Assembly (NCBI RefSeq): GCF_013201825.1
Contig: NZ_CP053836.1
Span: 2,356,001-2,420,000 of the forward strand
Length of the DNA: 64,000 nucleotides
Direction: 5' to 3'
Source: Halarcobacter ebronensis
Lineage (GTDB): Bacteria > Campylobacterota > Campylobacteria > Campylobacterales > Arcobacteraceae
Shown piece after piece: positions 1 to 64,000 of this stretch (position 1 is its first letter; every line of letters begins with the position of its first letter). The notes beneath the pieces are model-generated. The model was not told the origin of the DNA, searched no databases, and was given only the letters and a program-made list of their open reading frames with translations. Made by a program: the position numbers and the translations under genes.

Positions 1-1
1 T

Positions 2-1015
2 CTTCCACAAATAACAGTGCAAAAACTAAAAGCTGGAAGACATTATGATATAAATACAAATGTAGTTGATGAGATAATAAATATTGCAGGTGTTACTGAT
101 GCTATTCCAAGAGTTTGGGGATACTACTATTTTGCAAATTTGGGAGCAAACTTTTCAATTATTGGAATTGATGAGTATGAAAACCAATATAAAACCTCAC
201 TAAATAAAATTATCAAAGAGTTTGATTTTTCTAAAGCTTTGGAAAACAATTCTATGATTGTGGGAGAAGGCGTAAAAAAAGCTTTAAATGAGAACTACTA
301 CAATGAATATTTTAACTTTATAAAACCCGATGGAACTTTCAAAAAAGTTAATATTGCAGGAGTATTTAAAAGCTCTTTGGAGCTTGAATCAAATGATACA
401 ATTCTTCTTCCAAAAGAGTTAGCTCTTGAGATTTTTGGAATGGATGACTCAAAAGCAACAGATATTGTTGTTAAAGTAGCAAACCCAGAAGAGATACCAA
501 CAGTTGCAAATAAAATCAAACTTCTTTATCCAGATACAAGGGTAATTACAAACAAAGATTTGGAGATTAGTTATCAAAATATTTTTGACTATAAAGGGGG
601 GATTTTTTTAGCTGTGTTTATTGTTGCAATTTTCACCTTTTTTATAATTGTTTATGATAAAGCAAGTGGTCTAAGCTCTGAAGAGAAAAGGGAAATAGGA
701 GTTCTAAAAGCTTTAGGCTGGAAAATAGAGGATGTTTTAAAAGAGAAGTTTTATGAGAGTTTTATAATCTCATTTTTTGGTTATATTTTTGGAGTTTTAA
801 TTGCTCTTACTTTTGTATATGTTTTCAATGCTCCTCTTTTAAGCAATCTTTTTAGCGGTTACTCTGAACTAAAAACAAGTTTTCAATTGCCTTTTGTATT
901 GGATGTAAATACTCTGTTTTTACTATTTTTTCTAACAGTACCAATATATATAGCCTCAACTATAATTCCTTCTTGGAGAAGCGCAACAATTGAAACTGAT
1001 AAGGTTTTAAGATGA
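2..1015 (+). CDS. FtsX/MacB-type ABC transporter permease (5' truncated by window)
   Basis: The reading frame is open from the first bases, so the N-terminus lies outside the window; the GTG at 17 is probably internal. The visible part has a periplasmic MacB-core-like domain (about residues 1-190), then three membrane segments at about 195-215, 245-275 and 300-320. A cytoplasmic stretch EEKREIGVLKALGWK is the usual FtsX-family coupling loop. It overlaps the ATPase gene by 4 bp (ATGA), so the two form one transporter. Such pairs move lipoproteins or peptides or act mechanically in the periplasm. Position beside nosY suggests a link to copper-site maturation, but that is inference. Confidence 0.85.
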   Translation, partial: LPQITVQKLKAGRHYDINTNVVDEIINIAGVTDAIPRVWGYYYFANLGANFSIIGIDEYENQYKTSLNKIIKEFDFSKALENNSMIVGEGVKKALNENYYNEYFNFIKPDGTFKKVNIAGVFKSSLELESNDTILLPKELALEIFGMDDSKATDIVVKVANPEEIPTVANKIKLLYPDTRVITNKDLEISYQNIFDYKGGIFLAVFIVAIFTFFIIVYDKASGLSSEEKREIGVLKALGWKIEDVLKEKFYESFIISFFGYIFGVLIALTFVYVFNAPLLSNLFSGYSELKTSFQLPFVLDVNTLFLLFFLTVPIYIASTIIPSWRSATIETDKVLR

Positions 1016-1680
1016 TAATATTAAAAGATTTAACAAAAGTTTTTGAACTAAATAAAAACAATAAAACTGTTGCTGTAAATAGTGTGAATTTAGAGATAAA
1101 AGAGTCTGAGTTAATTGTTTTAAAAGGGGCTAGCGGAAGCGGTAAAAGTACAATATTATCTTTAATTGCAGGATTATCTAAACCAACAACAGGTGAGGTT
1201 GTTATTGGTGAAAATAGAGTATCAAAACTTCCTGATAACTTTGCCTCACTCTTTAGAAGAGAAAATATTGGTTTTATCTTTCAAAAATATAATTTAATAC
1301 CAACATTAAGTGTTAGTGAAAATATTTTAGTTCCTTTAATTCCTCAAAATCCTTCAAACCTTGAGGCAAAAGAGATTTTAAAAAGAGTTATGAAAAAATT
1401 TAAAATTGAACATAAAAAAGATGAGATTGTAAAGAATCTATCAGGTGGAGAACAACAAAGAGTAGCCATTGCAAGAAGTCAAGTTAATAATCCAAATATC
1501 ATAATAGCAGATGAACCAACTGCAAACTTGGACAAAGAGTTATCACTTCACTTTATTGAGATTTTAAGAGAGTTAAAAAACGATGGAAAAACTATAATTG
1601 TAGCAACCCATGACCCACTCTTTTTTGACCTTGATTTTGTTGATAGAGTAATTGAAGTCTCAAATGGGGAGATTTTATAA
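1012..1680 (+). CDS. ABC transporter ATP-binding protein, LolD/MacB type
   Basis: 222-residue ATPase partner of the permease in front of it, sharing an ATGA overlap. It shows Walker A (GASGSGKST, about 40-48), the Q-loop region, signature LSGGEQQRVAIARS, Walker B IIIADEPTANLD and the switch His in ATHD. The sequence GEQQRVAIARS is typical of the LolD/MacB branch, which energises FtsX-like permeases. The next gene starts directly after its stop codon, so the three genes look cotranscribed. Substrate unknown. Confidence 0.9.
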   Translation: MIILKDLTKVFELNKNNKTVAVNSVNLEIKESELIVLKGASGSGKSTILSLIAGLSKPTTGEVVIGENRVSKLPDNFASLFRRENIGFIFQKYNLIPTLSVSENILVPLIPQNPSNLEAKEILKRVMKKFKIEHKKDEIVKNLSGGEQQRVAIARSQVNNPNIIIADEPTANLDKELSLHFIEILRELKNDGKTIIVATHDPLFFDLDFVDRVIEVSNGEIL

Positions 1681-2649
1681 ATGCTTTTAACCCCTGAAGT
1701 ATTGACAATTATCATAATAAATTCAATCTTTCTAATCTTTGGAACGGTTGCCTTTTTATTAAGTATAAAGATTTTTTTCAATTGGGATATAAACTCAACT
1801 TCAAAATTGCAATATAGTTTGGAAAACCAAAGTTATCTAACTGCAACAATCATAAAATATATTCTATTTTTAAAAATACTTATCTTTATCTTTTTTATCT
1901 TTACTTTAGACAAAATATCAAATGTTCTAACAGGAGCCATGTGTGCAGCAGGAGTTGTAGATGCTACAAGTTATGGTATCTATTTGCTTCTATTTAAACT
2001 TATAAATATTTACTTTTTTGGTTTCTGGCTTGTTATTCACAATATTGATATGAAAACAAAAGAGCTGAAATTTACAAAACTAAAGTTTGGTTTTTATCTC
2101 TTTATTTATCTTATTTTCTTAGTTGAAACAATAATCGAAATTACAATGTTTGGTTCAATAGAAGTTGATAAATTAGTTAGCTGTTGTGGAACTCTATATT
2201 CAAATAGTAGTGGTTCATATATTTCATCTCTTTTTGCCTTTGATAATAGCTATATTTTGATTGTTTTCTACACTATTTTTGCTCTGTTAGTTCTATCATA
2301 TTTTATTAAAAATGATTACTTATATACTATTTTCAATCTTCTATTTTTGATTATCTCTTTAATCTCTTTAATTATGTTTTTTGGAACTTATATATATGAA
2401 CTTCCAACACACCACTGTCCATTTTGTATGCTTCAAAAAGGGTACTATTATATTGGATATATTATCTATATAACTCTTTTTTTAGGTACTTTTTTTGGTT
2501 TTATAATAACTTTAAAAAACATTATCTTACAAGACAGAGATAGTAGCAATAAATACTATAACTACTCAATTATTTTTTCTTTTGTTTATGTGATAATTGT
2601 AAGTTTGTACCCTCTTAGTTTTTATATTAGAAATGGTGTTTTCTTATAA
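1681..2649 (+). CDS. Polytopic membrane protein with DsbB-like CPFC motif
   Basis: 322 residues with about eight predicted membrane segments; family not recognised with certainty. Near residue 245 a loop reads HHCPFCMLQKGYYY, which matches the layout of the DsbB/BdbC quinone-thiol oxidoreductases (P-C-x-x-C, then Q and a basic residue entering a helix). Two more cysteine spots, GAMCAAG (about 80) and SCCG (about 163), could supply further thiols. It starts at the base after the upstream ATPase stop, so it belongs to that transporter. I infer membrane thiol redox chemistry, possibly serving Cu-binding cysteines, but no family match is confirmed. Confidence 0.6.
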   Translation: MLLTPEVLTIIIINSIFLIFGTVAFLLSIKIFFNWDINSTSKLQYSLENQSYLTATIIKYILFLKILIFIFFIFTLDKISNVLTGAMCAAGVVDATSYGIYLLLFKLINIYFFGFWLVIHNIDMKTKELKFTKLKFGFYLFIYLIFLVETIIEITMFGSIEVDKLVSCCGTLYSNSSGSYISSLFAFDNSYILIVFYTIFALLVLSYFIKNDYLYTIFNLLFLIISLISLIMFFGTYIYELPTHHCPFCMLQKGYYYIGYIIYITLFLGTFFGFIITLKNIILQDRDSSNKYYNYSIIFSFVYVIIVSLYPLSFYIRNGVFL

Positions 2650-2720
2650 AATTGTATTTTCAAAAATAGTAGCTATAAGTTATCAACTTAATTTAAAAAT
2701 TTAATCTTTTTTTAAAAAAA

Positions 2721-2734
2721 TTGATAAAAATCAA
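2721..2734 (+). promoter_or_regulatory. FNR/NNR-type operator upstream of nosY
   Basis: TTGATAAAAATCAA is a perfect TTGAT-N4-ATCAA palindrome, the consensus of FNR/CRP-family regulators. Its centre lies 41-42 bp upstream of the start expected for a TATGAT -10 at 2757-2762, the class II activator distance. A second reading is TTGATT (2744-2749)-N17-TATAAT (2767-2772), with the site further upstream. No equally good copy is seen in front of nosZ. Confidence 0.65.
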
Positions 2735-2798
2735 TAAAAATTATTGATTCTTATTGTATGATGCACTATAATTTGACAAAATTGACTAAAGGACAAAT

Positions 2799-3626
2799 AT
2801 GAAAAATCTTTCATTAATTGCATACCTTGACTTAAAAGAGTCCATAAGAGCGAAGTGGTTTATTATCTACTCTTTAGTTTTTGGAGGGATGATTGCTCTG
2901 TTTTTTATTGCTGGTGTTACTCAGTCTCAGGTTATGGGATTTAGTGGTTTAAGTAGACTTCTTTTGATGTATATTCAAGTAACTATTGTTATTTTACCAA
3001 TATTTATACTAATTACAACAGTTCGATCTATCTCAGGAGATAGAGATACACATATCTTGGAGTATATGCTCTCTTTTCCAATCTCACTTAAACAGTACTA
3101 TTGGGGTAAAATTTTAGGTAGATTTATTACTGTATTTTTACCTGTATTTTTTGCAATGTTTATTGCAATTATTTATGGAGCTATTATCGGTGCTGATATA
3201 CCTTGGGATATTTTTTTATTATACTCAGGTTTACTTTTCTCACTCTCATCTTCATTTTTGGGAATTGCATTTTTTATCTCATCATTTGTAAAAACAAGTG
3301 AAGTTGCTCTTGGAATCTCATTTTTTATTTGGATTTTTCTTTTAGCATTTATTGATATTGCACTTATCTCACTTATGATGCAAAGTAGATTTAGTGAAGG
3401 TTTGATTATCTCAATTGCCCTATTAAACCCTATGGAAATTTTCAGAGTTGCAGCTATCTCACTTTTTGATCCAGCACTTACAGTAATGGGACCTGTTGCT
3501 TTCTATATTTTGGATACTTTCAAACAGACTACATTTGTACTCTTCTCAATTTTGTATCCACTTTTATTAGGTGTTATTTTTGCCATTATTGGTTATACAA
3601 TCTTTGCTAAAAAAGATTTAGTTTAA
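2799..3626 (+). CDS. nosY: NosY-like ABC permease for nitrous oxide reductase maturation
   Basis: 275-residue ABC-2 type permease with about six membrane segments and the cytoplasmic stretch SISGDRDTHILEYMLSFPIS seen in NosY proteins. NosY works with the ATPase NosF and the periplasmic NosD in building the CuZ sulphur-copper site. In this window nosF lacks a permease gene beside it, so this gene is the natural partner although it sits 11 kb upstream. It is followed 11 bp later by a NosL-like gene and preceded by an FNR-type site. Assignment as NosY rather than a general ABC-2 permease rests on context plus these motifs. Confidence 0.8.
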   Translation: MKNLSLIAYLDLKESIRAKWFIIYSLVFGGMIALFFIAGVTQSQVMGFSGLSRLLLMYIQVTIVILPIFILITTVRSISGDRDTHILEYMLSFPISLKQYYWGKILGRFITVFLPVFFAMFIAIIYGAIIGADIPWDIFLLYSGLLFSLSSSFLGIAFFISSFVKTSEVALGISFFIWIFLLAFIDIALISLMMQSRFSEGLIISIALLNPMEIFRVAAISLFDPALTVMGPVAFYILDTFKQTTFVLFSILYPLLLGVIFAIIGYTIFAKKDLV

Positions 3627-3637
3627 AGGATTATTTG

Positions 3638-4126
3638 ATGAAAAAATATTTAGTTTTTACACTCTCTTCATTAATAGCAGCGTCAATACTATCTGCTAAT
3701 GAAACCTATTCAATGAATTTTGATAAAGAGACTGTAAGTTTAATTAGAAAAATAAAAGTTTACAAGGACCCAGCTTGGACTGCTAAAATTGTTACAAAAG
3801 AGAATAAAGAGTTCTATTTTATAAGTCCAAAATCTTTAATGGAATACTACTATAATCCAGCAAAATGGCCAGAAACAAATGTTCACAAAGAAGAGGATTT
3901 AAAAGCTCTTGTTGTAACTGATTATAAAACAATGAAACCAATAGATGCTAAAAAGGCTTTTTATGTTTATGGAAGTCATAAGGTTTCACTTGCAGGAGAT
4001 GATATTCCTGCTTTTGCACAATTAGATGATGCAAAAAAATTTATGGATGAGAACCATGGAAGAAGAATCCTAAAGTTCTCTGATTTAAAAGAGGCTCTTA
4101 TTGAGCTATTGAATGGTGATATCTAA
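3638..4126 (+). CDS. NosL-family periplasmic protein lacking cysteines
   Basis: I start at the ATG at 3638, 8 bp after AAAGGA, rather than at the in-frame TTG at 3635. The 162-residue product has a Sec signal peptide (about 1-20, ending ILSANE) but no lipobox. The body matches the NosL C-terminal half: FISPKSLMEYYYNP, DYKTMKPIDAKKAFYVYGS, AFAQLDDAKKFMDENHGRRIL. It has no cysteine at all, so the CxxCxM copper motif of the second NosL (14840-15301) is missing. Next to nosY, it is probably a periplasmic accessory of N2O reductase assembly with a different metal-binding mode, or none. Confidence 0.8.
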   Translation: MKKYLVFTLSSLIAASILSANETYSMNFDKETVSLIRKIKVYKDPAWTAKIVTKENKEFYFISPKSLMEYYYNPAKWPETNVHKEEDLKALVVTDYKTMKPIDAKKAFYVYGSHKVSLAGDDIPAFAQLDDAKKFMDENHGRRILKFSDLKEALIELLNGDI

Positions 4127-5761
4127 TTAACCTAAATTAGGCAAATTATGGGGTAAGATAATAGTAAACTCTGCCCCATTTTCAATATTCCTTGCTTCAA
4201 TTGTTCCATTAAACTGATTTTTTATAATTATCTCTGACATATAAAGCCCAATACCTGTTGAAGCCTTCTCTTTTTTTGTATTAAAAGGTTTAAAGACATC
4301 TTTTATAGGCTCAATTTTTATTCCACCAGCATTGTCAGAGATGATCAATATAGTATGTTTTTCACTATCTTTTAAAGTAATTGTAATAGTAGGTGAGTCT
4401 ATTTTATCTGATTTTATAATATCAATACTATTTTGTATAATTGAGAGAACAATCTGCGCTAAACTATTTAGATTTCCAAAGATTTTTATTTTTGAATCTA
4501 TCTGCTTTTTTAACTCAATTTGATTTAGTTTTATTGAAGAAGAGACAATTTTAAGAGCTTGTTCAATGGCTGTTTGAGGATTAAAAATAGTATTATCACT
4601 CTTTTTATAAAAATCTTGAAAATTCGTAATGGTTTCAGACATAAATTGAATAATCTCCTCATTTGCAATTGTCTCTTCTATTATCTCTTTATCTTTTGAT
4701 TTTTTTCTAATATACATACAATTAAAGTTTAATTGAGCCAATGGTTGTCTCCATTGGTGGGCAATAATTGCAATCATCTCTCCCAAAGCTGCAAATTTTG
4801 ATTGCTGTTGTAAAATTTTGTCATTTAACTTCTCTTTTGAAATATCTTGAATATTTGCAACAATCGCAATATCCCTATTCTCTCCACTTGTTCCAAAAGA
4901 GATTCTAATAGGAAATTTTTTTCCATTTTTATCTTTCCCTTTAGACTCTTGAACCTTTTTTAAACTCTCTAAATCATTAATATTATATTTATCCAAAACT
5001 ATTTCATTGAATTTTGTCTTATTTAACATCTCTTCTTTTGTATATTTAAATATCTTTTCTGCTTCACTATTAAAAGTTCTTATCTTCATTTTGCTATCTA
5101 AAGTAATTATTGCATTTCTACTTGATTCAATAACAGCATTTGAAAACTCTTTCTCTCTTATTAACTCTTCTGTGCGACTATTAATTTGTCTACTTGCTGG
5201 CATAAAGATAAAAATTGCTTCAAAAAGTAGAGTAAGAAGAGTAAGAATCAGAATATATGTCTCTACTTTTTGTAGTTTCCGTGTATTTTCAGAAGCCTCT
5301 TTTAAATATACAACTACAGCTTTTTCTAAATCAAGTAGAAGTTTTTCTGAATTTTTTAGTACATAATTTTGACTTCGCCCATCTCTGTGAACATAAAATC
5401 TTTTAGCATGAAAAAGATAAGTTTTTACCTTCTCATCTAAGTTTACCTCTTTCCCAAAATAGATTGAGTGTAATTCCTCTGACATTTTTAAAGAGGTCAA
5501 AATATTATGGGTTTTTTCCATCTCAATTATTTTTGCTTTTAGTTTATCAATTTTGTAATAGATTGCATAAAAAGCAATTTCTCTTGTAATTATTTTTTGA
5601 TTCCCACTCATATTAACTAGTTGTGCATCGTTTGACTGAATTGATAAGAGTTTACTTAAATTAAAAAAAGCTAGTATTGATAGAAAAGCAATAATAGTAA
5701 GAGCTAAGATATATCTTTTGGTAAGACTTAAACTTTCGTGCATAGGCATCCTAATCATCAT
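4127..5761 (-). CDS. Sensor histidine kinase with NarX/PilJ-like periplasmic domain and PAS
   Basis: 544 residues. Two membrane segments (about 16-36 and 165-185) bracket a periplasmic helical domain that begins with NMSGNQKIITREIAFYA. This resembles the P-box helix of NarX/NarQ and PilJ-type sensors. A PAS domain (about 205-310) follows, then the H-box AHQWRQPL (His about 335), N-box NSIDII, G1 DNAGGIK and G2 GIGLYMS. The response regulator is transcribed divergently 53 bp away. Lying between nosY and nosZ, the pair is a candidate regulator of nitrogen-oxide respiration. The ligand is unknown; nitrate or nitrite is suggested only by the P-box likeness. Confidence 0.88.
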   Translation of the reverse strand: MMIRMPMHESLSLTKRYILALTIIAFLSILAFFNLSKLLSIQSNDAQLVNMSGNQKIITREIAFYAIYYKIDKLKAKIIEMEKTHNILTSLKMSEELHSIYFGKEVNLDEKVKTYLFHAKRFYVHRDGRSQNYVLKNSEKLLLDLEKAVVVYLKEASENTRKLQKVETYILILTLLTLLFEAIFIFMPASRQINSRTEELIREKEFSNAVIESSRNAIITLDSKMKIRTFNSEAEKIFKYTKEEMLNKTKFNEIVLDKYNINDLESLKKVQESKGKDKNGKKFPIRISFGTSGENRDIAIVANIQDISKEKLNDKILQQQSKFAALGEMIAIIAHQWRQPLAQLNFNCMYIRKKSKDKEIIEETIANEEIIQFMSETITNFQDFYKKSDNTIFNPQTAIEQALKIVSSSIKLNQIELKKQIDSKIKIFGNLNSLAQIVLSIIQNSIDIIKSDKIDSPTITITLKDSEKHTILIISDNAGGIKIEPIKDVFKPFNTKKEKASTGIGLYMSEIIIKNQFNGTIEARNIENGAEFTIILPHNLPNLG

Positions 5762-5814
5762 TTAAACTTATGTTGCTATCATAACTTATTAAAAATTATT
5801 CCTGGATTAGTTTA

Positions 5815-6501
5815 ATGATAGAAAAATATGAGATAAAACTTAAAAAGTCTTCTATTCTTTTAGCAGAAGATGAAGATGATGTAAGAAATAGTTTTAAAAA
5901 AGTTCTACTACTTTATGTGGACAAAGTCTACTTAGCAGCAGATGGACAAGAAGCTTTGGAACTTTATGACAAGTATAAACCTGATATTTTAATAACAGAT
6001 TTAAAGATGCCAAAACTAAGTGGATTAGATTTAATAAAAAAAATTAGAGAAGAGAATGAAGAGATTCCAATTATTGTTACAAGTGCTTATACTGATCAAA
6101 ACTTTTTATTAGAATCTATAAAATTATCTCTTGTTGAATACGTTGTAAAACCAATACGCGAAGCAAATCTCTCACAACTACTTGAACGCTGTGCAAAAAT
6201 TCTATCTAAAAATTCAAAAACAATAATAGATCTAGGGGGTAATCAATTTTATGATTTTGATAATAAAATTTTTACCTGTAAAGAGGAAAATATCCTTCTT
6301 ACAAACAAAGAAATTGACCTTTTTGAAATACTTTTAGCCCACAGAGGAACTCTTGTTACCAAACAAGATATTGAAGAGAAACTCTACATCTATGATGAAG
6401 TACCACCAAGTGCACTAAAAAATCTTGTCTTCAAATTAAGAAAAAAATTAAATAGTGAAGTTATTAAAAGTGTATCCAAACTTGGATATATGATTGACTA
6501 A
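5815..6501 (+). CDS. OmpR-type response regulator
   Basis: 228 residues. The receiver domain (1-125) has acidic pair ED at 18-20, phospho-acceptor Asp62 in DILITDLKMP, a Thr/Ser switch (TSAY) and the Lys of KPI. The C-terminal winged helix (about 140-228) includes EIDLFEILLAHRGTLVTKQDI and ends VSKLGYMI. It is divergent to the histidine kinase and 220 bp upstream of nosZ, so it probably controls nosZ or nosY or both. No operator can be read with confidence. Confidence 0.9.
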   Translation: MIEKYEIKLKKSSILLAEDEDDVRNSFKKVLLLYVDKVYLAADGQEALELYDKYKPDILITDLKMPKLSGLDLIKKIREENEEIPIIVTSAYTDQNFLLESIKLSLVEYVVKPIREANLSQLLERCAKILSKNSKTIIDLGGNQFYDFDNKIFTCKEENILLTNKEIDLFEILLAHRGTLVTKQDIEEKLYIYDEVPPSALKNLVFKLRKKLNSEVIKSVSKLGYMID

Positions 6502-6646
6502 CCTTTTCAAATTATTTTTTTAATTTATATTCTAGCGACTCAAAAGAGACTCAAGCTATTGTAGAATTACTTTAAGATTAAATATTAATTTAGACAATAA
6601 AGTTTTAATTAATATTAATAGTAATTTTTTATTATTAATTTTAATG

Positions 6647-6713
6647 TTGATTCTTGGTAATAGTTAATATTTGTCGTATTAGGGATTTATTTCTAATAAA
6701 TTTAAAGGAGGAG
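6647..6713 (+). promoter_or_regulatory. nosZ upstream region: TTGATTCTT element and strong ribosome binding site
   Basis: TTGATTCTT at 6647-6655 is the same 9-mer found in the nosY promoter (2744-2752). As a half FNR box it continues TTGAT-TCTT-GGTAA, which departs from ATCAA at three of five bases. AAAGGAGGAG at 6704-6713 is an almost perfect Shine-Dalgarno sequence 8 bp before the nosZ ATG, consistent with high expression. No clear -10 is seen. Confidence 0.45.
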
Positions 6714-6721
6714 AAGTTAAG

Positions 6722-9319
6722 ATGAAAAAGTCATTTAGTACAATTTCTTCATTGGTTTTAGGAACTGCACTTACTACTTCAGTCGCTTCTGGGGCAACAG
6801 GTGAGTTAGCTAAGATTATGAAAGATAGAGGTCTCTCTGAGGTTGATGTAATCAGAGCCGCTAAGACTTATAATCCAACTGGTGTCAAGGACAAATATGT
6901 GGTATTTTCTTCTGGTGGACAATCTGGACAAATGATTGTTTACGGTGTTCCATCTATGAGAATACTTAAATATATTGCTGTGTTTACTCCTGAACCTTGG
7001 CAAGGTTATGGATACGATAAGGATTCAATTGATGTCTTAAGACAAGGAAACATTAGAGGTAGAGAGATTAACTGGGGAGATACTCACCACCCTGCACTTT
7101 CTGAAACTGATGGGAAATATGATGGGAAATGGTTAGCAATCAATGACAAAGCTAACCCAAGAATTGCAATCATTGATTTAGCTGATTTTGAAACAAAACA
7201 GATTGTAGTTAACCCTGTATTCAAATCAGATCATGGTGGAGCATTTTTTACTCCAAACTCTGAGCATATCTTAGAGGCTGCACAATATGCTGCACCTTTT
7301 GATAATAACTACCACCCAATTGAAGAGTACAAAGAGACTTATAGAGGTGGGGTAACTGTATGGAAATTTGACCCAAAAATTGGTAGAGTTGTTCCAAATG
7401 ACTCATATACAATTGAGATGCCACCATATATGCAAGATTTATCAGACTCTGGGAAAGGGTTAAGTAATGGTTGGGGATTTACAAACTCATTTAACTCTGA
7501 GATGTATACAGGGGGAATTGAAGTTGGTATGCCACCAAATGAAGCTGGTATGTCAAGAAATGACACTGACTACTTACATGTTTATAATTGGGAAAAACTT
7601 TACAAACTATCTAAAGACCCTAAAAATGTAAAAATTATAAACGACCACAAAGTTATTCCAATGGATGTTGCAGTTAAAAATAATGCGCTATTTTTAATTC
7701 CTGAACCAAAATCACCACACGGAGTTGATGTTGACCCAACTGGACAATATATTGTTGTTTGTGGTAAATTAGATACTCATGCGTCTGTTTATGATTTCAA
7801 AAAAATCAAAAAACTAATCGACAATAAAGAGTTTGTTGGTAAAGACCCATTTGGTATTCCAATTTTAGATATGAAAAAATCACTTCACGGTCAAGTAGAG
7901 TTGGGACTTGGGCCACTGCATAACCAATACTCACCTGTTGATGGAGAGATTTATACTTCATTATATGTTGACTCACAAGTTGTAAAATGGAACTTTAAAA
8001 CTCTAAAAGTACTTGACAAAGAGAATGTTCACTACAATATTGGTCACTTAGCTGGTATGGAAGGGAAATCTGCTGACCCTCAAGGGGAATATATTATTGC
8101 ATTAAATAAATTGGCAATTGATAGATTCCAAAATGTTGGTCCACTTCACCCACAAAACCACCAATTAATTGATATTAGTGGTAAAACAATGGATCTTTTG
8201 GTTGATATGCCTCTTCCATTGGGAGAACCTCACCAAGCAGTTGCTATTAGAGCTAGTAAACTTCATCCTCATGTAAGATATGAGATGGGTACAAATACAA
8301 AAACTGGTAAACAACACATTGGTAAAACTCTAGCAGGGCAAGAGAGAATTGAAAGGGATGGAAACCATGTAAAAGTTTATGGAACTTTAGTTAGATCTCA
8401 CATCAATCCTGAGAGAATCACTGTAAACAAAGGTGATAGAGTTACTATGTATCTTACAAACCTTGAAAGAGCAGAAGATGAAACTCACGGATTTACAGTT
8501 GACCACTATAATCTTCACGGTTCTTTAGAGCCAGGTGAAACTATTGAGTTAGATTTTACTGCTGATATTGAGGGTGTATTCCCTTACTATTGTACAGAGT
8601 TCTGTTCTGCACTTCACTTGGAGATGATGGGTTACTTAATGGTTAAAGACCCTAACAAAAAATATGAGAGTGCACAAAAAATTAAAATGAAATCTATGAC
8701 TCCTGAAGAGTTAAAAGCTGAATATGATAAAACAGTTGCTGTTAATAATGCAACAGATGCTGTTATTCAATCAGTTGTTAAATTCTTAAAAGACAACAAA
8801 TATCAAGATCATAAAGTTGTTGCAAACTTAGTTACAGATGCATTTGATCAATATAATCAAATTCCAGCTCAAAAGAAAAAAGCTGATGAAGCTGTAAAAG
8901 CTGGAGAGATGGAAAAAGCTATTTTGTTTGAAAATATGATTTGGCAATTAATGGTTAAAACAGCAGATGTTGGTATTAGAGCAAAAGATGCATTAGTTAG
9001 AATTATTGCAACTACACAAAGTACAGCTGCAGCAAGAGGTGAAAAAACATTTGCTGAGGGTGGTTGTAATGGATGTCACGTAATTGGTAAAGTATCTTCT
9101 GGTCCAGATTTAACTGGTGTATTACAAAGACATGAAAATGGTGTAGATTGGGTAAGTAGATTTATTTTAGATCCACAATCTATGTACACTGACCCATATG
9201 TAAAAGGTATGATTGACTACTTCAATCTAAAAATGCCTAATCAACATATGAATAAAGAAGAGGTTAAAGATATTATCGAATACTTAAAATGGGTAGACGA
9301 AAACGCTAACCTATTCTAA
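6722..9319 (+). CDS. nosZ: Clade II nitrous oxide reductase with C-terminal cytochrome c domain
   Basis: 865 residues; reduces N2O to N2 in the periplasm. A Sec signal peptide (about 1-24, no twin arginine) is the clade II type. A seven-bladed propeller (about 45-500) carries the CuZ histidines, for example GDTHHPALSETDG. The cupredoxin domain holds the CuA ligands in CTEFCSALHLEMM (about 624-636). A C-terminal mono-haem c domain has CNGCH at 782-786 and a distal Met region near MPNQHM. The extra haem domain is known from Wolinella-type NosZ and lets the enzyme take electrons directly from c-type cytochromes. It is followed by a strong hairpin terminator, so nosZ can be made in excess over the accessory genes. 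Confidence 0.98.
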   Translation: MKKSFSTISSLVLGTALTTSVASGATGELAKIMKDRGLSEVDVIRAAKTYNPTGVKDKYVVFSSGGQSGQMIVYGVPSMRILKYIAVFTPEPWQGYGYDKDSIDVLRQGNIRGREINWGDTHHPALSETDGKYDGKWLAINDKANPRIAIIDLADFETKQIVVNPVFKSDHGGAFFTPNSEHILEAAQYAAPFDNNYHPIEEYKETYRGGVTVWKFDPKIGRVVPNDSYTIEMPPYMQDLSDSGKGLSNGWGFTNSFNSEMYTGGIEVGMPPNEAGMSRNDTDYLHVYNWEKLYKLSKDPKNVKIINDHKVIPMDVAVKNNALFLIPEPKSPHGVDVDPTGQYIVVCGKLDTHASVYDFKKIKKLIDNKEFVGKDPFGIPILDMKKSLHGQVELGLGPLHNQYSPVDGEIYTSLYVDSQVVKWNFKTLKVLDKENVHYNIGHLAGMEGKSADPQGEYIIALNKLAIDRFQNVGPLHPQNHQLIDISGKTMDLLVDMPLPLGEPHQAVAIRASKLHPHVRYEMGTNTKTGKQHIGKTLAGQERIERDGNHVKVYGTLVRSHINPERITVNKGDRVTMYLTNLERAEDETHGFTVDHYNLHGSLEPGETIELDFTADIEGVFPYYCTEFCSALHLEMMGYLMVKDPNKKYESAQKIKMKSMTPEELKAEYDKTVAVNNATDAVIQSVVKFLKDNKYQDHKVVANLVTDAFDQYNQIPAQKKKADEAVKAGEMEKAILFENMIWQLMVKTADVGIRAKDALVRIIATTQSTAAARGEKTFAEGGCNGCHVIGKVSSGPDLTGVLQRHENGVDWVSRFILDPQSMYTDPYVKGMIDYFNLKMPNQHMNKEEVKDIIEYLKWVDENANLF

Positions 9320-9324
9320 AATAG

Positions 9325-9355
9325 TAAAAAGGGGAGAGAAATCTCCTCCTTTTTA
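9325..9355 (+). terminator. Intrinsic terminator after nosZ
   Basis: Left arm AAAAAGGGGAGA and right arm TCTCCTCCTTTTT pair with one bulged base around a four-base loop, ending in a T run. It lies between nosZ and nosB and probably works as a partial terminator that lowers expression of the downstream accessory genes. Confidence 0.8.
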
Positions 9356-9438
9356 TTAATTTTATAAAATAAAAACCATAAGTTTTAAAATGTAAATTGA
9401 ATTAATTTATAGTTTAAAGCTTAATTTGAAGGATAAGT

Positions 9439-10236
9439 ATGCACCCAAGTTTTATAAAATCAAAAATTTATGCAACATTAGCATTAATTATTATGACCAT
9501 AGGATTTACCTTTCCAATGGTTGCTTTTCATGGTACTCTAAATAAAATTCATGACAATAGAGTTGAAGAGATATCGCCACTAGCAATAAAGGTTTGGAAC
9601 TTTTATAATGAAGGAAGATACAAAAGTACTACTACTCCTAAAGAAGCTCATAATAATCTTGAAAAAATGATAGAGACCTCTTCAGAAATAGGTGTAGCTT
9701 CATTTCCAATTTGGACCTGTGGATTAGAGGCACCAAACTATCCTAAAAAAGCCTTTCCAGAAGGTATTCCTGTATTTTTCCACTTTGATGGATTTTCAGG
9801 GGAAGTTCATGAGATGAATACAATCAATCACTATGTAGGAATGGATCCTATGTGGAGAGGTGGAAGATTTGAAAGAGAAGTTGGTATTTATGCCCTATTA
9901 GGACTCTCTTTGTTTATGGTATATTTTATCTTGTACCACAAAAAAATCTTAACTTATATTATGTGGATTGTAACAGCACTGCCACTAATCTTTATTGCTG
10001 AATATTCATATTGGCTCTATTGGTTTGGACACAATCTTCATGACTGGGGAGCTTTTAAAATCAAACCTTTTATGCCTACAGTATTTGGGGATGGGAAAAT
10101 TGCACAATTTACAACTCACTCCTATCCAAATATAGGTTTTTATACGCTTGTTGTAATAGGACTTCTTGGTCTATTGGCTGTTTTATCAAGAAACAAAGCC
10201 CTTAGAGAGACAAAAAAAGCTGAAAAAGAGAGCTAA
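9439..10236 (+). CDS. nosB: NosB membrane protein of clade II nos cluster
   Basis: 265 residues: one N-terminal membrane segment (about 11-31), a periplasmic part with a conserved-looking FPIWTCGLEAPNYPKKAF, then three to four membrane segments from about residue 150. This size, layout and position right after nosZ match NosB of Wolinella-type clusters, which is needed for N2O reductase activity but has no known chemistry. It is followed 2 bp later by nosD. Confidence 0.85.
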   Translation: MHPSFIKSKIYATLALIIMTIGFTFPMVAFHGTLNKIHDNRVEEISPLAIKVWNFYNEGRYKSTTTPKEAHNNLEKMIETSSEIGVASFPIWTCGLEAPNYPKKAFPEGIPVFFHFDGFSGEVHEMNTINHYVGMDPMWRGGRFEREVGIYALLGLSLFMVYFILYHKKILTYIMWIVTALPLIFIAEYSYWLYWFGHNLHDWGAFKIKPFMPTVFGDGKIAQFTTHSYPNIGFYTLVVIGLLGLLAVLSRNKALRETKKAEKES

Positions 10237-10238
10237 TT

Positions 10239-11450
10239 ATGATAAAACTACTTATTGCCTTTTTATTTTTATTTGTTAACTTCATGTGGGCAAATCTTTT
10301 ACAAGAGGCAATTGATAATGCACCAGAAGGTTCAATTTTAAAACTTCCAAAAGGCTTATATAAAGGTTCAATTGTAATAAATAAACCTCTTTCAATAATA
10401 GGAAAAGAGGATGGAGTTATAATTGATGGAGAAGGCAAAGGTACAGTTATTCAAATAAATAGTCCTTATGTGACAATAAAAAATTTGATTATACAAAATA
10501 GTGGAGATAGACATGAAGGTATTGATGCTGGAATAAAAATCGCAAACTCTAGACAATCTGAAATTTCAAACTGTACAATAAGAGACTCTCTTTTTGGAAT
10601 TGATGTCTCTATGACAAACAACTCTATAATTGCAGATAACTATATCACCTCAAAAGATTTGGATTTGGGATTAAGGGGCGATGGTCTTAGATTGTGGTAT
10701 TCAAATGACAACATTGTAAAAAACAATAAGTTGATTAAATCAAGAGATATGGTTGTTTGGTACTCACATGGAAATGAAATATCTGGAAACTTTGGAGAGT
10801 ACAACAGATACTCTTTACACTTTATGTATGCTGGGAAAAATTTTATAAAAAACAACACTTATCAATTTAATTCTGTTGGAATATTTTTTATGTATAGCCA
10901 AGACTCTGTTGCAACAGGAAATGTTATAAAGAGCTCTTTAGGTGCGACAGGAATGGGTATAGGATTAAAAGATGTATCAAATTTTACAATTAAAGATAAT
11001 ACTGTAATTTATTGTGCCCAAGGAATGTACATAGATAGATCTCCTTTTGAACCTGATACAAAAAACTGGATTGAAGATAATAAAATTTTGTACAACTCAG
11101 AAGCAGTACATTTTCACTCACTTAGTGAGAATAATGTAATCAAAGGTAATACTATCTTAGGTAATATCGAAGATATTGTAAATGATAGTCGTGGTTCTAG
11201 AACCAATGAAAATGAAATAGTAGGGAACTATTGGGATAATTATCAAGGTTTTGATAAAAATGAAGATAATGTTGGTGATACTCCCCACAAGGTTTTTCAA
11301 TATGCAGATCAATTATGGGTATACAATCCAAGTGTAAAATTTTTTTACGGTTCCCCTGTAATTTCACTGCTAAATTTTCTTGCTAAATTGGCTCCTTTTA
11401 GTGAGCCAATCTTTCTCTTGCAAGATGAGAAACCAAAGTTAAAATTATAA
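10239..11450 (+). CDS. nosD: NosD periplasmic copper-site maturation protein
   Basis: 403 residues with a signal peptide (about 1-19, ending MWAN). The body is a right-handed parallel beta-helix: repeated short rungs with N and I/V/D at regular spacing (for example NCTIRDSLFGIDVS, GNVIKSS, NTVIYCAQGMYIDRS). NosD receives sulphur from the NosF-NosY transporter and builds the CuZ site. The C-terminal NYWDNYQGFDKNEDNVGDTPH is typical of the family. Confidence 0.95.
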   Translation: MIKLLIAFLFLFVNFMWANLLQEAIDNAPEGSILKLPKGLYKGSIVINKPLSIIGKEDGVIIDGEGKGTVIQINSPYVTIKNLIIQNSGDRHEGIDAGIKIANSRQSEISNCTIRDSLFGIDVSMTNNSIIADNYITSKDLDLGLRGDGLRLWYSNDNIVKNNKLIKSRDMVVWYSHGNEISGNFGEYNRYSLHFMYAGKNFIKNNTYQFNSVGIFFMYSQDSVATGNVIKSSLGATGMGIGLKDVSNFTIKDNTVIYCAQGMYIDRSPFEPDTKNWIEDNKILYNSEAVHFHSLSENNVIKGNTILGNIEDIVNDSRGSRTNENEIVGNYWDNYQGFDKNEDNVGDTPHKVFQYADQLWVYNPSVKFFYGSPVISLLNFLAKLAPFSEPIFLLQDEKPKLKL

Positions 11451-11459
11451 GGATTAATA

Positions 11460-12206
11460 ATGGCAAATATTAAAGAAGAGAGAAGAGGTTTTATAAAGTT
11501 TTCCACATTGGGTATTTTGGGATTAGCTCTTGGAACAGGAGTAGTAATTAGTCCCCATTTATTAAGAGCAGAGATGAGACTAAGACCACCAGGAGCAGTT
11601 CCTGAAAAAGAGTTTTTAGCCCTTTGTATTAAGTGTGGTCAATGCTTACAGGTTTGTCCATATCACTCAATAAAACTCTCAGATTTAGTTATGGGGCATG
11701 GAGTTGGAACTCCACATATTGATCCAAGAGAGAGAGGTTGTTATGCCTGTAGTGCCGTTCCATGTGTACTTGCCTGTCCAAGTGGAGCACTTGAGCATAC
11801 ACTAGAAAAAGCAGAAGATGCACATATGGGAATTGCTGTTTTAGAGTTCCCAAATAGATGTTTGGCTCTAACAAATACGCCCGTACCAAAAGGTCATAGT
11901 AAAAGAATACATGACTTTACAAACAAACAAAATAATGTAACTCAATTAGAGAGAGATATGTTAAGTAAACTTGATGAGTTTGAAGGTAAACAATGTACTA
12001 TTTGTGCCGATATGTGCCCATTACCTAATCCATTAAGTGCCATTTCAATGGTAGGAAGTGGAGATAGTAAAAAACCTGAAATTTATGATGGTTGTATAGG
12101 TTGTGGAGTTTGTGAAGAGTTGTGCCCTGCAAATGAGCCAGCAATTGTAGTAAAACCAAGATTAACATATGAAGATTATTATGTAGTAAAAGGAGTTAAG
12201 TCGTGA
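11460..12206 (+). CDS. nosG: NosG 4Fe-4S ferredoxin-type protein
   Basis: 248 residues, NapG-like. The N-terminus has a twin-arginine-like ERRGFIKFS followed by a hydrophobic stretch, so it is probably Tat-exported or anchored in the periplasm. Four iron-sulphur clusters are suggested by CIKCGQCLQVCP, CYACSAVPCVLACP, CTICADMCP and CIGCGVCEELCP. With NosH and the NosC cytochromes it is thought to carry electrons from menaquinol to NosZ. Its stop overlaps the GTG start of nosC1. Confidence 0.93.
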   Translation: MANIKEERRGFIKFSTLGILGLALGTGVVISPHLLRAEMRLRPPGAVPEKEFLALCIKCGQCLQVCPYHSIKLSDLVMGHGVGTPHIDPRERGCYACSAVPCVLACPSGALEHTLEKAEDAHMGIAVLEFPNRCLALTNTPVPKGHSKRIHDFTNKQNNVTQLERDMLSKLDEFEGKQCTICADMCPLPNPLSAISMVGSGDSKKPEIYDGCIGCGVCEELCPANEPAIVVKPRLTYEDYYVVKGVKS

Positions 12207-12799
12207 TTAAAAAAATATTATTAGCAGCTGCAGTTGCATTTCTAATTTCTGGTTGTACAGATAAAAAAGAGGAAAATAAAGATAATAAAGAGGTATCTCA
12301 GACACAAGCTCCATTGAAAATTGAAGTAGAAGAGAATAAAAATGCAAAAGAGATTAAGGTTGCAGATAAATTAAATCATGAAACTTCAGAGAAATCATAT
12401 TATATGGATTATGGAGTAAAGAGTGAATATGACCCAAATTCACAACCAGCAAATAGTGATGCTTCAGTTAGAGTAAAACCAAGAACAAATATAGATGCAA
12501 ATATGCATGTAAGAAGTCCTTATGAGAAAATCAAAATCTCATTACTTGTAAAAAAACTTAGTAAAGAGTTTATTGTAAAGTGTTCAGCTTGTCACAATGA
12601 CTATGCAAATGGAATTATTGGTCCATCTTTATTGGATAAAGATTCTGATTTTATTTTTAACAAAATTATGAAATTTAAAGGGGATAAAGATGCAAATGTT
12701 CTAATGACAGGACTTGTAAATCAAATGAATGAGAAAGAGATAAGAAAAATTGCTGATGAGATTTATGAGTTTAACAAACAAATTAGGGATATAAAATGA
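12203..12799 (+). CDS. nosC1: NosC1 mono-haem cytochrome c (lipoprotein)
   Basis: 198 residues, GTG start overlapping the nosG stop (GTGA). The signal peptide ends in a lipobox-like LISGC, so the protein is probably a lipoprotein. A charged linker leads to one haem c domain with CSACH at about residue 132 and a likely axial Met in VLMTGLVNQM. It is one of two small cytochromes proposed to link NosG/NosH to NosZ. It overlaps nosC2 by ATGA. Confidence 0.9.
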   Translation: MIKKILLAAAVAFLISGCTDKKEENKDNKEVSQTQAPLKIEVEENKNAKEIKVADKLNHETSEKSYYMDYGVKSEYDPNSQPANSDASVRVKPRTNIDANMHVRSPYEKIKISLLVKKLSKEFIVKCSACHNDYANGIIGPSLLDKDSDFIFNKIMKFKGDKDANVLMTGLVNQMNEKEIRKIADEIYEFNKQIRDIK

Positions 12800-13284
12800 A
12801 AAATATAATAGCAATAGCTTCAACTGTTATAGTAATTGGCTTGATTTTATATGTTTTTAGTCAAGGTGGAGCATACCATGGAGGAGAAGCTGGTCGAATT
12901 ATTGAAGATTTGAAAGTAGCGCAACAAAATGCAAAAATTGCTCCTATAGAAGAAAAAAATATAGAGCAAGAAAAACTACAAGCATTAAGAGACAAAGCTG
13001 GAAATACTGCAATGTTTGAAGTAAGTAATGCTTATAAAAGTAAATGCTCATCTTGTCATGGGGTTGATGGTTCAGGAACTCAAAATGGTAAAAAACTTAT
13101 GGGACCTGCGCTTATGGGACAAAGTGAAGAGACTCTTTATAAAACTCTAATTGATTTTAAAGATGGAAGAAAAGAGAATCTTATTATGAAAGGCTTATTA
13201 CTAAATCTTTCAGAAGAAGAACTTAGAAACTTTGCCAAAGAGATTTCACAATTTAAAGCAAAAAGAGATGCTTTAAATCAATAG
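12796..13284 (+). CDS. nosC2: NosC2 mono-haem cytochrome c (membrane-anchored)
   Basis: 162 residues. An N-terminal hydrophobic helix (about 4-22) without a clear cleavage site suggests a membrane anchor. A haem c domain follows with CSSCHG at about residue 87 and a likely axial Met in LIMKGLLLNL. It resembles the C-terminal half of NosC1, so the two probably arose by duplication. The start overlaps the nosC1 stop. Confidence 0.9.
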   Translation: MKNIIAIASTVIVIGLILYVFSQGGAYHGGEAGRIIEDLKVAQQNAKIAPIEEKNIEQEKLQALRDKAGNTAMFEVSNAYKSKCSSCHGVDGSGTQNGKKLMGPALMGQSEETLYKTLIDFKDGRKENLIMKGLLLNLSEEELRNFAKEISQFKAKRDALNQ

Positions 13285-13307
13285 TTAAGAATGAATAGGA
13301 ACTAAAA

Positions 13308-14213
13308 ATGGATAAATATAATAACAAAGAGACAATAAATCATTCGACCTTTTTTTCAACTTTTTATGACAAAGATGAAAAAGGGAAAACACATTTGACG
13401 CTAAGAACAAAAAGATGGACAGTAATAATAACAATACATTTGCTATTTTTTCTATCTTTTGCAATTGATATTCAAACCCTAGAAGGGACACTAAATGGTT
13501 CAAGGTTTTTAGGTTTTCACCTAATTGATCCTTTTACAACTATTCAGATGTATCTTGCAGAGCATCATATCCATACAAATATAGTAATAGGTACTGCAAC
13601 AATTGTTGCTTTTTATCTACTATTTGGTGGAAGAACATACTGTGCATGGGTCTGTCCATATGGACTACTTAGTGAGATTGGAGAAAAACTCCATGATACA
13701 CTAGTGCATAAAAAAATAATCAAAAACAGAAGATTTGATCATAGAATCAGACATATTTTTTGGATTATTTTTGCATTACTTGCTTTTACAAGTGGTTATT
13801 TGGTATTTGAAACATTTAATATCGTTGGGATATTAAGTAGATTTATTGCCTATGGATGGAGTTTAGCACTTTCATGGGTAGTTGTGGTATTTTTAATTGA
13901 AGTTTTTTACTCTAGAAGAGCTTGGTGTACATATATCTGTCCAGTTGGAACAACTTTTGGATATATAGGAAAAGTAAGTGGGCTTAGAATACAATGGAAC
14001 GATTCATGTGACCACTGTATGGTTTGTCATGATGTCTGCTTTGAAAATCAAGTATTAGAATTAACAAAAGCAAAATATGATGAACAAAGAAAAGAGAAAG
14101 GGATAAAAAACCAATATGTTACAGGTGCTGATTGTACTTTGTGTGGAAGATGTATTGATGTATGCCATTCAAATGCACTAAAATTTGACTTTAGATTAAA
14201 AGGTTTAATATAA
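13308..14213 (+). CDS. nosH: NosH/NapH-type membrane ferredoxin, quinol oxidation
   Basis: 301 residues with four membrane segments and the two CxxxCP motifs of the NapH family (CAWVCPYG at about 108 and CTYICPVG at about 210). Two C-terminal cytoplasmic 4Fe-4S motifs follow (CDHCMVCHDVC; CTLCGRCIDVCH). Family members pair with NapG/NosG to oxidise menaquinol. The nosF ATG begins 2 bp after its stop. Confidence 0.93.
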   Translation: MDKYNNKETINHSTFFSTFYDKDEKGKTHLTLRTKRWTVIITIHLLFFLSFAIDIQTLEGTLNGSRFLGFHLIDPFTTIQMYLAEHHIHTNIVIGTATIVAFYLLFGGRTYCAWVCPYGLLSEIGEKLHDTLVHKKIIKNRRFDHRIRHIFWIIFALLAFTSGYLVFETFNIVGILSRFIAYGWSLALSWVVVVFLIEVFYSRRAWCTYICPVGTTFGYIGKVSGLRIQWNDSCDHCMVCHDVCFENQVLELTKAKYDEQRKEKGIKNQYVTGADCTLCGRCIDVCHSNALKFDFRLKGLI

Positions 14214-14214
14214 A

Positions 14215-14859
14215 ATGATAAAAGTTTCAAACTTAACAAAAAAATTTGGTTCTCATACCTCTTTAAATAACGTAAGTATAGAATTTGATAAAAATGATTA
14301 TGTAGCTTTAATGGGACCTAATGGTGCTGGGAAAACAACACTTATTAGGTCTATTATGGGATATTATCATCCAAATGCTGGGGAAGTTACAATAAAAGGT
14401 TTAAATCCAATAAAAAACAGAACAAAAGTTTTGGATGCAATCTCTTTTGTACCTCAACTTCCACCTCCAATTAAACTAAATTTGGATGAGTTAATTCAGT
14501 ATATTCAAACTAGCTCAAATGTAGAAAGAGATTTGATAATGCACTATGCAAATGAAATGAAGTTAGATATAAAAAACAACCTATATAAATCATTTTTTAA
14601 ATTAAGTGGTGGGATGAAACAGAAAATGTTAATTGCCATTAGTTTGGCAAAAAACAGTGAAATCATAATCTATGATGAACCAACAGCGAACTTAGACCCA
14701 AAAGCAAGGGATGACTTTTATAGACTCTTAAAAGAAAACGAAAAAGAGAAAATATCTCTTTTTGTAACCCATAGATTGGATGAAGTAAAAGATATTGTAA
14801 ATAGACAAGTTTATATGGATTTAGGGGAGATTGTTTCAGATGATAGAGTACAAAATTAA
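14215..14859 (+). CDS. nosF: NosF ABC ATPase for CuZ maturation
   Basis: 214 residues: Walker A GPNGAGKTT (about 35), signature LSGGMKQKML, Walker B IIIYDEPTANLDP and switch His in VTHR. This is the NosF branch that drives NosY and feeds sulphur to NosD. In most clusters nosY follows directly; here nosL follows instead, overlapping by about 20 bp, and the only nosY-like gene is at 2799. Confidence 0.93.
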   Translation: MIKVSNLTKKFGSHTSLNNVSIEFDKNDYVALMGPNGAGKTTLIRSIMGYYHPNAGEVTIKGLNPIKNRTKVLDAISFVPQLPPPIKLNLDELIQYIQTSSNVERDLIMHYANEMKLDIKNNLYKSFFKLSGGMKQKMLIAISLAKNSEIIIYDEPTANLDPKARDDFYRLLKENEKEKISLFVTHRLDEVKDIVNRQVYMDLGEIVSDDRVQN

Positions 14860-15301
14860 AAATATATTTAGGCTGTTTTATCTTATAGTTTTATTAACAT
14901 TTTTAAGTGGTTGTGATAATCAGACCTCTACAGACCCAAAAGAGATTCACTGGGACAGAGATATGTGTGAAAGATGCAAAATGGTTATTAGTGATAGAAA
15001 TTTTGCTGTGGAAGTTATCAATCCAACAAACTCAAGAGTATATAAATTTGATGATATTGGATGTGTTCCTTTATGGTTTCAAGAAGAGAACATAACATGG
15101 GAAGAGAGTGCAATAATTTGGGTTAAAGATAGAGATACATCAAAATGGATAGATGCAAAAAAAGCTTTTTATGATACTATTAGTATCTCTCCAATGGCTT
15201 ATGGTTTTGGTGCCCATGAAACAAAAGAATCACTTGAACAAGGGCACGAAATAATTGATTATCAAGAGCTTAAAAAAAGAGCTATAAAAATAGGAAGATA
15301 A
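14840..15301 (+). CDS. nosL: NosL copper-binding lipoprotein
   Basis: I choose the ATG at 14840, 10 bp after AGGGGAG, over the in-frame TTG at 14831. The product (153 residues) has a lipoprotein signal (LTFLSGC). The Cu(I)-binding motif MCERCKM follows at about residue 42, then RVYKFDDIGC and the KKAFYDT...SPMAYGFGAH pattern of NosL. NosL delivers copper to apo-NosZ at the outer face of the periplasm. It is the last gene of the operon and is followed by a hairpin terminator. Confidence 0.93.
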   Translation: MIEYKIKNIFRLFYLIVLLTFLSGCDNQTSTDPKEIHWDRDMCERCKMVISDRNFAVEVINPTNSRVYKFDDIGCVPLWFQEENITWEESAIIWVKDRDTSKWIDAKKAFYDTISISPMAYGFGAHETKESLEQGHEIIDYQELKKRAIKIGR

Positions 15302-15317
15302 TATTTTCCTATTTTTT
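15286..15317 (+). terminator. Intrinsic terminator after nosL
   Basis: Perfect 11-bp arms AAAAATAGGAA and TTCCTATTTTT around a nine-base loop, with T run. The left arm overlaps the last codons of nosL. Ends the nos operon. Confidence 0.8.
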
Positions 15318-15403
15318 GCTCATTTAATAGAAAACCTTATAAGATAAAAAAAATACAAAATGGGCTATTTTTTATTTTAAAGTGTCAGTTTTGACATAAA
15401 AAT

Positions 15404-15434
15404 CTAGTTTTCTTTAAAAAAACTAGCTTTTTTT
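15404..15434 (+). terminator. Second intrinsic terminator, orphan
   Basis: CTAGTTTT / AAAACTAG with a seven-base loop, followed by CTTTTTTTT. It lies 90 bp after the nosL terminator with no open frame between them, so it may end an unannotated small RNA starting near 15330-15350, or be a back-up terminator. Confidence 0.6.
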
Positions 15435-15489
15435 AACATAACACTTCTCAAAAAACTAAAAATTTTTTTTAATATTAGTTCCTAAAAAA

Positions 15490-15566
15490 GGCACTTTTAA
15501 AAATCAAGAACTTCACTTAAGTTTCGTTTTAGTTTATTTTCTACTTTTTGATTTATAATTCCGAAA
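15490..15566 (+). promoter_or_regulatory. Promoter of the Cys-rich protein gene, class shared with 18486-18562
   Basis: GGCACTTTTA (15490-15499), ACTTAAGTTTCGTTTTAG (15515-15532) and a TATAAT -10 (15554-15559). The distance from GGCAC to TATAAT is 64 bp, exactly as in the region before 18720. There is no -35 match. The expected transcript has a leader of about 105 bases. The rest of the 15302-15671 gap holds the two terminators and AT-rich DNA. Confidence 0.6.
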
Positions 15567-15671
15567 TAGAATAAGCGAGAACCCCAAGAGTACCTAAACA
15601 GTCTATCTTTAAAAGGTTTTCTTCTGTCGTACTTTTGTACATTTAATTGATACTTTTTTAGGAGAGTATAA

Positions 15672-15908
15672 ATGTTAAAAAAAATTTTTCTTCCTCTATT
15701 GCTAATCTCAAGCCTTAACTTAAGTGCACAAGAGGTTTATCAAACAATTGAGGATAAATATGCAACTTGTGAAAAAGCTTATGATGAATGCTTAGCAGTT
15801 TGCGAAGAGACAAATTCAAAATCGGATGAATGTGTTGTAACTTGCGATGAAAAACTCTATATCTGTAATTCAAAAGTTGAAGAAGATTTAGAAAAACCAT
15901 CAAATTAA
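15672..15908 (+). CDS. Small secreted protein with symmetric six-cysteine pattern
   Basis: 78 residues; family not recognised. A Sec signal peptide (about 1-19, ending LSAQ) leaves a mature chain of about 59 residues with six cysteines spaced C-x6-C-x3-C-x9-C-x3-C-x6-C, a mirror-symmetric arrangement. The central twin Cx3C resembles the helical hairpins of small Tim-type chaperones, a structural analogy only. Charged helix-forming residues fill the gaps. A good Shine-Dalgarno (AGGAG) precedes the ATG. Disulphide-bonded periplasmic helical hairpin or metal binder are the likeliest readings. Confidence 0.75.
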   Translation: MLKKIFLPLLLISSLNLSAQEVYQTIEDKYATCEKAYDECLAVCEETNSKSDECVVTCDEKLYICNSKVEEDLEKPSN

Positions 15909-15952
15909 TTTATTGAATACTCTTATTCTATACTAAAAAATTAAGGGAAAAG

Positions 15953-17059
15953 ATGAAATTCAGAAAACTCTCTATGAAGCGTTCTAGGGAACTAATTGAT
16001 AATGTTCAGAACTTTTCAGACTTTTTAGATACATTAAAACAATTGATTAGAGTTCCATCCGTAATAGGTTATGAACACTCTTTTTTCCTCTATTTAAAAA
16101 GAGAGCTTGAAGAGTTAGGAATTTCAACTTCTTATTACGATGGATTGTTGGTTGCTCAAGGAAGTGAACCTAACAGTGGTTTATTAAGCGCTCATATTGA
16201 TAGACATGGACTTGTTTGTACAGGTCCAAATGAGTTTCAATTTGCAGCATTCCAAACAAAAAATAGAAATGATTTAAAAGGAAACTCTGTTTCAGAGCAG
16301 ACTTATCAACAAATTTCATCAAGATTTTTGAATCAACAAGTTCAAGCTTATGAGCCTTGGTCAGGAAGTTACTTGGGAATTGGTAAGATTACTGATGTAT
16401 ATATGTGTGAAGAGATTAATAACTTAATGTTTAAGATCGAAGGACTACACCATCTAATGCCAGGAACTCCTATTGCTTTTGTTGATAAACTTGATGTTAG
16501 TGAGGATTTGATTTGGGCGCAGCTTGATAACGTTTTATCAGCAGCATTTATAATATATTTGTACCAAAATGGATATAAAGGAACAGCATTTTTTACAGCA
16601 CAAGAAGAAGCTGGTAGAAGCTGGAGGTTTATTTTAGATTGGTTTGCAAAAAACAATATCTCTACATCAGAATTATTGGTACTTGATACAAGTCCATATA
16701 ATAGTAGAGATGAGGCAGATTTACAAGATATAGTATTAAGAAATAGAGATGCAAATGCAAAATTCAAATCTCCATTATTAAAACTACTTAAAAATTTTTG
16801 CCATAAAAATAATATTGTTTTCTCTTGTAAAGATGCATATATTCAAGAGAAAAACAAAATATTAAAAGAGAGCAATAAACCTTTGTTATCATTGGGGAGT
16901 ACAGAACTTGGAAGAATCATTAAAGAATCTAAAAATAAAATACAAGGAACCACAATCCAAGTACCAACAACAGGTTATCACACAGTTGAAGAGACAGCAT
17001 CAATAAAATCTGTCAAGTCAATGCTCTATATTTTAAAAAGTTTATATATAAAAAATTGA
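15953..17059 (+). CDS. M42/M20-family metallopeptidase
   Basis: 368 residues. Metal-site motifs are readable: [12 protein letters not shown] (about 82-93), FFTAQEEAG (about 224), LVLDTSPY (about 245) and the closing [12 protein letters not shown] (about 345). This is the order of di-zinc aminopeptidases of the M42/M20 clan. No signal peptide, so cytoplasmic. It is followed 7 bp later by a RimK-type ligase, so the two are probably cotranscribed; a role in trimming ligated or Glu-tailed peptides is inference. Confidence 0.8.
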
Positions 17060-17066
17060 GGGAAAA

Positions 17067-17972
17067 ATGAAAATTGGAATTTTATCAAGAAATGAGAATC
17101 TATACTCAACCAAAAGACTTGTACAAGCTTGTATTCAAAGGGGTCATGAAGTTGAAGTTATAGATACTCTTTCATGTTACATGAATATCACAGCTAACAA
17201 TCCTAAAATACACTATAAGGGTAGAACTTTAGATGAATTTGATGCAATTATTCCTAGAATTGGTTCTGATGTAACCTTTTATGGAGCAAGTGTTGTAAGA
17301 CAATTTGAGATGATGAATGTTTATAGTCTAAATAAATCTATTGCCATTACAAGATCAAGGGATAAACTAAGATCAATGCAAATTTTAGCTGGGCATAATG
17401 TAAATCTTCCAATTACTGGATTTGCAAGTTCTCCTGATGATATAGAGGATTTAATTGCAATGGTAGGAGGTGCTCCTCTTGTAATTAAATTGTTAGAAGG
17501 AACTCAAGGTTTAGGTGTTGTTTTGGCTGAAACAAACAAAGCAGCTGAGAGTGTACTTCATGCTTTTATGGAACTAAAAGCAAATATTTTAGTTCAAGAG
17601 TATGTAAAAGAGTCAAATGGTGCAGATATCAGGTGTTTTGTTATTGGAGATAGAGTTGTTGCTTCAATAAGAAGACAAGCTAAAGAGGGAGAGTTTAGAT
17701 CAAATCTTCACAGAGGAGGAACTGCCTCTTTAGTAAAAATAACTGACCAAGAGAAAGAGATTGCAATCCAAGCTGCAAAAGTTTTAGGATTAAATGTTGC
17801 AGGAGTTGATATTTTACAATCAAATAAAGGACCTGTTGTACTTGAAGTAAACTCTTCTCCGGGACTTGAAGGGATTGAGACAATATCAAAAATTGATATT
17901 GCATCAAAGATTATCCAATTTATTGAAAAAAATGCAGTAAAAATGAATAAAAAAAGAAAAAATAACTTATAG
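17067..17972 (+). CDS. rimK: RimK-type ATP-grasp ligase
   Basis: 301 residues, the length of E. coli RimK. A RimK N-terminal domain (1-95) is followed by the ATP-grasp core: [39 protein letters not shown] and metal-binding [12 protein letters not shown]. RimK adds glutamates to the C-terminus of ribosomal protein S6. Sequence and length fit this function, but other RimK-type ligases make peptides, and the peptidase neighbour leaves that open. Confidence 0.88.
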
Positions 17973-17981
17973 AGAAAGAAG

Positions 17982-18392
17982 ATGAAAAATACAAATAAAG
18001 AGTTAGTAAAAAGATATTATGACGAAATTTGGAATAAACAAAATAGAGTAGCAATTGATGAACTATTAGATGATGACATAACATTTAGAGGTACTTTAAA
18101 TATTGAAACTCAAGGTAAAAAGGAATTTGAAGAGTATATGACAAACATTTTAACTGCTATTCCTAATCTTTACCATGGAATTGAGATGATGGTTGAAGAA
18201 AATGGAGTTATTGCAGTAAGAGCTGTTTATAATGGTACCCATAAAGGAAAACTTTTCAATTATGAACCAACTAATAATCGTATCAAATATAACGGGGCAT
18301 CATTTTTCAGATTTAAAGATGGAAAGATATCTAATATTTGGGTATTAGGCGATTTAATTAGCTTATATGAACAATTAGAGCAAAAAAAGTAG
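17982..18392 (+). CDS. SnoaL-like (NTF2-fold) ester cyclase family protein
   Basis: 136 residues with the family layout: N-terminal helix KELVKRYYDEIWNKQN, DDDITFRGT, GKKEFEEYMTNI, VAVRAVYNGTHKG and C-terminal FRFKDGKISNIWVLGD. Members are small hydrolase/cyclase or ligand-binding domains; substrate unknown. It lies 9 bp after rimK and before a hairpin terminator, so it ends this operon. Confidence 0.85.
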   Translation: MKNTNKELVKRYYDEIWNKQNRVAIDELLDDDITFRGTLNIETQGKKEFEEYMTNILTAIPNLYHGIEMMVEENGVIAVRAVYNGTHKGKLFNYEPTNNRIKYNGASFFRFKDGKISNIWVLGDLISLYEQLEQKK

Positions 18393-18416
18393 ATTTTTCA
18401 TAGAAATCTAATTTTT
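18390..18416 (+). terminator. Intrinsic terminator after SnoaL-like gene
   Basis: TAGATTT / AAATCTA with a seven-base loop, then ATTTTTAT. Ends the peptidase-rimK-SnoaL unit. Confidence 0.65.
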
Positions 18417-18485
18417 ATAAATGGATTTTTTTTATAAAATTTAATAAAAATAAATAATTTTTTATAGGCAAAGTAGCCATAAAAT

Positions 18486-18719
18486 GGCACTTTTACTCCA
18501 GTAAATAAACTTTAAGTTTTGTTTTAGGAAAAAAATTTTTATTTTGTTTTATAATTTTAGATTAAATAAGGGTAGCTTAAACCTTTTAGACTCGCAGTAG
18601 TGCGTATTTAAAGTTTAAGTATGTGTCAATGTACTTTGTTAGAGTACGTTTATGTGTGCAAATTAGACTTAGTTTATTTAGACTTGGTCTGTTTTCTTAT
18701 TTTTTTTAAAGAGTAAATT
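18486..18719 (+). promoter_or_regulatory. Promoter and long leader of the small-paralogue operon
   Basis: GGCACTTTTA (18486-18495), ACTTTAAGTTTTGTTTTAG (18509-18527) and TATAAT (18550-18555) repeat the layout at 15490-15559 with the same 64-bp spacing. The predicted leader of about 157 bases contains short hairpins (CGCA-GTAG-TGCG; GTAC...GTAC near 18629-18646; AGAC-TTGG-TCT-like near 18690). The long leader suggests RNA-level control; no known riboswitch was recognised. Otherwise the 18417-18719 gap has nothing. Confidence 0.55.
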
Positions 18720-18947
18720 ATGGCGTTGAGATCATATGATTTGCCATCAAATTATCATATTGAAGATCCTCTTAACAAACTTGTATATCAAATTACAAGT
18801 GTGATAAAAAACACAAGAGACTTCAACAGTGCAATAAATCTAATTTTGCAAAACAATTTGAAATTAGAGGATGTAGTCTCAAGAACAGCGAGACTTACGC
18901 TAGAAGATGTTGTTAAATTAGCAGATTTGCTAATTTCAAAGAGATAG
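18720..18947 (+). CDS. Small protein of unknown function, paralogue of 19207-19431
   Basis: 75 residues, no signal or membrane segment, mostly helical. The stretch from QITSVIKNTRDFNSA to VVKLADLLISK aligns without gaps with the protein two genes downstream (QIIYFIKNKNDYANA ... LAKLADSIIESK). Pattern I-K-N-x2-D-[FY]-x-[NS]-A, then N-[LF]-x5-L-x2-[KR]-T-x-[KR]-L, then KLAD. Ribosome site is weak (AAAGAG). Function not recognised. Confidence 0.75.
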   Translation: MALRSYDLPSNYHIEDPLNKLVYQITSVIKNTRDFNSAINLILQNNLKLEDVVSRTARLTLEDVVKLADLLISKR

Positions 18948-18983
18948 ATTTTACAAAGAATTAAATAATTTAGGGAAAGGGTA

Positions 18984-19226
18984 ATGGAATCTATTATTTA
19001 TGAGTTAAGAGCTAATGATGTTAAAGAAGATGATATTGAGTTTATAATGAAGAGAGTAAAAAATAGAATCTCTGAAGAGAATATTGATGCTGAACTTCAA
19101 AAACTAGGATATCCGAAAATATTTACTGTGGATTATGATCAATATAATGAATATGACGACTATGATGATTATGATAGTGGTAATAGCAGTGGTTATAATG
19201 GATATAATGATGACGATGAATATTAA
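18984..19226 (+). CDS. Small protein with Asp/Tyr-rich C-terminal tail
   Basis: 80 residues. The N-terminal half (about 1-48) is a helical, charged domain. The last 32 residues are a low-complexity tail of D, Y, N, G and S ending NDDDEY, strongly acidic. A strong AGGGAAAGGG precedes the ATG. It lies between the two paralogous small genes and overlaps the second. Family not recognised; an acidic tail of this kind often binds a basic partner or metal, but that is inference. Confidence 0.7.
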   Translation: MESIIYELRANDVKEDDIEFIMKRVKNRISEENIDAELQKLGYPKIFTVDYDQYNEYDDYDDYDSGNSSGYNGYNDDDEY

Positions 19227-19431
19227 TCATTCAGGTGGCGAATTAAATAGAAATGAACAAGTAAATCAAATAATTTACTTTATAAAAAACAAAAATGATT
19301 ATGCTAATGCTGCAAAAGTTATGATAAGTAGTAATTTTTCAATTCAAGCATTAAAAGAGAAAACAATCAAATTAAGTCAATTTGAGTTAGCTAAATTAGC
19401 TGACTCAATTATTGAGAGTAAAAAGAAATAA
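19207..19431 (+). CDS. Small protein of unknown function, paralogue of 18720-18947
   Basis: About 74 residues from the ATG at 19207; ATGs at 19210 and 19216 are also possible, and the frame stays open upstream inside the previous gene, where it gives an unnatural Met/Ile-rich stretch. The body aligns with the 18720 protein (see there). The start lies inside the end of the acidic-tail gene, suggesting translational coupling. It converges on gshB with only 3 bp between stop codons. Confidence 0.7.
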   Translation: MMTMNINHSGGELNRNEQVNQIIYFIKNKNDYANAAKVMISSNFSIQALKEKTIKLSQFELAKLADSIIESKKK

Positions 19432-19434
19432 ACT

Positions 19435-20466
19435 TTACTCTCTTAATTCATTTAGTTTTTTAAGTAGATACTCTAACTCTGCTCTCTTTTCAACCTTTTC
19501 ATGAACTTTTTCTTCAAGAAAATCTACTACATTTTGATGAAGTTTAACTTTACTAAGCTTATTAATATTTGTAATTCCACCAGGATTTAAAACATTTACC
19601 TCTAAGATTTTGTCTCCAATTATATCAAGACCTGCAAAGAAAATTCCATCTGCTATTAATTTTTTACCAACCTTTGAACAAATCTTTTTTTGTGATTCAG
19701 TTAAGGTATATTTATGTGCGCTTCCACCAGTTTGAATATTAGCTCTATGGTCACCTTCTGCTGGTTTTCTATGATAAGCTCCAATTGCTTTACCATTAAG
19801 CATAATAACCCTAACATCACCATTTTCAGCACCTGCAATATATTCTTGAAGTATTACATAATTTTCACCTGACTCATCAATATAAAAATCTAGTAGAGAG
19901 TTAATATTTGACATTGCATTTTTCTCCAATACAATAACTCCTCTTCCTCCTGAACCATCAAGTGGTTTTAGAATCATCTTTTGTTCATTTGACTCTTCAA
20001 TTATCTTTTTTATATACTTTTTACTACCAGATACATGGGTTTTAGGTAAGAATGAGTTTCCTGGGTCATGGAAAGTCGTTGTATAAAGTTTATTATTTGC
20101 TTTTCTAATTCCATCCACATCATTTATAATAACAGTCTCATTTTTAACAGAATCAAGGAAATTGAATACTAAAGGTGAGATTGGAGGATCTTTTCTAATC
20201 ATAATACAATCAAAAGCATGTAGAGCTACTAACTTTATATCATATGTAGTTTTTTTATAAAATGTTGTTACTGAATCAGGAATTTTCCCCTCATATTTAA
20301 GCATCTTTGCAAAGCCATGAACAGTGTTGTTTCTAACAGTCAAATCATGGGTATATAAAATTGCAACCCTATGACCTCTTGTCATACACTCTTTTATAAC
20401 TGCTAAAGTTGTGCTTTTTAGTGGCTCTATATTAGCCCAGTTTTCAATAATAAATGCTACACGCAA
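19435..20466 (-). CDS. gshB: Glutathione synthetase-like ATP-grasp ligase
   Basis: 343 residues, close to the GshB family length of about 315 with a short C-terminal extension. N-terminal domain MRVAFIIENWANI, middle MIRKDPP (substrate loop), ATP-grasp motifs KPLDGSGGRGV, VILQEYI, GDVRVIMLNGKAIGAYHRKP, GDHRANIQTGGSA and metal-binding EVNVLNPGGI. These are diagnostic for glutathione synthase. No gshA is visible in the window. Confidence 0.88.
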   Translation of the reverse strand: MRVAFIIENWANIEPLKSTTLAVIKECMTRGHRVAILYTHDLTVRNNTVHGFAKMLKYEGKIPDSVTTFYKKTTYDIKLVALHAFDCIMIRKDPPISPLVFNFLDSVKNETVIINDVDGIRKANNKLYTTTFHDPGNSFLPKTHVSGSKKYIKKIIEESNEQKMILKPLDGSGGRGVIVLEKNAMSNINSLLDFYIDESGENYVILQEYIAGAENGDVRVIMLNGKAIGAYHRKPAEGDHRANIQTGGSAHKYTLTESQKKICSKVGKKLIADGIFFAGLDIIGDKILEVNVLNPGGITNINKLSKVKLHQNVVDFLEEKVHEKVEKRAELEYLLKKLNELRE

Positions 20467-20576
20467 TTGTTTTTACCTCATCAATTAATTTAATATAAGC
20501 TAAATTATACAATTAAATTGATTACATTTAAGGCATGTTTTAAGATTTTAAATTTATTTAAAAAAGATAAAGAGTG

Positions 20577-20591
20577 CACTTAAAAAGTGCC
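20577..20591 (-). terminator. Probable terminator after purL
   Basis: On the minus strand GCACTT-TTT-AAGTGC forms a six-base-pair hairpin 7 bp after the purL stop, followed at some distance by a T-rich stretch. Weak as an intrinsic terminator. Confidence 0.4.
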
Positions 20592-20597
20592 CCTTTA

Positions 20598-22811
20598 TTA
20601 TAAGTCTTGTTCTATAACTTCTTTAAATCTGTTAAAGTAGATATTTTTTGCTTCATCAAGCTCTTTATATACATCATTGATAGCAATTTTACCACCACCA
20701 ATAACTCCAAGTTTAGTATATGAAATTCCTCTATTTCTACAAAGTCTTTCAAAACTCTCTGCATTATCAGGAGATACTTCAACTACTGCTCTACTCAATG
20801 TTTCAGAAAAGATATCTTTACTATTTTCAAGCTCAATAGTAGCTTCTACTCCTTTGTTTCCTACAACTGCCATTTTAGCTAGTGCAATTGCCAATCCACC
20901 AACATTTACATCTTTTGCAGCTTCTAATAAATCTTGTTTATTTGCTTCAATTACACTATTCCATAGATTTAACTCTTTGTCAAAATCAACTTCAGGGTGT
21001 ACTCCTGCAACTTTGTCATAAAATCTTTTCATGTATAATGATGCACCAAACTCTGATTTTGTATCACCTAAAAGGTATGCAAAATCTCCATCATTTTGAA
21101 AACAAGAAGGCAATACTTTGTTCTCATCATCATTCACTCCAACCATTGCAATAGCAGGTGTTGGGAAAACTCCTACACCATTTGTTTCATTGTATAAAGA
21201 TACATTTCCACCAATTACAGGAGTATTTAACTCTTTACAAGCTTTTTTAATACCTTCACAAGATTGAGCAAACTGCCACATAACTTCTGGATTTTGAGGG
21301 TTTCCAAAGTTTAGACAATCTGTAATTGCTTTTGGAACTGCTCCTGTCATTGCAACATTTCTTCCTGATTCCATAACAGCTGCTGCTGCACCTAGTTCAG
21401 GGTTAATATAACACTGTCTTGTGTTGCAATCAGCACTCATTGCAAGAGCTTTTCCTGTCTCTTTGATTCTAATAACTGAACCATCAAGTTTTCCAGGACC
21501 TTTTACAGTGTTTGTTTGTACCATTGAGTCATATTGGTTATAAACCCAAGATTTATCTACAACTTCCATATCTGAAAATAGTTTGTCAAATGCTTCTTGA
21601 TTTGGTATATCTTTGTTCATTTCAACATTTTCAATACCCTCTAAATATGCAGGTTTAGCAACTGGTCTATCTAAAATAGGAGCCTCTTCAGAAACTGGTT
21701 GAACTGGGATATCAGCAACTTTTTCCCCATGCCAGAATAGTTCCATATTTCCCGTATTTGTAACTTCACCAATTACTGCAACATCCAATTCCCATTTTTG
21801 GAAAATCTCTATAATTTTTGCTTCACAACCTTTTTTAGCACAAATTAACATTCTCTCTTGAGATTCAGATAACATAAAATCATAAGGAGTCATCCCCTCT
21901 TCTCTAGCTGGAACTCTATCTAAATGCATAATCATCCCAGAACCAGATCTTCCTGCCATTTCAAAAGATGAAGATGTAAGACCAGCAGCACCCATATCTT
22001 GAATACCAATAATCAAATCCTCTTTAAATAGCTCTAAACAAGCTTCTAAAAGTAGTTTTTCAGTGAAAGGATCTCCAACTTGTACTGTTGGTCTTTTTGA
22101 TTCAGAATCTTCATCAAATGAAGCAGAACTCATAACAGCACCACCAAGTCCATCACGTCCTGTTTTAGAACCAACATACATAACAGGATTTCCAATACCT
22201 TCTGCAATTCCTAAGAAAATTTCATCAGCTTTTGCAATACCTAAGTTAAAAGCATTTACTAGGTTGTTTCCTGCATAACAATCTTCAAAGTTTGTTTGTC
22301 CACCAATAGTTGGAACTCCCATACAGTTACCATATCCACCAATACCTGAAACAACACCTCTTAATAAAAATCTATGTTTTTGTGCTATTTCACTATCACC
22401 TTCAATCTCAGCAAATTGAATTAAGTTCATAGATGCAACTGGTCTTGCTCCCATTGTAAATACATCTCTCATAATACCACCAACACCTGTTGCAGCACCT
22501 TGGTATGGCTCAATAAATGAAGGGTGATTATGTGATTCCATTTTAAATACAGCAGCGTATCCATCACCTATATCAATAACTCCTGCATTTTCACCTGGAC
22601 CTTGAATAACCCAAGGAGCAGAAGTTGGGAAACCACTTAAATACTTTTTACTTGATTTATATGAACAGTGTTCTGACCACATTGCAGAAAAAATTCCAAT
22701 TTCCACATAATTTGGGTCTCTTCCTAAGATCTCTTTGATATTATCTAATTCTTCAAGTGTTAAAGAGTGAGCAAGTGCTAGCTCTTCAAGATTCATCTCT
22801 TCTTTTTGCAT
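20598..22811 (-). CDS. purL: Phosphoribosylformylglycinamidine synthase, subunit PurL
   Basis: 737 residues, the small PurL type that works with PurQ and PurS in purine synthesis (FGAR to FGAM). Signatures include MWSEHCSYKSSK (about 44-55), VQGPGENAG, FKMESHNHPSFIEPYQGAATGVGGI and GIQDMGAAGLTSSS. Alone in its transcription unit with short flanking gaps. Confidence 0.97.
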   Translation of the reverse strand: MQKEEMNLEELALAHSLTLEELDNIKEILGRDPNYVEIGIFSAMWSEHCSYKSSKKYLSGFPTSAPWVIQGPGENAGVIDIGDGYAAVFKMESHNHPSFIEPYQGAATGVGGIMRDVFTMGARPVASMNLIQFAEIEGDSEIAQKHRFLLRGVVSGIGGYGNCMGVPTIGGQTNFEDCYAGNNLVNAFNLGIAKADEIFLGIAEGIGNPVMYVGSKTGRDGLGGAVMSSASFDEDSESKRPTVQVGDPFTEKLLLEACLELFKEDLIIGIQDMGAAGLTSSSFEMAGRSGSGMIMHLDRVPAREEGMTPYDFMLSESQERMLICAKKGCEAKIIEIFQKWELDVAVIGEVTNTGNMELFWHGEKVADIPVQPVSEEAPILDRPVAKPAYLEGIENVEMNKDIPNQEAFDKLFSDMEVVDKSWVYNQYDSMVQTNTVKGPGKLDGSVIRIKETGKALAMSADCNTRQCYINPELGAAAAVMESGRNVAMTGAVPKAITDCLNFGNPQNPEVMWQFAQSCEGIKKACKELNTPVIGGNVSLYNETNGVGVFPTPAIAMVGVNDDENKVLPSCFQNDGDFAYLLGDTKSEFGASLYMKRFYDKVAGVHPEVDFDKELNLWNSVIEANKQDLLEAAKDVNVGGLAIALAKMAVVGNKGVEATIELENSKDIFSETLSRAVVEVSPDNAESFERLCRNRGISYTKLGVIGGGKIAINDVYKELDEAKNIYFNRFKEVIEQDL

Positions 22812-22877
22812 TTTTCGCCTTAAAATATGGTTGTTAATAATGAGGCGATTATATCTAAAAAGCTCTTAGCGAAAGTT

Positions 22878-23837
22878 TTAACCTTCTGCTAAGATTTTGA
22901 TTTTGTCATCTTTAAGCTCAATATAGAGCTCTTTTTTACCTACAAAGGTGTAGTTATTTGTTTTATAATCTTCATCCATAACCACTTTGAACATAATTTT
23001 GTCTAAAGAGTTTGGATAAGGAATTATATTAATATTTGTAAATTCAATTGTTTTATCTTCTTTTCTTGAAAAAATTCTCTCTTTATAATCTTTGAATCTT
23101 TCAAAATCCATTCCATCATCCCTTTTAAAAGAGTCTGAATAAAATCCAAGATACTCATCTATATCAGACTTTTTCCAAGCATCTCTCCATTTAAAAATAG
23201 AAGAAAGGATTAAACTAATCTCCTCTTTAGAAGCCTTATTCACACTATCTTCAGATATTAAAAGAACAGATTTATCATAATCTATTGTATTATCTAACTC
23301 TTCAAGTCTAAAGTTATCTAAAGCAATACAGCCTTTAGTAAAGCTCTCTCTATCTTCATTTAAAGGCATTCCATGAATCCAAATACCATGTCCTTTTTTA
23401 TTCCTAGTTTTATCAAAAGTGTTTGGATATGAAGTAACTAAAGCTAGTGGTCCATAAAACTGGTCAAGCTTTGTAAGTTTTTGAGTTAAATCATATACTC
23501 CTGTTGGTGTTTTCAAATCCCCTTCCTCTTGTTTATCACCAACAATTTCACCAACAATTACATTATCTTTTAAGAGAATACTATACTGATTTTTATCAAC
23601 TTTGTACAAAGTCAACTCTTTTTTATCTTTTTGAGCTAAGATAACAAACTCTCTTGACTCATAGTACCCATAGTCAACATTTTTATTAGCTAAATAGCTT
23701 TGCCAATACTCTTTTTTTTTCAACTCATTTTCAAGTTTTTCTTTAACTGCTTCAAGACCTTGACTTCTGTAAATATCTACTAAATCAGCGCTCAAACAAT
23801 TAAAAACCAACAACATTAATAATAATGTTTTTTTCAC
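22878..23837 (-). CDS. Periplasmic L,D-carboxypeptidase/transpeptidase with NTF2-like tail (Csd6/Pgp2-like)
   Basis: 319 residues, signal peptide about 1-17. The YkuD domain (about 90-200) has the catalytic motif HGMPLNEDRESFTKGC. A C-terminal NTF2-like domain (about 205-319: WRDAWKKSDIDEYLGFYSDSF, DGMDFERFKDYKERIF) follows. The YkuD plus NTF2 layout is that of H. pylori Csd6 and C. jejuni Pgp2, which trim tetrapeptides to tripeptides and set helical cell shape. It is divergent to an M23 peptidase of the same pathway. Confidence 0.88.
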   Translation of the reverse strand: MKKTLLLMLLVFNCLSADLVDIYRSQGLEAVKEKLENELKKKEYWQSYLANKNVDYGYYESREFVILAQKDKKELTLYKVDKNQYSILLKDNVIVGEIVGDKQEEGDLKTPTGVYDLTQKLTKLDQFYGPLALVTSYPNTFDKTRNKKGHGIWIHGMPLNEDRESFTKGCIALDNFRLEELDNTIDYDKSVLLISEDSVNKASKEEISLILSSIFKWRDAWKKSDIDEYLGFYSDSFKRDDGMDFERFKDYKERIFSRKEDKTIEFTNINIIPYPNSLDKIMFKVVMDEDYKTNNYTFVGKKELYIELKDDKIKILAEG

Positions 23838-23917
23838 AAAAAGCCCCTAAAATTTTATATTTTATTTAGTTGCGCAATTGTATAATAATGCTTCTAATTT
23901 TTTAATAAAGAAGGGCA

Positions 23918-25114
23918 ATGTATAGAGTAATAATATCACTTTTTTTAGTAATCTCATCACTATTTTCAGCAGTTGTTAAAGAGGAAAAATGGCCAAGCGG
24001 TGAAACATTTTTGACCTTTTTAGAAAAATATTCCATCCCCCAAAAACTATATTTTGATTTGGAAAAAGAGGATAAAGAGTTATGTTCAGAGATAACAGCT
24101 GATTCATACTTTTATTTAATAGAAGATGAAGATAAAACGCTAAATCAAGTACTTATTCCTGTTTCAGAAGAGATTCAACTTCATGTATATAAACAAAACA
24201 ATGGTGAATACAAATTTGAAACCTTGCCTATTAGTTATAGCGAATATACAGAAACAATTGCCATACCTATTGAAACATCAGTTGCAAAAGAGCTTCAAGA
24301 TGCAACAGGAAGTGCTGCCCTTGCAGCTAATCTAAAAGATATTTTTGCTGGTTCTGTAAACTTTAGAAGAATGCAAAAAGGTGATTTTGTTGCAATTGAA
24401 TATACCCAAAAAGAGCTACTTGGAAGACCTTTTGGACAACCAGATATAAAAGCAGCAATGGTAGAAATTTCTGGAAAAAAATATTATAGATTTAAAAATG
24501 AAGACAATGATAAATATTATGATCAAACAGGAAAAGCTTTTACAAAATTTTACTACTTTACAATTCCTTTAACATATACAAGGATTTCAAGTGGTTTTAC
24601 CCAAAAAAGATGGCATCCAGTTTTAAAAAGATATAGAGCCCACTTAGGAACTGACTTTGCAGCGCCAAGGGGAAGAAAAATCTATGCAGCAGCTGAAGGT
24701 AGAATTGAGTTTGCAGGAAGAAAGGGTGGATATGGAAATGTAATAATTATTAAACACCCAAATGGATATAAAACTCTATATGGACACCAAAGTAAATTTA
24801 GAGCTGGTATAAAAAGAGGTAAATGGGTAAAAAGAGGAGAACTTATTGGTTATGTAGGAAGTACAGGACTTAGTTCTGGTCCCCACTTGCATTTGGGTCT
24901 TTACATAAATGGAAGAGCTGTTAATCCATTAAAAATAATCAAAAAACCAGAAGAAATAGCACTAAAAGGAAAAGAGAAAAAAACTTTTATTGCAAATGCA
25001 AAAATTACTATGCAAAATCTTGATTTGGTTGTAAATGATCAAAATAGAAAAAAAGCTACAAGACTAGATAGAGTAGCATCAAGTAGTCCAATTGTAACTC
25101 CCAAGGAGATTTAA
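23918..25114 (+). CDS. M23 metallopeptidase (Csd3/Pgp3-like)
   Basis: 398 residues with signal peptide (about 1-17). The C-terminal LytM domain has zinc and active-site motifs HLGTDFAAPRG, LYGHQSKF and GPHLHLGLY. The two preceding domains and overall length match H. pylori Csd3/HdpA (about 400 residues), a D,D-carboxypeptidase/endopeptidase for peptidoglycan. The mgtE ATG lies at its last base pair. Confidence 0.87.
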   Translation: MYRVIISLFLVISSLFSAVVKEEKWPSGETFLTFLEKYSIPQKLYFDLEKEDKELCSEITADSYFYLIEDEDKTLNQVLIPVSEEIQLHVYKQNNGEYKFETLPISYSEYTETIAIPIETSVAKELQDATGSAALAANLKDIFAGSVNFRRMQKGDFVAIEYTQKELLGRPFGQPDIKAAMVEISGKKYYRFKNEDNDKYYDQTGKAFTKFYYFTIPLTYTRISSGFTQKRWHPVLKRYRAHLGTDFAAPRGRKIYAAAEGRIEFAGRKGGYGNVIIIKHPNGYKTLYGHQSKFRAGIKRGKWVKRGELIGYVGSTGLSSGPHLHLGLYINGRAVNPLKIIKKPEEIALKGKEKKTFIANAKITMQNLDLVVNDQNRKKATRLDRVASSSPIVTPKEI

Positions 25115-26466
25115 TGTCTTCTGAGAATGCTATAAAAAACCCCCATGAACTTCTTGAAAGGTTAAATGAATTACACCCTAGTGATATAGCATACTCACTT
25201 AAAAAGATAGAAAAGGAGTCAGAAGATGACTTCTATTATGTTTTAAAAGAGATTCCCGATGAAATTTTAGGGGAAGTTATTCTTGAACTTCCTGATAATT
25301 TAAGAGAAGATGTTTATACTCTCTTACCTTCTCAAAGACTCTCAGACGTTGTTTATGAACTAGATTCAGATGATGCTACAGATATTATCCAAGAGATTGA
25401 AGAGGTAGATGAAGAGAAAGCAAAAGAGGTTTTTGAAGGCTTAGAAGAAGAGGATAAGCATGAGATTAACTGGCTTAAAAGATACCATGAAGATGAAGCT
25501 GGTTCTTATATGCAAACTGAGCTTTTCTCTGCAAATATTAATGAAACAATTAGTGATTCGATTAAAAGATTAAAAGAGGGAAAAGAGTCAGATGAGTTAG
25601 AAAATATTCATCAAGTATATATAGTAAATAATGAAAAAAAATTAATTGCTTCAATATTACTTGAAGATTTGATTATTTTTGATTTTGAAAAAACATATGA
25701 ACAAATTATAAATGAACATGAAGAGAATAGATTTAAACCCTTTGTTGTACATGATAAAGATCATATTGATGAAGTTGCTAAACAGGTTGAAAAGTATGAC
25801 TTAAACGTTGTTCCTGTTGTGGGATATCAAGGTATTTTAGTTGGTAGAATTACAAGTGATGATATTTTAGATGTAATTGAAGAGAATGCAACTGAACAGA
25901 TGTACCAACTTGCAGGGGTAAATGATGACTTTGAACATGAAGACAATCTTTTAAATACTGCAAAAAAGAGAGCTTTATGGCTCTTTTTAAATTTGGGAAC
26001 TGCAATTTTAGCTTCTTTGGTAATAGGAATGTTTGATAAAACTATTGAAGCTTTTGTTGCTTTAGCTATTTTAATGCCCATTGTTGCTTCTATGGGAGGG
26101 AATGCAGGAACACAAACTTTAGCTGTAACAGTAAGACAGTTAGCTTTAGGAGAGATTGATTTTGATAATAGTAAAGATGCCATAAAAAAAGAGGTATTTA
26201 TCTCACTAGCCAATGGTTTTATCTTTGCAATAATTATAGGAATTATTGCTTGGTTTTGGTTTAATACAGCTCTTCTTGGTTTGGTAATAGCTCTTTCAAT
26301 GATAATAAACCTTTTTAGTGCTGGTTTTTTTGGGGCATCTATCCCTTTGGTTTTAAAAAAGATGGATATTGATCCAGCAATAGGAAGCACCGTCTTACTT
26401 ACTACTGTTACAGATATTGTAGGATTCTTTAGCTTTTTGATGCTTGCTAAACTAATTTTATTGTAG
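25114..26466 (+). CDS. mgtE: MgtE magnesium transporter
   Basis: 450 residues. N-terminal MgtE_N helical superhelix (about 10-135; repeated LP-x-LP and DVVYELDSDDATDIIQEI), a CBS pair (about 140-265) and five C-terminal membrane segments with the pore motif PIVASMGGNAGTQTLAVTVR. This is the complete gated Mg2+ channel. Its start overlaps the end of the M23 gene. Confidence 0.96.
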   Translation: MSSENAIKNPHELLERLNELHPSDIAYSLKKIEKESEDDFYYVLKEIPDEILGEVILELPDNLREDVYTLLPSQRLSDVVYELDSDDATDIIQEIEEVDEEKAKEVFEGLEEEDKHEINWLKRYHEDEAGSYMQTELFSANINETISDSIKRLKEGKESDELENIHQVYIVNNEKKLIASILLEDLIIFDFEKTYEQIINEHEENRFKPFVVHDKDHIDEVAKQVEKYDLNVVPVVGYQGILVGRITSDDILDVIEENATEQMYQLAGVNDDFEHEDNLLNTAKKRALWLFLNLGTAILASLVIGMFDKTIEAFVALAILMPIVASMGGNAGTQTLAVTVRQLALGEIDFDNSKDAIKKEVFISLANGFIFAIIIGIIAWFWFNTALLGLVIALSMIINLFSAGFFGASIPLVLKKMDIDPAIGSTVLLTTVTDIVGFFSFLMLAKLILL

Positions 26467-26482
26467 GAGTTTCCCCCTACTT

Positions 26483-28351
26483 TTAAAATTTTTTATTTCC
26501 AAGGTCTAATACAATCTCTTTTGCAATTGAATCAGTTTTTACTGCAATATCTTTTGTTTGCCCTGCAATTAAAAGATTTTTTTGTGCTTGTTTTTCAAGT
26601 AAAACAATTGCATCATTTATTTGAGCCACACTATATTCTTGCTCTTTTGATGCTTCTTCTATACTATTTATAGTATTCATTGTTTTGTCTATATTTCCTA
26701 ACAATTGATTATAACCTTCAATCATTTTATCACCTATTGATTTTCCATAACTAGCTTTTGATGTAGCTTGTTCAACTATTAGTTTAATCTCTTTTGCAGC
26801 TTCTGCACTTCTATTAGCCAAATTTCTTACTTCTTGTGCAACTACAGCAAAACCTTTTCCAGCTTCCCCTGCTGTTGCTGCTTCAACAGCAGCATTAAGG
26901 GATAATATATTTGTTTGAAATGCAATTTGATCAATAATTCCGATTGCTTCATTTATTGTATTAACTTGCATTTCTATTTCACCCATTGCTAAACTTGTAT
27001 TTTGAGCTAATTTTTGTCCATCTTTTGCTGAAATATCAACTTCATTTGCATAATTAGTCATTTTAGACACATTGTTTGAATTACTTTTTACACTCATAAT
27101 TATTTTTTCAAGGGCAGCACTTGTTTGTTCTAAAGAGGATGCAGCCTCACTAGAACTTATATTTAATTCATTAACATTATTAATCAAAACATCTGAAGAC
27201 TCTTCTAATGTTTTACCCACATTAAAAGAGTTATTTAATAGTTTTGAAATAACCTCTCCCAATTCATTGATAGCTTGGGAAACCTTTGAGTTTGCCTTTG
27301 GAAATCTTGAAGTAAAATCTTCATCTTTAAATTTTTCTAAAACTTCTAATAGTTTTGGAATACTACTTGCGATAGTTTGTTCCAATTCAAACTGCATTTT
27401 TGTTAAAATATTTTTTAATTCCAATAAAGAATCAGTATTGGTTTCTTTTTCTATTTTTGAACTAAGATTACCTGAACCTATATCTTTTGCAAACCGTGCA
27501 ATATCTTTTACAAACTCTTCATCTTTTTTTATTGATTTTTCAATGTAGTCGATATTTAAATTAATTGTTGCTGCCATTTTCCCAAACTCATCTTTTGTAT
27601 CTAAATCAATAATCGAAGAGGTTTTTGTTTTTTTATTTAAAAAATCAAAAAAGTTTTGTAATCCATCTTGAACTTTAAATACTGATTTTATAAGTTGTCT
27701 AGAGATAATAAAAGAAATTAATGCACCAATAAACAATGAGATAAATAAAATTGTTATCATTGTAAAGGAGAAACTACTTGCTATTTGTCTAGCTTTTGGT
27801 ATCTCCATTTGATTTTTCATCTCTTCATAATCGATAAATTCATTTATTAGTTTTAACCAAATAGTAATATTACCTCTTACCTCATCAAGTAAAATCTTTT
27901 TTGCTTGGGTATCTTGAGTATTCTCTTTTAGTCTAATAATTTCAGAGATAGAGGGTAATGTTTGGCTTTCAATACTTTTAATTTTATTTAATAACTCTTT
28001 CTCTTTTGAATCTATTTCCACACCTTTTTTAAATAATGCTTCCATCGATTTTTCTGATTCTTCATAAAACTCTCCAAGCCTTTTTATATCAGCTAAGGAG
28101 TCAACAAATAGCTTATCACTACTATTTCCTGACAAAACTAAATCTCTAATTGCAATTGCTCTATCATGGACACTACCTCTGAAGTTTATTGCTACTCTTT
28201 GTTTTACCGAGTTTACTTCAACTATTTTATTTAATGTCTCATCAATAATAGTAACTTTATAGATTCCAATTGCAGTAATTATGATAATAATTAATATCAT
28301 GATTGTGAAACCAAGGTAAAGTTTTTTGGGTATACTTAAATTCTTAATCAT
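26483..28351 (-). CDS. Methyl-accepting chemotaxis protein
   Basis: 622 residues. A membrane segment (about 10-30), a periplasmic four-helix bundle of the 4HB_MCP type (about 35-190) and a second segment (about 193-213) are followed by HAMP-like helices and the signalling hairpin. The hairpin carries the conserved tip [20 protein letters not shown] and [20 protein letters not shown]. No ligand can be named. A Fur-like palindrome sits 103 bp upstream of its start. Confidence 0.95.
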
Positions 28352-28453
28352 TTTAACTCTTTTTATTATAAGATAATTTTTATCATATTATAATTAATAT
28401 TAACTTCTAAAAGATTGAAAGATTTTTTTTATAATTTTTATTTAGTGAAATTT

Positions 28454-28466
28454 AATAATCATTATT
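28454..28466. promoter_or_regulatory. Fur-like palindrome upstream of chemoreceptor gene
   Basis: AATAATCATTATT is a perfect 6-1-6 palindrome that matches the core of the Fur consensus (GATAATGATAATCATTATC). It lies between hutX and the chemoreceptor, in the promoter region of the latter. Confidence 0.4.
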
Positions 28467-28600
28467 TTTAAACAACAAAGAGTTTTTATAGTTCTTTAAA
28501 ATATTATTTTTATTTATATAAAGATTGGGATCTTTTGATTTTCTCTTTTTAATACTTACTAAAATAATCCTTTTATAAAAAGAATTACTTTAGCGCAAAT

Positions 28601-29092
28601 TTAAAACCTATTTTTCAATTGCATAAACATTTCAACTTGAGAAGAGAGAAGTTCACGATTCTCATCTCTAGCTACAAATACTTTAAAAATATGCTCCCCT
28701 TTTGAATCATAAAAAACAACACTATGAGACAACATTCCTCTGTGATTTTTTGAAACAAAAATGATTTTTTCTATATCATCGACTTTTAAGTGTCCAGAGA
28801 TAGAAGACTCTTTAGAATCAAAGTTATAATAACCATGCCCATACGTTCCTGTTGGCATAATATCTTTTATCTCTATAACAAAAGATGGTGTGATTTTTAT
28901 CATTAGAATCTTACCCCATTTTGAGATATCTTCAATTACTTCATCAAAATATTTACCATCAATCGCTTTTGCGAAACTTTCATCAATATTTTGTAGAACT
29001 TCATACTCATTTACATTTAACTCTTGTGCTATTTCCAAAGTTGTAATATCTGGGTTTAACTCCAAAATCTTTTTAATCTTTTCTTTTATCAT
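28601..29092 (-). CDS. hutX: HutX/HuvX-like haem utilisation carrier protein
   Basis: 163 residues. An N-terminal helix-turn-helix-like stretch (LELNPDITTLEIAQELNVNEYEVLQNI) and the body pattern GKILMIKITPSFVIEIKDIMPTGTYGHGYYNF with NHRGMLSHSVVFYDSKG fit the HutX family. HutX is a cytoplasmic haem carrier that hands haem to HutZ, present in the same island. It lies 23 bp downstream of the ABC exporter gene in one operon. Confidence 0.85.
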   Translation of the reverse strand: MIKEKIKKILELNPDITTLEIAQELNVNEYEVLQNIDESFAKAIDGKYFDEVIEDISKWGKILMIKITPSFVIEIKDIMPTGTYGHGYYNFDSKESSISGHLKVDDIEKIIFVSKNHRGMLSHSVVFYDSKGEHIFKVFVARDENRELLSSQVEMFMQLKNRF

Positions 29093-29115
29093 ATTATTTC
29101 CTTTTTATTAAATTT

Positions 29116-30885
29116 TTAAACCAATTGATTTTTTATAAACTCTAAATAGTGTCCCTCTTCCTCTTCAAGCTCTTTTGGTGTTCCTTTTTGTACAATTTCT
29201 CCATCATTTAACACATATATACTATCTGCATTTCTAACTGTACTTAGCCTATGGGCAATTGTAATTACTGTTTTATCTTTTAAAAACTCTTTTAACTCAT
29301 TAAAAAGTCTAGCTTCTGTATGAACATCCAAAGCAGAAGTTGATTCATCAAAAATTACAATTGATGGATTTGTGATAATCATCCTAGCTATTGATAATCT
29401 TTGCCTTTGACCACCACTCAATCTAATACCATTTTTCCCCACAATAGTATCAAGTTTTTCACTCATATTTAAAACATTACTTTTTAATTGAGCAATCTCT
29501 AAAGCTTTGTAAATAGCCTCATCACTTATAGTTTCATCCCCCATAGTAATATTAAATCTAAGTGTATTATTAAATAGAATTGGCATTTGTAAAACAAGAA
29601 AAAGTTCTTCTCTTAAACTCTTTTTATTTAAATTATCAATACTTATACCATTATATGTAATCTTTCCAGCCTTTTTAGTATAAAAACCTGCAATTATTTG
29701 TGCAAGGGTTGTTTTCCCACTTCCACTAGGTCCAATTAGAGCAACCTTTTGTCCTGCTTTTATACTTAATGAGATATCTTTTAATAACTCTTTATTTTCA
29801 TTATAAGAGAAGTAAAGATCTTTTACTTCTATATCTACTCCATTATTCCTATTTTTAAGAGACTTAGAACCATTAGGCTCTTTTGTAAGTTGAAGAACTC
29901 TATTTATTCTTTTTATTGCAGCCATTGAGCTTGTGTAAGAGTATTGAAAAGAGAGCATCTCTTGAACAGGGCTCATTAGAAACCAAATATATCCAAACAT
30001 TGCAAGCATCATACCAATAGATAAATCACTATAGGCAACCATCACTAAACCAGAAGCTCTTAAAATCTCAAAGACTATTAAAAAAAGAGTAAAAGAAAAT
30101 TTCTCATAAGCTACACTTTTATAACTAAAATTATTAGATGTCACTTGAATATTTTGTGCTTTTTTTATTGCTCTATCAAAAAAAGAGTCCTCTTTGTTAC
30201 TAGCTTTAATCTGTCCAAAAAGTTCTAAAGATTCAGAAATATTATCTTGAAATTTTTCTATTGCTTCATTCTCTTCTTTCTTTAATATTCCTACTTTTCT
30301 TGCTATTTTTCTAGATAACAACATTATTAAAGGTTGAATTATAATAATCATTAATCCTAAAATAGGATGAATTGAGATAATTACAATAGCAACTGCAACT
30401 AGTGTCAAAATGGAAGTAACAAGCTTACTAACTCCTGTCATAATAAAACTATCCAAAGTATTAACATCAGTAATTAAATTTGCTGCAACTGCTCCACTTC
30501 CAATACTTTCATACTCATTCATTGATACATCTTTTAAATGAAGAATTAACTTCTCTCTTATTTTAAAAGTTACATATTTTGAAATATCTGTAAATATCTT
30601 TGTGATTAAAATTGAAAAAAGATAATAAAAAAATCTCAAACAAACTACCATCAAAGCTACTATAACAATATAATAAAGAGTATTTCCCTCACCAAATAAT
30701 TTATTAATAGTTGATACAAAAAATGCAGGCTTATGTAAAAGTACTTCATCAACAAGCGCTGGAAGCATCAAAGGAATTGGTACACTAATAAGTATAGTTA
30801 TAACTGTAATTAACTGCCCCCACAGTAAAGGTTTTTTCTTTTGTAAGAGTAATTCCCATATATATTTTAAATCAATTTTTTCCAT
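29116..30885 (-). CDS. ABC exporter, fused membrane and ATPase domains
   Basis: 589 residues: six membrane segments (1-320), then ATPase with Walker A GPSGSGKTT (about 383), signature LSGGQRQRLSIARM, Walker B IVIFDESTSALD and switch AHRLST. It is a homodimeric MsbA/Sav1866-type exporter. Its place in the haem island, divergent to the AraC regulator and upstream of hutX, suggests export of haem, a porphyrin or a siderophore, but the substrate cannot be read. Confidence 0.9.
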   Translation of the reverse strand: MEKIDLKYIWELLLQKKKPLLWGQLITVITILISVPIPLMLPALVDEVLLHKPAFFVSTINKLFGEGNTLYYIVIVALMVVCLRFFYYLFSILITKIFTDISKYVTFKIREKLILHLKDVSMNEYESIGSGAVAANLITDVNTLDSFIMTGVSKLVTSILTLVAVAIVIISIHPILGLMIIIIQPLIMLLSRKIARKVGILKKEENEAIEKFQDNISESLELFGQIKASNKEDSFFDRAIKKAQNIQVTSNNFSYKSVAYEKFSFTLFLIVFEILRASGLVMVAYSDLSIGMMLAMFGYIWFLMSPVQEMLSFQYSYTSSMAAIKRINRVLQLTKEPNGSKSLKNRNNGVDIEVKDLYFSYNENKELLKDISLSIKAGQKVALIGPSGSGKTTLAQIIAGFYTKKAGKITYNGISIDNLNKKSLREELFLVLQMPILFNNTLRFNITMGDETISDEAIYKALEIAQLKSNVLNMSEKLDTIVGKNGIRLSGGQRQRLSIARMIITNPSIVIFDESTSALDVHTEARLFNELKEFLKDKTVITIAHRLSTVRNADSIYVLNDGEIVQKGTPKELEEEEGHYLEFIKNQLV

Positions 30886-31015
30886 ACAATCTCTTAAATT
30901 TTTTTGAAAATTCTAATATAAATATTTTATATTCAAATAAAAAGATACTAATCAATTTTTTTAAAATCTATATTTTAAGCTATATAAAAGCTAATTTTCT
31001 TGTTAAACATTTTAT

Positions 31016-31037
31016 AAAATTCTATTTTATATAAAAT
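31016..31037 (+). promoter_or_regulatory. Candidate AraC-type operator in ABC/araC intergenic region
   Basis: ATTCTATTTTATATAAAAT matches the second half-site of the hutZ promoter (ATTCTGTTTTATATTAAT). A weaker copy 21 bp upstream (TTCTTGTT near 30998) may be its partner. It lies between two divergent genes, so it could serve either or both. Confidence 0.45.
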
Positions 31038-31085
31038 TTTTGGTTATTAAAAAAATATAAAGGTAAATTCTACTAGAATCAATTT

Positions 31086-31100
31086 TAATAATTGTTATCA
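31086..31100 (+). promoter_or_regulatory. Fur-like site just before the AraC regulator gene
   Basis: TAATAATTGTTATCA resembles Fur half-sites (reverse strand TGATAACAATTATTA). It overlaps the region immediately before the araC start, which would fit iron repression. Similarity is partial. Confidence 0.35.
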
Positions 31101-31110
31101 AAGAGTTAAT

Positions 31111-32055
31111 ATGACTAAATTAAAAAGATCAGAAGTTTTTAATACTGGGAAAATCATAGCAAATAAGGAAGAGAGCAAATCCTTTATAAAACAAGTAGGC
31201 ACAATAAACAATCAATTTATAGATTTAAAAATTGTAAATGCCATGGTTGAAGAGAATATCTACTTAAATATTGTAGATAATAAAATAAAACAATCACATA
31301 TTCAAAAACTAAAATCCAAGAGGAAACATCTTCAAATTAGGATAATTCTTCAAGGGAAATTAGAAAAACTAAACCACCATACAAATGAAAAAAGAGTTTA
31401 TGAAAAAAATGAGATAAGCATTGAATATGAAAAAAACATAGAAGAGTCTTTGTTAAATAAACAAGGTCAACATCTAAAATATATCTGCATAACTTTACAT
31501 GATAAATATTTAAATGAGAATGGATTCTTCTCTGATATTTTAAAAAATACTTTTAATAAAAAGATATATGAACCAAACTTGGAAGATAAGTTTAGTGAGC
31601 TATTTAATAGGGAGTATAAAAGCGGTCTTGATAAAATCTATTTAAAAAATAAAGCCATGCAAATAATACTTTATGTTCTTGAAGAGATACAAAAAAGAGA
31701 TGAACTTAAATTTGTTGGATTAAATGATGAGGATATAAAAAGAGTTAAAAAAGTGGAAAATATAATACAAAACTCTTTTAATGAAAAGATTACAATTGAG
31801 ATATTATCAAAAAGGGTTGCTCTTAATCAGACAAAGTTAAAAAAGGGTTTTAAAGAGCTTTTTAATAAAACAATTCACGAATATCTAAAAGATGTACGTC
31901 TTGAAAAAGCAGTTGAGTATTTAAAAGAGGATATCTACTCAATAAAAGAGATTTCCTCAATGGTTGGATATACAAATCAAGGAAGTTTTTCATATGCCTT
32001 TTCACAAAAATTTAATTGTTCTCCCAAAGATATTCAAAAAAATTCTATTTTGTGA
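31111..32055 (+). CDS. AraC-family transcriptional regulator of the haem island
   Basis: 314 residues. The C-terminal part (about 215-314) has the two HTH motifs of AraC proteins: ITIEILSKRVALNQTKLKKGFKELF and YSIKEISSMVGYTNQGSFSYAFSQKFNCSPKDIQ. The N-terminal 200 residues are PchR-like in layout, the group that controls siderophore or haem uptake. The promoters of hutZ and the TonB receptor carry 21-bp spaced repeats that would suit this protein. The last codons lie within a 134-bp duplication. Confidence 0.9.
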   Translation: MTKLKRSEVFNTGKIIANKEESKSFIKQVGTINNQFIDLKIVNAMVEENIYLNIVDNKIKQSHIQKLKSKRKHLQIRIILQGKLEKLNHHTNEKRVYEKNEISIEYEKNIEESLLNKQGQHLKYICITLHDKYLNENGFFSDILKNTFNKKIYEPNLEDKFSELFNREYKSGLDKIYLKNKAMQIILYVLEEIQKRDELKFVGLNDEDIKRVKKVENIIQNSFNEKITIEILSKRVALNQTKLKKGFKELFNKTIHEYLKDVRLEKAVEYLKEDIYSIKEISSMVGYTNQGSFSYAFSQKFNCSPKDIQKNSIL

Positions 32056-32169
32056 AAAAAAAATTCTGTTTTATATTAATTAATATTGATATTCACTCTT
32101 AATTAAATTATAATTTTCCCAGATTTGTAAATAAAGGATAAATAATGAAAAATGCAAAAGCAATGGGAA
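32036..32169 (+). repeat. 134-bp direct repeat, copy 1 (araC 3' end, promoter, first codons of hutZ)
   Basis: Matches 32801-32934 at an offset of 765 bp with one mismatch seen (32159). It includes the last codons of the AraC gene, the direct-repeat operator (TTC at 32043 and 32064), -35 TTGATA (32086-32091), -10 TATAAT (32109-32114), the ribosome site AAAGGA and the first eight codons of hutZ from the ATG at 32145. After that the sequence diverges. Confidence 0.9.
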
Positions 32170-32249
32170 GAAATGAAGAATACAAAAGGAAAATTGCTAC
32201 AGATTGTTGTTCTCCTTGCTTTTTTTGGTTGGCTACTAACAATGGGTAA
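32145..32249 (+). pseudogene. Duplicated hutZ 5' end, truncated
   Basis: The frame starts like hutZ (MKNAKAMG) with the same promoter and ribosome site, then leaves the hutZ sequence and stops after 34 residues. It is the scar of the duplication rather than a functional protein. Translation from here may help expression of the overlapping small frame at 32173. Confidence 0.6.
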
Positions 32250-32295
32250 TGCACCTATAATAAGTAATTACACATTCTTGTCATTAAATTACTGA
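32173..32295 (+). CDS. Possible 40-residue membrane peptide
   Basis: ATG at 32173, stop at 32295. The peptide starts MKNTKGKLL and has one strongly hydrophobic segment (IVVLLAFFGWLLTMG). Its start is only 2 bp after GGGAAG, and it overlaps the truncated hutZ copy in another frame. It is driven by the duplicated haem-type promoter. Family not recognised; could be chance, but the clean charge-then-membrane pattern favours a real small protein. Confidence 0.45.
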   Translation: MKNTKGKLLQIVVLLAFFGWLLTMGNAPIISNYTFLSLNY

Positions 32296-32304
32296 GTAAA
32301 ATTA

Positions 32305-32511
32305 ATGAGTATTATTTATGGTTTAATCAAGTTTATTGAATGTTATATTCTTTTTAATATTAAAAAAATTAAAGTTTATCATGCAGTTATAGTACTAATT
32401 GGGTTTATCATCCATTTTAGTTTTATGCATTATGAGCCATCTTTTAATTATTATTTTCTAAGCATAATATATTTAACTTATTTATTATTCTTAGTCTATT
32501 ATAAACTTTAG
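32305..32511 (+). CDS. Small membrane protein of unknown function
   Basis: 68 residues, with about two membrane segments (IIYGLIKFIECYILF; HAVIVLIGFIIHFSFM; YYFLSIIYLTYLLFLVYY). It lies 9 bp after the 40-residue frame, inside the DNA trapped between the two copies of the duplication. Not recognised; may be an accessory membrane protein expressed under the copied haem promoter. Confidence 0.5.
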   Translation: MSIIYGLIKFIECYILFNIKKIKVYHAVIVLIGFIIHFSFMHYEPSFNYYFLSIIYLTYLLFLVYYKL

Positions 32512-32800
32512 GTAAGAAAAGGTTTTTTATTCAATAATTGTTTTTATATTTATTCTAAGAATATTTAATAAAATCTAACCTATCTATTTAAAAATGAAAA
32601 ATTTATATTTTTACCATATTCTTATTTGCATTAAATTTATATACAAATAATTTAATACAAGAACAATTAAATATACTAAAAATCCAATTATGACTTTAAA
32701 AGATTATATTTTTACAATACAAGTATATAATGTAATAAGTTTTAAAGTGAAAATAGTTTTTAAAAACTAATAATTGAATACTTCTCTCCTAAAGAGATTA
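32512..32800. other. Gene-free AT-rich stretch between duplication copies
   Basis: No open frame of note on either strand. It contains a 16-bp perfect palindrome TAGTTTTTAAAAACTA (32754-32769) and a short hairpin CTCT-CCTAA-AGAG close to the second repeat copy. No insertion sequence ends recognised. Confidence 0.5.
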
Positions 32801-32879
32801 AAAAAAATTCTATTTTGTGAAAAAAAAATTCTGTTTTATATTAATTAATATTGATATTCACTCTTAATTAAATTATAAT
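32801..32879 (+). promoter_or_regulatory. hutZ promoter with 21-bp direct-repeat operator
   Basis: Half-sites with TTC at 32808 and 32829 (21 bp apart), then TTGATA (32851-32856), a 17-bp spacer and TATAAT (32874-32879). The second TTC to AATATTGATATT distance is 18 bp and from there to TATAAT 27 bp. Both values are identical in the TonB-receptor promoter. This is the geometry of an AraC-family activator touching the -35 region. Confidence 0.7.
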
Positions 32880-32934
32880 TTTCCCAGATTTGTAAATAAA
32901 GGATAAATAATGAAAAATGCAAAGGCAATGGGAA
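32801..32934 (+). repeat. 134-bp direct repeat, copy 2 (functional hutZ promoter)
   Basis: Second copy of 32036-32169. It begins with the same bases that encode the end of the AraC protein in copy 1, which shows the ancestral order was araC directly followed by hutZ. Confidence 0.9.
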
Positions 32935-33470
32935 TAAGTAAAGAAAAAGCTCAAAAAGAGCTTGATGTTTTTTTGAATAATATTAAAAGTGTAATTCTAT
33001 CAACTGTTGATAAAGATGGAGAACCATTTGCAAGTTATTCACCATTTGTAGAGGATGAAGAGGGAAATTTCTATGTGTTTATAAGTACAGCTGTAAAACA
33101 CTCACACAATATGTACACTACAGGTAAAGCACATATACTTTTCATTGAAGATGAAAGCAATACAGCACATATTTATGGAAGAAGAAGATTATATTTTAAT
33201 GCAAAAGCTGAGAAATTTGAACCAGAAGATGAAAGATTTGAGAAAATTGCAACACTGTTTGAAAAGAAACTTGGAGATCAAGGTGCACTTGTAAGAAGTA
33301 TGGTTGATTCAAGAATATATAAACTGACTCCTTATAATGGAAATATTGTGCTTGGATTTGGAGCTGCTTATAAATTAGATAAATCAAATAAAAAAATTGA
33401 AACACAAAAAACAATGAAAGGTAAAGCCCACTCTCAAAGCCATGAAGAAGGCTTAAAAGAACATGCATAA
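32910..33470 (+). CDS. hutZ: HutZ-like haem-degrading/haem utilisation protein
   Basis: 186 residues of the split-barrel flavin/haem fold (pyridoxamine-oxidase-like): VILSTVDKDGEPFASYSPFV, HSHNMYTTGKAHILFIEDE, IYGRRRLYFNAKAEKFE, and a C-terminal GFGAAYKL with a His-containing tail. HutZ takes haem from HutX and releases iron. It overlaps the periplasmic binding-protein gene by 8 bp. Confidence 0.9.
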   Translation: MKNAKAMGISKEKAQKELDVFLNNIKSVILSTVDKDGEPFASYSPFVEDEEGNFYVFISTAVKHSHNMYTTGKAHILFIEDESNTAHIYGRRRLYFNAKAEKFEPEDERFEKIATLFEKKLGDQGALVRSMVDSRIYKLTPYNGNIVLGFGAAYKLDKSNKKIETQKTMKGKAHSQSHEEGLKEHA

Positions 33471-34290
33471 TATAACTAAATTATCACTGGCATTATTATT
33501 AAGTATAAGTACCTCTTACGCTTCAAAAATTGTTAGCGTTGGAGGAAGCATAACTGAAACAATAGCAGCTCTTGGTCATGCAGATGATTTAATTGGAGTT
33601 GACTTATCAAGTGTTTACCCTAAAGATGCTGTTTCAAAACTTCCAAATGTTGGATACTGGTTAAGTCTTCCTCAAGAAGGAATTCTGTCTCTTAAACCTG
33701 AAGTTGCAATTATAAGTAGTCAAGCAAAGCCTAAAAAAGTTGTTGATGAACTTCCAAAATATGGTATAAAAACTTATATTATTGAGGATAACCCATCTAT
33801 TGAATCTGCAAAAAATAAAATAAAACAAATTGGTAAAATTTTAGAAGAGGAAAAAAAAGCAGATGAAATTATCTCAAGAATAGAAAAGAATATCTCTAAA
33901 GTAAAAGAGGAGATAAAAGGCAAAAAAGAGCCAAAAGTGTTATTTGTATTTTCAAGAGGAGAAGGTACACTAATGGCAGCTGGTCCTAAAACTAAACCAG
34001 GGGTTATGATAGAATTAGCTGGTGGCAAAAATGCAGTTAATTTTGAGCAATATAGTAAAATTTCAGCAGAGTCAATTTTAAAAATGAATCCAGATGTTAT
34101 TATAAAAACTAATCATGCAGGTGATAGTGGTATTGATGAGAGTATTGTAACTTCTACAAATGCTGGAAAGAATAATCAAATTTACTCTATGGATATGCTT
34201 TTAATCTCTGGTTTTACTGTAAGAGTAGACAAAGCACTACAAGATCTCTCTTGTATGTTAAATAACAATCAATTATCATATTGTAAATAA
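33463..34290 (+). CDS. hmuT: Haem ABC transporter periplasmic binding protein (HmuT/HutB)
   Basis: 275 residues, signal peptide about 1-20. The fold is the class III binding protein of haem importers: IVSVGGSITETIAALGHADDLIGVDLSSVYP, LPNVGYWLSLPQEGILSLKPEVAI and FSRGEGTLMAAGPKTKPGVMIELAGG. The Tyr in GYWLSL fits the HmuT/ShuT haem-ligand region. First gene of the importer trio. Confidence 0.9.
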   Translation: MHNITKLSLALLLSISTSYASKIVSVGGSITETIAALGHADDLIGVDLSSVYPKDAVSKLPNVGYWLSLPQEGILSLKPEVAIISSQAKPKKVVDELPKYGIKTYIIEDNPSIESAKNKIKQIGKILEEEKKADEIISRIEKNISKVKEEIKGKKEPKVLFVFSRGEGTLMAAGPKTKPGVMIELAGGKNAVNFEQYSKISAESILKMNPDVIIKTNHAGDSGIDESIVTSTNAGKNNQIYSMDMLLISGFTVRVDKALQDLSCMLNNNQLSYCK

Positions 34291-34298
34291 GTTTTTAA

Positions 34299-35327
34299 AT
34301 GACTGGATTAAAAAAATCAGCAATTAAGATATGCTTTGTATTACTTTTAATATCTATTGTTTTAAATATAACTATTGGAGCTTTTAGTATCTCTTTTTCT
34401 GAGATACTAAATACTCTTTTAGATCCACAAAACAATAAGATTTATTATCAAGTTCTTATGGATATTAGAATTCCAAGGGTTGTTTTAGGTGCACTTGTAG
34501 GGGTTGCTTTTGGTATCTCTGGAGCTATGATGCAAACACTATTTAAGAATCCATTAGCAGACCCATCTATTATAGGTGTATCTGCTGGAGCTTCAGCTGG
34601 AGTAGTTCTATTTATGCTACTTGGAAGTTTTTTACCCACTCTTTTATACAGTGGATTTTTATCATATTTATCTCTTCCTCTTAGTGCTTTTTTAGGTAGT
34701 GTTATAACTATTTTTGCAATATATAAATTGGCAACTATTTATAATAAAGTTGCCGTTACAGTTATGCTTTTAGCAGGAATTGCAATAAACGCTATGCTTG
34801 GAGCATTAGTTGGTTTATTTACCTATGTAAGTACAGAAGATGAGCTTAAAAGTTTTACTTTTTGGACTATGGGAAGTTTGGCAAATGCAGATATGAAAGT
34901 TATTTTAACTATATTCCCAATTGTTGTAGCCACTTATATTTTTGCAATTCGAAAAAAAGTTGAGCTAAATCTAATGCTTTTAGGTGAAGATGAAGCAAAA
35001 AATTCAGGAGTAAATGCTGAAAAGTTAAAAAAGCAACTCATTTTATTTGTATCTTTAGCCATTGGTACAAGTGTAGCTTTTTGTGGAATTATTGGTTTTG
35101 TTGGACTTGTAGTTCCCCATATTGCGAGACTTATTGTTGGTTCAAATCATAAATTTTATCTGCCTCTTAGTGCAATATTAGGAGCATTTATTCTTTTATG
35201 GGCAGACTCTTTAGCAAGAGTTATTATCTCTCCAGCTGAACTTCCTATTGGAATAATTACTTCACTTTTAGGAGCACCATTTTTCTTATGGCTACTAATA
35301 AAAAATAGACAAAGTGCTACAAACTAA
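34299..35327 (+). CDS. hmuU: Haem ABC transporter permease (HmuU/HutC)
   Basis: 342 residues, about ten membrane segments, FecCD family. Recognisable are DIRIPRVVLGALVGVAFGISGAMMQ, NPLADPSIIGVSAGASAGV and the coupling-helix region GIIGFVGLVVPHIARLIVG. It follows hmuT by 8 bp. Confidence 0.93.
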   Translation: MTGLKKSAIKICFVLLLISIVLNITIGAFSISFSEILNTLLDPQNNKIYYQVLMDIRIPRVVLGALVGVAFGISGAMMQTLFKNPLADPSIIGVSAGASAGVVLFMLLGSFLPTLLYSGFLSYLSLPLSAFLGSVITIFAIYKLATIYNKVAVTVMLLAGIAINAMLGALVGLFTYVSTEDELKSFTFWTMGSLANADMKVILTIFPIVVATYIFAIRKKVELNLMLLGEDEAKNSGVNAEKLKKQLILFVSLAIGTSVAFCGIIGFVGLVVPHIARLIVGSNHKFYLPLSAILGAFILLWADSLARVIISPAELPIGIITSLLGAPFFLWLLIKNRQSATN

Positions 35328-35337
35328 GGGGAGAAAA

Positions 35338-36114
35338 GTGTATAAAATAAAGAATTTAAATTTTTCAATTCAAAAAAGAGAAATTTTAAAGAATATAGAC
35401 CTTATTATAAAACCAAATAGTTTTTTATCTATAGTTGGTCCCAACGGATGTGGAAAATCAACCCTAATAAAAAGTATAAATAGAAATCTTGATATTCAAA
35501 AAGGTGAAGTCTATTTAAATGATATTTCAATTGACAGATATAGTGATAGGGAGCTTGCATTAAAAAGATCAGTTCTAAATCAATCTTTCTTTTTTCCATA
35601 TAGTTTCAAGGCCATAGAGATTGTAGAAATGGGATTGTATGCTTATACTCTAAGTTCAAAAAAGAAAAAAGAGATTATAAACTATATAGTAAATAAGTTA
35701 AATCTTGAACCTTTGAAAAATAAAGATTATCAAGGTCTCTCTGGTGGAGAGAAGCAAAAAATTCAATTTGCCAGAGTTATAGTGCAACTATATGCAAGTA
35801 AAGAGAAAGAGAAATTTCTTTTTTTAGATGAGCCAACTTTGAACTTAGATATCTATTACCAATATAAAATCTTAGATTTAACAAAAGAGTTACAAAAAGA
35901 TTTAGAAATTGGGGTGTGTGCAATACTTCATGATATCAATCAGGCATATCTTTACTCTGATGAAATTGTAATGATGAAAAGTGGCGAAATAAAATATTTT
36001 GGAGAGACAAAAGATATACTAACATATGAGAACATCTTTGATGTATTTGCTGTAGAAAGTGAGTTTGTCTACTCTAAAAAACTAAAAAAAGAGATATTAA
36101 TAACAATCTCATAA
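35338..36114 (+). CDS. hmuV: Haem ABC transporter ATPase (HmuV)
   Basis: I start at the GTG at 35338, 5 bp after AGGGGAG, rather than the GTG at 35314, which lies inside hmuU. The product has Walker A GPNGCGKST, signature LSGGEKQKIQFARV, Walker B FLFLDEPTLNLD and switch His in LHDINQ. FepC/HmuV branch. Last gene of the importer operon. Confidence 0.92.
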   Translation: MYKIKNLNFSIQKREILKNIDLIIKPNSFLSIVGPNGCGKSTLIKSINRNLDIQKGEVYLNDISIDRYSDRELALKRSVLNQSFFFPYSFKAIEIVEMGLYAYTLSSKKKKEIINYIVNKLNLEPLKNKDYQGLSGGEKQKIQFARVIVQLYASKEKEKFLFLDEPTLNLDIYYQYKILDLTKELQKDLEIGVCAILHDINQAYLYSDEIVMMKSGEIKYFGETKDILTYENIFDVFAVESEFVYSKKLKKEILITIS

Positions 36115-36179
36115 TATTTATCCCCTTTTAGGGGATCTGCTTGTTAATCTAACCTTTCCTTCAAATTTTTATAAAAAAA

Positions 36180-36255
36180 TTAGTTCCAATTTGTGTAAAA
36201 TTAGTTCCAATTTATATAAATCAATATTGATATTGATTATTAATAATCATATAAT
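36180..36255 (+). promoter_or_regulatory. TonB-receptor promoter with 21-bp direct repeats and Fur-like overlap
   Basis: Two copies of TTAGTTCCAATTT (36180-36200 and 36201-36221, period 21) precede AATATTGATATT. The core promoter is TTGATA (36227-36232)-N17-TATAAT (36250-36255). Spacing is identical to the hutZ promoter. The spacer TTGATTATTAATAATCAT is Fur-like, so activation by the AraC protein and iron repression by Fur may meet here. Confidence 0.7.
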
Positions 36256-36326
36256 CTCATCAAAATACATATTGTAAATATTTAACTATGTATATAATTA
36301 AATTTTTACTACAAAAAGGAATATAA

Positions 36327-38204
36327 ATGTACAAAAAAAGTCTATTTGTAATCTCTGCACTTGCGATGGTAAGCTCAAATATATTTGCAGTAGATGAATT
36401 GGAAGATATAGTTGTTACTGCAAAATCAGAAAAGTCAATAAAAGATTTATCTGAGGTTGTTACTGTTATTAGTGCAGAAGATATAAAAAAAATAAATGCA
36501 ACTAATATCAAAGATATATTAATCAAAACCCCTGGTATTATCAAAACTGCTGCTGGAGCAATGATGGGAGGGAGAGAGAGTATTTCAATTAGAGGTCTTG
36601 ACAGTACATATGCACTCATTTTAGTTGATGGTAAGAAAATAAGTCCAACAGATGATTATATTGGTCATAGTGACTTTCAATACTCTTGGGTACCTATTGA
36701 TATGATAGAGAGAATTGAAGTAATGAAAGGACCAAAAAGTTCAATATATGGTTCACAAGCTATTGGTGGTGTAATAAACATTATTACAAAAAAAGATACA
36801 AGAAAACTTTTTGGAGAAGTGAACTTACAAAGTGGATTTTCAGCTGCTGAAAATGGAGGAGATGAGACAAGAATAAGTGCAAATATTGGTGGAAATATTT
36901 CTGACAAACTTAGTCTGTTTTTAGGTGTAAATAAAAATGAAAAAGATGCTACAGGTGGAGTTGGTACAACTGCATTTGGAACTCCAACAAATGAAGCAAC
37001 ATATATTGAAGGATTAGAGACTAAAGATGTGTTAGCAAAATTAAAGTATAACTTTGATGATACCCAATCAGTTTATGCTTCATATATAAAAGGAGAAGAA
37101 GAGAGAAAAGATTATGATGATACAACTACATATGATTTAGAAAGGGATATTTATAGTGTTGGATATGAAAAATCTTTTGAAAAACTCTCTTTTAGTTTAG
37201 ATTATTCTAAATCTGAACAAGAAGCAGCTGCAAATAGTATGTTTGCAACATACACACATAAGCTAACCAGTGACTCCCTAAAAGGTGAGGCAAAAATCTC
37301 AATGATTGAGAAGAACTATATTATAATAGGTGCCGAAACATCAAAAGACTCTTATGATAGACTTAGACAAAATGGTTCAACTCAATATGCATTTGATGCA
37401 AGAGCAAATGCATACTATCTACAAGATGAGATAGAGTTAGGAGATTTTGTATTATCATTTGGGGGAAGATTTGATGATAATCAAAAATATGGAAGTGAAT
37501 TTTCTCCAAATCTAGGATTGGTTTATAAAATAGATGATATGCAGAGATTAAAAGCTAGTTATGGAGAAGGCTTTAAAGCGCCATCTGTAACAAAAGGTTC
37601 AAATGGCTTTGGTTCAGGTTCACATGCAGCACCATATGGAAATGACAACTTAAAAGCAGAAACTTCAAAAAGTTATGAATTGGCATATGAATTTTATGGG
37701 AAGAATACAACTTTTAAGTCAGCAATCTTTAAAACTGATGTTGAAGATATGATTAATACAGCTGGAACAACAGGAAATGTTAGATATATAAATGTTGATC
37801 AAGTTGCAACAAAAGGTTTTGAATTAGGTGTTGATTATGATCTCAATAGTAGCCATACACTAAATGTAAATTATACTTATATACAAACAGAAAATAAACA
37901 AACAGGCAAAGATTTAACATATAAACCTGAGCATACTTTTAATATAGGACTTAATTCTGAGTTTGGATGGGGAATATCGACTTATATAAGTGCAAACTAT
38001 ATAGGAGAACAATATAGCGATGTAGATAATACAGATAAAGCATCAGGATATACAATTTTTAATGCTCAAATCAATAAAGATATAACTAAAGATTTATCTG
38101 TAAAATTAGGAGTAGATAATATTACAGATGAAGAGTTTGATAATAACGATCCATACTACCTTCAAAGAAGAGTTGCTTATATAGGATTACGTTACAAATT
38201 TTAG
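36327..38204 (+). CDS. TonB-dependent outer-membrane receptor, probably for haem
   Basis: 625 residues, signal peptide about 1-21. TonB box/plug: EDIVVTAKSE, PGIIKTAAGAMMGGRESISIRGLD, VLVDG-like ILVDGKKISP, IERIEVMKGPKSSIYGSQAIGGVINIITKK. The beta-barrel ends in aromatic YIGLRYKF. Located directly after the haem importer and sharing the hutZ promoter type, so haem is the likeliest ligand. The FRAP/NPNL haem motif is not obvious, so another iron complex is possible. Confidence 0.92.
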   Translation: MYKKSLFVISALAMVSSNIFAVDELEDIVVTAKSEKSIKDLSEVVTVISAEDIKKINATNIKDILIKTPGIIKTAAGAMMGGRESISIRGLDSTYALILVDGKKISPTDDYIGHSDFQYSWVPIDMIERIEVMKGPKSSIYGSQAIGGVINIITKKDTRKLFGEVNLQSGFSAAENGGDETRISANIGGNISDKLSLFLGVNKNEKDATGGVGTTAFGTPTNEATYIEGLETKDVLAKLKYNFDDTQSVYASYIKGEEERKDYDDTTTYDLERDIYSVGYEKSFEKLSFSLDYSKSEQEAAANSMFATYTHKLTSDSLKGEAKISMIEKNYIIIGAETSKDSYDRLRQNGSTQYAFDARANAYYLQDEIELGDFVLSFGGRFDDNQKYGSEFSPNLGLVYKIDDMQRLKASYGEGFKAPSVTKGSNGFGSGSHAAPYGNDNLKAETSKSYELAYEFYGKNTTFKSAIFKTDVEDMINTAGTTGNVRYINVDQVATKGFELGVDYDLNSSHTLNVNYTYIQTENKQTGKDLTYKPEHTFNIGLNSEFGWGISTYISANYIGEQYSDVDNTDKASGYTIFNAQINKDITKDLSVKLGVDNITDEEFDNNDPYYLQRRVAYIGLRYKF

Positions 38205-38209
38205 AGAAT

Positions 38210-38241
38210 AAAACTATTGTAAGAATACTTACAATAGTTTT
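38210..38241 (+). terminator. Hairpin between TonB receptor and ChaN gene
   Basis: Perfect 14-bp arms AAAACTATTGTAAG and CTTACAATAGTTTT around a four-base loop. The T stretch is short, so it may only reduce transcription into the next gene. Confidence 0.65.
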
Positions 38242-38261
38242 ATAAAAAAAGGAAAAAATAA

Positions 38262-39161
38262 ATGTTAAAAGTTTCACTATTTCTTATTTTTACAATCTTT
38301 CTATTCACAGGTTGTATAAACCAAAATTTAAGCCCTACTCTATCTTATGATTTAGAAAAGAAAGAGACAATATATTCGATAAAACAAGCTAAAAATATTG
38401 ATATAAAAAAATTAGTAAAAGAGCTTGAGCACTATCCTATTATTTTTGTAGGAGATCATCATAATAATGAAAAAACTCATAAATTTTTTGAAAATCTTTT
38501 AAAAGAACTTGATAAACAAGGATACAATCTAAATCTTGCAAATGAGTGGTTTAGTCCAAATCATGATAAATTATTAAAAGATTATACAGATGGCAAACTT
38601 GATGGGATAAGATTAAAAGAGAGACGTCATTGGGATGAGTTTACAAAATATAAATGGGAGTATGTTGAACCATTATATGAGACAATTAAAGCAAATGGTG
38701 GAAGATTATATGGTATCAATTTAACAAAAGAGAGTAGAAAAAAAATATCTTTAAAAGAGTTTGATAAAATGAGCAAAGAAGAGAAAACTTTTTATGACTC
38801 TTTGGATTTAACTGTTAGCGCACATAGACAACTTATTATGCCTTTTATGCAACACTGTAAAAAACTAAAAGAGAAAAGTGATGAGCCTTGCGAAGAGAGA
38901 ATGTATAGAGTACAAGTTGCTTGGGATACATACATGGCAGAAAATATTGCAAAATTATCAAAAGATATTATTAAAACTTCAAAAGATAAACTTTTAGTTT
39001 TTGTGGGAGCTATGCATCTTGAAAAAAGAGTTGGTATTCCACTTAGATTCTCAAGATTAAGTAATCTTCCTTTTTTCATAATCTCAAATGAAAAAGTTGA
39101 TAAGGAAAATGATTTAAAAATAGATACAGATAAAGCAGATGCAGTTTATATCTATGAATAA
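38262..39161 (+). CDS. ChaN-family haem-binding lipoprotein
   Basis: 299 residues with lipobox (FLFTGC, Cys about 19). The ChaN domain shows FVGDHHNNEKTHKFFENLL near residue 66 and the closing FVGAMHLEKRVGIP near 250. C. jejuni ChaN binds paired haems at the cell surface and is iron regulated. It lies 57 bp after the TonB receptor. Confidence 0.88.
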   Translation: MLKVSLFLIFTIFLFTGCINQNLSPTLSYDLEKKETIYSIKQAKNIDIKKLVKELEHYPIIFVGDHHNNEKTHKFFENLLKELDKQGYNLNLANEWFSPNHDKLLKDYTDGKLDGIRLKERRHWDEFTKYKWEYVEPLYETIKANGGRLYGINLTKESRKKISLKEFDKMSKEEKTFYDSLDLTVSAHRQLIMPFMQHCKKLKEKSDEPCEERMYRVQVAWDTYMAENIAKLSKDIIKTSKDKLLVFVGAMHLEKRVGIPLRFSRLSNLPFFIISNEKVDKENDLKIDTDKADAVYIYE

Positions 39162-39189
39162 ATTTATTGGGAAAATTTCCCAATAAATT
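39161..39189. terminator. Bidirectional terminator between chaN-like gene and folE
   Basis: AATTTATTGGGAAA and TTTCCCAATAAATT form a perfect 14-bp palindrome with one central base, between two convergent genes. Confidence 0.75.
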
Positions 39190-39200
39190 CTTAATAAAAA

Positions 39201-39773
39201 TTATTTATGAAGTGAATGAGCTACAATAGATAGAAACTCATCTTTAGTTTTTTTCTCTTTTTTAAACAAACCTCTAAGAGCTGAAGTAACAGTTGTTGAA
39301 CATATTTTTTCAACACCTCTCATCTCCATACACATATGTCTTGCATCAATCATAACAGCCACACCTTTTGGATTTAGTGCTTCATGTAAAGCATCACAAA
39401 TCTGTTCTGTCATCTGCTCTTGAATTTGTAATCTTTTTGCAAAAATATCTACAACTCTTGGAATTTTAGATAATCCAACAACTTTTCCATTTGGTATATA
39501 AGCCACATGAGCTTTACCAATTATTGGTAACATATGGTGTTCACACATAGAGTAAAACTCAATATCTTTTATAACAACCATTTCGTCATTTGAACTTGTA
39601 AAAAGTGCAGAATTGATTATCTCTTTTGGATCTTGGTTATATCCACTACACATAAATTCAAAAGCTTTTCTAACCCTTTGAGGAGTCTTAATAAGACCTT
39701 CTCTATTTACATCCTCACCAACATACTCTAAAATGTTTTTTATAGAGTTCTCAAATTCACTCTCTTTTGTCAT
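39201..39773 (-). CDS. folE: GTP cyclohydrolase I
   Basis: 190 residues; first step of folate (or queuosine-type) pterin synthesis. Zinc and active-site motifs [40 protein letters not shown] and [11 protein letters not shown] are complete. It ends the operon that begins with the GspE/F-type genes, 11 bp downstream of the GspF-like gene. Confidence 0.97.
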
Positions 39774-39784
39774 TGAATTTCCTC

Positions 39785-40969
39785 TTAAAATCTTAATAGA
39801 TCATTCATGCTCCACAAGGGAACAAAAATAGCAAAAATAATCCATAAAATCAGTGTCATTATAATAATAAAAAAAATAGGCTCAATCATAATGGAAAAGA
39901 GTCTCAAAGAGTTTTCAAATCTTCTTTTATAAATCTTTTTTATCTCATCAACTACAAGAGTTAATGAGTTTGTTAATTCACCTGTATCTATAAGGCTTAA
40001 AACAATATCATCAAATAGTCCAGATGATTTGAAAGCAAAACTTACACTTTTCCCACTTTTTAGTAGATTTTCTATTTGGGTAATTTTATCAAAAAGATAT
40101 TGATTATTTAGTAAAACCTTTGCTTTGTTTATTGCTTCTAAAAACTCATATCTATTTTTTAATAAAATATGAACAACACTAAAATAGATATATAGTATTT
40201 TTAGCCTATTTAACCTAGTAACAAAAAAACTATCTTTTATAAACAGATTATCTGCAATAACTCTCAATCTGTTATTATTTTTATATACTCTAAAAAAGAC
40301 AATAATCAAAATAAAAATGCTTATTGTTGCAATAATAATTTTTTCACCAGAGATATCTTTTAATAAAAATAGAGTTTTTGTAGCAATTGACATCTCATAA
40401 TTTGTTCCTTTAAAAAGTGACTCAAAATTTGGCAATACAAACTCAAATATACCAATCAATGCAAAAATAAAAGTAACCACTAAGACAATTGGATAAAGCA
40501 TTATTTTTAGAAAATTGCCTTTTATCTCTTGATTTTCCCTTGTAAGTTCACTTAAAAATTTTATATTCTCACTTATATTTCCACTATCTTGTATTAGTTT
40601 AAACAATGAAATTATTAAAGGATTAACACTATATTTTTTCATACTTTTTCTAATATCAATAGAGTTTATAAAGGAATTTTTTATATCTGTTAAAAACTCC
40701 TTGAAGTGATTGTCTTTTTCATTTTTTATTAAAATATCAAAGGCTTGATTTAGTTTAATATTTGAACCTAACATCAATGTTAGTTCATATAGTTTATCTT
40801 TGATTTTACTATCTCTTATTTTTTTAAAAAGTTGTATATCAAAACCCAAAGATTTTATGCTTATTATATTTTCAGGTAACTTTAACCTATCTAATTCATT
40901 TTTTGTAACAATTTTATGTTTTATTACACCTTTTTCTTGATATGTGATTTTATATTTATTACTAAGCAT
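39785..40969 (-). CDS. GspF/PilC-type inner-membrane assembly protein (CtsF-like)
   Basis: 394 residues with the GspF layout: two homologous helical domains and three membrane segments (about 160-180, 210-230, 365-390). Motifs include [46 protein letters not shown] and the terminal [20 protein letters not shown]. It overlaps the GspE-like ATPase by 8 bp. In Campylobacter the matching ctsF/ctsE genes serve natural transformation. Confidence 0.85.
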
Positions 40970-42314
40970 TTACAACTCTATAGACTTCTTCAAGAGTTGT
41001 AATACCACTATCTACCCTTTTCATTCCATCTTCTACAATTGTCTTAAATTCAATACTTTTTAAATAAGCAGAAACCCCATCATTTTTAAGAATTAAAGAG
41101 GATAACTCTTCATCAATTTTTAGTATCTCTGCAATACAACTTCTTTTATAAAAGCCGCTGTAATTGCAGATTTTGCACCCCTGCTTTTTACAAGTTTGGC
41201 AAATATTTAAAACTAATCGTTGGGAGATTATATATTTTAAAGTTAAAGATAATAGATATTTATCACTATTTAATTCAAAAAGTCTAGAGAGTGTTTCAAC
41301 TGCACTATTTGCATGAATTGAAGCAAAAACCAAATGTCCTGTTAAAGAGGCTTGTAAAGCTATATCTAAAGAGTTTTTATCTCTAATTTCACCAATTAAA
41401 ATTATGTCAGGATCTTGCCTTAGTATATTTTTAAGAACCTCTTTAAAACTAATATTTAACTCATCATTTACCTCAACTTGTTGTACTTGACGAAGTTTAT
41501 ACTCAACAGGATCTTCAACAGTAATAATCTTTTTATCCTCTTTGTTTATTCCTTTTATGATTGAATACAAAGTTGTACTTTTTCCACTTCCAGTTGGTCC
41601 TGTAATTAAAACCAATCCACTATTTAGTTTTTGAATATCTTCTATATTTTTGAGATGTTCTTGATTAAAACCTAACTCTCTTATATCTTTTAAAATGCTT
41701 TGATTATCTAAAACTCTAATAACAATTGATTCTCCATAAATAGTTGGCAAAGTTGAAACTCTAAAATCAAACTTCTTTTCATCTAAATAAAAAGAGAAAC
41801 TTCCATCAAGTGGAACTCTGTTTTGAGTAATATCAAGCCTACACAACATTTTTATATAACTACTTAAAACCCTTTGTAAAGAGTTTTGAAATATATAAAA
41901 AACTTTTAATTTCCCATCAATTCTAAATCTTATTGATACTACACCCTCCATACTTTCTAAATGAATATCACTAACTCTTAAAGCGATTGCTTTTTCAATA
42001 AGATTTTTAAAAAAAGACTCTATATGATTTTGTTTGCTATTTTTATCAAGAATTGAAGCACTTGCCAAAGAGTAAAGTTTTGTTCTAAACTCCATATCAC
42101 TTAGAAAAAAGAGTATCTGTTCTTTTGTTAACTCTTTAGTTCTTATTAGATTCAGAGTATTAAAACTACTATAATTTGACTCACTACAAAATAGGCATTT
42201 AATAAAAATACCCTCTTTGCTTAAAGGTACAATTAAACTATTTTGAAGCTCTTGAATATGAAATTTACTAATAAACTCATAATTTAATTCTAAATCTAGA
42301 CTATTCATTTTCAT
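40962..42314 (-). CDS. GspE/PilB-type assembly ATPase (CtsE-like)
   Basis: 450 residues: Walker A GPTGSGKSTTLYS (about 240), Asp box VEDPVEY, Walker B DIILIGEIRD, His box TGHLVFASIHAN, and a four-Cys zinc site CQTCKKQGCKIC near 395. A shortened N-terminal domain fits small competence or pilus ATPases. Overlaps both neighbours by a few bases. Confidence 0.92.
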   Translation of the reverse strand: MKMNSLDLELNYEFISKFHIQELQNSLIVPLSKEGIFIKCLFCSESNYSSFNTLNLIRTKELTKEQILFFLSDMEFRTKLYSLASASILDKNSKQNHIESFFKNLIEKAIALRVSDIHLESMEGVVSIRFRIDGKLKVFYIFQNSLQRVLSSYIKMLCRLDITQNRVPLDGSFSFYLDEKKFDFRVSTLPTIYGESIVIRVLDNQSILKDIRELGFNQEHLKNIEDIQKLNSGLVLITGPTGSGKSTTLYSIIKGINKEDKKIITVEDPVEYKLRQVQQVEVNDELNISFKEVLKNILRQDPDIILIGEIRDKNSLDIALQASLTGHLVFASIHANSAVETLSRLFELNSDKYLLSLTLKYIISQRLVLNICQTCKKQGCKICNYSGFYKRSCIAEILKIDEELSSLILKNDGVSAYLKSIEFKTIVEDGMKRVDSGITTLEEVYRVVNA

Positions 42315-42939
42315 ACAACTTTAATACTAAATTTGAATATTTATTGCGCAAATGTACTTCATTAACTCCTATACTTTCAACTTTATAATTATCTATTCTC
42401 TCCTCTTGTTTTAACCAAGTCTCATTTATATAAGCATATTTACCCACAATTGCTTTTAATAAAAATTTATTATTGTTAGGAGATATGGACTCTAACTCAG
42501 CTTTTATATCAATTGGCTCTTTTTTATAAAATCTATCAAAAACAATTTTTACACTTAATAGATTTTTATCTATAGTAATTGAATCAATCTTTGAAAATGA
42601 GTTATACAGCTCCAAATATTTTATAAATTCAACTCTCTTTTTGAGATTTTCATATAAAACTATCTCAATATTATTGTCACTGTTTTTTATACTTTGAAGT
42701 GTTATAAAACTCTTTTTTGCATACTCTTCAATCTCTTTGGAGATCTCTATAAAACTCTTTTTCATTTTAATATTTTCTATTGTTAGTGGTTGAATATCTA
42801 TCTTTTTTTCAAAAGAACTATTTTCACTGATAAAATAAGCTAATAAAAGTAGAAGTAAAAAAGGAAATAAGTAGAGTTCGATTTTTACTTTAGTTGACAA
42901 ATTGTCAAAATCATCTTCTATATATCTTAATCTTTCCAT
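42301..42939 (-). CDS. Membrane-anchored protein of the assembly operon (GspM/PilO-like role)
   Basis: I prefer the ATG at 42939 (MERLRYIEDDF); a longer frame to 43017 would overlap the upstream gene by over 100 bp. The 212 residues have one membrane segment (about 25-45: IELYLFPFLLLLLLAYFI) and a periplasmic ferredoxin-like mix of strands and helices. The position between the GspE gene and another single-pass protein is that of PilN/PilO or CtsX in Campylobacter. Homology itself is not visible. Confidence 0.65.
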   Translation of the reverse strand: MERLRYIEDDFDNLSTKVKIELYLFPFLLLLLLAYFISENSSFEKKIDIQPLTIENIKMKKSFIEISKEIEEYAKKSFITLQSIKNSDNNIEIVLYENLKKRVEFIKYLELYNSFSKIDSITIDKNLLSVKIVFDRFYKKEPIDIKAELESISPNNNKFLLKAIVGKYAYINETWLKQEERIDNYKVESIGVNEVHLRNKYSNLVLKLYENE

Positions 42940-43522
42940 TAGCTTGATACCTTTTACTATCTTCATCATAGTTAATATTTTCAACACTTTTGTAATCAAT
43001 TTTTTTAAAAAATGCATAAATACTTTGTTTATTTAAAGTTGTTATCTCCAAAGCTAGAATTGACTCTTTTAGAACAATAGATAAAATATCAATATTCATC
43101 TCTTTTGCCACACTATATATATTTGCAACTTTTTTACTTATGCTATAAAATTTTGTATCATTTTGAAGTTTTGTAGTTGTATTGTGTATTGTTTTTAGAT
43201 TTAACTCATATTTTTCATTTGAAAAATCATAAAGATAAAATATAGAGCCTAAAGTAAATAAATAAAGAAGATAGAGTTTTAATCCATATGAACGGAAGGG
43301 ACGAATGAACTCCTTTAGATATCTTTTTTTATATTTAATATCCTCATTTTTTATTATAATTGGATTTTTAAATCTTAATGTATCAATCAAAATCTTTAAA
43401 AGTTTTTCTAAAACTTGAGTTTTATCTATCTTTTGAATATAGTAAAAACTTCCATTTTTGTAAGCTATTACATAATCTTCATCCAAAATTATCTCTTCTT
43501 TGTTAGTTGATTTATAATACAA
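42911..43522 (-). CDS. Single-pass membrane protein of the assembly operon (GspL/PilN-like role), start uncertain
   Basis: From the TTG at 43522 there are 203 residues with one membrane segment (about 75-93: YGLKLYLLYLFTLGSIFYLY) and a periplasmic tail. The frame stays open and protein-like upstream to 43738 (VFIILVVEIDSNEEIEKRY...), with no ATG, GTG or TTG. AAGG at 43716-43719 (minus strand) stands 5-8 bp before ATT codons at 43708/43705, so an ATT start giving about 265 residues is possible. A cytoplasmic domain before the helix would fit a GspL-like protein. Confidence 0.6.
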   Translation of the reverse strand: MYYKSTNKEEIILDEDYVIAYKNGSFYYIQKIDKTQVLEKLLKILIDTLRFKNPIIIKNEDIKYKKRYLKEFIRPFRSYGLKLYLLYLFTLGSIFYLYDFSNEKYELNLKTIHNTTTKLQNDTKFYSISKKVANIYSVAKEMNIDILSIVLKESILALEITTLNKQSIYAFFKKIDYKSVENINYDEDSKRYQANGKIKIYRR

Positions 43523-43790
43523 AAACTTGGGAGTAGTCTCTTCAAAAACAATAACTTGATAAATATTTAATGGTTTTATATATGAGCAAAAGAGTTTTGA
43601 ATTCTTATTAAATTTAAACTCTTTTAACTCAAGGTTAGTGATAATAAAGCTATTTAGATATCTCTTTTCAATCTCTTCATTTGAATCAATTTCAACTACT
43701 AAAATAATAAATACCTTATTTTGGTTTAATAATGTATTCTATTATTTTATTCTTTGTAAATATATTAAATATATAATATTTTATATTATT

Positions 43791-44675
43791 TTATAAATTT
43801 ACGTCATATCCTAAATCTTTAAGTCCTTGCTTACTCTTTGTCCAACCCTTTTTTACAGAGACAAAAAGCTCTAAGTAGCATTTTCTACCAGTAAGTTTCT
43901 CTATTTTGATTCTGGCATCTTTTCCTATTCTTTTTAATGCTGTTGCACCTTTTCCTATTATCATCCCTTTTTGAGTACCTTTTTGAACAATAATTGTTGC
44001 TTTTATTACATCCAAATCATTTTTCTCTTCAACTTTATTTATTAAAACATCTGTTTCATAAGGAATCTCATCAGAGATATTCTCAAAAATAGACTCTCTA
44101 ATAAACTCTTTAAAGATATCTCTTAAGTGTTCTGTTGTCAAAATCTCTGGATCATATAAATATGGATGTTCTGGAAGAAGTTTAACTACACTGTCAAGTA
44201 TATGTGCATGGGTAGTCTGTTTTTTTATTGAAACTGGAATTACAGCTTCATATTCATTAGAATATTTTTCATACTCTTTCATTTTCTCTAAAACTTCATT
44301 ATTTGTTACATTATCAATTTTTGTTAAAAGCAGAATATGTTTTATATCTTTTTTCTTTTTTTCTAAAAAACTCTCATAATGACTTAATTTATCTGTAATT
44401 GGTGCTAAAAATAAAATTAAATCACAATCACCCATTGCCTTTAGTGCTTCATCAAGCATAAATTGATTTAATAGTTTTTCAGTTTCATGAAGTCCTGGTG
44501 TATCAACAAAAATTATTTGATCATCATTATGCATTACAATTATATTTGATCTTTTTCTAGTTGCATTTGCTTTATGAGAAACCATTGCAATTTTTTCACC
44601 AACCAACCAATTTAGTAGTGAACTTTTACCTGCATTGGGTCTTCCTACGACTGAAACATATCCACATTTACTCAT
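43791..44675 (-). CDS. era: Era GTPase
   Basis: 294 residues. G1 GRPNAGKSSLLN, G3 DTPGLHE, G4 TKID and a C-terminal KH domain (GMIIGKGATALKRIGKDAR). It binds 16S rRNA 3' end during 30S assembly. It lies 51 bp downstream of comM. Confidence 0.97.
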   Translation of the reverse strand: MSKCGYVSVVGRPNAGKSSLLNWLVGEKIAMVSHKANATRKRSNIIVMHNDDQIIFVDTPGLHETEKLLNQFMLDEALKAMGDCDLILFLAPITDKLSHYESFLEKKKKDIKHILLLTKIDNVTNNEVLEKMKEYEKYSNEYEAVIPVSIKKQTTHAHILDSVVKLLPEHPYLYDPEILTTEHLRDIFKEFIRESIFENISDEIPYETDVLINKVEEKNDLDVIKATIIVQKGTQKGMIIGKGATALKRIGKDARIKIEKLTGRKCYLELFVSVKKGWTKSKQGLKDLGYDVNL

Positions 44676-44726
44676 CTATTTCCTTCAAAAACATTTTAAG
44701 TAGATATTATATCAAAATGTAACTGC

Positions 44727-46226
44727 TTATCTTCTTCTAAAGCTTAAAGCCTCCATCAAATGTTCTCTCTGTATTTTTTCACTACTTTCCAAATCTGCAA
44801 TTGTTCTTGAAACTTTTAAAATATTATTTATGCTTCTAAAAGAGAGATTCAAATTTTTTGTTGCTTTTTCTAGTATCTCTTTGTCCTCCTCTTTTACAAA
44901 ACAAAATTTATTAATCTCTTCATCACTTAATTTACCATTTAGCTCTTTTTGTCCTCTTTGTATTTGCATTTTAAAAGCCTTTATAACACTTTCATGTATC
45001 TGCTTAGAACTCTGTTTTGCTTCATCTTTCATATTACTTTCACTCATTTGCACATGCAAATCTATTCTATCAAGAAAAGGTTCTGATAATCTACTTTTAT
45101 ATCTTTTTATCTCAAGTTCATTGCATCTGCAAGAATTATCTTTTGACATTGACATTCCACAAGGACAAGGATTCATGGCTCCCACAAATAAAAACTTGGT
45201 TTCATACCTTACCTTTGAATTTGCTCTACTAACTAAAAGTCTATTATCCTGTAAAGGTTCCCTTAGAGCTTCTAATATGGAAGAGCTAAAATGTGGCAAC
45301 TCATCAAAGAATAGTAAGCCATTGTTTGCTAATGCAATCTCTCCTAAACTATTTCCACCTAAGATTGAGACCTTAGAGCTACTACAATGGGGAGAACGTC
45401 TTGCCCTTATTGGTTTAAAGTCTGGTTCTTTTAACTCCAAAGCTTGCATTTTTGCTATTTCCAATATCTCTTCTAAACTCATAGGTGCCATAATATATGG
45501 TAACCTTTTGGCTATCATTGTTTTTCCACAACCAGGACTTCCAACTAAAATTATATTGTGATTTCCAGCTGCTGCTATTTGAGCTGCTCTTTTTGCACTT
45601 TGCTGACCTTTTATATCGTTAAAATCCTCTAAATACTCATTCATATAGAAATAATCAATACCATTTATGGTAATTTTATTGTGAATAAAATTTTCCCTTT
45701 CGTACAAAAACCTACTTTTATCACTACTTTTAAAGAACTCTATTGCATCTTTCAAATTTTTTACTTTATAGATATTTATATTTGGAATCTTTGAAATTTT
45801 TTTTGCACTCTCTTCACACACAACAACATTTTTAATCTTATTTGTTTTTGTTAAAGATAAAATTATAGGAAAAATTGCACTACTATCTTTTATCTCCCCA
45901 TTTAATGAGAGCTCACCAAAGATATGAAAATCTTTAAAACTTACACTCTTTTCATCATATAAGGAGATTAAAAGAGCAATTGGCAAATCAAAGTGGGTAC
46001 CACTCTTTTTTATCTCACTAGGGGATAAATTAACTGTAATTTTTTTGGGTGGAAAATTAAACTCATTTGTTAGAAGTGCCGATTTAACACGGTCTTTTGA
46101 CTCATTTATTGCAGTAGAGATCATCCCCACAATAGTAAAACTAGGAAGTCCTTTTGTGAAAGTTACTTCCACATTAACTTCACATGCCTCAATCTCATTT
46201 AAGGTTGCAGATTTAACAATTTTCAT
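44727..46226 (-). CDS. comM: ComM/YifB magnesium chelatase-like AAA+ helicase
   Basis: 499 residues. N-terminal ChlI domain (VNVEVTFTKGLPSFTIVGM ... VNLSPSEIKKSGTHFDLPIAL), Walker A VGSPGCGKTMIAKRLP, Walker B LLFFDELPHF, zinc-type NPCPCG, and C-terminal Mg_chelatase helix bundle (FRSINNILKVSRTIADLE). ComM drives branch migration during natural transformation, in line with the uptake-type genes just downstream. Confidence 0.94.
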   Translation of the reverse strand: MKIVKSATLNEIEACEVNVEVTFTKGLPSFTIVGMISTAINESKDRVKSALLTNEFNFPPKKITVNLSPSEIKKSGTHFDLPIALLISLYDEKSVSFKDFHIFGELSLNGEIKDSSAIFPIILSLTKTNKIKNVVVCEESAKKISKIPNINIYKVKNLKDAIEFFKSSDKSRFLYERENFIHNKITINGIDYFYMNEYLEDFNDIKGQQSAKRAAQIAAAGNHNIILVGSPGCGKTMIAKRLPYIMAPMSLEEILEIAKMQALELKEPDFKPIRARRSPHCSSSKVSILGGNSLGEIALANNGLLFFDELPHFSSSILEALREPLQDNRLLVSRANSKVRYETKFLFVGAMNPCPCGMSMSKDNSCRCNELEIKRYKSRLSEPFLDRIDLHVQMSESNMKDEAKQSSKQIHESVIKAFKMQIQRGQKELNGKLSDEEINKFCFVKEEDKEILEKATKNLNLSFRSINNILKVSRTIADLESSEKIQREHLMEALSFRRR

Positions 46227-46313
46227 ATTAACTTCTTATACTTTTTTAAAATTATATAAGAAATATAATTAATATTATTATTTAGTGTTGATTTTTATTG
46301 CAAAAAAAGGAAG

Positions 46314-46829
46314 TTATTTATTTGCTTTTAACTTCTTTTTCCACTCTTTTTCAAATTTTTTTCTTTTTATAATTGACAAATTTTCAATAAATAGGTGTCC
46401 TTCTAAGTGATCCATTTCATGTTGCCAAGCAACTGCTAAAAATCCTTCACACTCCATTTTCTGTTTTTCACCGTCTCTATTAAAATACTCAACAATTATA
46501 TGTTCAGCTCTTTTAACTTCATCATTATAGCCAGGAACACTTAAGCACCCTTCTACAAAGACTTGTTCTCCATCTTTGTGAGTAATTACTGGATTAATTG
46601 CTTCAATTAATTCTGCTTTATCTTGAATATCCTCTTCATTAGGAATATTAATAACCAAAGCATTAAGGGGAACAGCAACTTGAATTGCAGCAAGTCCTAC
46701 TCCACTTTGAGCAATCATTGTTTCATACATATCATCTAAAAGTGTGTGAAGTTCTTCATCGAACTTCTCCACATCTTTAGATTTTGTTCTAAGTAGTTTG
46801 TTTGGATATGTTATTACTTCTCTAATCAT
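46314..46829 (-). CDS. def: Peptide deformylase
   Basis: 171 residues with the three family motifs GVGLAAIQV, EGCLSVPG and QHEMDHLEG (metal site HExxH). Removes formyl from nascent chains. It follows clpP by 8 bp in a tig-clpP-def operon, the usual campylobacterial order. Confidence 0.97.
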   Translation of the reverse strand: MIREVITYPNKLLRTKSKDVEKFDEELHTLLDDMYETMIAQSGVGLAAIQVAVPLNALVINIPNEEDIQDKAELIEAINPVITHKDGEQVFVEGCLSVPGYNDEVKRAEHIIVEYFNRDGEKQKMECEGFLAVAWQHEMDHLEGHLFIENLSIIKRKKFEKEWKKKLKANK

Positions 46830-46837
46830 ATTTATCT

Positions 46838-47422
46838 TTATTTATGACTTGTTATTACTTCATCAATCAGACCATAAGCTTTTGCTTGTTCAGCACTCAT
46901 GAAGTTATCTCTATCTGTATCTTTTTCTAATACTTCCAAAGGTTGTCCAGTTTGCTCTGATAAAATATGATTCAAAGTATCTTTCATTCTTTGAATCTCT
47001 TTTGCTTGAATCTGAATATCTGTTGCTTGACCTTGAGCACCACCTAATGGTTGGTGAATCATAATTCTAGAGTTTGGTAAAGAGTATCTTTTACCTTTTA
47101 CTCCAGAAGATAATAAAAATGCCCCCATAGATGCAGCTTGACCTATACAAATAGTACAAACATCTGGTTTGATATAGTTCATAGTATCATAAATTGACAT
47201 ACCACTTGTAATTACTCCACCTGGAGAGTTGATATATAAATAGATGTCTTTATCTGGATCTTCAGCCTCTAAAAACAGTAGCTGTGCAACAATAGATGAC
47301 GCAACAGCATCATTTACCTCTCCACTTAACATAATAATTCTATCTTTAAGAAGTCTAGAGTAGATATCGTAACTTCTCTCACCTCTTCCACTTTTTTCAA
47401 CTACATATGGTATATAACTCAT
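46838..47422 (-). CDS. clpP: ATP-dependent Clp protease proteolytic subunit
   Basis: 194 residues. Catalytic Ser in [14 protein letters not shown], His in [10 protein letters not shown], and Asp in the [20 protein letters not shown] stretch. Full length. Confidence 0.98.
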
Positions 47423-47437
47423 TTTCTATCCTAAGGT

Positions 47438-48739
47438 TTATTTTCCTAATTTTTCGTCTAATAATTTAGTAATTACTTTCTCTTCAATCATTGACATTTT
47501 AATAGCAGGTAAATATCCAGCTTCTTGGTATTTTTTTAATACATTTTGTGGATTTTGTCCAGTTTGTAGTGCCTCATAGTAGATTACTTGAGTTACTTCT
47601 TGGTCACTTACCTCTACACCTTCTGCTTTTGCTAAAGCATCTACAATAAATGTAGCTTTTACTGAATTTTCAGCATCTTCTCTTAACTCTTCTCTCATAG
47701 ACTCAACTTTAGAAGCATCCTCTTGTAAAGCTTTAATCTCTTCTTCTGTCATAGTTCTAACTTTGTTGTTAAGAGCAAAGTTAATCTCTTGATCAACTAT
47801 AGTTGTAGGAAGTGCAAATTTTAACTCATTTACAAGTTTATCTAAATAAGCAGGTTTTAACTCATCTCTATAGTATGCAGCTTTTGCTTCTAGTTTCATT
47901 TGCTCTTCAATTTTTGCTTTTAGTGTTTCAACTGTAGCATTCTCTTCCCCTGGAAGCATTTTTTTAGCAAAATCATCATTTATTTCACCAGCAGATTTCT
48001 CTTGGATCTCATGAAGTGTAACTTTAAATACAGCCTCTTTTCCAGCTAATGTTTTTTGTTGATAAGCTTCAGGGAATGTAACAACTACATCTTTTTGTTC
48101 TTCATATTTCATACCAATGATTTGCTCTTCAAATCCTGGAATAAATGAACCTGAACCAATCTCTAATGGATATTTCTCAGCTTTACCACCTTCAAATGCT
48201 ACACCATCAACAAAACCTTCAAAATCGATAACAGCGAAGTCACCCTCTTTTACCATTCTTTTTCTTTTGATTTTTTCTAATGGTGCAGAGTGTTTTGCCA
48301 TCTCTTCAATTCTAGCATCAATCTCTTTTGCATCAACAGCTTTATCTTCAACAGCAGGAACAAGTGCTTTATAGTCACCTAAATCAATATTAGGTTTAGA
48401 AGCAATTTGAATCTCAACATCAATAGAACCATCTTCTTTTCTATCGAATTTAGTTACACCAGGTTCACCAACTAAATCTTCATTTTTGATATCAAGTTCT
48501 TTTAATCCTTGGTTTAAAACCTCTCTTAAAGCTTCACCTTCAGCATCTTCTCTTAGTTTACTTCCGTATCTTTGTTTTACAACAGCTACAGGAACTTTAC
48601 CTTTTCTAAAACCTTGAACATCCATAGTTTTAGCAGCTTTGTTAGCTATTTTATCTATACTCTTTTCTACTGCTTCCGCAGAGATTGTTGAAGTAATAAC
48701 GGCATTTGCCTCATCAACTCTTTTTGCGTTAAATTCCAT
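47438..48739 (-). CDS. tig: Trigger factor
   Basis: 433 residues. Ribosome-binding domain with GFRKGKVP (about 43-50), FKBP domain (about 160-245: GDFAVIDFEGFVDGVAFEGGKAE) and C-terminal chaperone helices. First gene of the tig-clpP-def operon. Confidence 0.97.
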   Translation of the reverse strand: MEFNAKRVDEANAVITSTISAEAVEKSIDKIANKAAKTMDVQGFRKGKVPVAVVKQRYGSKLREDAEGEALREVLNQGLKELDIKNEDLVGEPGVTKFDRKEDGSIDVEIQIASKPNIDLGDYKALVPAVEDKAVDAKEIDARIEEMAKHSAPLEKIKRKRMVKEGDFAVIDFEGFVDGVAFEGGKAEKYPLEIGSGSFIPGFEEQIIGMKYEEQKDVVVTFPEAYQQKTLAGKEAVFKVTLHEIQEKSAGEINDDFAKKMLPGEENATVETLKAKIEEQMKLEAKAAYYRDELKPAYLDKLVNELKFALPTTIVDQEINFALNNKVRTMTEEEIKALQEDASKVESMREELREDAENSVKATFIVDALAKAEGVEVSDQEVTQVIYYEALQTGQNPQNVLKKYQEAGYLPAIKMSMIEEKVITKLLDEKLGK

Positions 48740-48828
48740 TAACTCTACTCCGATTTCTTTAATTTAGTCGTGATTTTATCTAACTTTTAATAAAATACCA
48801 ATTATATAAAATAAGAGAGTAAATCACT

Positions 48829-50565
48829 GTGCAATTTCTATACCCCAATGTCCTTTTTTTAATGTTGATTCCAATCTTCCTTTTAATGTTTTTAATTGTT
48901 ACAAATAAAGATAGATTTCAAAAATTCTTTTCTAAAGAGAGCCTAATTAAACTCTCTATTTCAAATAAAAATATGAATAAAACAACAAGAAATATATTAT
49001 TATTTATCACTCTTATTTTAATGACTATAGCTTTAGCAAGACCTGTTATGAATGAAAAAGAGCAAAGCTTTAAACAAGAAGTTGCTTCTATTGTTGTGGC
49101 AATTGATGTATCAAAATCAATGCTTGCAACTGATGTATATCCAAACAGATTAGCCTTCGCAAAACAAAAACTATTAAATCTAATAGAACTCTCAAAGAAA
49201 AATGCCCTAGCTGTAACTCTTTTTGGGAAAAACTCTTTTATATTATCCCCTGTCACTCAAGATTTTAACTCCCTGAAAATCTTAGTTGAAAACTTAAATA
49301 CAGGATTAAATTTTGACAATGGTTCAAATATTTTTTCAGCTTTAGAGACAACAAATAAACTTTTAAAAGATTATAAAAACAAAAATCTGATTTTGTTAAC
49401 AGATGGTGGAAATAATCAATCTTATGAAAAAGAGATAGAGTATGCAAAACAAAATAGTATTAATATCTATACTATAGCTATAGGAACAAAAAAACCAGCA
49501 CCAATAAAACTTGAAGATGGAAATTTTTTAACAAAAGAGGATGGTTCAATTATAACTGTAACTTTAAATGAAAATATAAAAAATTTAAGTCTTAGTACCA
49601 ATGGGGGTTATATTGAGTCTTCAAACTCTAATGATGATATAAAACAAATATTAGCTGATATAGACGCAAAATCTTCAAAAAAAGAGTTAGAATCAAAAAA
49701 ATTCAAGACCTATACTGAACTTTTTTATTATCCTTTGGCTTTTGCAATTTTTATACTTTTTATTGCTTTTTCTTCTCTTCCAAATTTAAAAAGAAGATCT
49801 TTGAAAACTCTTTTAACCTTTTTCCTTCTTGCAAATTTCACACAACAGAGCAAAGCTTTTGAGTTTGATTTTAAAAATATTGAAAAAGCAAATAAGTATT
49901 ATGAAAATAAAGATTATAAAAATGCCATAAAGGAGTATGAAAAAATTGCTAAAACTCCAGAAGCAAAATATAATTTAGCAAACTCTTACTATAAAAACAA
50001 TGAATATGACAAGGCTTTAAAAACATATAAAGAGGTAGTTAGTTCAAATAAAGAATTAGAGTATAAAAAACTTCACAATCTAGGTAACACTTATGTTAAA
50101 TTAAATGATTTACAAAATGCAAAAAAGATGTATGAAAATGCTTTAAAAATCAAAGAAGATAAAGAGACCAAAGAGAACTTAAAAAAAGTAGAAGAGGCTT
50201 TGAACAAAAAAGAGAATAAACAAAACAAACCTGAAAATCAAAATAACAAAGATGATAAAAACAAAGAACAAGAGCAGAACAAAGACTCTCAAAAACAGAA
50301 CAAAGATTCACAAGAGCAAAAAGAGAATAAACAAAATAGCAATAAAGAACAAAAAAACAAAGAAGATAAAGAGAAAGAGTCTAATAAAAATCAACAAATA
50401 AATAAAACTCAAAAAGAGAATTTAGAGCAAACTGCAAAAGAACCAAAAAAAATAAGTGATTTGGAAGAGAAAAAATGGTTAGAAGAGCTTCAAAAACAAA
50501 AGACTCCTGTACTATTAAAAAAGGTTGAGACAAAGAGTGAAGATAACTCTTCAACTCCTTGGTAG
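48829..50565 (+). CDS. BatB-type VWA membrane protein fused to TPR repeats
   Basis: 578 residues, GTG start preceded by AGAGAG. An N-terminal aerotolerance-type segment with two membrane helices (about 8-25, 58-76) and a VWA domain with MIDAS DVSKSMLATD (about 90-290) are followed by a further helix (about 300-318). Two or three TPRs follow (about 345-460: NKYYENKDYKNAIKEYEKIA). The tail to about 560 is a low-complexity run of K, E, N and Q. Elsewhere BatB and BatC are separate genes; here they are joined. Role probably in periplasmic or membrane stress. Confidence 0.85.
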   Translation: MQFLYPNVLFLMLIPIFLLMFLIVTNKDRFQKFFSKESLIKLSISNKNMNKTTRNILLFITLILMTIALARPVMNEKEQSFKQEVASIVVAIDVSKSMLATDVYPNRLAFAKQKLLNLIELSKKNALAVTLFGKNSFILSPVTQDFNSLKILVENLNTGLNFDNGSNIFSALETTNKLLKDYKNKNLILLTDGGNNQSYEKEIEYAKQNSINIYTIAIGTKKPAPIKLEDGNFLTKEDGSIITVTLNENIKNLSLSTNGGYIESSNSNDDIKQILADIDAKSSKKELESKKFKTYTELFYYPLAFAIFILFIAFSSLPNLKRRSLKTLLTFFLLANFTQQSKAFEFDFKNIEKANKYYENKDYKNAIKEYEKIAKTPEAKYNLANSYYKNNEYDKALKTYKEVVSSNKELEYKKLHNLGNTYVKLNDLQNAKKMYENALKIKEDKETKENLKKVEEALNKKENKQNKPENQNNKDDKNKEQEQNKDSQKQNKDSQEQKENKQNSNKEQKNKEDKEKESNKNQQINKTQKENLEQTAKEPKKISDLEEKKWLEELQKQKTPVLLKKVETKSEDNSSTPW

Positions 50566-50567
50566 AA

Positions 50568-51689
50568 TTAGTAATTTTGAGATTTTCTCATCTGCATTAG
50601 CTCTTTTTGAACTGAAATATTTATATTTTCATCAGCTTCAAAATTAAGAGCATAATTTCTTCCATCATAATCAACAGAGTTAAGAATAATCTTCATAGCT
50701 TCAAGTCTTGCTAGATGTTTGTCATCACTTCTTACAACATGCCAAGGTGCTGCTCTTGAAGAAGTTCTTCTTAACATTTCATATTTTTTTTCAGAGAATT
50801 CTGCCCACAAGTCTTGTGCTTGCATATCAACTTCTGAAAATTTCCATTGTCTTAATGGGTCATTTATTCTTCTATCAAATCTTCTTTTTTGTTCATCTTT
50901 TGAAACAGAGAAATATAGTTTAATTAGAATCATTCCTTGTCTAACTAAATCTTGTTCAAAATTTACAACATCTTCCATAAAAATTTCATACTCTTCTTTT
51001 GTACAAAATCCAAAGATTGGCTCTACCATAGCTCTGTTATACCAGCTTCTATCAAACAAAACTATCTCTCCACCTGTTGGGAAATGTTGGATATATCTTT
51101 GAAAAAACCACTGATTTTTTTGTGTATCTGTTGGTTTACCAAGAGCAACAACTCTATAGTGTTTGTTATTCATATATCTAGTGATTCGTCTAATTGCTCC
51201 ACCTTTTCCTGAAGCATCTCTACCTTCAAAAAGAATAATCATTCTTAAGTTTTGTGCTTCAAGATAGTTTTGAAGTTTAATAAGCTCAATTTGATACTGT
51301 TTTAACTCTTCTAAATCATATATTTTTTGAATACCATCTTTTAGAACTTGAGGATCAACATCTTTAAAATCACCTAAAATTGATTTTAGTGCTTTATTCT
51401 CCTCCATAAGTTTTTGATTTTTTTCCACATCTATAGGCGAACTATTTTTTAGCTTTTGTGTTGGAATCTCTTCCTCAGGAGTATTTACAATAGAGTCTCT
51501 AAACTTTTGCAACAGAGTCAATGCAGCTTTTTTTGTCAAATTATCTTTTTTTGTATATCCCAAAACTTTAACATATCTTTTTTTATCATATTGAAATCTT
51601 GCAATATATTTTTTACCAAATGCAGGATGTGCAGCTTTTGATATATACAATCCACTATAATTTGTTTTTTCAAAATCACTTAAATTCAT
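50568..51689 (-). CDS. ppk2: PPK2-family polyphosphate kinase with integrase-arm-like N-terminus
   Basis: 373 residues. The PPK2 core (about 120-345) has Walker A FEGRDASGKGGAIRRI, lid/Walker B region VLFDRSWYNRAMVEPIFGFC and KLYFSVSKDEQKRRFDRRINDP. It moves phosphate between polyphosphate and nucleotides. The first 70 residues (SGLYISKAAHPAFGKKYIARF, KRYVKVLGYTKKDNLTKKAA) look like the three-strand arm-binding domain of phage integrases, which is not part of PPK2. It is 6 bp downstream of a second PPK2. Confidence 0.92.
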   Translation of the reverse strand: MNLSDFEKTNYSGLYISKAAHPAFGKKYIARFQYDKKRYVKVLGYTKKDNLTKKAALTLLQKFRDSIVNTPEEEIPTQKLKNSSPIDVEKNQKLMEENKALKSILGDFKDVDPQVLKDGIQKIYDLEELKQYQIELIKLQNYLEAQNLRMIILFEGRDASGKGGAIRRITRYMNNKHYRVVALGKPTDTQKNQWFFQRYIQHFPTGGEIVLFDRSWYNRAMVEPIFGFCTKEEYEIFMEDVVNFEQDLVRQGMILIKLYFSVSKDEQKRRFDRRINDPLRQWKFSEVDMQAQDLWAEFSEKKYEMLRRTSSRAAPWHVVRSDDKHLARLEAMKIILNSVDYDGRNYALNFEADENINISVQKELMQMRKSQNY

Positions 51690-51695
51690 TTTCTC

Positions 51696-52622
51696 TTAGG
51701 CCTTTTCAAATTTATTTTTTTGTTCCATATTTGCTAATTCTTCTTTTCCCGTACACAAAATAGTTCTATCTATTTTCATCTCATGTCCCATCTCTTTGTT
51801 TGGGTACTCAACTTGAGAAAGAATATGTCTAATGCAGTTCAATCTTGCACTTTTTTTATTATCACTTTTGATAATTATCCAAGGTGCAGGTTCAGTATTT
51901 GATGACATAAGCATCGAAAACTTTGCAATAGTATATTTATCCCATAGTGTTTGTGATTCTTTATCAACAGGAGATAATTTATACTGTTTTAATGGATCAA
52001 TTTCTCTTTTTTTAAATCTTCTAGCTTGCTCTTTTTTTGAGACAGAAAAATAGTATTTAAGCAAAATTATTCCCGATTTGACTAACATGTTTTCAAACTC
52101 AGGAACTTCTCTTAAAAACTCATGGTGTTCTTCTGAGGTACAAAATCCCATAACAGGTTCAACCCCTGCTCTATTGTACCAACTTCTATCAAACAAAACT
52201 ATCTCGCCCGCACTTGGAAGATGCTCAGTATATCTTTGAAAATACCACTGGGTTTTTTCCACATCACTAGGTTTTTCTAGAGCAACTACCCTTGCACCTC
52301 TGGGATTTAGATGTTCAGTGATTCTTTTAATTGTACCACCTTTACCTGCTGCATCTCTTCCTTCAAAAAGCATCAAAACCTTAAGACCTTGGTCCTTTAC
52401 ATGGTTTTGAAATTTCAAAAGTTCAATTTGAAGTAGTGTCAACTCTCTTTCATACTCAAGAGTCTCTTTTTTTACCCAAATTTGAACTTTTTTACCTTTC
52501 TCTTGAAGGATTTTTCTCTCTCTTGCATAGTTTTTTGGTGTATGGATCTCATCTTCGTGAGTATCTATCTCTTCACCATCGTCAAATTCACTCTTTATGA
52601 TAGCTCTATCTTGTCCCATCAT
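51696..52622 (-). CDS. ppk2: PPK2-family polyphosphate kinase, second paralogue
   Basis: 308 residues. Walker A FEGRDAAGKGGTIKRI, VLFDRSWYNRAGVEPVMGFC and KYYFSVSKKEQARRFKKREIDP. It has a plain short N-terminus unlike its neighbour. Tandem PPK2 genes may differ in preference for ADP or GDP, or in direction; sequence alone does not tell. Confidence 0.95.
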   Translation of the reverse strand: MMGQDRAIIKSEFDDGEEIDTHEDEIHTPKNYARERKILQEKGKKVQIWVKKETLEYERELTLLQIELLKFQNHVKDQGLKVLMLFEGRDAAGKGGTIKRITEHLNPRGARVVALEKPSDVEKTQWYFQRYTEHLPSAGEIVLFDRSWYNRAGVEPVMGFCTSEEHHEFLREVPEFENMLVKSGIILLKYYFSVSKKEQARRFKKREIDPLKQYKLSPVDKESQTLWDKYTIAKFSMLMSSNTEPAPWIIIKSDNKKSARLNCIRHILSQVEYPNKEMGHEMKIDRTILCTGKEELANMEQKNKFEKA

Positions 52623-52634
52623 CGCAAGAATCCT

Positions 52635-53780
52635 TTATGAAAGTCTAGATTTGTAGTCATTATATCCAAAATCTTTTACAATTTGGTAACACTCTTCGTT
52701 TAGTTTTAATACAATAGATGGTAACTTAATTCCATTAAAAGTAGTAGTCTTTACCATTGTATAATGTATCATATCTTCTAAAATAATTTTATCGCCTACT
52801 TTTAAAGGTTCATCAAATGAATAATCTCCGATAATATCACCAGCAAGACAAGTATTCCCACCTAATCTATAAGTGTGTAGTTTTACACCTGGAATATTAG
52901 TATTTCTTATCTCTGCTCTATAAGGCATTGCTAAAGTATCTGGCATATGTGCTTCAGCTGAAGTATCTAAGATGGCTATTGGCATTTGATTTTTAATAAT
53001 ATCTAACACAGTAGCCACTAAGTAACCTGTTTTCCAGCCCACTGCTTCACCTGGCTCCATATATACTTCTAAATGAGGATATCTACTTTTAAAATCTTTT
53101 AAAAGAGAGATTAAACCTTCAACATCATAGTCAGCCCTTGTAATATGGTGTCCTCCACCAAAGTTCACCCATTTCATTTGAGCTAAAAGATCTCCAAATC
53201 TCTCTTCAAAGTTTTTTAAAGCCCCTTGAAGTGCATCAACATTTTGTTCGCAAAGTGCATGAAAATGAAGACCATCAACATCTGCAAGATTATCTTCTTG
53301 GAAATTCTCTTTTGTAATTCCAAGTCTTGAAAAAGCACCACAAGGGTTATAAAGATCAACTTCAACAGAAGAGTACTCTGGATTTACCCTAAGTCCTATA
53401 GATGTTTTACCTTTTGCTTTTTCTCTATATCTATTTAGTTGATTAAAAGAGTTAAATACCACATGGTTTGAAATCTCTATAATCTCATCTATCTCTTCAT
53501 CTTTAAAAGCTGGAGAGTAAGTATGAACCTCTTTTTTGAACTCTTCTTTTGCTAAAAGAGCTTCATGTAAACCACTTGCACAACACCCTTTTAGAAAGTC
53601 TTTACAAATATCAAAAGTTGACCAAAGTGCAAAACCTTTTAAAGCTAAAAGAATATTTACCCCTGTCTCATCTTGAACTCTTTTAAGAAGCTCTAAATTC
53701 TTTTTTAAAAGTTCAACTTCACAAACAAAAGCAGGACTTGGAAGCTCTTCTACACTCTTTACCGTATTACTCTTCATCAT
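52635..53780 (-). CDS. nspC: Carboxynorspermidine decarboxylase
   Basis: PLP-dependent alanine-racemase-fold enzyme. I prefer the ATG at 53780 ([21 protein letters not shown]); a longer frame begins at 53789. Substrate and cofactor motifs: LALKGFALW (PLP lysine), [41 protein letters not shown]. It makes spermidine or norspermidine from the carboxy form produced by the enzyme at 54273. Overlaps rubredoxin end. Confidence 0.95.
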
Positions 53781-53934
53781 ATGGCTCAAAATCTTCTTTT
53801 CCTACACCACAATCTGGACATGACCAATCCTCTGGTAAATCTTCAAATGGTGTTCCTGGCTCAATTCCACTATCTTCATCACCTAATGCTGGATCATATA
53901 TATAATCACAAATCGTACAGATATATTTTTGCAT
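53767..53934 (-). CDS. Rubredoxin
   Basis: The proper start is the ATG at 53934 ([15 protein letters not shown]), 8 bp after AAAGGAG; this gives 55 residues, standard for rubredoxin. Iron ligands CTICDY and CPDCGV are both present with the usual spacing. Electron carrier, often for oxygen or peroxide detoxification. Confidence 0.96.
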
Positions 53935-53940
53935 GAATAC

Positions 53941-54272
53941 TCCTTTAAAAGTGGAAACCACTTTTAAAGGAATCCACTTCTTTTATAATTTCTTTCAACA
54001 AAATAGCGAAGCTATCTTTAAAGAAACAAACTCTAAAGAGAACAACTAGTTGTTCTTAATAAATGGTTCCCATTTTAAAGGAATCCACTTCTTCTATAAT
54101 TTCTTTCAACAAAATAGCGAAGCTATCAAACTATTAACTATTCCACATTAAAACTGTAGAATAGTTATATTTTAGCAAATTCAAGGCTTGAAAAATTTTT
54201 TGAGAGGAGTTTACATAAAAGTAAATGACTCTCAATAAAATTTTTTGTAAACGAAGAATTTACAAAATAGAA
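53941..54272. repeat. Gene-free stretch made of hairpins and a 55-bp direct repeat
   Basis: Contains a perfect 14-bp stem (TCCTTTAAAAGTGG...CCACTTTTAAAGGA, 53941-53971), a 55-bp direct repeat (53962-54016 and 54073-54127, one mismatch), and an 18-bp palindrome AGAACAACTAGTTGTTCT (54039-54056). Further pairs are AACTATTC/GAATAGTT, a long imperfect hairpin around 54190-54250, and TTTGTAAA/TTTACAAA at its end. Each copy of the repeat ends in a small hairpin ATAGC-GAA-GCTAT. No coding seen. Confidence 0.75.
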
Positions 54273-55469
54273 CTATTCTAGCTCTAATATTTTCCAAGGA
54301 AGCCCCTGAGTCATCAACTCATCCATAAATGGTTTAGCATCAAACTCTTCTATATTGAATACTCCCTTACCATCCCAAATACCTTTATAAAGCATTTTTG
54401 TTCCAATCATTGCAGGAACTCCTGTAGTATAACTAACTGCTTGAGCTCCTGTCTCTTTATAACACTCTTGATGGTCACAAACATTATAGATGTAGATTTT
54501 TTTCTTTTTACCATCTTTTAAACCTTCAATAATACAACCAATATTTGTTTTACCAACTGTTCTAGGACCCAAGCTTGCAGGATCTGGTAAAAGTGTAGTT
54601 AAAAACTCAATTGGAATAATCTCTACACCTTTGTGCATTACTGGTTCAATTCCCAACATTCCCACATTTTGTAGGCAGTTCATATGTTGGATATAAGAAT
54701 CACCAAAAGTCATAAAGAATCTAATTCTTTTTAGTCCTTTAATATTTTTTGATAATGACTCTAACTCTTCATGGTATAGTAAATATGAAGGTTTTACTCC
54801 AACTTCTGGATAATCATGCTCAACTCTTATTTCCAATGGTTTAGTCTCAATCCATTTTCCATCTTCCCAGTATCTACCATTTGCAGATACTTCTCTTAAG
54901 TTGATTTCTGGATTAAAGTTTGTTGCAAAAGGGTATCCATGGTCACCTGCATTACAATCCATAATGTCTATATAATGAATCTCATCAAATAGATTTTGTT
55001 GAGCATAAGCACAATAAACTCCTGTAACACCTGGGTCAAAACCACTTCCTAAAAGTGCTTTAATTCCAGCTTCTTCAAACTGTTCATCCCTAGCCCATTG
55101 AAGTTTGTACTCAAATTTAGCTTCATCTGGGTGCTCATAGTTTGCAGTATCCACATAATCAACTTTACATTTTGTACAAGCATCCATAATTGTTAAATCT
55201 TGATACGGAAGTGCCACATTTAAAACAACTTTTGGATTAAGTTTGTTGATTAACTCTACTAAACTATCCACGCTGTCTGCGTCAACTTGTGCAACACCAA
55301 TCTCAACACCTTGGTTCTTTTTAATATCTGCAGCGATTGCTTCGCACTTTGATAAAGTTCTAGAAGCTAGTGTTATTTTTTCGAATGTATCAATATTCAT
55401 AGCACACTTAACTGTGGCAACTCTACTTACTCCACCCGCACCGATTATTAAAATACCTTTTTTATCCAT
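54273..55469 (-). CDS. Carboxynorspermidine synthase (saccharopine dehydrogenase family)
   Basis: I choose the ATG at 55469 (MDKKGILIIGAGGVSRV), 7 bp after GGAG; 398 residues. Rossmann motif GAGGVSRVATVKCA, then the LYS1-like middle (LGSGFDPGVTGVYCAYAQ; MDCNAGDHGYPFATNFNPEINLREVS) characteristic of CASDH. It condenses aspartate semialdehyde with a diamine; nspC then decarboxylates. Together they are the alternative spermidine/norspermidine route. Confidence 0.93.
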   Translation of the reverse strand: MDKKGILIIGAGGVSRVATVKCAMNIDTFEKITLASRTLSKCEAIAADIKKNQGVEIGVAQVDADSVDSLVELINKLNPKVVLNVALPYQDLTIMDACTKCKVDYVDTANYEHPDEAKFEYKLQWARDEQFEEAGIKALLGSGFDPGVTGVYCAYAQQNLFDEIHYIDIMDCNAGDHGYPFATNFNPEINLREVSANGRYWEDGKWIETKPLEIRVEHDYPEVGVKPSYLLYHEELESLSKNIKGLKRIRFFMTFGDSYIQHMNCLQNVGMLGIEPVMHKGVEIIPIEFLTTLLPDPASLGPRTVGKTNIGCIIEGLKDGKKKKIYIYNVCDHQECYKETGAQAVSYTTGVPAMIGTKMLYKGIWDGKGVFNIEEFDAKPFMDELMTQGLPWKILELE

Positions 55470-55588
55470 TAAAATCTCCAATAAAAATATCAATATTATA
55501 AGATTAGTTTTGTAAAAAAGTGGTAAATTTTGTTACTACTTGTGTCTCTAATTTGTAACCACTTGAAAATGGCTTCCAATAAAAACAC

Positions 55589-55617
55589 TTGAAAAACAAT
55601 TTTTCTTTTGATATAAT
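55589..55617 (+). promoter_or_regulatory. ssrA promoter
   Basis: TTGAAA (55589-55594), 17-bp spacer, TATAAT (55612-55617). Expected start about 55624, 13 bp before the mature tmRNA 5' end. Confidence 0.75.
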
Positions 55618-55636
55618 TCGCACCTGTCTTCACACT

Positions 55637-56033
55637 GGGGGTGACTTGGTATCGATTAGAGCAGTGAGGATCAGTTGCATGTCGGCCTGAGCATGCCGTT
55701 ACGCGGCTCATTTTTTTTAGACGCAAACAATACAAATTACGCTCCAGCTTACGCAAAAGCTGCGTAAGTTTAACAACTTATAGGACTCGCCTAACGGCTT
55801 GAGACCTCGGAGGTTCACTCAGTAGATTCTATCTATGCTGATTATAGTGGATTCACCCAGATAGATTATCTTAAAAGGATTGATTGACCTTTTTTGAGAC
55901 ATTTTAAATCTTAGCTTTTTAGTTGCCTTGCGAGTTGTGCTGCTAGAAAGTGAAATTTTACAACTCCTCTAAACATGTAGACGCTGGTAGTAATTGTTTT
56001 AAGACTCCGGTTCAATCCCGGACACCTCCACCA
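55637..56033 (+). ncRNA. ssrA: tmRNA
   Basis: 397 bases. The 5' GGGGGTG pairs with 3' CACCTCC, followed by ACCA, so CCA is encoded. T-arm TCCGGTTCAATCCCGGA is present. The tag frame runs from GCA at 55723 to TAA at 55767 and encodes ANNTNYAPAYAKAA, close to the campylobacterial tag. It rescues stalled ribosomes. Its 3' end is a common integration target, and accessory DNA follows; no repeat of the 3' end was found nearby. Confidence 0.96.
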
Positions 56034-56165
56034 TATTTCAGAAAAATTACAAAAACTTTTAATAGGATTGTGCTCACTGAGAGTGGCACAAATAATCTTG
56101 CATTTTTTTCAAAGATTTCAACAATAAAACCTATGGTTTTATAATCTCTATTGTGCACACGCTTA

Positions 56166-56222
56166 TTACTTTTTGGTGTCAAAAAGTAATAAAGCGCTAC
56201 TCTCGAAGAGAGAGCAAGAGAA
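56166..56222 (+). repeat. Hairpin repeat, copy A (left of SatD module)
   Basis: A perfect 13-bp stem TTATTACTTTTTG/CAAAAAGTAATAA (56163-56192) is followed by AAGCGCTAC and CAAGAGAA. The same order (stem, AAGCGCTAC, CAAGAGAA) recurs at 57913-57970 on the same strand. The TTGTGCACAC at 56151-56160 recurs inverted at 57986-57995. Confidence 0.65.
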
Positions 56223-56280
56223 TCTACAAGCTTTAGCTTTTAGTAAAAGAGGTCATTACTCTATAAAGTATGAAAAAAAT

Positions 56281-56883
56281 TTAACTTCCTTTTGGATTGT
56301 GAGTAACTGAACTAAGAATATAATCTACAATACCTAAATTATTAATTTTATCAAAAGCTATAAATACCATTGAAATCACAATTGCAAACAATAAACTTAA
56401 CATCGAACCTATTAAAAAATATTCAGCCTTGATTTGTTTATCTATCTCTTTATATCTAGCAATAGTTTTAAACACAATAACAATAGATATTAACGTCCAA
56501 TTTTGAGATACTACCCCTATAAAATATAATATTCTTTCAATAAAACCTATAATTCTAGAATTGTTATCTACTTCTATATCACTATTTTTATCTAATGGTT
56601 TAACTGTTTCAATAATCTCTTCTATGATTGTCTCAGTAGATGTAGAGTTGTTAGTTATTATTTTCTTTATTTTTGTTTGATTTTCAGATTTTTCTGAACT
56701 TGTATTAGTTTTTATTTTCAATATTATATTTTCTATAAAGTCATTGACACAATACAATAACACTAAACTTGTAGAAAATAGAAAAATAATAGAAAAAAAT
56801 CTATTTAAACCGATATCAAAACATTTAGATACAAGAGTAAATATAACAATTGATAAAAAAATAAATATAGATGATTTATTCAA
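56281..56883 (-). CDS. Membrane partner of SatD-like protein
   Basis: 200 residues with two N-terminal membrane segments (about 5-25, 30-50), a charged, Thr/Glu-rich cytoplasmic linker (about 55-110) and two C-terminal segments. The C-terminal part reads IGFIERILYF, VFKTIARYKEI, AEYFLIGSMLSLLFAI. From memory this matches the C-terminal region of proteins annotated DUF3307 that often neighbour SatD. The usual DUF3307 N-terminal motif is missing. It overlaps the SatD-like gene by 8 bp. Confidence 0.6.
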   Translation of the reverse strand: MNKSSIFIFLSIVIFTLVSKCFDIGLNRFFSIIFLFSTSLVLLYCVNDFIENIILKIKTNTSSEKSENQTKIKKIITNNSTSTETIIEEIIETVKPLDKNSDIEVDNNSRIIGFIERILYFIGVVSQNWTLISIVIVFKTIARYKEIDKQIKAEYFLIGSMLSLLFAIVISMVFIAFDKINNLGIVDYILSSVTHNPKGS

Positions 56884-57562
56884 TACTATTTCCTCTCTCT
56901 AGATTTAAATCTTTAAAATAGGTCTTTTCTAATTTTTTAGTGTCATTTTCAAATGATAATTCTATATGCTCAAATATATTTGTCACTAAAATATATTTAG
57001 ATCTCTCGGCAAAATAATATACTGCTCTTTGTTTTATATGCATTAACTCTTCTATCTCTTTTAAATTTTTATTTTGAACAACTTTATAATATAAAAAATC
57101 TTTTTGTTTATCTGTTAAGTTTGATAAACAATCTTCCAAAAGAGTTCCTATACTATTTAGCAATATAGTTTTATAAATTTCATCTTCAATATAAAAGCTG
57201 TATTTTTTTTCTTTTTTATCTAAAATTTCATTTATATTTGTTAATCCTGAGCCCAACATTCTAGAGTGGTCATTTTTATTTATTTCTCCAGAAATAGTTC
57301 CATAACCCAACGCAAAACGGCACTCTATATTTTTTGATAAAAATGAGATATCTAAATAAAAAAGCATCTGTAAAAGAGTCTTAATATCTTTCATTACAAC
57401 TTGAAAATCATCTCCAACTTTAACTTCTAATTTTGAAAGAGTACTATTTTCAAATTTTTTCTGTGAATTAGAAATAATATCTATCATAATTTTTGACAAT
57501 TCATTTGAATCAAATTTTCTACTATTTTTTATGTCACCCATTAATATAAAGTATCTACTCAT
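56876..57562 (-). CDS. SatD-like protein with cyclase-like metal-site pattern and HTH
   Basis: 228 residues. ILMGDIKNSRKF (Asp10), KVGDDFQVV (Asp51/Asp52) and CRFALGYGTISGEI (about 81-94) follow the order of the SatD family. They also recall class III/GGDEF cyclase folds, where two Asp bind metal and a GD-E/D-F hairpin lies in the site. Residues about 145-185 (LTDKQKDFLYYKVVQNKNLKEIEELMHIKQRAVYYF) are a sigma-r4-like helix-turn-helix. First gene of a two-gene unit with a membrane protein. Function unknown. Confidence 0.65.
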   Translation of the reverse strand: MSRYFILMGDIKNSRKFDSNELSKIMIDIISNSQKKFENSTLSKLEVKVGDDFQVVMKDIKTLLQMLFYLDISFLSKNIECRFALGYGTISGEINKNDHSRMLGSGLTNINEILDKKEKKYSFYIEDEIYKTILLNSIGTLLEDCLSNLTDKQKDFLYYKVVQNKNLKEIEELMHIKQRAVYYFAERSKYILVTNIFEHIELSFENDTKKLEKTYFKDLNLERGNSIE

Positions 57563-57614
57563 TTTATCTCACTAATCTTTAGATTATAAAATAATACAAT
57601 ATATAATCTTAATA

Positions 57615-57701
57615 TTGCATGTTTTAATATGCAATTTACACTTTTGCATCTTTTAATGTGCAATTTATACTTTTGCATGTTTTAATGTGCAATTGAACCT
57701 T
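57615..57701. repeat. Three 29-bp tandem repeats at the SatD promoter
   Basis: Units start at 57615, 57644 and 57673 with exact 29-bp period; consensus TTGCATGTTTTAATGTGCAA plus a 9-bp link. Each unit is itself an inverted repeat (TTGCA...TGCAA). They lie 53 bp upstream of the SatD-like start, so they look like operator iterons, perhaps for the HTH of that protein. Confidence 0.8.
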
Positions 57702-58291
57702 CATTCTTCTTTCCAACCTCTGCAACTGCCGAAAAAATATAAAAGTATTTATGATAAGCGTGAGGAGTGTTTGAATAATAAAAAGAGACAAATTCTCTTT
57801 TTATTATGAGTTCCTCAACGCAATAAATATTTTTATATTTTTGAGGGGATTTGCTTTAGCAAATAGTGAAGCCGTTGGTAGTTTTTCTCAAAAAGAGTGC
57901 AAGCACAGGCAATACTTTTTTCTATAAAAAAGTATTAAGCGCTACGCTTTGCAAAAGAGTACAAGAGAACTTGTGCAACACAAAGTGTGCACAAAAAAAC
58001 ATGAAAAACCATTTAAAATAATCCCTAAAAACACAAAAAAATTATTCAAAAAAGAAAAATCATACCTTTTTTGTCTTATTTTACAAAAAAATAAATCTTT
58101 TTTTAAAAAATATACAAATTTTATATAAAAAATAATACTATTTAAAGCCCTTTAAAACAACCATTTATAGGATAAATAAATTAAAAATAACCAAAAAGTA
58201 TCTTCAAAAGTAAATATTATAAATATTTTTTATTACTATTAAAATACTCTCTTCTTTTATACTTTCAAAATATCTTATAAAAGGATTTATA
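57702..58291. other. Gene-free stretch with long hairpins
   Basis: Holds a 110-bp imperfect hairpin (57733-57842; inner arms AATAATAAAAAGAGA/TCTCTTTTTATTAT around CAAAT), the copy B repeat, and then AT-rich DNA without an open frame up to the kinase-like gene. The last 50 bp provide its ribosome site (AAAAGGA). Confidence 0.6.
57913..57970 (+). repeat. Hairpin repeat, copy B (right of SatD module)
   Basis: Stem AATACTTTTTT/AAAAAAGTATT (57912-57937), then AAGCGCTAC and CAAGAGAA, as in copy A and on the same strand. Together they bracket the SatD-like module. Confidence 0.65.
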
Positions 58292-58963
58292 ATGAGTAAT
58301 AAAACATATTTAGAGTTGGCAAAAGAGCAATTGACTTCGCCATTAGACTACATTTTAAATAGTGCAAAAAGATTGCAAATAACAAATTGTAAAGAGACAA
58401 TCAATGCAATTGGTGAAGAGATAAAAATTGAAATAGATAATATTAATTTTCAAATAAATAATATCTCATATTTAGAGCAAATTGATCACTCAAAGTTAGA
58501 GTTAAAAAGAAACAGTGTTGATTTTGATAGATTGATTAATAAAGTCTTAGATGATATATTACATCTTACAAAAATTAGACAAATAAAGATTGAAATTGAT
58601 AGTCATAAAAGCAATGAGTTCTCTTCTGATCTAAAGATGCTTTACACAATTTTAGTAAATCTTATTGCAAATGCAATAGAGTTTTCATACAATAACACAA
58701 CAATTCATGTTGTACTTTTTGAAGGACATGACAACTTCAAATTTATTGTAAAAAATGATGGCAGAGGTATAAAAAATGAGATTTCAAATAAAATCTTTGA
58801 CAAATTTTACCAGTCAAATGATAGAGTTATAAGAATTCAAAAGACTCAAGGATTGGGACTATTTGTAATAAAAAACTTAGTTGATTTCTTACAAGGTTCA
58901 ATTGAGTTTGATTCAAAAGAGAATGGTACAACTATCTTTGAAATAACTCTTCCAAAACTTTAA
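58292..58963 (+). CDS. Orphan histidine-kinase-like ATPase without phospho-acceptor His
   Basis: 223 residues. The C-terminal GHKL ATPase is intact: N-box LVNLIANAIEFS, G1 NDGRGIKNE, F-box FDKFYQSND, G2 TQGLGLFVIKN. The N-terminal helix reads AKEQLTSPLDYIL where kinases have S-H-E-L-x-T-P-L, with Glu at the His position. There is no sensor or membrane part. It may be a phosphatase, an anti-sigma-like kinase or a decoy. It lies alone between the SatD island and pgi. Confidence 0.8.
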   Translation: MSNKTYLELAKEQLTSPLDYILNSAKRLQITNCKETINAIGEEIKIEIDNINFQINNISYLEQIDHSKLELKRNSVDFDRLINKVLDDILHLTKIRQIKIEIDSHKSNEFSSDLKMLYTILVNLIANAIEFSYNNTTIHVVLFEGHDNFKFIVKNDGRGIKNEISNKIFDKFYQSNDRVIRIQKTQGLGLFVIKNLVDFLQGSIEFDSKENGTTIFEITLPKL

Positions 58964-58965
58964 TT

Positions 58966-58992
58966 ACAAGATAGGGATTCTCCCTATTTTGT
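58966..58992. terminator. Bidirectional terminator
   Basis: ACAAGATAGGGA and TCCCTATTTTGT pair with one mismatch around TTC, between the convergent kinase-like gene and pgi. Confidence 0.65.
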
Positions 58993-60249
58993 AAACTTCT
59001 TAACCAATTTAACTTTCCCAAACTCTACACCTGGTTGGTCATAAGTATTTATTTCAAAAAATTGACCAACAGCTGAAGTTAGTAGTTCATAATACAAAAT
59101 CAAACTTCCAATATTTTCTGGTGTGATTTTATCTAATGTTATACAATCAGCAGGAATATTTTCATCAATAATAGTTTCATAGGTTGCGTCACACTCTGCA
59201 TTTAGAAGAGTGTTGAATTTATGTCCGTTTATATAATCAACTTTATCTAAAAAGTCTAGATTCAATTTTGGCACTTTTATAGGCTTTTTAAAATCCTCTA
59301 TTTTTATAACTGTAACTGTTTTATTTTTTGGTCCTTGAATTATTAGCTGTAAAAATGAGTGTTGATCAACTGAACCTATTAAATGAATAGGTGTAAGTCC
59401 TACACTATTTCCAATTTTATCAATTTTCCCCAATGACTCTGCCCAAAGTTGCACATACCATTGGTTAAAATAAGTAAAAAGCGTTGAATAAGTAAACATT
59501 ACATTTATTGGATACTGTTTTGCAACTTTTGAATAAAAATATGCCTTCTCTAAAAGTCTGTTCTCTTTTCCTTCAAAAAAAGAGTTTACATAAGCCATTG
59601 CCCCTTTTAAAAGACTATTTACATCAAAATTTGCTAAAGCTAAAGGCACTATCCCAACAGCTGAAAGTACTGAAAATCTACCTCCAACATTTAGTGGAAT
59701 ATTAAACTGTTTTATACTATTTTTTTCAGCAAGCATTGATAAAGCTGAACCATTATCTGTAATAGCTACAACCCTTTGCATATCACTTTTACTTTTGAAA
59801 GAGAGTTTATATTTTTCCATAATATATTTAAAAATAGAAGTTGTTTCAATAGTTGAACCAGACTTTGAAATCACTATAAACATAGCTCTATTTTTATTTA
59901 TTTTTTTTAGTGTTCTTGTAATATCAAGTGGATCTACATTTTCAAGGAAATATAGCTTTTTATCTGTTTTGGTTTGATCTTTTAGTAGCTCATAAACTGC
60001 TTTTGTACCCAATGAAGAACCACCAATACCAATAACAACAATATCTTTTATTAAGTTCTCTTTTAAATACTCATTTGTTTTTTTATACTTTTCAACCTCT
60101 TCAAGTAAAGAGAAACCATTTTCAGGAAGATTGTAATATCCTATCTTACCAGAGCTCCTCTCCTTTTGCAGTGCCGAAAAACTCTTTTTTATACTCTCTT
60201 TAGCTTTTTTCCCTATTTTTGCATCAAACTTGTGTTCAAAATCTAGCAT
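58984..60249 (-). CDS. pgi: Glucose-6-phosphate isomerase
   Basis: 421 residues, short-form PGI. SIS folds with VVIGIGGSSLGTKAVYELL (about 70), VISKSGSTIETTSIFK (about 128), NVGGRFSVLSAVG and active-site region QQ-like VDQHSFLQLI. Interconverts G6P and F6P; here it ends a run of Entner-Doudoroff genes. Confidence 0.94.
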   Translation of the reverse strand: MLDFEHKFDAKIGKKAKESIKKSFSALQKERSSGKIGYYNLPENGFSLLEEVEKYKKTNEYLKENLIKDIVVIGIGGSSLGTKAVYELLKDQTKTDKKLYFLENVDPLDITRTLKKINKNRAMFIVISKSGSTIETTSIFKYIMEKYKLSFKSKSDMQRVVAITDNGSALSMLAEKNSIKQFNIPLNVGGRFSVLSAVGIVPLALANFDVNSLLKGAMAYVNSFFEGKENRLLEKAYFYSKVAKQYPINVMFTYSTLFTYFNQWYVQLWAESLGKIDKIGNSVGLTPIHLIGSVDQHSFLQLIIQGPKNKTVTVIKIEDFKKPIKVPKLNLDFLDKVDYINGHKFNTLLNAECDATYETIIDENIPADCITLDKITPENIGSLILYYELLTSAVGQFFEINTYDQPGVEFGKVKLVKKFTK

Positions 60250-60264
60250 TGAATTTCCCCTTCT

Positions 60265-60891
60265 TTAAACTTTAATGCTGTTTATAGCTTCTTTGCAAAG
60301 AGATGTTATCTCTTCAAAGTTATTTATTATTATCTCATCTTTTGGAACAAACCATGTTCCACCTACACATAGTACATTCTTTAATATTAAAAAATCATTT
60401 AAATTATTTAAATTAACTCCACCTGTTGGGCAAAAGTTCATTTTTGGGAAAGGTCCTGCAAAAGCTTTTAATATCTCAACACCACCACTTAGCGTTGCAG
60501 GGAAAAGTTTGCAGTAAAAGATATTATTATTTTGAGCAAGCATAACTTCACTTGCTGTTGCAACACCTGGAATAAGAGTAATCTCCTCTTTTTTTGAAGC
60601 ATTAATTAACTCTTGAGAAATTCCTGGAGAGAAAACAAATTTAGCCCCAGCTTTTTTTGCTTTTATCAAATCCTCTTCATTGCAAACTGTTCCTGCTCCA
60701 ACATTCATAGATGGAAGCTCTTTTGATACTATTTCAATGGCTTTAAGACCAGCTGGTGTTCTAAGAGTTATCTCCATAATATTTACTCCACCCTTTTGTA
60801 AAGCCTTTGCCAAAGGTAGAGCATCTTTTTCATCTTCTAGCGCAATTACTGGAACAATAGGAGAAATCTCCATTATATCTCTTGCATTCAT
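60265..60891 (-). CDS. eda: KDPG aldolase
   Basis: 208 residues. Class I aldolase with catalytic Lys in FYCKLFPATLSGG, Glu in IMEITLRTPAGLKAI and phosphate loop FCPTGGVNLNN. Splits 2-keto-3-deoxy-6-phosphogluconate into pyruvate and GAP. Overlaps edd by 4 bp. Confidence 0.96.
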   Translation of the reverse strand: MNARDIMEISPIVPVIALEDEKDALPLAKALQKGGVNIMEITLRTPAGLKAIEIVSKELPSMNVGAGTVCNEEDLIKAKKAGAKFVFSPGISQELINASKKEEITLIPGVATASEVMLAQNNNIFYCKLFPATLSGGVEILKAFAGPFPKMNFCPTGGVNLNNLNDFLILKNVLCVGGTWFVPKDEIIINNFEEITSLCKEAINSIKV

Positions 60892-62708
60892 CCTCTCTCC
60901 TTACCTACTAAATCAAAGATTGAACCACCCTCTTCCGCACTTGAAATATTGGCTCTAATTGTTGAAAAGAGTTCTCTTCCAACCCCATATCTATTTTTTG
61001 ACAAATCTAAATTTAAAAGCTCTCTTCTATTTAACTCCTCTTCTTCCACCAAAAGAGTAACTTCAGAGTTTTTTATATCAAATCTAATTTTATCCCCACT
61101 TTTTATTTTTGCTATTACTCCACCATTTGAAGCCTCTGGAACTAAATGAATAGCAGAAGGAACTTTCCCCGAAGCTCCTGACATTCTTCCATCTGTTAAT
61201 ATTGCTACTTTATAACCTTTATCTTGCAAAGCTCCAAGTGGTGGCATAAGTCCATGAAGTTCTGGCATCCCATTTGCTTTTGGACCTTGAAATCGTACAA
61301 CTGCTATAAAATCTTTTTCAAGTTTTCCCTCTTTGAACTCTTTTTGAAGTTGTTCTTGTGATTCAAAAACAAGAGCAGGAGCTTCTATAAACATCTGTTC
61401 CTCTTTTAGAGCTGATGTTTTTATAATACTTCTTCCAATATTTCCTTTTAAGAGTTTAAGTCCACCCTCACTTGAAAAAGGTTTCTCTACACTTGAGACA
61501 ACCTCTTCATCTCTTGATGTTTTAGCTCCATCTTCAAAAAGAAGATAACTACCTCTTAGTTTTGGTTCAACTATAAAGTTTCCTAAACCTTTACCAACTA
61601 TTGTTTCAATGTCATTATGAACTAAACCACTATTTAAAAGCTGTGAAATAACCACACTCATTCCACCAGCTTCTCTGAAATGATTTACATCTGCACTTCC
61701 ATTTGGATACATTTTACATAATAATGGAATAACCTTTGAAAGATCATCAAAATCATCCCAAGTTAGAACTATTCCAGCAGCCTTTGCCATGGCTATTAGA
61801 TGAATGGTATGGTTACTAGAACCACCAGTTGCCATAAGACCTATAATTGCATTTATAAAACTCTTCTCATCTATAATATCTGCAATACTTATCTTCTTTT
61901 CAACTAAACTTAAAACTCTTTTTGCAGCTTCTTGGGTTAAAGCATCTCTTAAAGGAGTATTTGTATTAACAAAAGAGCTATTTGGAAGTTGTAAACCCAT
62001 CATCTCCAAAAGCATTTGATTTGAGTTTGCTGTTCCATAAAAAGTGCAAGTTCCACTACTATGGTATGAAGCTGATTCAGCCTCTAAAAGCTTATCTTTC
62101 CCAATTTTCCCAAGAGCATACTCTTGTCTAATTTTTGCTTTTTGAGAGTTTGAAATACCTGAAGGCATAGGGCCAGCTGGAACAAAAATACCAGGAAGAT
62201 GACCAAAAGTCAGAGCTCCTATTAATAATCCAGGCACAATTTTATCGCAAACGCCTAAATAAAAAGCTCCATCATAAACATTATGTGAAAGGGCAATTGC
62301 TGTACCCATTGCAATATTATCTCTACTAAACAAAGACAGCTCCATACCTGTTTGTGATTGGGTAACCCCATCACACATAGCTGGAACTCCACCTGCAACT
62401 TGTGCAGTTGCTCCATTATCCAAAAGTGTTCTTTTTAATAAAGAGGGATAAACACTATAAGGTTCATGGGCAGATAACATATCATTGTATGCTGTTACAA
62501 TTGCAATATTTGGAGCTTGCATTGCTGTCATAAATTTTTTTTCGCTGCTTCTTAGAGGAGCAATTGCATGGGCTAAATTACTGCAACCTACCCTTTGTCT
62601 ATTTGTTCCACTCTTTTTTGCTTCACTTACTCTATTTAGGTAAATCTCTCTACTACTTTTTGAACGTTCAATAACCCTGTTTGTTACATTTTCAACTACT
62701 CTATTCAT
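60888..62708 (-). CDS. edd: 6-phosphogluconate dehydratase
   Basis: 606 residues of the IlvD/Edd family. Fe-S cysteine motifs GVPAMCDGVTQSQTGME and GVCDKIVPG are present, with GTCTFYGTANSNQM and C-terminal LTDGRMSGASGKVPSAIH. The length and the neighbours eda, pgl and zwf identify Edd rather than IlvD. Confidence 0.96.
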   Translation of the reverse strand: MNRVVENVTNRVIERSKSSREIYLNRVSEAKKSGTNRQRVGCSNLAHAIAPLRSSEKKFMTAMQAPNIAIVTAYNDMLSAHEPYSVYPSLLKRTLLDNGATAQVAGGVPAMCDGVTQSQTGMELSLFSRDNIAMGTAIALSHNVYDGAFYLGVCDKIVPGLLIGALTFGHLPGIFVPAGPMPSGISNSQKAKIRQEYALGKIGKDKLLEAESASYHSSGTCTFYGTANSNQMLLEMMGLQLPNSSFVNTNTPLRDALTQEAAKRVLSLVEKKISIADIIDEKSFINAIIGLMATGGSSNHTIHLIAMAKAAGIVLTWDDFDDLSKVIPLLCKMYPNGSADVNHFREAGGMSVVISQLLNSGLVHNDIETIVGKGLGNFIVEPKLRGSYLLFEDGAKTSRDEEVVSSVEKPFSSEGGLKLLKGNIGRSIIKTSALKEEQMFIEAPALVFESQEQLQKEFKEGKLEKDFIAVVRFQGPKANGMPELHGLMPPLGALQDKGYKVAILTDGRMSGASGKVPSAIHLVPEASNGGVIAKIKSGDKIRFDIKNSEVTLLVEEEELNRRELLNLDLSKNRYGVGRELFSTIRANISSAEEGGSIFDLVGKERG

Positions 62709-63400
62709 GCGTAATATACCTCTACCTCAGAATCAGTGTTGTTTAGTACTGCACTGATTGGATTTTTTAATATATCATTTGACTTTGAAGCCTCTTCATA
62801 AACCTTTAACTTCTCTTTTCCCTCAATATGAAGGATAATATTTTTAGCACTTAAAATTGCACCTAATGTTAGACTCATTCTTTTATGGGGTGCATCATTT
62901 GGTGTTATTGCTATACATAAACTGTTGTTTTCTAAATCATAAGCCTCTTTTAGTTTTTTATTATTTGGAAAGAGGGAAGCAGTATGGGAATCTGCACCCA
63001 TACCCAAAACAACTAAATCAAAAGGATAAAGCATCTTTTTGTACTTATCTGAACAAACTATTTCACACTCATTTGGCTCTTTGTCATTAATATACATTCC
63101 CACAAAATTTGCTTTTGAAGCATTGTTTTGCATCAAATACTCTTTTACAAGTAATTCATTACTATCTTTATGCTCCTTTGGAACCCATCTTTCATCTACT
63201 AATCCAATATAAACACTCTCCCAAGGAATATCAAAAGTTGAAAGCTTCTTAAAAAATTCTTTGGGAGTATTTCCTCCTGATAAAAGAAGAGAAGTTTTAC
63301 CTTTTTCATCAATTGCTTCTTGTAAAATCAAAGCAATATGAGAGGCTAATTCATCTGTTAACTGCTCCTTTGAAGGAAATTTTTTAAAATTATTCATCAT
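62705..63400 (-). CDS. pgl: 6-phosphogluconolactonase
   Basis: I prefer the ATG at 63400 (MMNNFKKFPSKEQL); a longer frame starts at 63424 and overlaps zwf more. SOL/DevB family: LLSGGNTPKEFFKKLS, GLVDERWVPKEHKDSNE, DLVVLGMGADSHTASLFP, RMSLTLGAI. Second step of the pathway. Overlaps edd by 4 bp. Confidence 0.93.
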   Translation of the reverse strand: MMNNFKKFPSKEQLTDELASHIALILQEAIDEKGKTSLLLSGGNTPKEFFKKLSTFDIPWESVYIGLVDERWVPKEHKDSNELLVKEYLMQNNASKANFVGMYINDKEPNECEIVCSDKYKKMLYPFDLVVLGMGADSHTASLFPNNKKLKEAYDLENNSLCIAITPNDAPHKRMSLTLGAILSAKNIILHIEGKEKLKVYEEASKSNDILKNPISAVLNNTDSEVEVYYA

Positions 63401-64000
63401 TCCAACTTCTTCCATCATGGGCAATCATCTGTACTGCTGCTGTTGGTCCATCACTTCCTGCTGTATATTTTTTCATTGGAACCAAATTACTCTCCCAACC
63501 TTCTAAAATAGGGTCAGCCCATTTCCAAGCTGCTTCCACCTCATCAAGTCTCATAAATAGTGTTGGATTTGCTCTAATTACATCTAAAATAAGTCTCTCA
63601 TAGGCATCTGGTTTTCTTTTGTCTGTGTGGGGAGCATTAAGTTCTAAATTTACCTCTTGAAGTTGCATTGTTTCACTAAGCCCTGGAATTTTATTCATAA
63701 GCCTAAGTTCAATACTCTCTTCAGGTTGAAGTTTAATTACCAATTTATTGTCAGCAATAGAACAGCAGTTGCTCTTTTCAAAAATTGAGTGAGGCATAGT
63801 TTTAAACTGGATTACAATTTCAGAGTTTCTTTTTTGCATCCTTTTCCCACTTCTTATATAAAAAGGAACTCCATTCCATCTCCAATTATCAATATCTACT
63901 CTCATTGCGGCATAGGTTTCAGTATTGCTTTGTTTTACTTCACCATCTAAATATCCAGAAACCAACTCACCCATAGATGAACCAGCTGTATATTGAGCTC
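63390..64000 (-). CDS. zwf: Glucose-6-phosphate dehydrogenase, C-terminal part (cut by window end)
   Basis: About 200 C-terminal residues; the frame is open to the window edge and the ATG at 63974 is internal. Motifs SGYLDGE, WNGVPFYIRSGKRMQKR, IQFKTMPHSIF, PDAYERLILDVIRANPTLFMRLDEVEAAW and the closing SDGPTAAVQMIAHDGRSW are typical of Zwf. First enzyme of the Entner-Doudoroff run; the operon promoter lies outside. Confidence 0.95.
   Translation of the reverse strand, partial: AQYTAGSSMGELVSGYLDGEVKQSNTETYAAMRVDIDNWRWNGVPFYIRSGKRMQKRNSEIVIQFKTMPHSIFEKSNCCSIADNKLVIKLQPEESIELRLMNKIPGLSETMQLQEVNLELNAPHTDKRKPDAYERLILDVIRANPTLFMRLDEVEAAWKWADPILEGWESNLVPMKKYTAGSDGPTAAVQMIAHDGRSWNDE

What the first reader, a model, noticed from the sequence alone, without database searches (positions are those of the whole stretch)
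56151..57995. SatD-like/membrane two-gene module bracketed by repeats next to tmRNA: candidate undescribed system
Two overlapping genes (SatD-like with cyclase-like Asp and GDDF pattern plus HTH; four-helix membrane protein) lie directly after ssrA. Similar hairpin repeats with the same order of motifs flank them (56166-56222 and 57913-57970), and a 10-bp perfect inverted pair TTGTGCACAC/GTGTGCACAA marks the outer ends (56151-56160, 57986-57995). A nucleotide-making protein paired with a membrane effector is the layout of several signalling and phage-defence systems. The link to such systems is inference.
Basis: partly seen in the sequence, partly recalled or inferred. Interest (0 to 1): 0.72.

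Follow-up and report, generated by a model that had tools for sequence, protein, structure and literature searches.

The report
Self-regulated cyclase-fold and membrane gene pair
Next to the tmRNA gene sits a two-gene unit, a DNA-binding protein with the fold of a signal-making enzyme plus a small membrane protein, preceded by a row of repeated DNA switches that recurs in distant bacteria and archaea and looks like an undescribed guard or stress module.

Summary
The two genes are real: SatD-like (56876-57562, minus) and a membrane protein (56281-56883, minus), overlapping by 8 nt. The modelled SatD N-domain has the class III cyclase fold (Z 12.7), both metal aspartates are invariant in 54 of 54 relatives, and a helix-turn-helix follows. 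The bracketing hairpins are copies of a dispersed intergenic family, not module borders. Dyad letters differ between lineages but the layout recurs: 75 of 94 satD upstreams choose a 28/29-bp period when 16-45 is allowed (56 with z>=3), against 319 of 4700 shuffles and 1 of 33 control genes. A membrane gene follows satD in 76 of 86 Bacteroidota loci, and satD and partner share the same 4 of 398 genomes of the order. The ssrA-pgi interval is a hot spot that holds a retron, a nuclease or a toxin-antitoxin-like pair in three sisters; 20 Bacteroidota satD neighbourhoods show no defence enrichment. Best reading: an autoregulated module in which SatD restrains a membrane effector. Nucleotide synthesis, DNA binding, toxicity and phage defence are unproven.

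The parts
56876..57562 (-). satD-like gene, 228 aa: class III cyclase-fold N-domain (about 1-130; Asp10 and Asp51 invariant) plus C-terminal HTH (about 142-190)
   Evidence: ORF; Pfam SatD 32.6 bits; model m0fadbff95652; PDB matches; family alignment A7
56281..56883 (-). membrane partner gene, 200 aa (TTG start); C-terminal ER...K..R...EYFLIG..S domain homologous to the C-terminus of DUF3307 proteins
   Evidence: ORF; alignments; profile comparison with DUF3307-type partners, probability 97.3, E 2.1e-11; strong matches in the same 4 genomes as satD
57615..57634 (.). dyad 1 of the tandem operator-like array (satD-proximal)
57644..57663 (.). dyad 2, 29 bp from dyad 1
57673..57692 (.). dyad 3, 29 bp from dyad 2
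57583..57612 (-). promoter-like TTAAGA-18-TATAAT ahead of satD; its -35 lies 2 nt from dyad 1 (consensus match only; the region has 30 such matches, 17.9 expected)
56197..56217 (-). terminator-like hairpin downstream of the membrane gene, inside the left dispersed repeat (consensus match only)
56166..56240 (+). left flank: 3' part of a dispersed intergenic repeat element; not part of the module proper
57700..57970 (+). right flank: full copy of the same dispersed repeat element; not part of the module proper
56151..56160 (.).
57985..57994 (.). its reverse complement GTGTGCACAA (one base left of the stated place)
55637..56033 (+). ssrA (tmRNA), left border of the variable ssrA-pgi interval; integration site in sister genomes

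Best explanation
This is a sporadic, self-regulated two-gene module. SatD is a one-component regulator: a class III cyclase-fold, metal/nucleotide-binding sensor domain fused to a helix-turn-helix. Dimers of SatD bind the three 20-bp dyads set 29 bp apart at the satD promoter, probably cooperatively, and hold the operon at a low, buffered level. The second gene encodes a small membrane effector that SatD keeps in check, by repression and perhaps also by nucleotide or direct contact. When the SatD signal is lost or its nucleotide pool is disturbed, the membrane protein is released or over-made and acts on the inner membrane. Shown here: the gene pair, its co-occurrence, the fold of the modelled N-domain, the invariant metal Asp residues, the C-terminal HTH by sequence, and the array with its recurring period. 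Inferred: binding of SatD to the array, the sign of regulation, nucleotide binding, and toxicity of the partner.
For: Fold: the 50 rows shown are all class III cyclases or Cas10/Cmr2 palm proteins; best Rv1900c CHD Z 12.7, rmsd 2.5 over 129 residues, with Foldseek agreeing. D10, S14, G50, D51 and G104 are invariant in 54 of 54 aligned SatD proteins. C-terminal HTH: Pfam and the family profile against PDB HTH proteins.

Array: with the period left free between 16 and 45, 75 of 94 satD upstreams (57 of 71 representatives) choose 28 or 29, against 319 of 4700 shuffles; 56 of 94 do so with z>=3. Among control genes of the same loci 1 of 33 chooses 28/29 and 0 of 33 reach z>=3, against 43 of 71 satD representatives. 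The 28-29 bp prediction was written down before the Bacteroidota loci were fetched. Six further plasmid loci: 2 choose 28/29 with z>=3 (Vibrio lentus, z 12.7; Haloplanus, z 3.9, a close relative of an already used locus), one chooses 27/28 (z 3.8), 3 fail. The dyad pattern occurs three times without mismatch in the 3.17-Mb genome, all upstream of satD.

Partner: 76 of 86 Bacteroidota satD genes are followed on the same strand within 150 nt by an ORF with at least 2 predicted membrane segments. In 398 genomes of the order the four strong SatD genomes and the four strong partner genomes are the same. Window-type and DUF3307-type partners share a homologous C-terminus.

Restraint: satD is reported as the single accessory gene in the upper essentiality range of S. 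pyogenes transposon studies (178/249 genomes; PMC11323703, passages read), as expected if it restrains a harmful neighbour. Mobility: the site is variable and holds other cargo in three sisters.
Against: No binding, expression or toxicity was measured. 19 of 94 upstreams do not choose 28/29, among them L002, which is 62% identical to the window SatD, and L097, L101, L103 and L114 of one Bacteroidota group; four more of that group (L100, L102, L104, L105) choose 28/29 only at z<=1. 3 of 6 further plasmid loci fail. Operator similarity tracks HTH similarity only weakly once the N-domain is accounted for (39 loci, partial r 0.16, 6 of 999 permutations as large), and tracks the N-domain more strongly (0.30), so co-evolution of HTH and dyad is not shown. 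The HTH part of the model has low confidence. I did not see the genes next to satD in S. pyogenes, and the essentiality may have another cause. In Bacteroidota the pair is common (79 of 395 genomes, 70 over the cut-off) and not near PADLOC-type genes more often than controls, which fits a housekeeping role too.
Confidence: 0.5

Rival explanations
1. Inhibitory or activating nucleotide signalling as in Panoptes or Pycsar: SatD is an active nucleotidyl cyclase whose product binds the membrane partner; the HTH and array only set expression. Loss or gain of the nucleotide during phage attack triggers the partner.
For: Class III cyclase/Cas10 palm fold with both metal Asp invariant; synthase-first, membrane-effector-second operon; Panoptes uses a palm-domain synthase that holds a toxic membrane effector in check (PMC12657218 and PMC12657230, passages read); satD essential although accessory in S. 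pyogenes; a retron sits at the same site in sister G010.
Against: The class III transition-state Asn/Arg positions read as Thr108 and Glu112 in the window protein and vary in the family (my reading against the recalled motif). The partner shows no recognisable nucleotide-binding domain. PADLOC finds no PycC, and no effector better than E 0.58. No PADLOC enrichment around Bacteroidota satD. The word SatD does not occur in the main text of either Panoptes paper.
Confidence: 0.22
2. Envelope or acid-stress housekeeping pair: SatD senses a nucleotide or metal state and regulates a membrane stress protein that is not toxic; its presence in the hot spot is incidental.
For: The sat genes are associated with acid tolerance in S. 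mutans (statement in PMC11323703). The pair is common in Bacteroidota, 79 of 395 genomes. SatD was found in few plasmid records (7 of 72,556 with each of four queries) and in no phage record of 50,697.
Against: Sporadic in Campylobacterota, 4 of 397 genomes, own included, and absent from 15 of 15 congeners. The exact dyads sit only at its own promoter, which fits a local rather than a regulon-wide stress regulator. Essential-but-accessory status in S. pyogenes is odd for a stress gene.
Confidence: 0.2
3. The flanking repeats and the 10-bp inverted pair are the ends of a small mobile element that carries the two genes.
For: Both repeats and the 10-mer pair lie on either side.
Against: The repeats are direct, unequal, and members of a dispersed family. 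The genome holds a single SatD match, so the other copies do not bracket a satD. Modules in A. vitoriensis, G371 and G328 carry the dyad array; whether they also carry the dispersed repeat was not tested.
Confidence: 0.04
4. The 29-nt array works as RNA (tandem hairpins in the leader) rather than as DNA operators.
For: The dyad symmetry is kept while the letters change between lineages, which RNA stems would also show. In many loci the array ends close to the start codon (median 21 nt in 56 clear cases).
Against: In the window the array lies upstream of the best-scoring promoter-like site ahead of satD (consensus match only), so it would not be transcribed with satD. Rfam matched only the tmRNA in this window at gathering thresholds. 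SatD carries its own HTH.
Confidence: 0.04

Closest known systems
SatD family (PF16264) with DUF3307 (PF11750) membrane partner
   Same: Same N-domain (32.6 bits over a cut-off of 29), same gene order, homologous partner C-terminus, same 28/29-bp dyad layout.
   Different: The window partner has no DUF3307 match; the window SatD is about 15-25% identical to most Bacteroidota SatD in the alignment.
Class III nucleotidyl cyclases (Rv1900c, Ma1120)
   Same: Fold over residues 1-146 and the two metal Asp.
   Different: Fused to an HTH; the canonical transition-state Asn/Arg are not conserved by my reading; no activity known.
Panoptes (OptS mCpol + OptE 2TM-beta)
   Same: Two-gene operon of a palm-fold protein and a small membrane protein; both fit a restrained-effector logic (passages).
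   Different: SatD has an HTH and a DNA dyad array; the partner shows no recognisable soluble beta-barrel by sequence; SatD is not named in either main text.
Pycsar (PycC + PycTM)
   Same: Class III cyclase fold with a membrane partner; one SatD-DUF3307 pair lies 73 bp from a Pycsar system (L167).
   Different: No PADLOC PycC or PycTM match for the window pair.
Autoregulated toxin-antitoxin modules
   Same: Small overlapping pair, local operator-like sites, sporadic distribution, accessory-yet-essential regulator in S. pyogenes.
   Different: Toxicity untested; the partner is a membrane protein and SatD has a cyclase-like domain.

Membership tests
SatD family (PF16264) | Pfam profile match over the curated cut-off | tested here: met
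   32.6 bits against 29; the match covers positions 1-94 of 211
SatD family (PF16264) | C-terminal HTH and downstream membrane partner (as seen in the relatives read here) | tested here: met
   HTH; partner
Class III nucleotidyl cyclase | Class III cyclase fold | tested here: met
   Z 12.7, rmsd 2.5, 129 residues to 1ybt; predicted model from 4 sequences, pLDDT about 86 over residues 1-130
Class III nucleotidyl cyclase | Two metal-binding Asp | tested here: met
   D10 and D51 in 54 of 54
Class III nucleotidyl cyclase | Transition-state Asn and Arg | tested here: inconclusive
   Window reads GSGLTNINEIL where the recalled motif is G-x-x-x-N-x-x-x-R; by-eye alignment only
Class III nucleotidyl cyclase | Cyclase activity | not testable with these tools
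   needs enzymology
Pycsar | PycC cyclase profile | tested here: not met
   PADLOC: 0 families for SatD at E<=1
Pycsar | PycTM / 4TM effector profile | tested here: not met
   only PADLOC match of the partner is '4TM effector' at E 0.58
Panoptes | mCpol synthase and 2TM-beta effector | tested here: inconclusive
   fold rows include Cmr2/Cas10 but no mCpol profile was compared by name; the 2023 PADLOC predates the Panoptes papers
DUF3307 | PF11750 match in the partner | tested here: not met
   no DUF3307 match for the window partner at E<=1; C-terminal homology to DUF3307-type proteins only
Toxin-antitoxin module | Partner toxic and relieved by SatD | not testable with these tools
   needs expression test
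Toxin-antitoxin module | Local operator at own promoter | tested here: inconclusive
   three mismatch-free dyads, all upstream of satD, none elsewhere in the genome; binding itself untested

The most novel reading that the evidence does not exclude
SatD-partner modules are an unrecognised, domain-spanning class of guard system. A cyclase-fold protein coats a conserved helical row of dyads spaced 28-29 bp (about 2.7 turns) and at the same time restrains a membrane effector by a nucleotide it binds or makes. Disturbance of that nucleotide, for instance by a phage, both derepresses the operon and frees the effector.
Probability: 0.15. Interest if true: 0.9.

Novelty: new variant of a known kind. 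Interest (0 to 1): 0.7.

Why it matters
SatD and DUF3307 are family names without an assigned mechanism in what I could find, and satD is the one accessory gene that scores as essential in published S. pyogenes screens (PMC11323703, passages). This work ties them into one operon with a conserved partner domain, a cyclase fold fused to an HTH, and a shared 28/29-bp dyad layout found in Bacteroidota, Campylobacterota, some Proteobacteria and two related haloarchaeal plasmids. I found no paper that describes this in the open PMC library. The searches were SatD (30 of 318 papers listed), DUF3307 (1 paper), SatD family (1), satD with sat operon or S. mutans (15 of 17 listed), SatD with phage and defense (2), SatD with cyclase (4 of 5 listed) and satD/satE with acid tolerance (5 of 17 listed); subscription papers are not held there. 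It makes concrete tests possible: binding to the array, partner toxicity with and without SatD, and nucleotide binding by Asp10/Asp51.

Tried and rejected
Repeats as module ends: rejected. Defence enrichment around Bacteroidota satD: tested on 20 loci, the nearest 7 ORFs of at least 130 and at most 900 aa (satD and partner left out), 139 of 140 proteins scanned, against 140 proteins at shifted places in the same 20 genomes: 13 against 14 PADLOC families at E<=1e-15, so no enrichment; many matches on both sides look to me like general helicases or proteases. Hand-picked neighbours: 8 proteins of 4 loci scanned, matches in 3 loci, none for the Vibrio Rpn protein. Co-variation of HTH and dyad letters: weak and not specific. 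A first array score that used palindromicity alone was not discriminating; a score that adds unit-to-unit similarity replaced it, chosen after I had seen the first. Of 87 satD matches, 86 were used; an 83-aa fragment in G793 was left out. The 71 representatives were thinned by protein 3-mer overlap only among the Bacteroidota set and remain related, so the binomial figure overstates independence; satD z-scores rest on 50 shuffles and control z-scores on 30. Start codons were set by rule, nearest ATG to the profile match. Carriage on viruses: the viral-contig scan with A3 gave no relative, the scan with A7 could not run, phage records gave none. Rfam at gathering thresholds: only tmRNA. Partner structure: model too poor to search with. 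PDB sequence profile: N-domain only weakly to cyclase Ma1120, E 0.18. All 30 papers listed for SATD look like unrelated uses of the letters.
Full report
WHAT IS THERE. The tmRNA gene lies at 55637-56033. Facing it, on the minus strand, lie a SatD-like gene (56876-57562, 228 aa) and a membrane protein gene (56281-56883, 200 aa), which overlap by 8 nt. SatD matches Pfam SatD over its cut-off, and a sigma-70 region 4-like HTH lies at residues 142-189, below that profile's cut-off. The partner matches no Pfam family over its cut-off.

THE REPEATS ARE A DISPERSED FAMILY. The right-hand element (57700-57970) has 15 matches in this genome and the left-hand piece (56166-56240) has 11, counting self-matches and both-strand hits of one hairpin; for the right-hand element these lie at 11 other places. 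Alignment shows that the left piece is only the 3' part of the same element, in direct orientation. 20 of 60 genomes searched, own included, have a match. The 10-bp pair is real (2 found, 0.05 expected; right copy at 57985-57994), but its core is self-complementary and the same 10-mer sits in another copy of the family (L011). On the minus strand the left repeat also carries a terminator-like hairpin at 56217-56197, just downstream of the membrane gene (consensus match only).

THE MISSED FEATURE: A TANDEM DYAD ARRAY. Three 20-bp dyads of the form TTGCAT-N8-(A/G)TGCAA lie at 57615-57634, 57644-57663 and 57673-57692, 29 bp apart, with a promoter-like -35 (57607-57612) 2 nt from the first (the region has 30 promoter-like matches where 17.9 are expected). 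In the whole 3.17-Mb genome the dyad pattern occurs three times without mismatch, all here; two further places differ by 2 bases. Among 104 family genomes a longer pattern with up to 3 mismatches was found in three: this one (1 site), G309 (12 sites, at two contig ends; by its contig length this is A. vitoriensis) and G371 (1 site). In A. vitoriensis the array has about 10 tandem units upstream of satD before the contig ends. In G371 and G328 the layout is the same but the arms are TTGAA..TTCAA, and G328 has two more units downstream of the partner gene.

THE ARRAY RECURS AT satD GENES. Having written down the 28-29 bp prediction, I collected 86 of the 87 satD matches found in 79 of 395 genomes of the phylum of L004's genome, a Flammeovirgaceae MAG, hence Bacteroidota (an 83-aa fragment was left out; 70 of the 79 genomes are over the family's cut-off). 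To these came the window, L002, L003, L043, L044 and three plasmid loci. On the 170 nt upstream of each start I searched for three units, with palindromic arms and similar to each other, at any period from 16 to 45. 75 of 94 chose 28 or 29 (57 of 71 thinned representatives); dinucleotide shuffles did so in 319 of 4700. 56 of 94 chose 28/29 with z>=3. Upstreams of 33 other genes in the same loci chose 28/29 once, and none reached z>=3, against 43 of 71 satD representatives. Of six plasmid loci fetched later, two chose 28/29 with z>=3 (Vibrio lentus z 12.7; Haloplanus z 3.9, closely related to a locus already used), Pseudoalteromonas chose 27/28 (z 3.8), and Segatella, Sphingomonas insulae and Salinivibrio failed. 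The 19 of 94 that do not choose 28/29 include L002 and several members of one Bacteroidota group. Dyad letters differ widely between lineages while the period stays. The median gap from the last dyad to the start codon is 21 nt in the 56 clear cases.

SatD PROTEIN. AlphaFold with a four-sequence alignment gave pLDDT 74 overall and about 86 for residues 1-130; the HTH part is poorly modelled. Foldseek and VIA-align place residues 1-146 on class III cyclases (Z 12.7, rmsd 2.5, 129 residues to Rv1900c; each of the 50 rows shown is a cyclase or Cas10/Cmr2). In 54 aligned SatD proteins D10, S14, G50, D51 and G104 are invariant. The recalled class III transition-state Asn and Arg appear as Thr108 and Glu112 in the window protein by my reading, so activity is uncertain while metal/nucleotide binding is likely. 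A family profile finds HTH proteins for the C-terminus and, weakly (E 0.18), cyclase Ma1120 for the N-terminus.

PARTNER. 81 of 86 Bacteroidota satD genes have a same-strand ORF within 150 nt, and 76 have one with at least two predicted membrane segments, often overlapping by 4 nt; two of the five without an ORF are at contig ends. A recurrent C-terminus, G-x-x-ER...K..R...EYhLIG..hS, is seen by eye in short (105-115 aa), middle (window) and long (about 240 aa, DUF3307-type) partners. Profile comparison of window-type with DUF3307-type partners gives probability 97.3, E 2.1e-11. In 398 genomes of the order, SatD has four strong matches and one weak (8.8e-4), and the partner four strong and one weak (5.3e-4); the four strong genomes are the same, the weak ones differ.

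LOCATION. 15 of 15 other genomes of the genus lack this SatD, although all 16 genus genomes have the tmRNA gene. In none of the 15 sister stretches downstream of ssrA (3.4 to 12.9 kb, some cut by contig ends) was there a protein match to SatD, its partner or the HATPase gene at 58292. Upstream synteny reaches through ssrA in several sisters and nucleotide similarity then stops. In the three sisters whose interval to the same pgi gene I read, it holds other cargo: G010 a tyrosine integrase, a phage-type replication protein and a retron-like RT with a DUF3800 protein (PADLOC 4e-74 and 6.2e-25); G014 an integrase in two ORFs, an Mrr-type nuclease and an exact copy of the ssrA 3' end about 4 kb away; G002 a nucleotidyltransferase/HepT pair. 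So ssrA-pgi is an integration hot spot that takes defence-type cargo. Elsewhere, a Sphingomonas plasmid carries SatD-DUF3307 73 bp from a Pycsar system (PycTM 9.7e-31, PycC 4.3e-183), with a ThsB-like TIR gene (7.2e-98) 2.3 kb on the other side; Agrobacterium pAt has a HerA gene (7e-159) 2.4 kb away; the L002 SatD is divergent from an ATPase that matches PDC-M68B (3.5e-16) and LmuB (9.2e-12); a fourth locus, Vibrio lentus, gave no PADLOC match for the one neighbour scanned. These four were picked by hand. A systematic test on 20 Bacteroidota loci found no enrichment.

MECHANISM. Best reading: SatD binds its own array through the HTH, senses a nucleotide or metal state through the cyclase-like domain, and restrains the membrane partner. 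The report that satD is accessory yet essential in S. pyogenes (PMC11323703, passages read) fits this, but I did not see the neighbouring gene there. Panoptes (PMC12657218, PMC12657230; passages read) shows that a palm-fold synthase can restrain a toxic membrane effector; the word SatD occurs in neither main text. Whether SatD binds the array or makes a nucleotide, and whether the partner is toxic, is untested.

NOVELTY. SatD and DUF3307 are named families. The PMC searches (some listings were capped, see Why it matters) returned no study of their joint function that I could recognise. The papers seen in passages mention satD as an essential accessory gene, as an acid-resistance family, as a down-regulated gene and as an sRNA target annotated as DNA-binding; DUF3307 is mentioned once, in a jumbo phage gene table. 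The fused cyclase-HTH layout with a fixed-period dyad array and a co-occurring membrane partner is, as far as these searches go, undescribed.

Noticed in passing
L003:1-298 (A. vitoriensis, contig end): The dyad array has expanded to about 10 near-identical 29-nt units, and 3 more sites sit at the start of another contig of G309, so the true length is hidden by an assembly break.
   Followed up: partly
L044:2609-2667: Two further 29-nt units downstream of the partner gene, so this module has its own array on both sides.
   Followed up: no
L007:553-1524 and L009:2422-3393: A 323-aa ORF, the same in both by eye, that looks like an IS110-type transposase (my reading, not scanned) lies just 5' of two other copies of the dispersed repeat, as if that insertion element targets it.
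   Followed up: no
L151:378-402 and 4326-4350 (G014): Exact duplication of the ssrA 3' end (25 bases searched, 26 aligned) about 4 kb apart, with an integrase in two ORFs directly after ssrA: attachment-site scar of an integrated element.
   Followed up: partly
L150:4600-6205 (G010): Reverse transcriptase plus DUF3800 protein matching PADLOC type VII retron models at the same ssrA site.
   Followed up: partly
window:58292-58963: Short HATPase_c protein without a HisKA match over its cut-off, beside the module in the variable interval; no protein match to it in the 15 sister stretches downstream of ssrA.
   Followed up: partly
L097, L100-L105, L114: A Bacteroidota group whose satD has the HTH but no clear array (z at most 1.0); L101 and L114 have a non-membrane ORF downstream.
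   Followed up: no
L167:2947-10437 (Sphingomonas insulae plasmid): SatD-DUF3307 pair 73 bp from a Pycsar system and 2.3 kb from a Thoeris-type TIR gene, the clearest defence setting seen; it has no clear dyad array by the score.
   Followed up: partly
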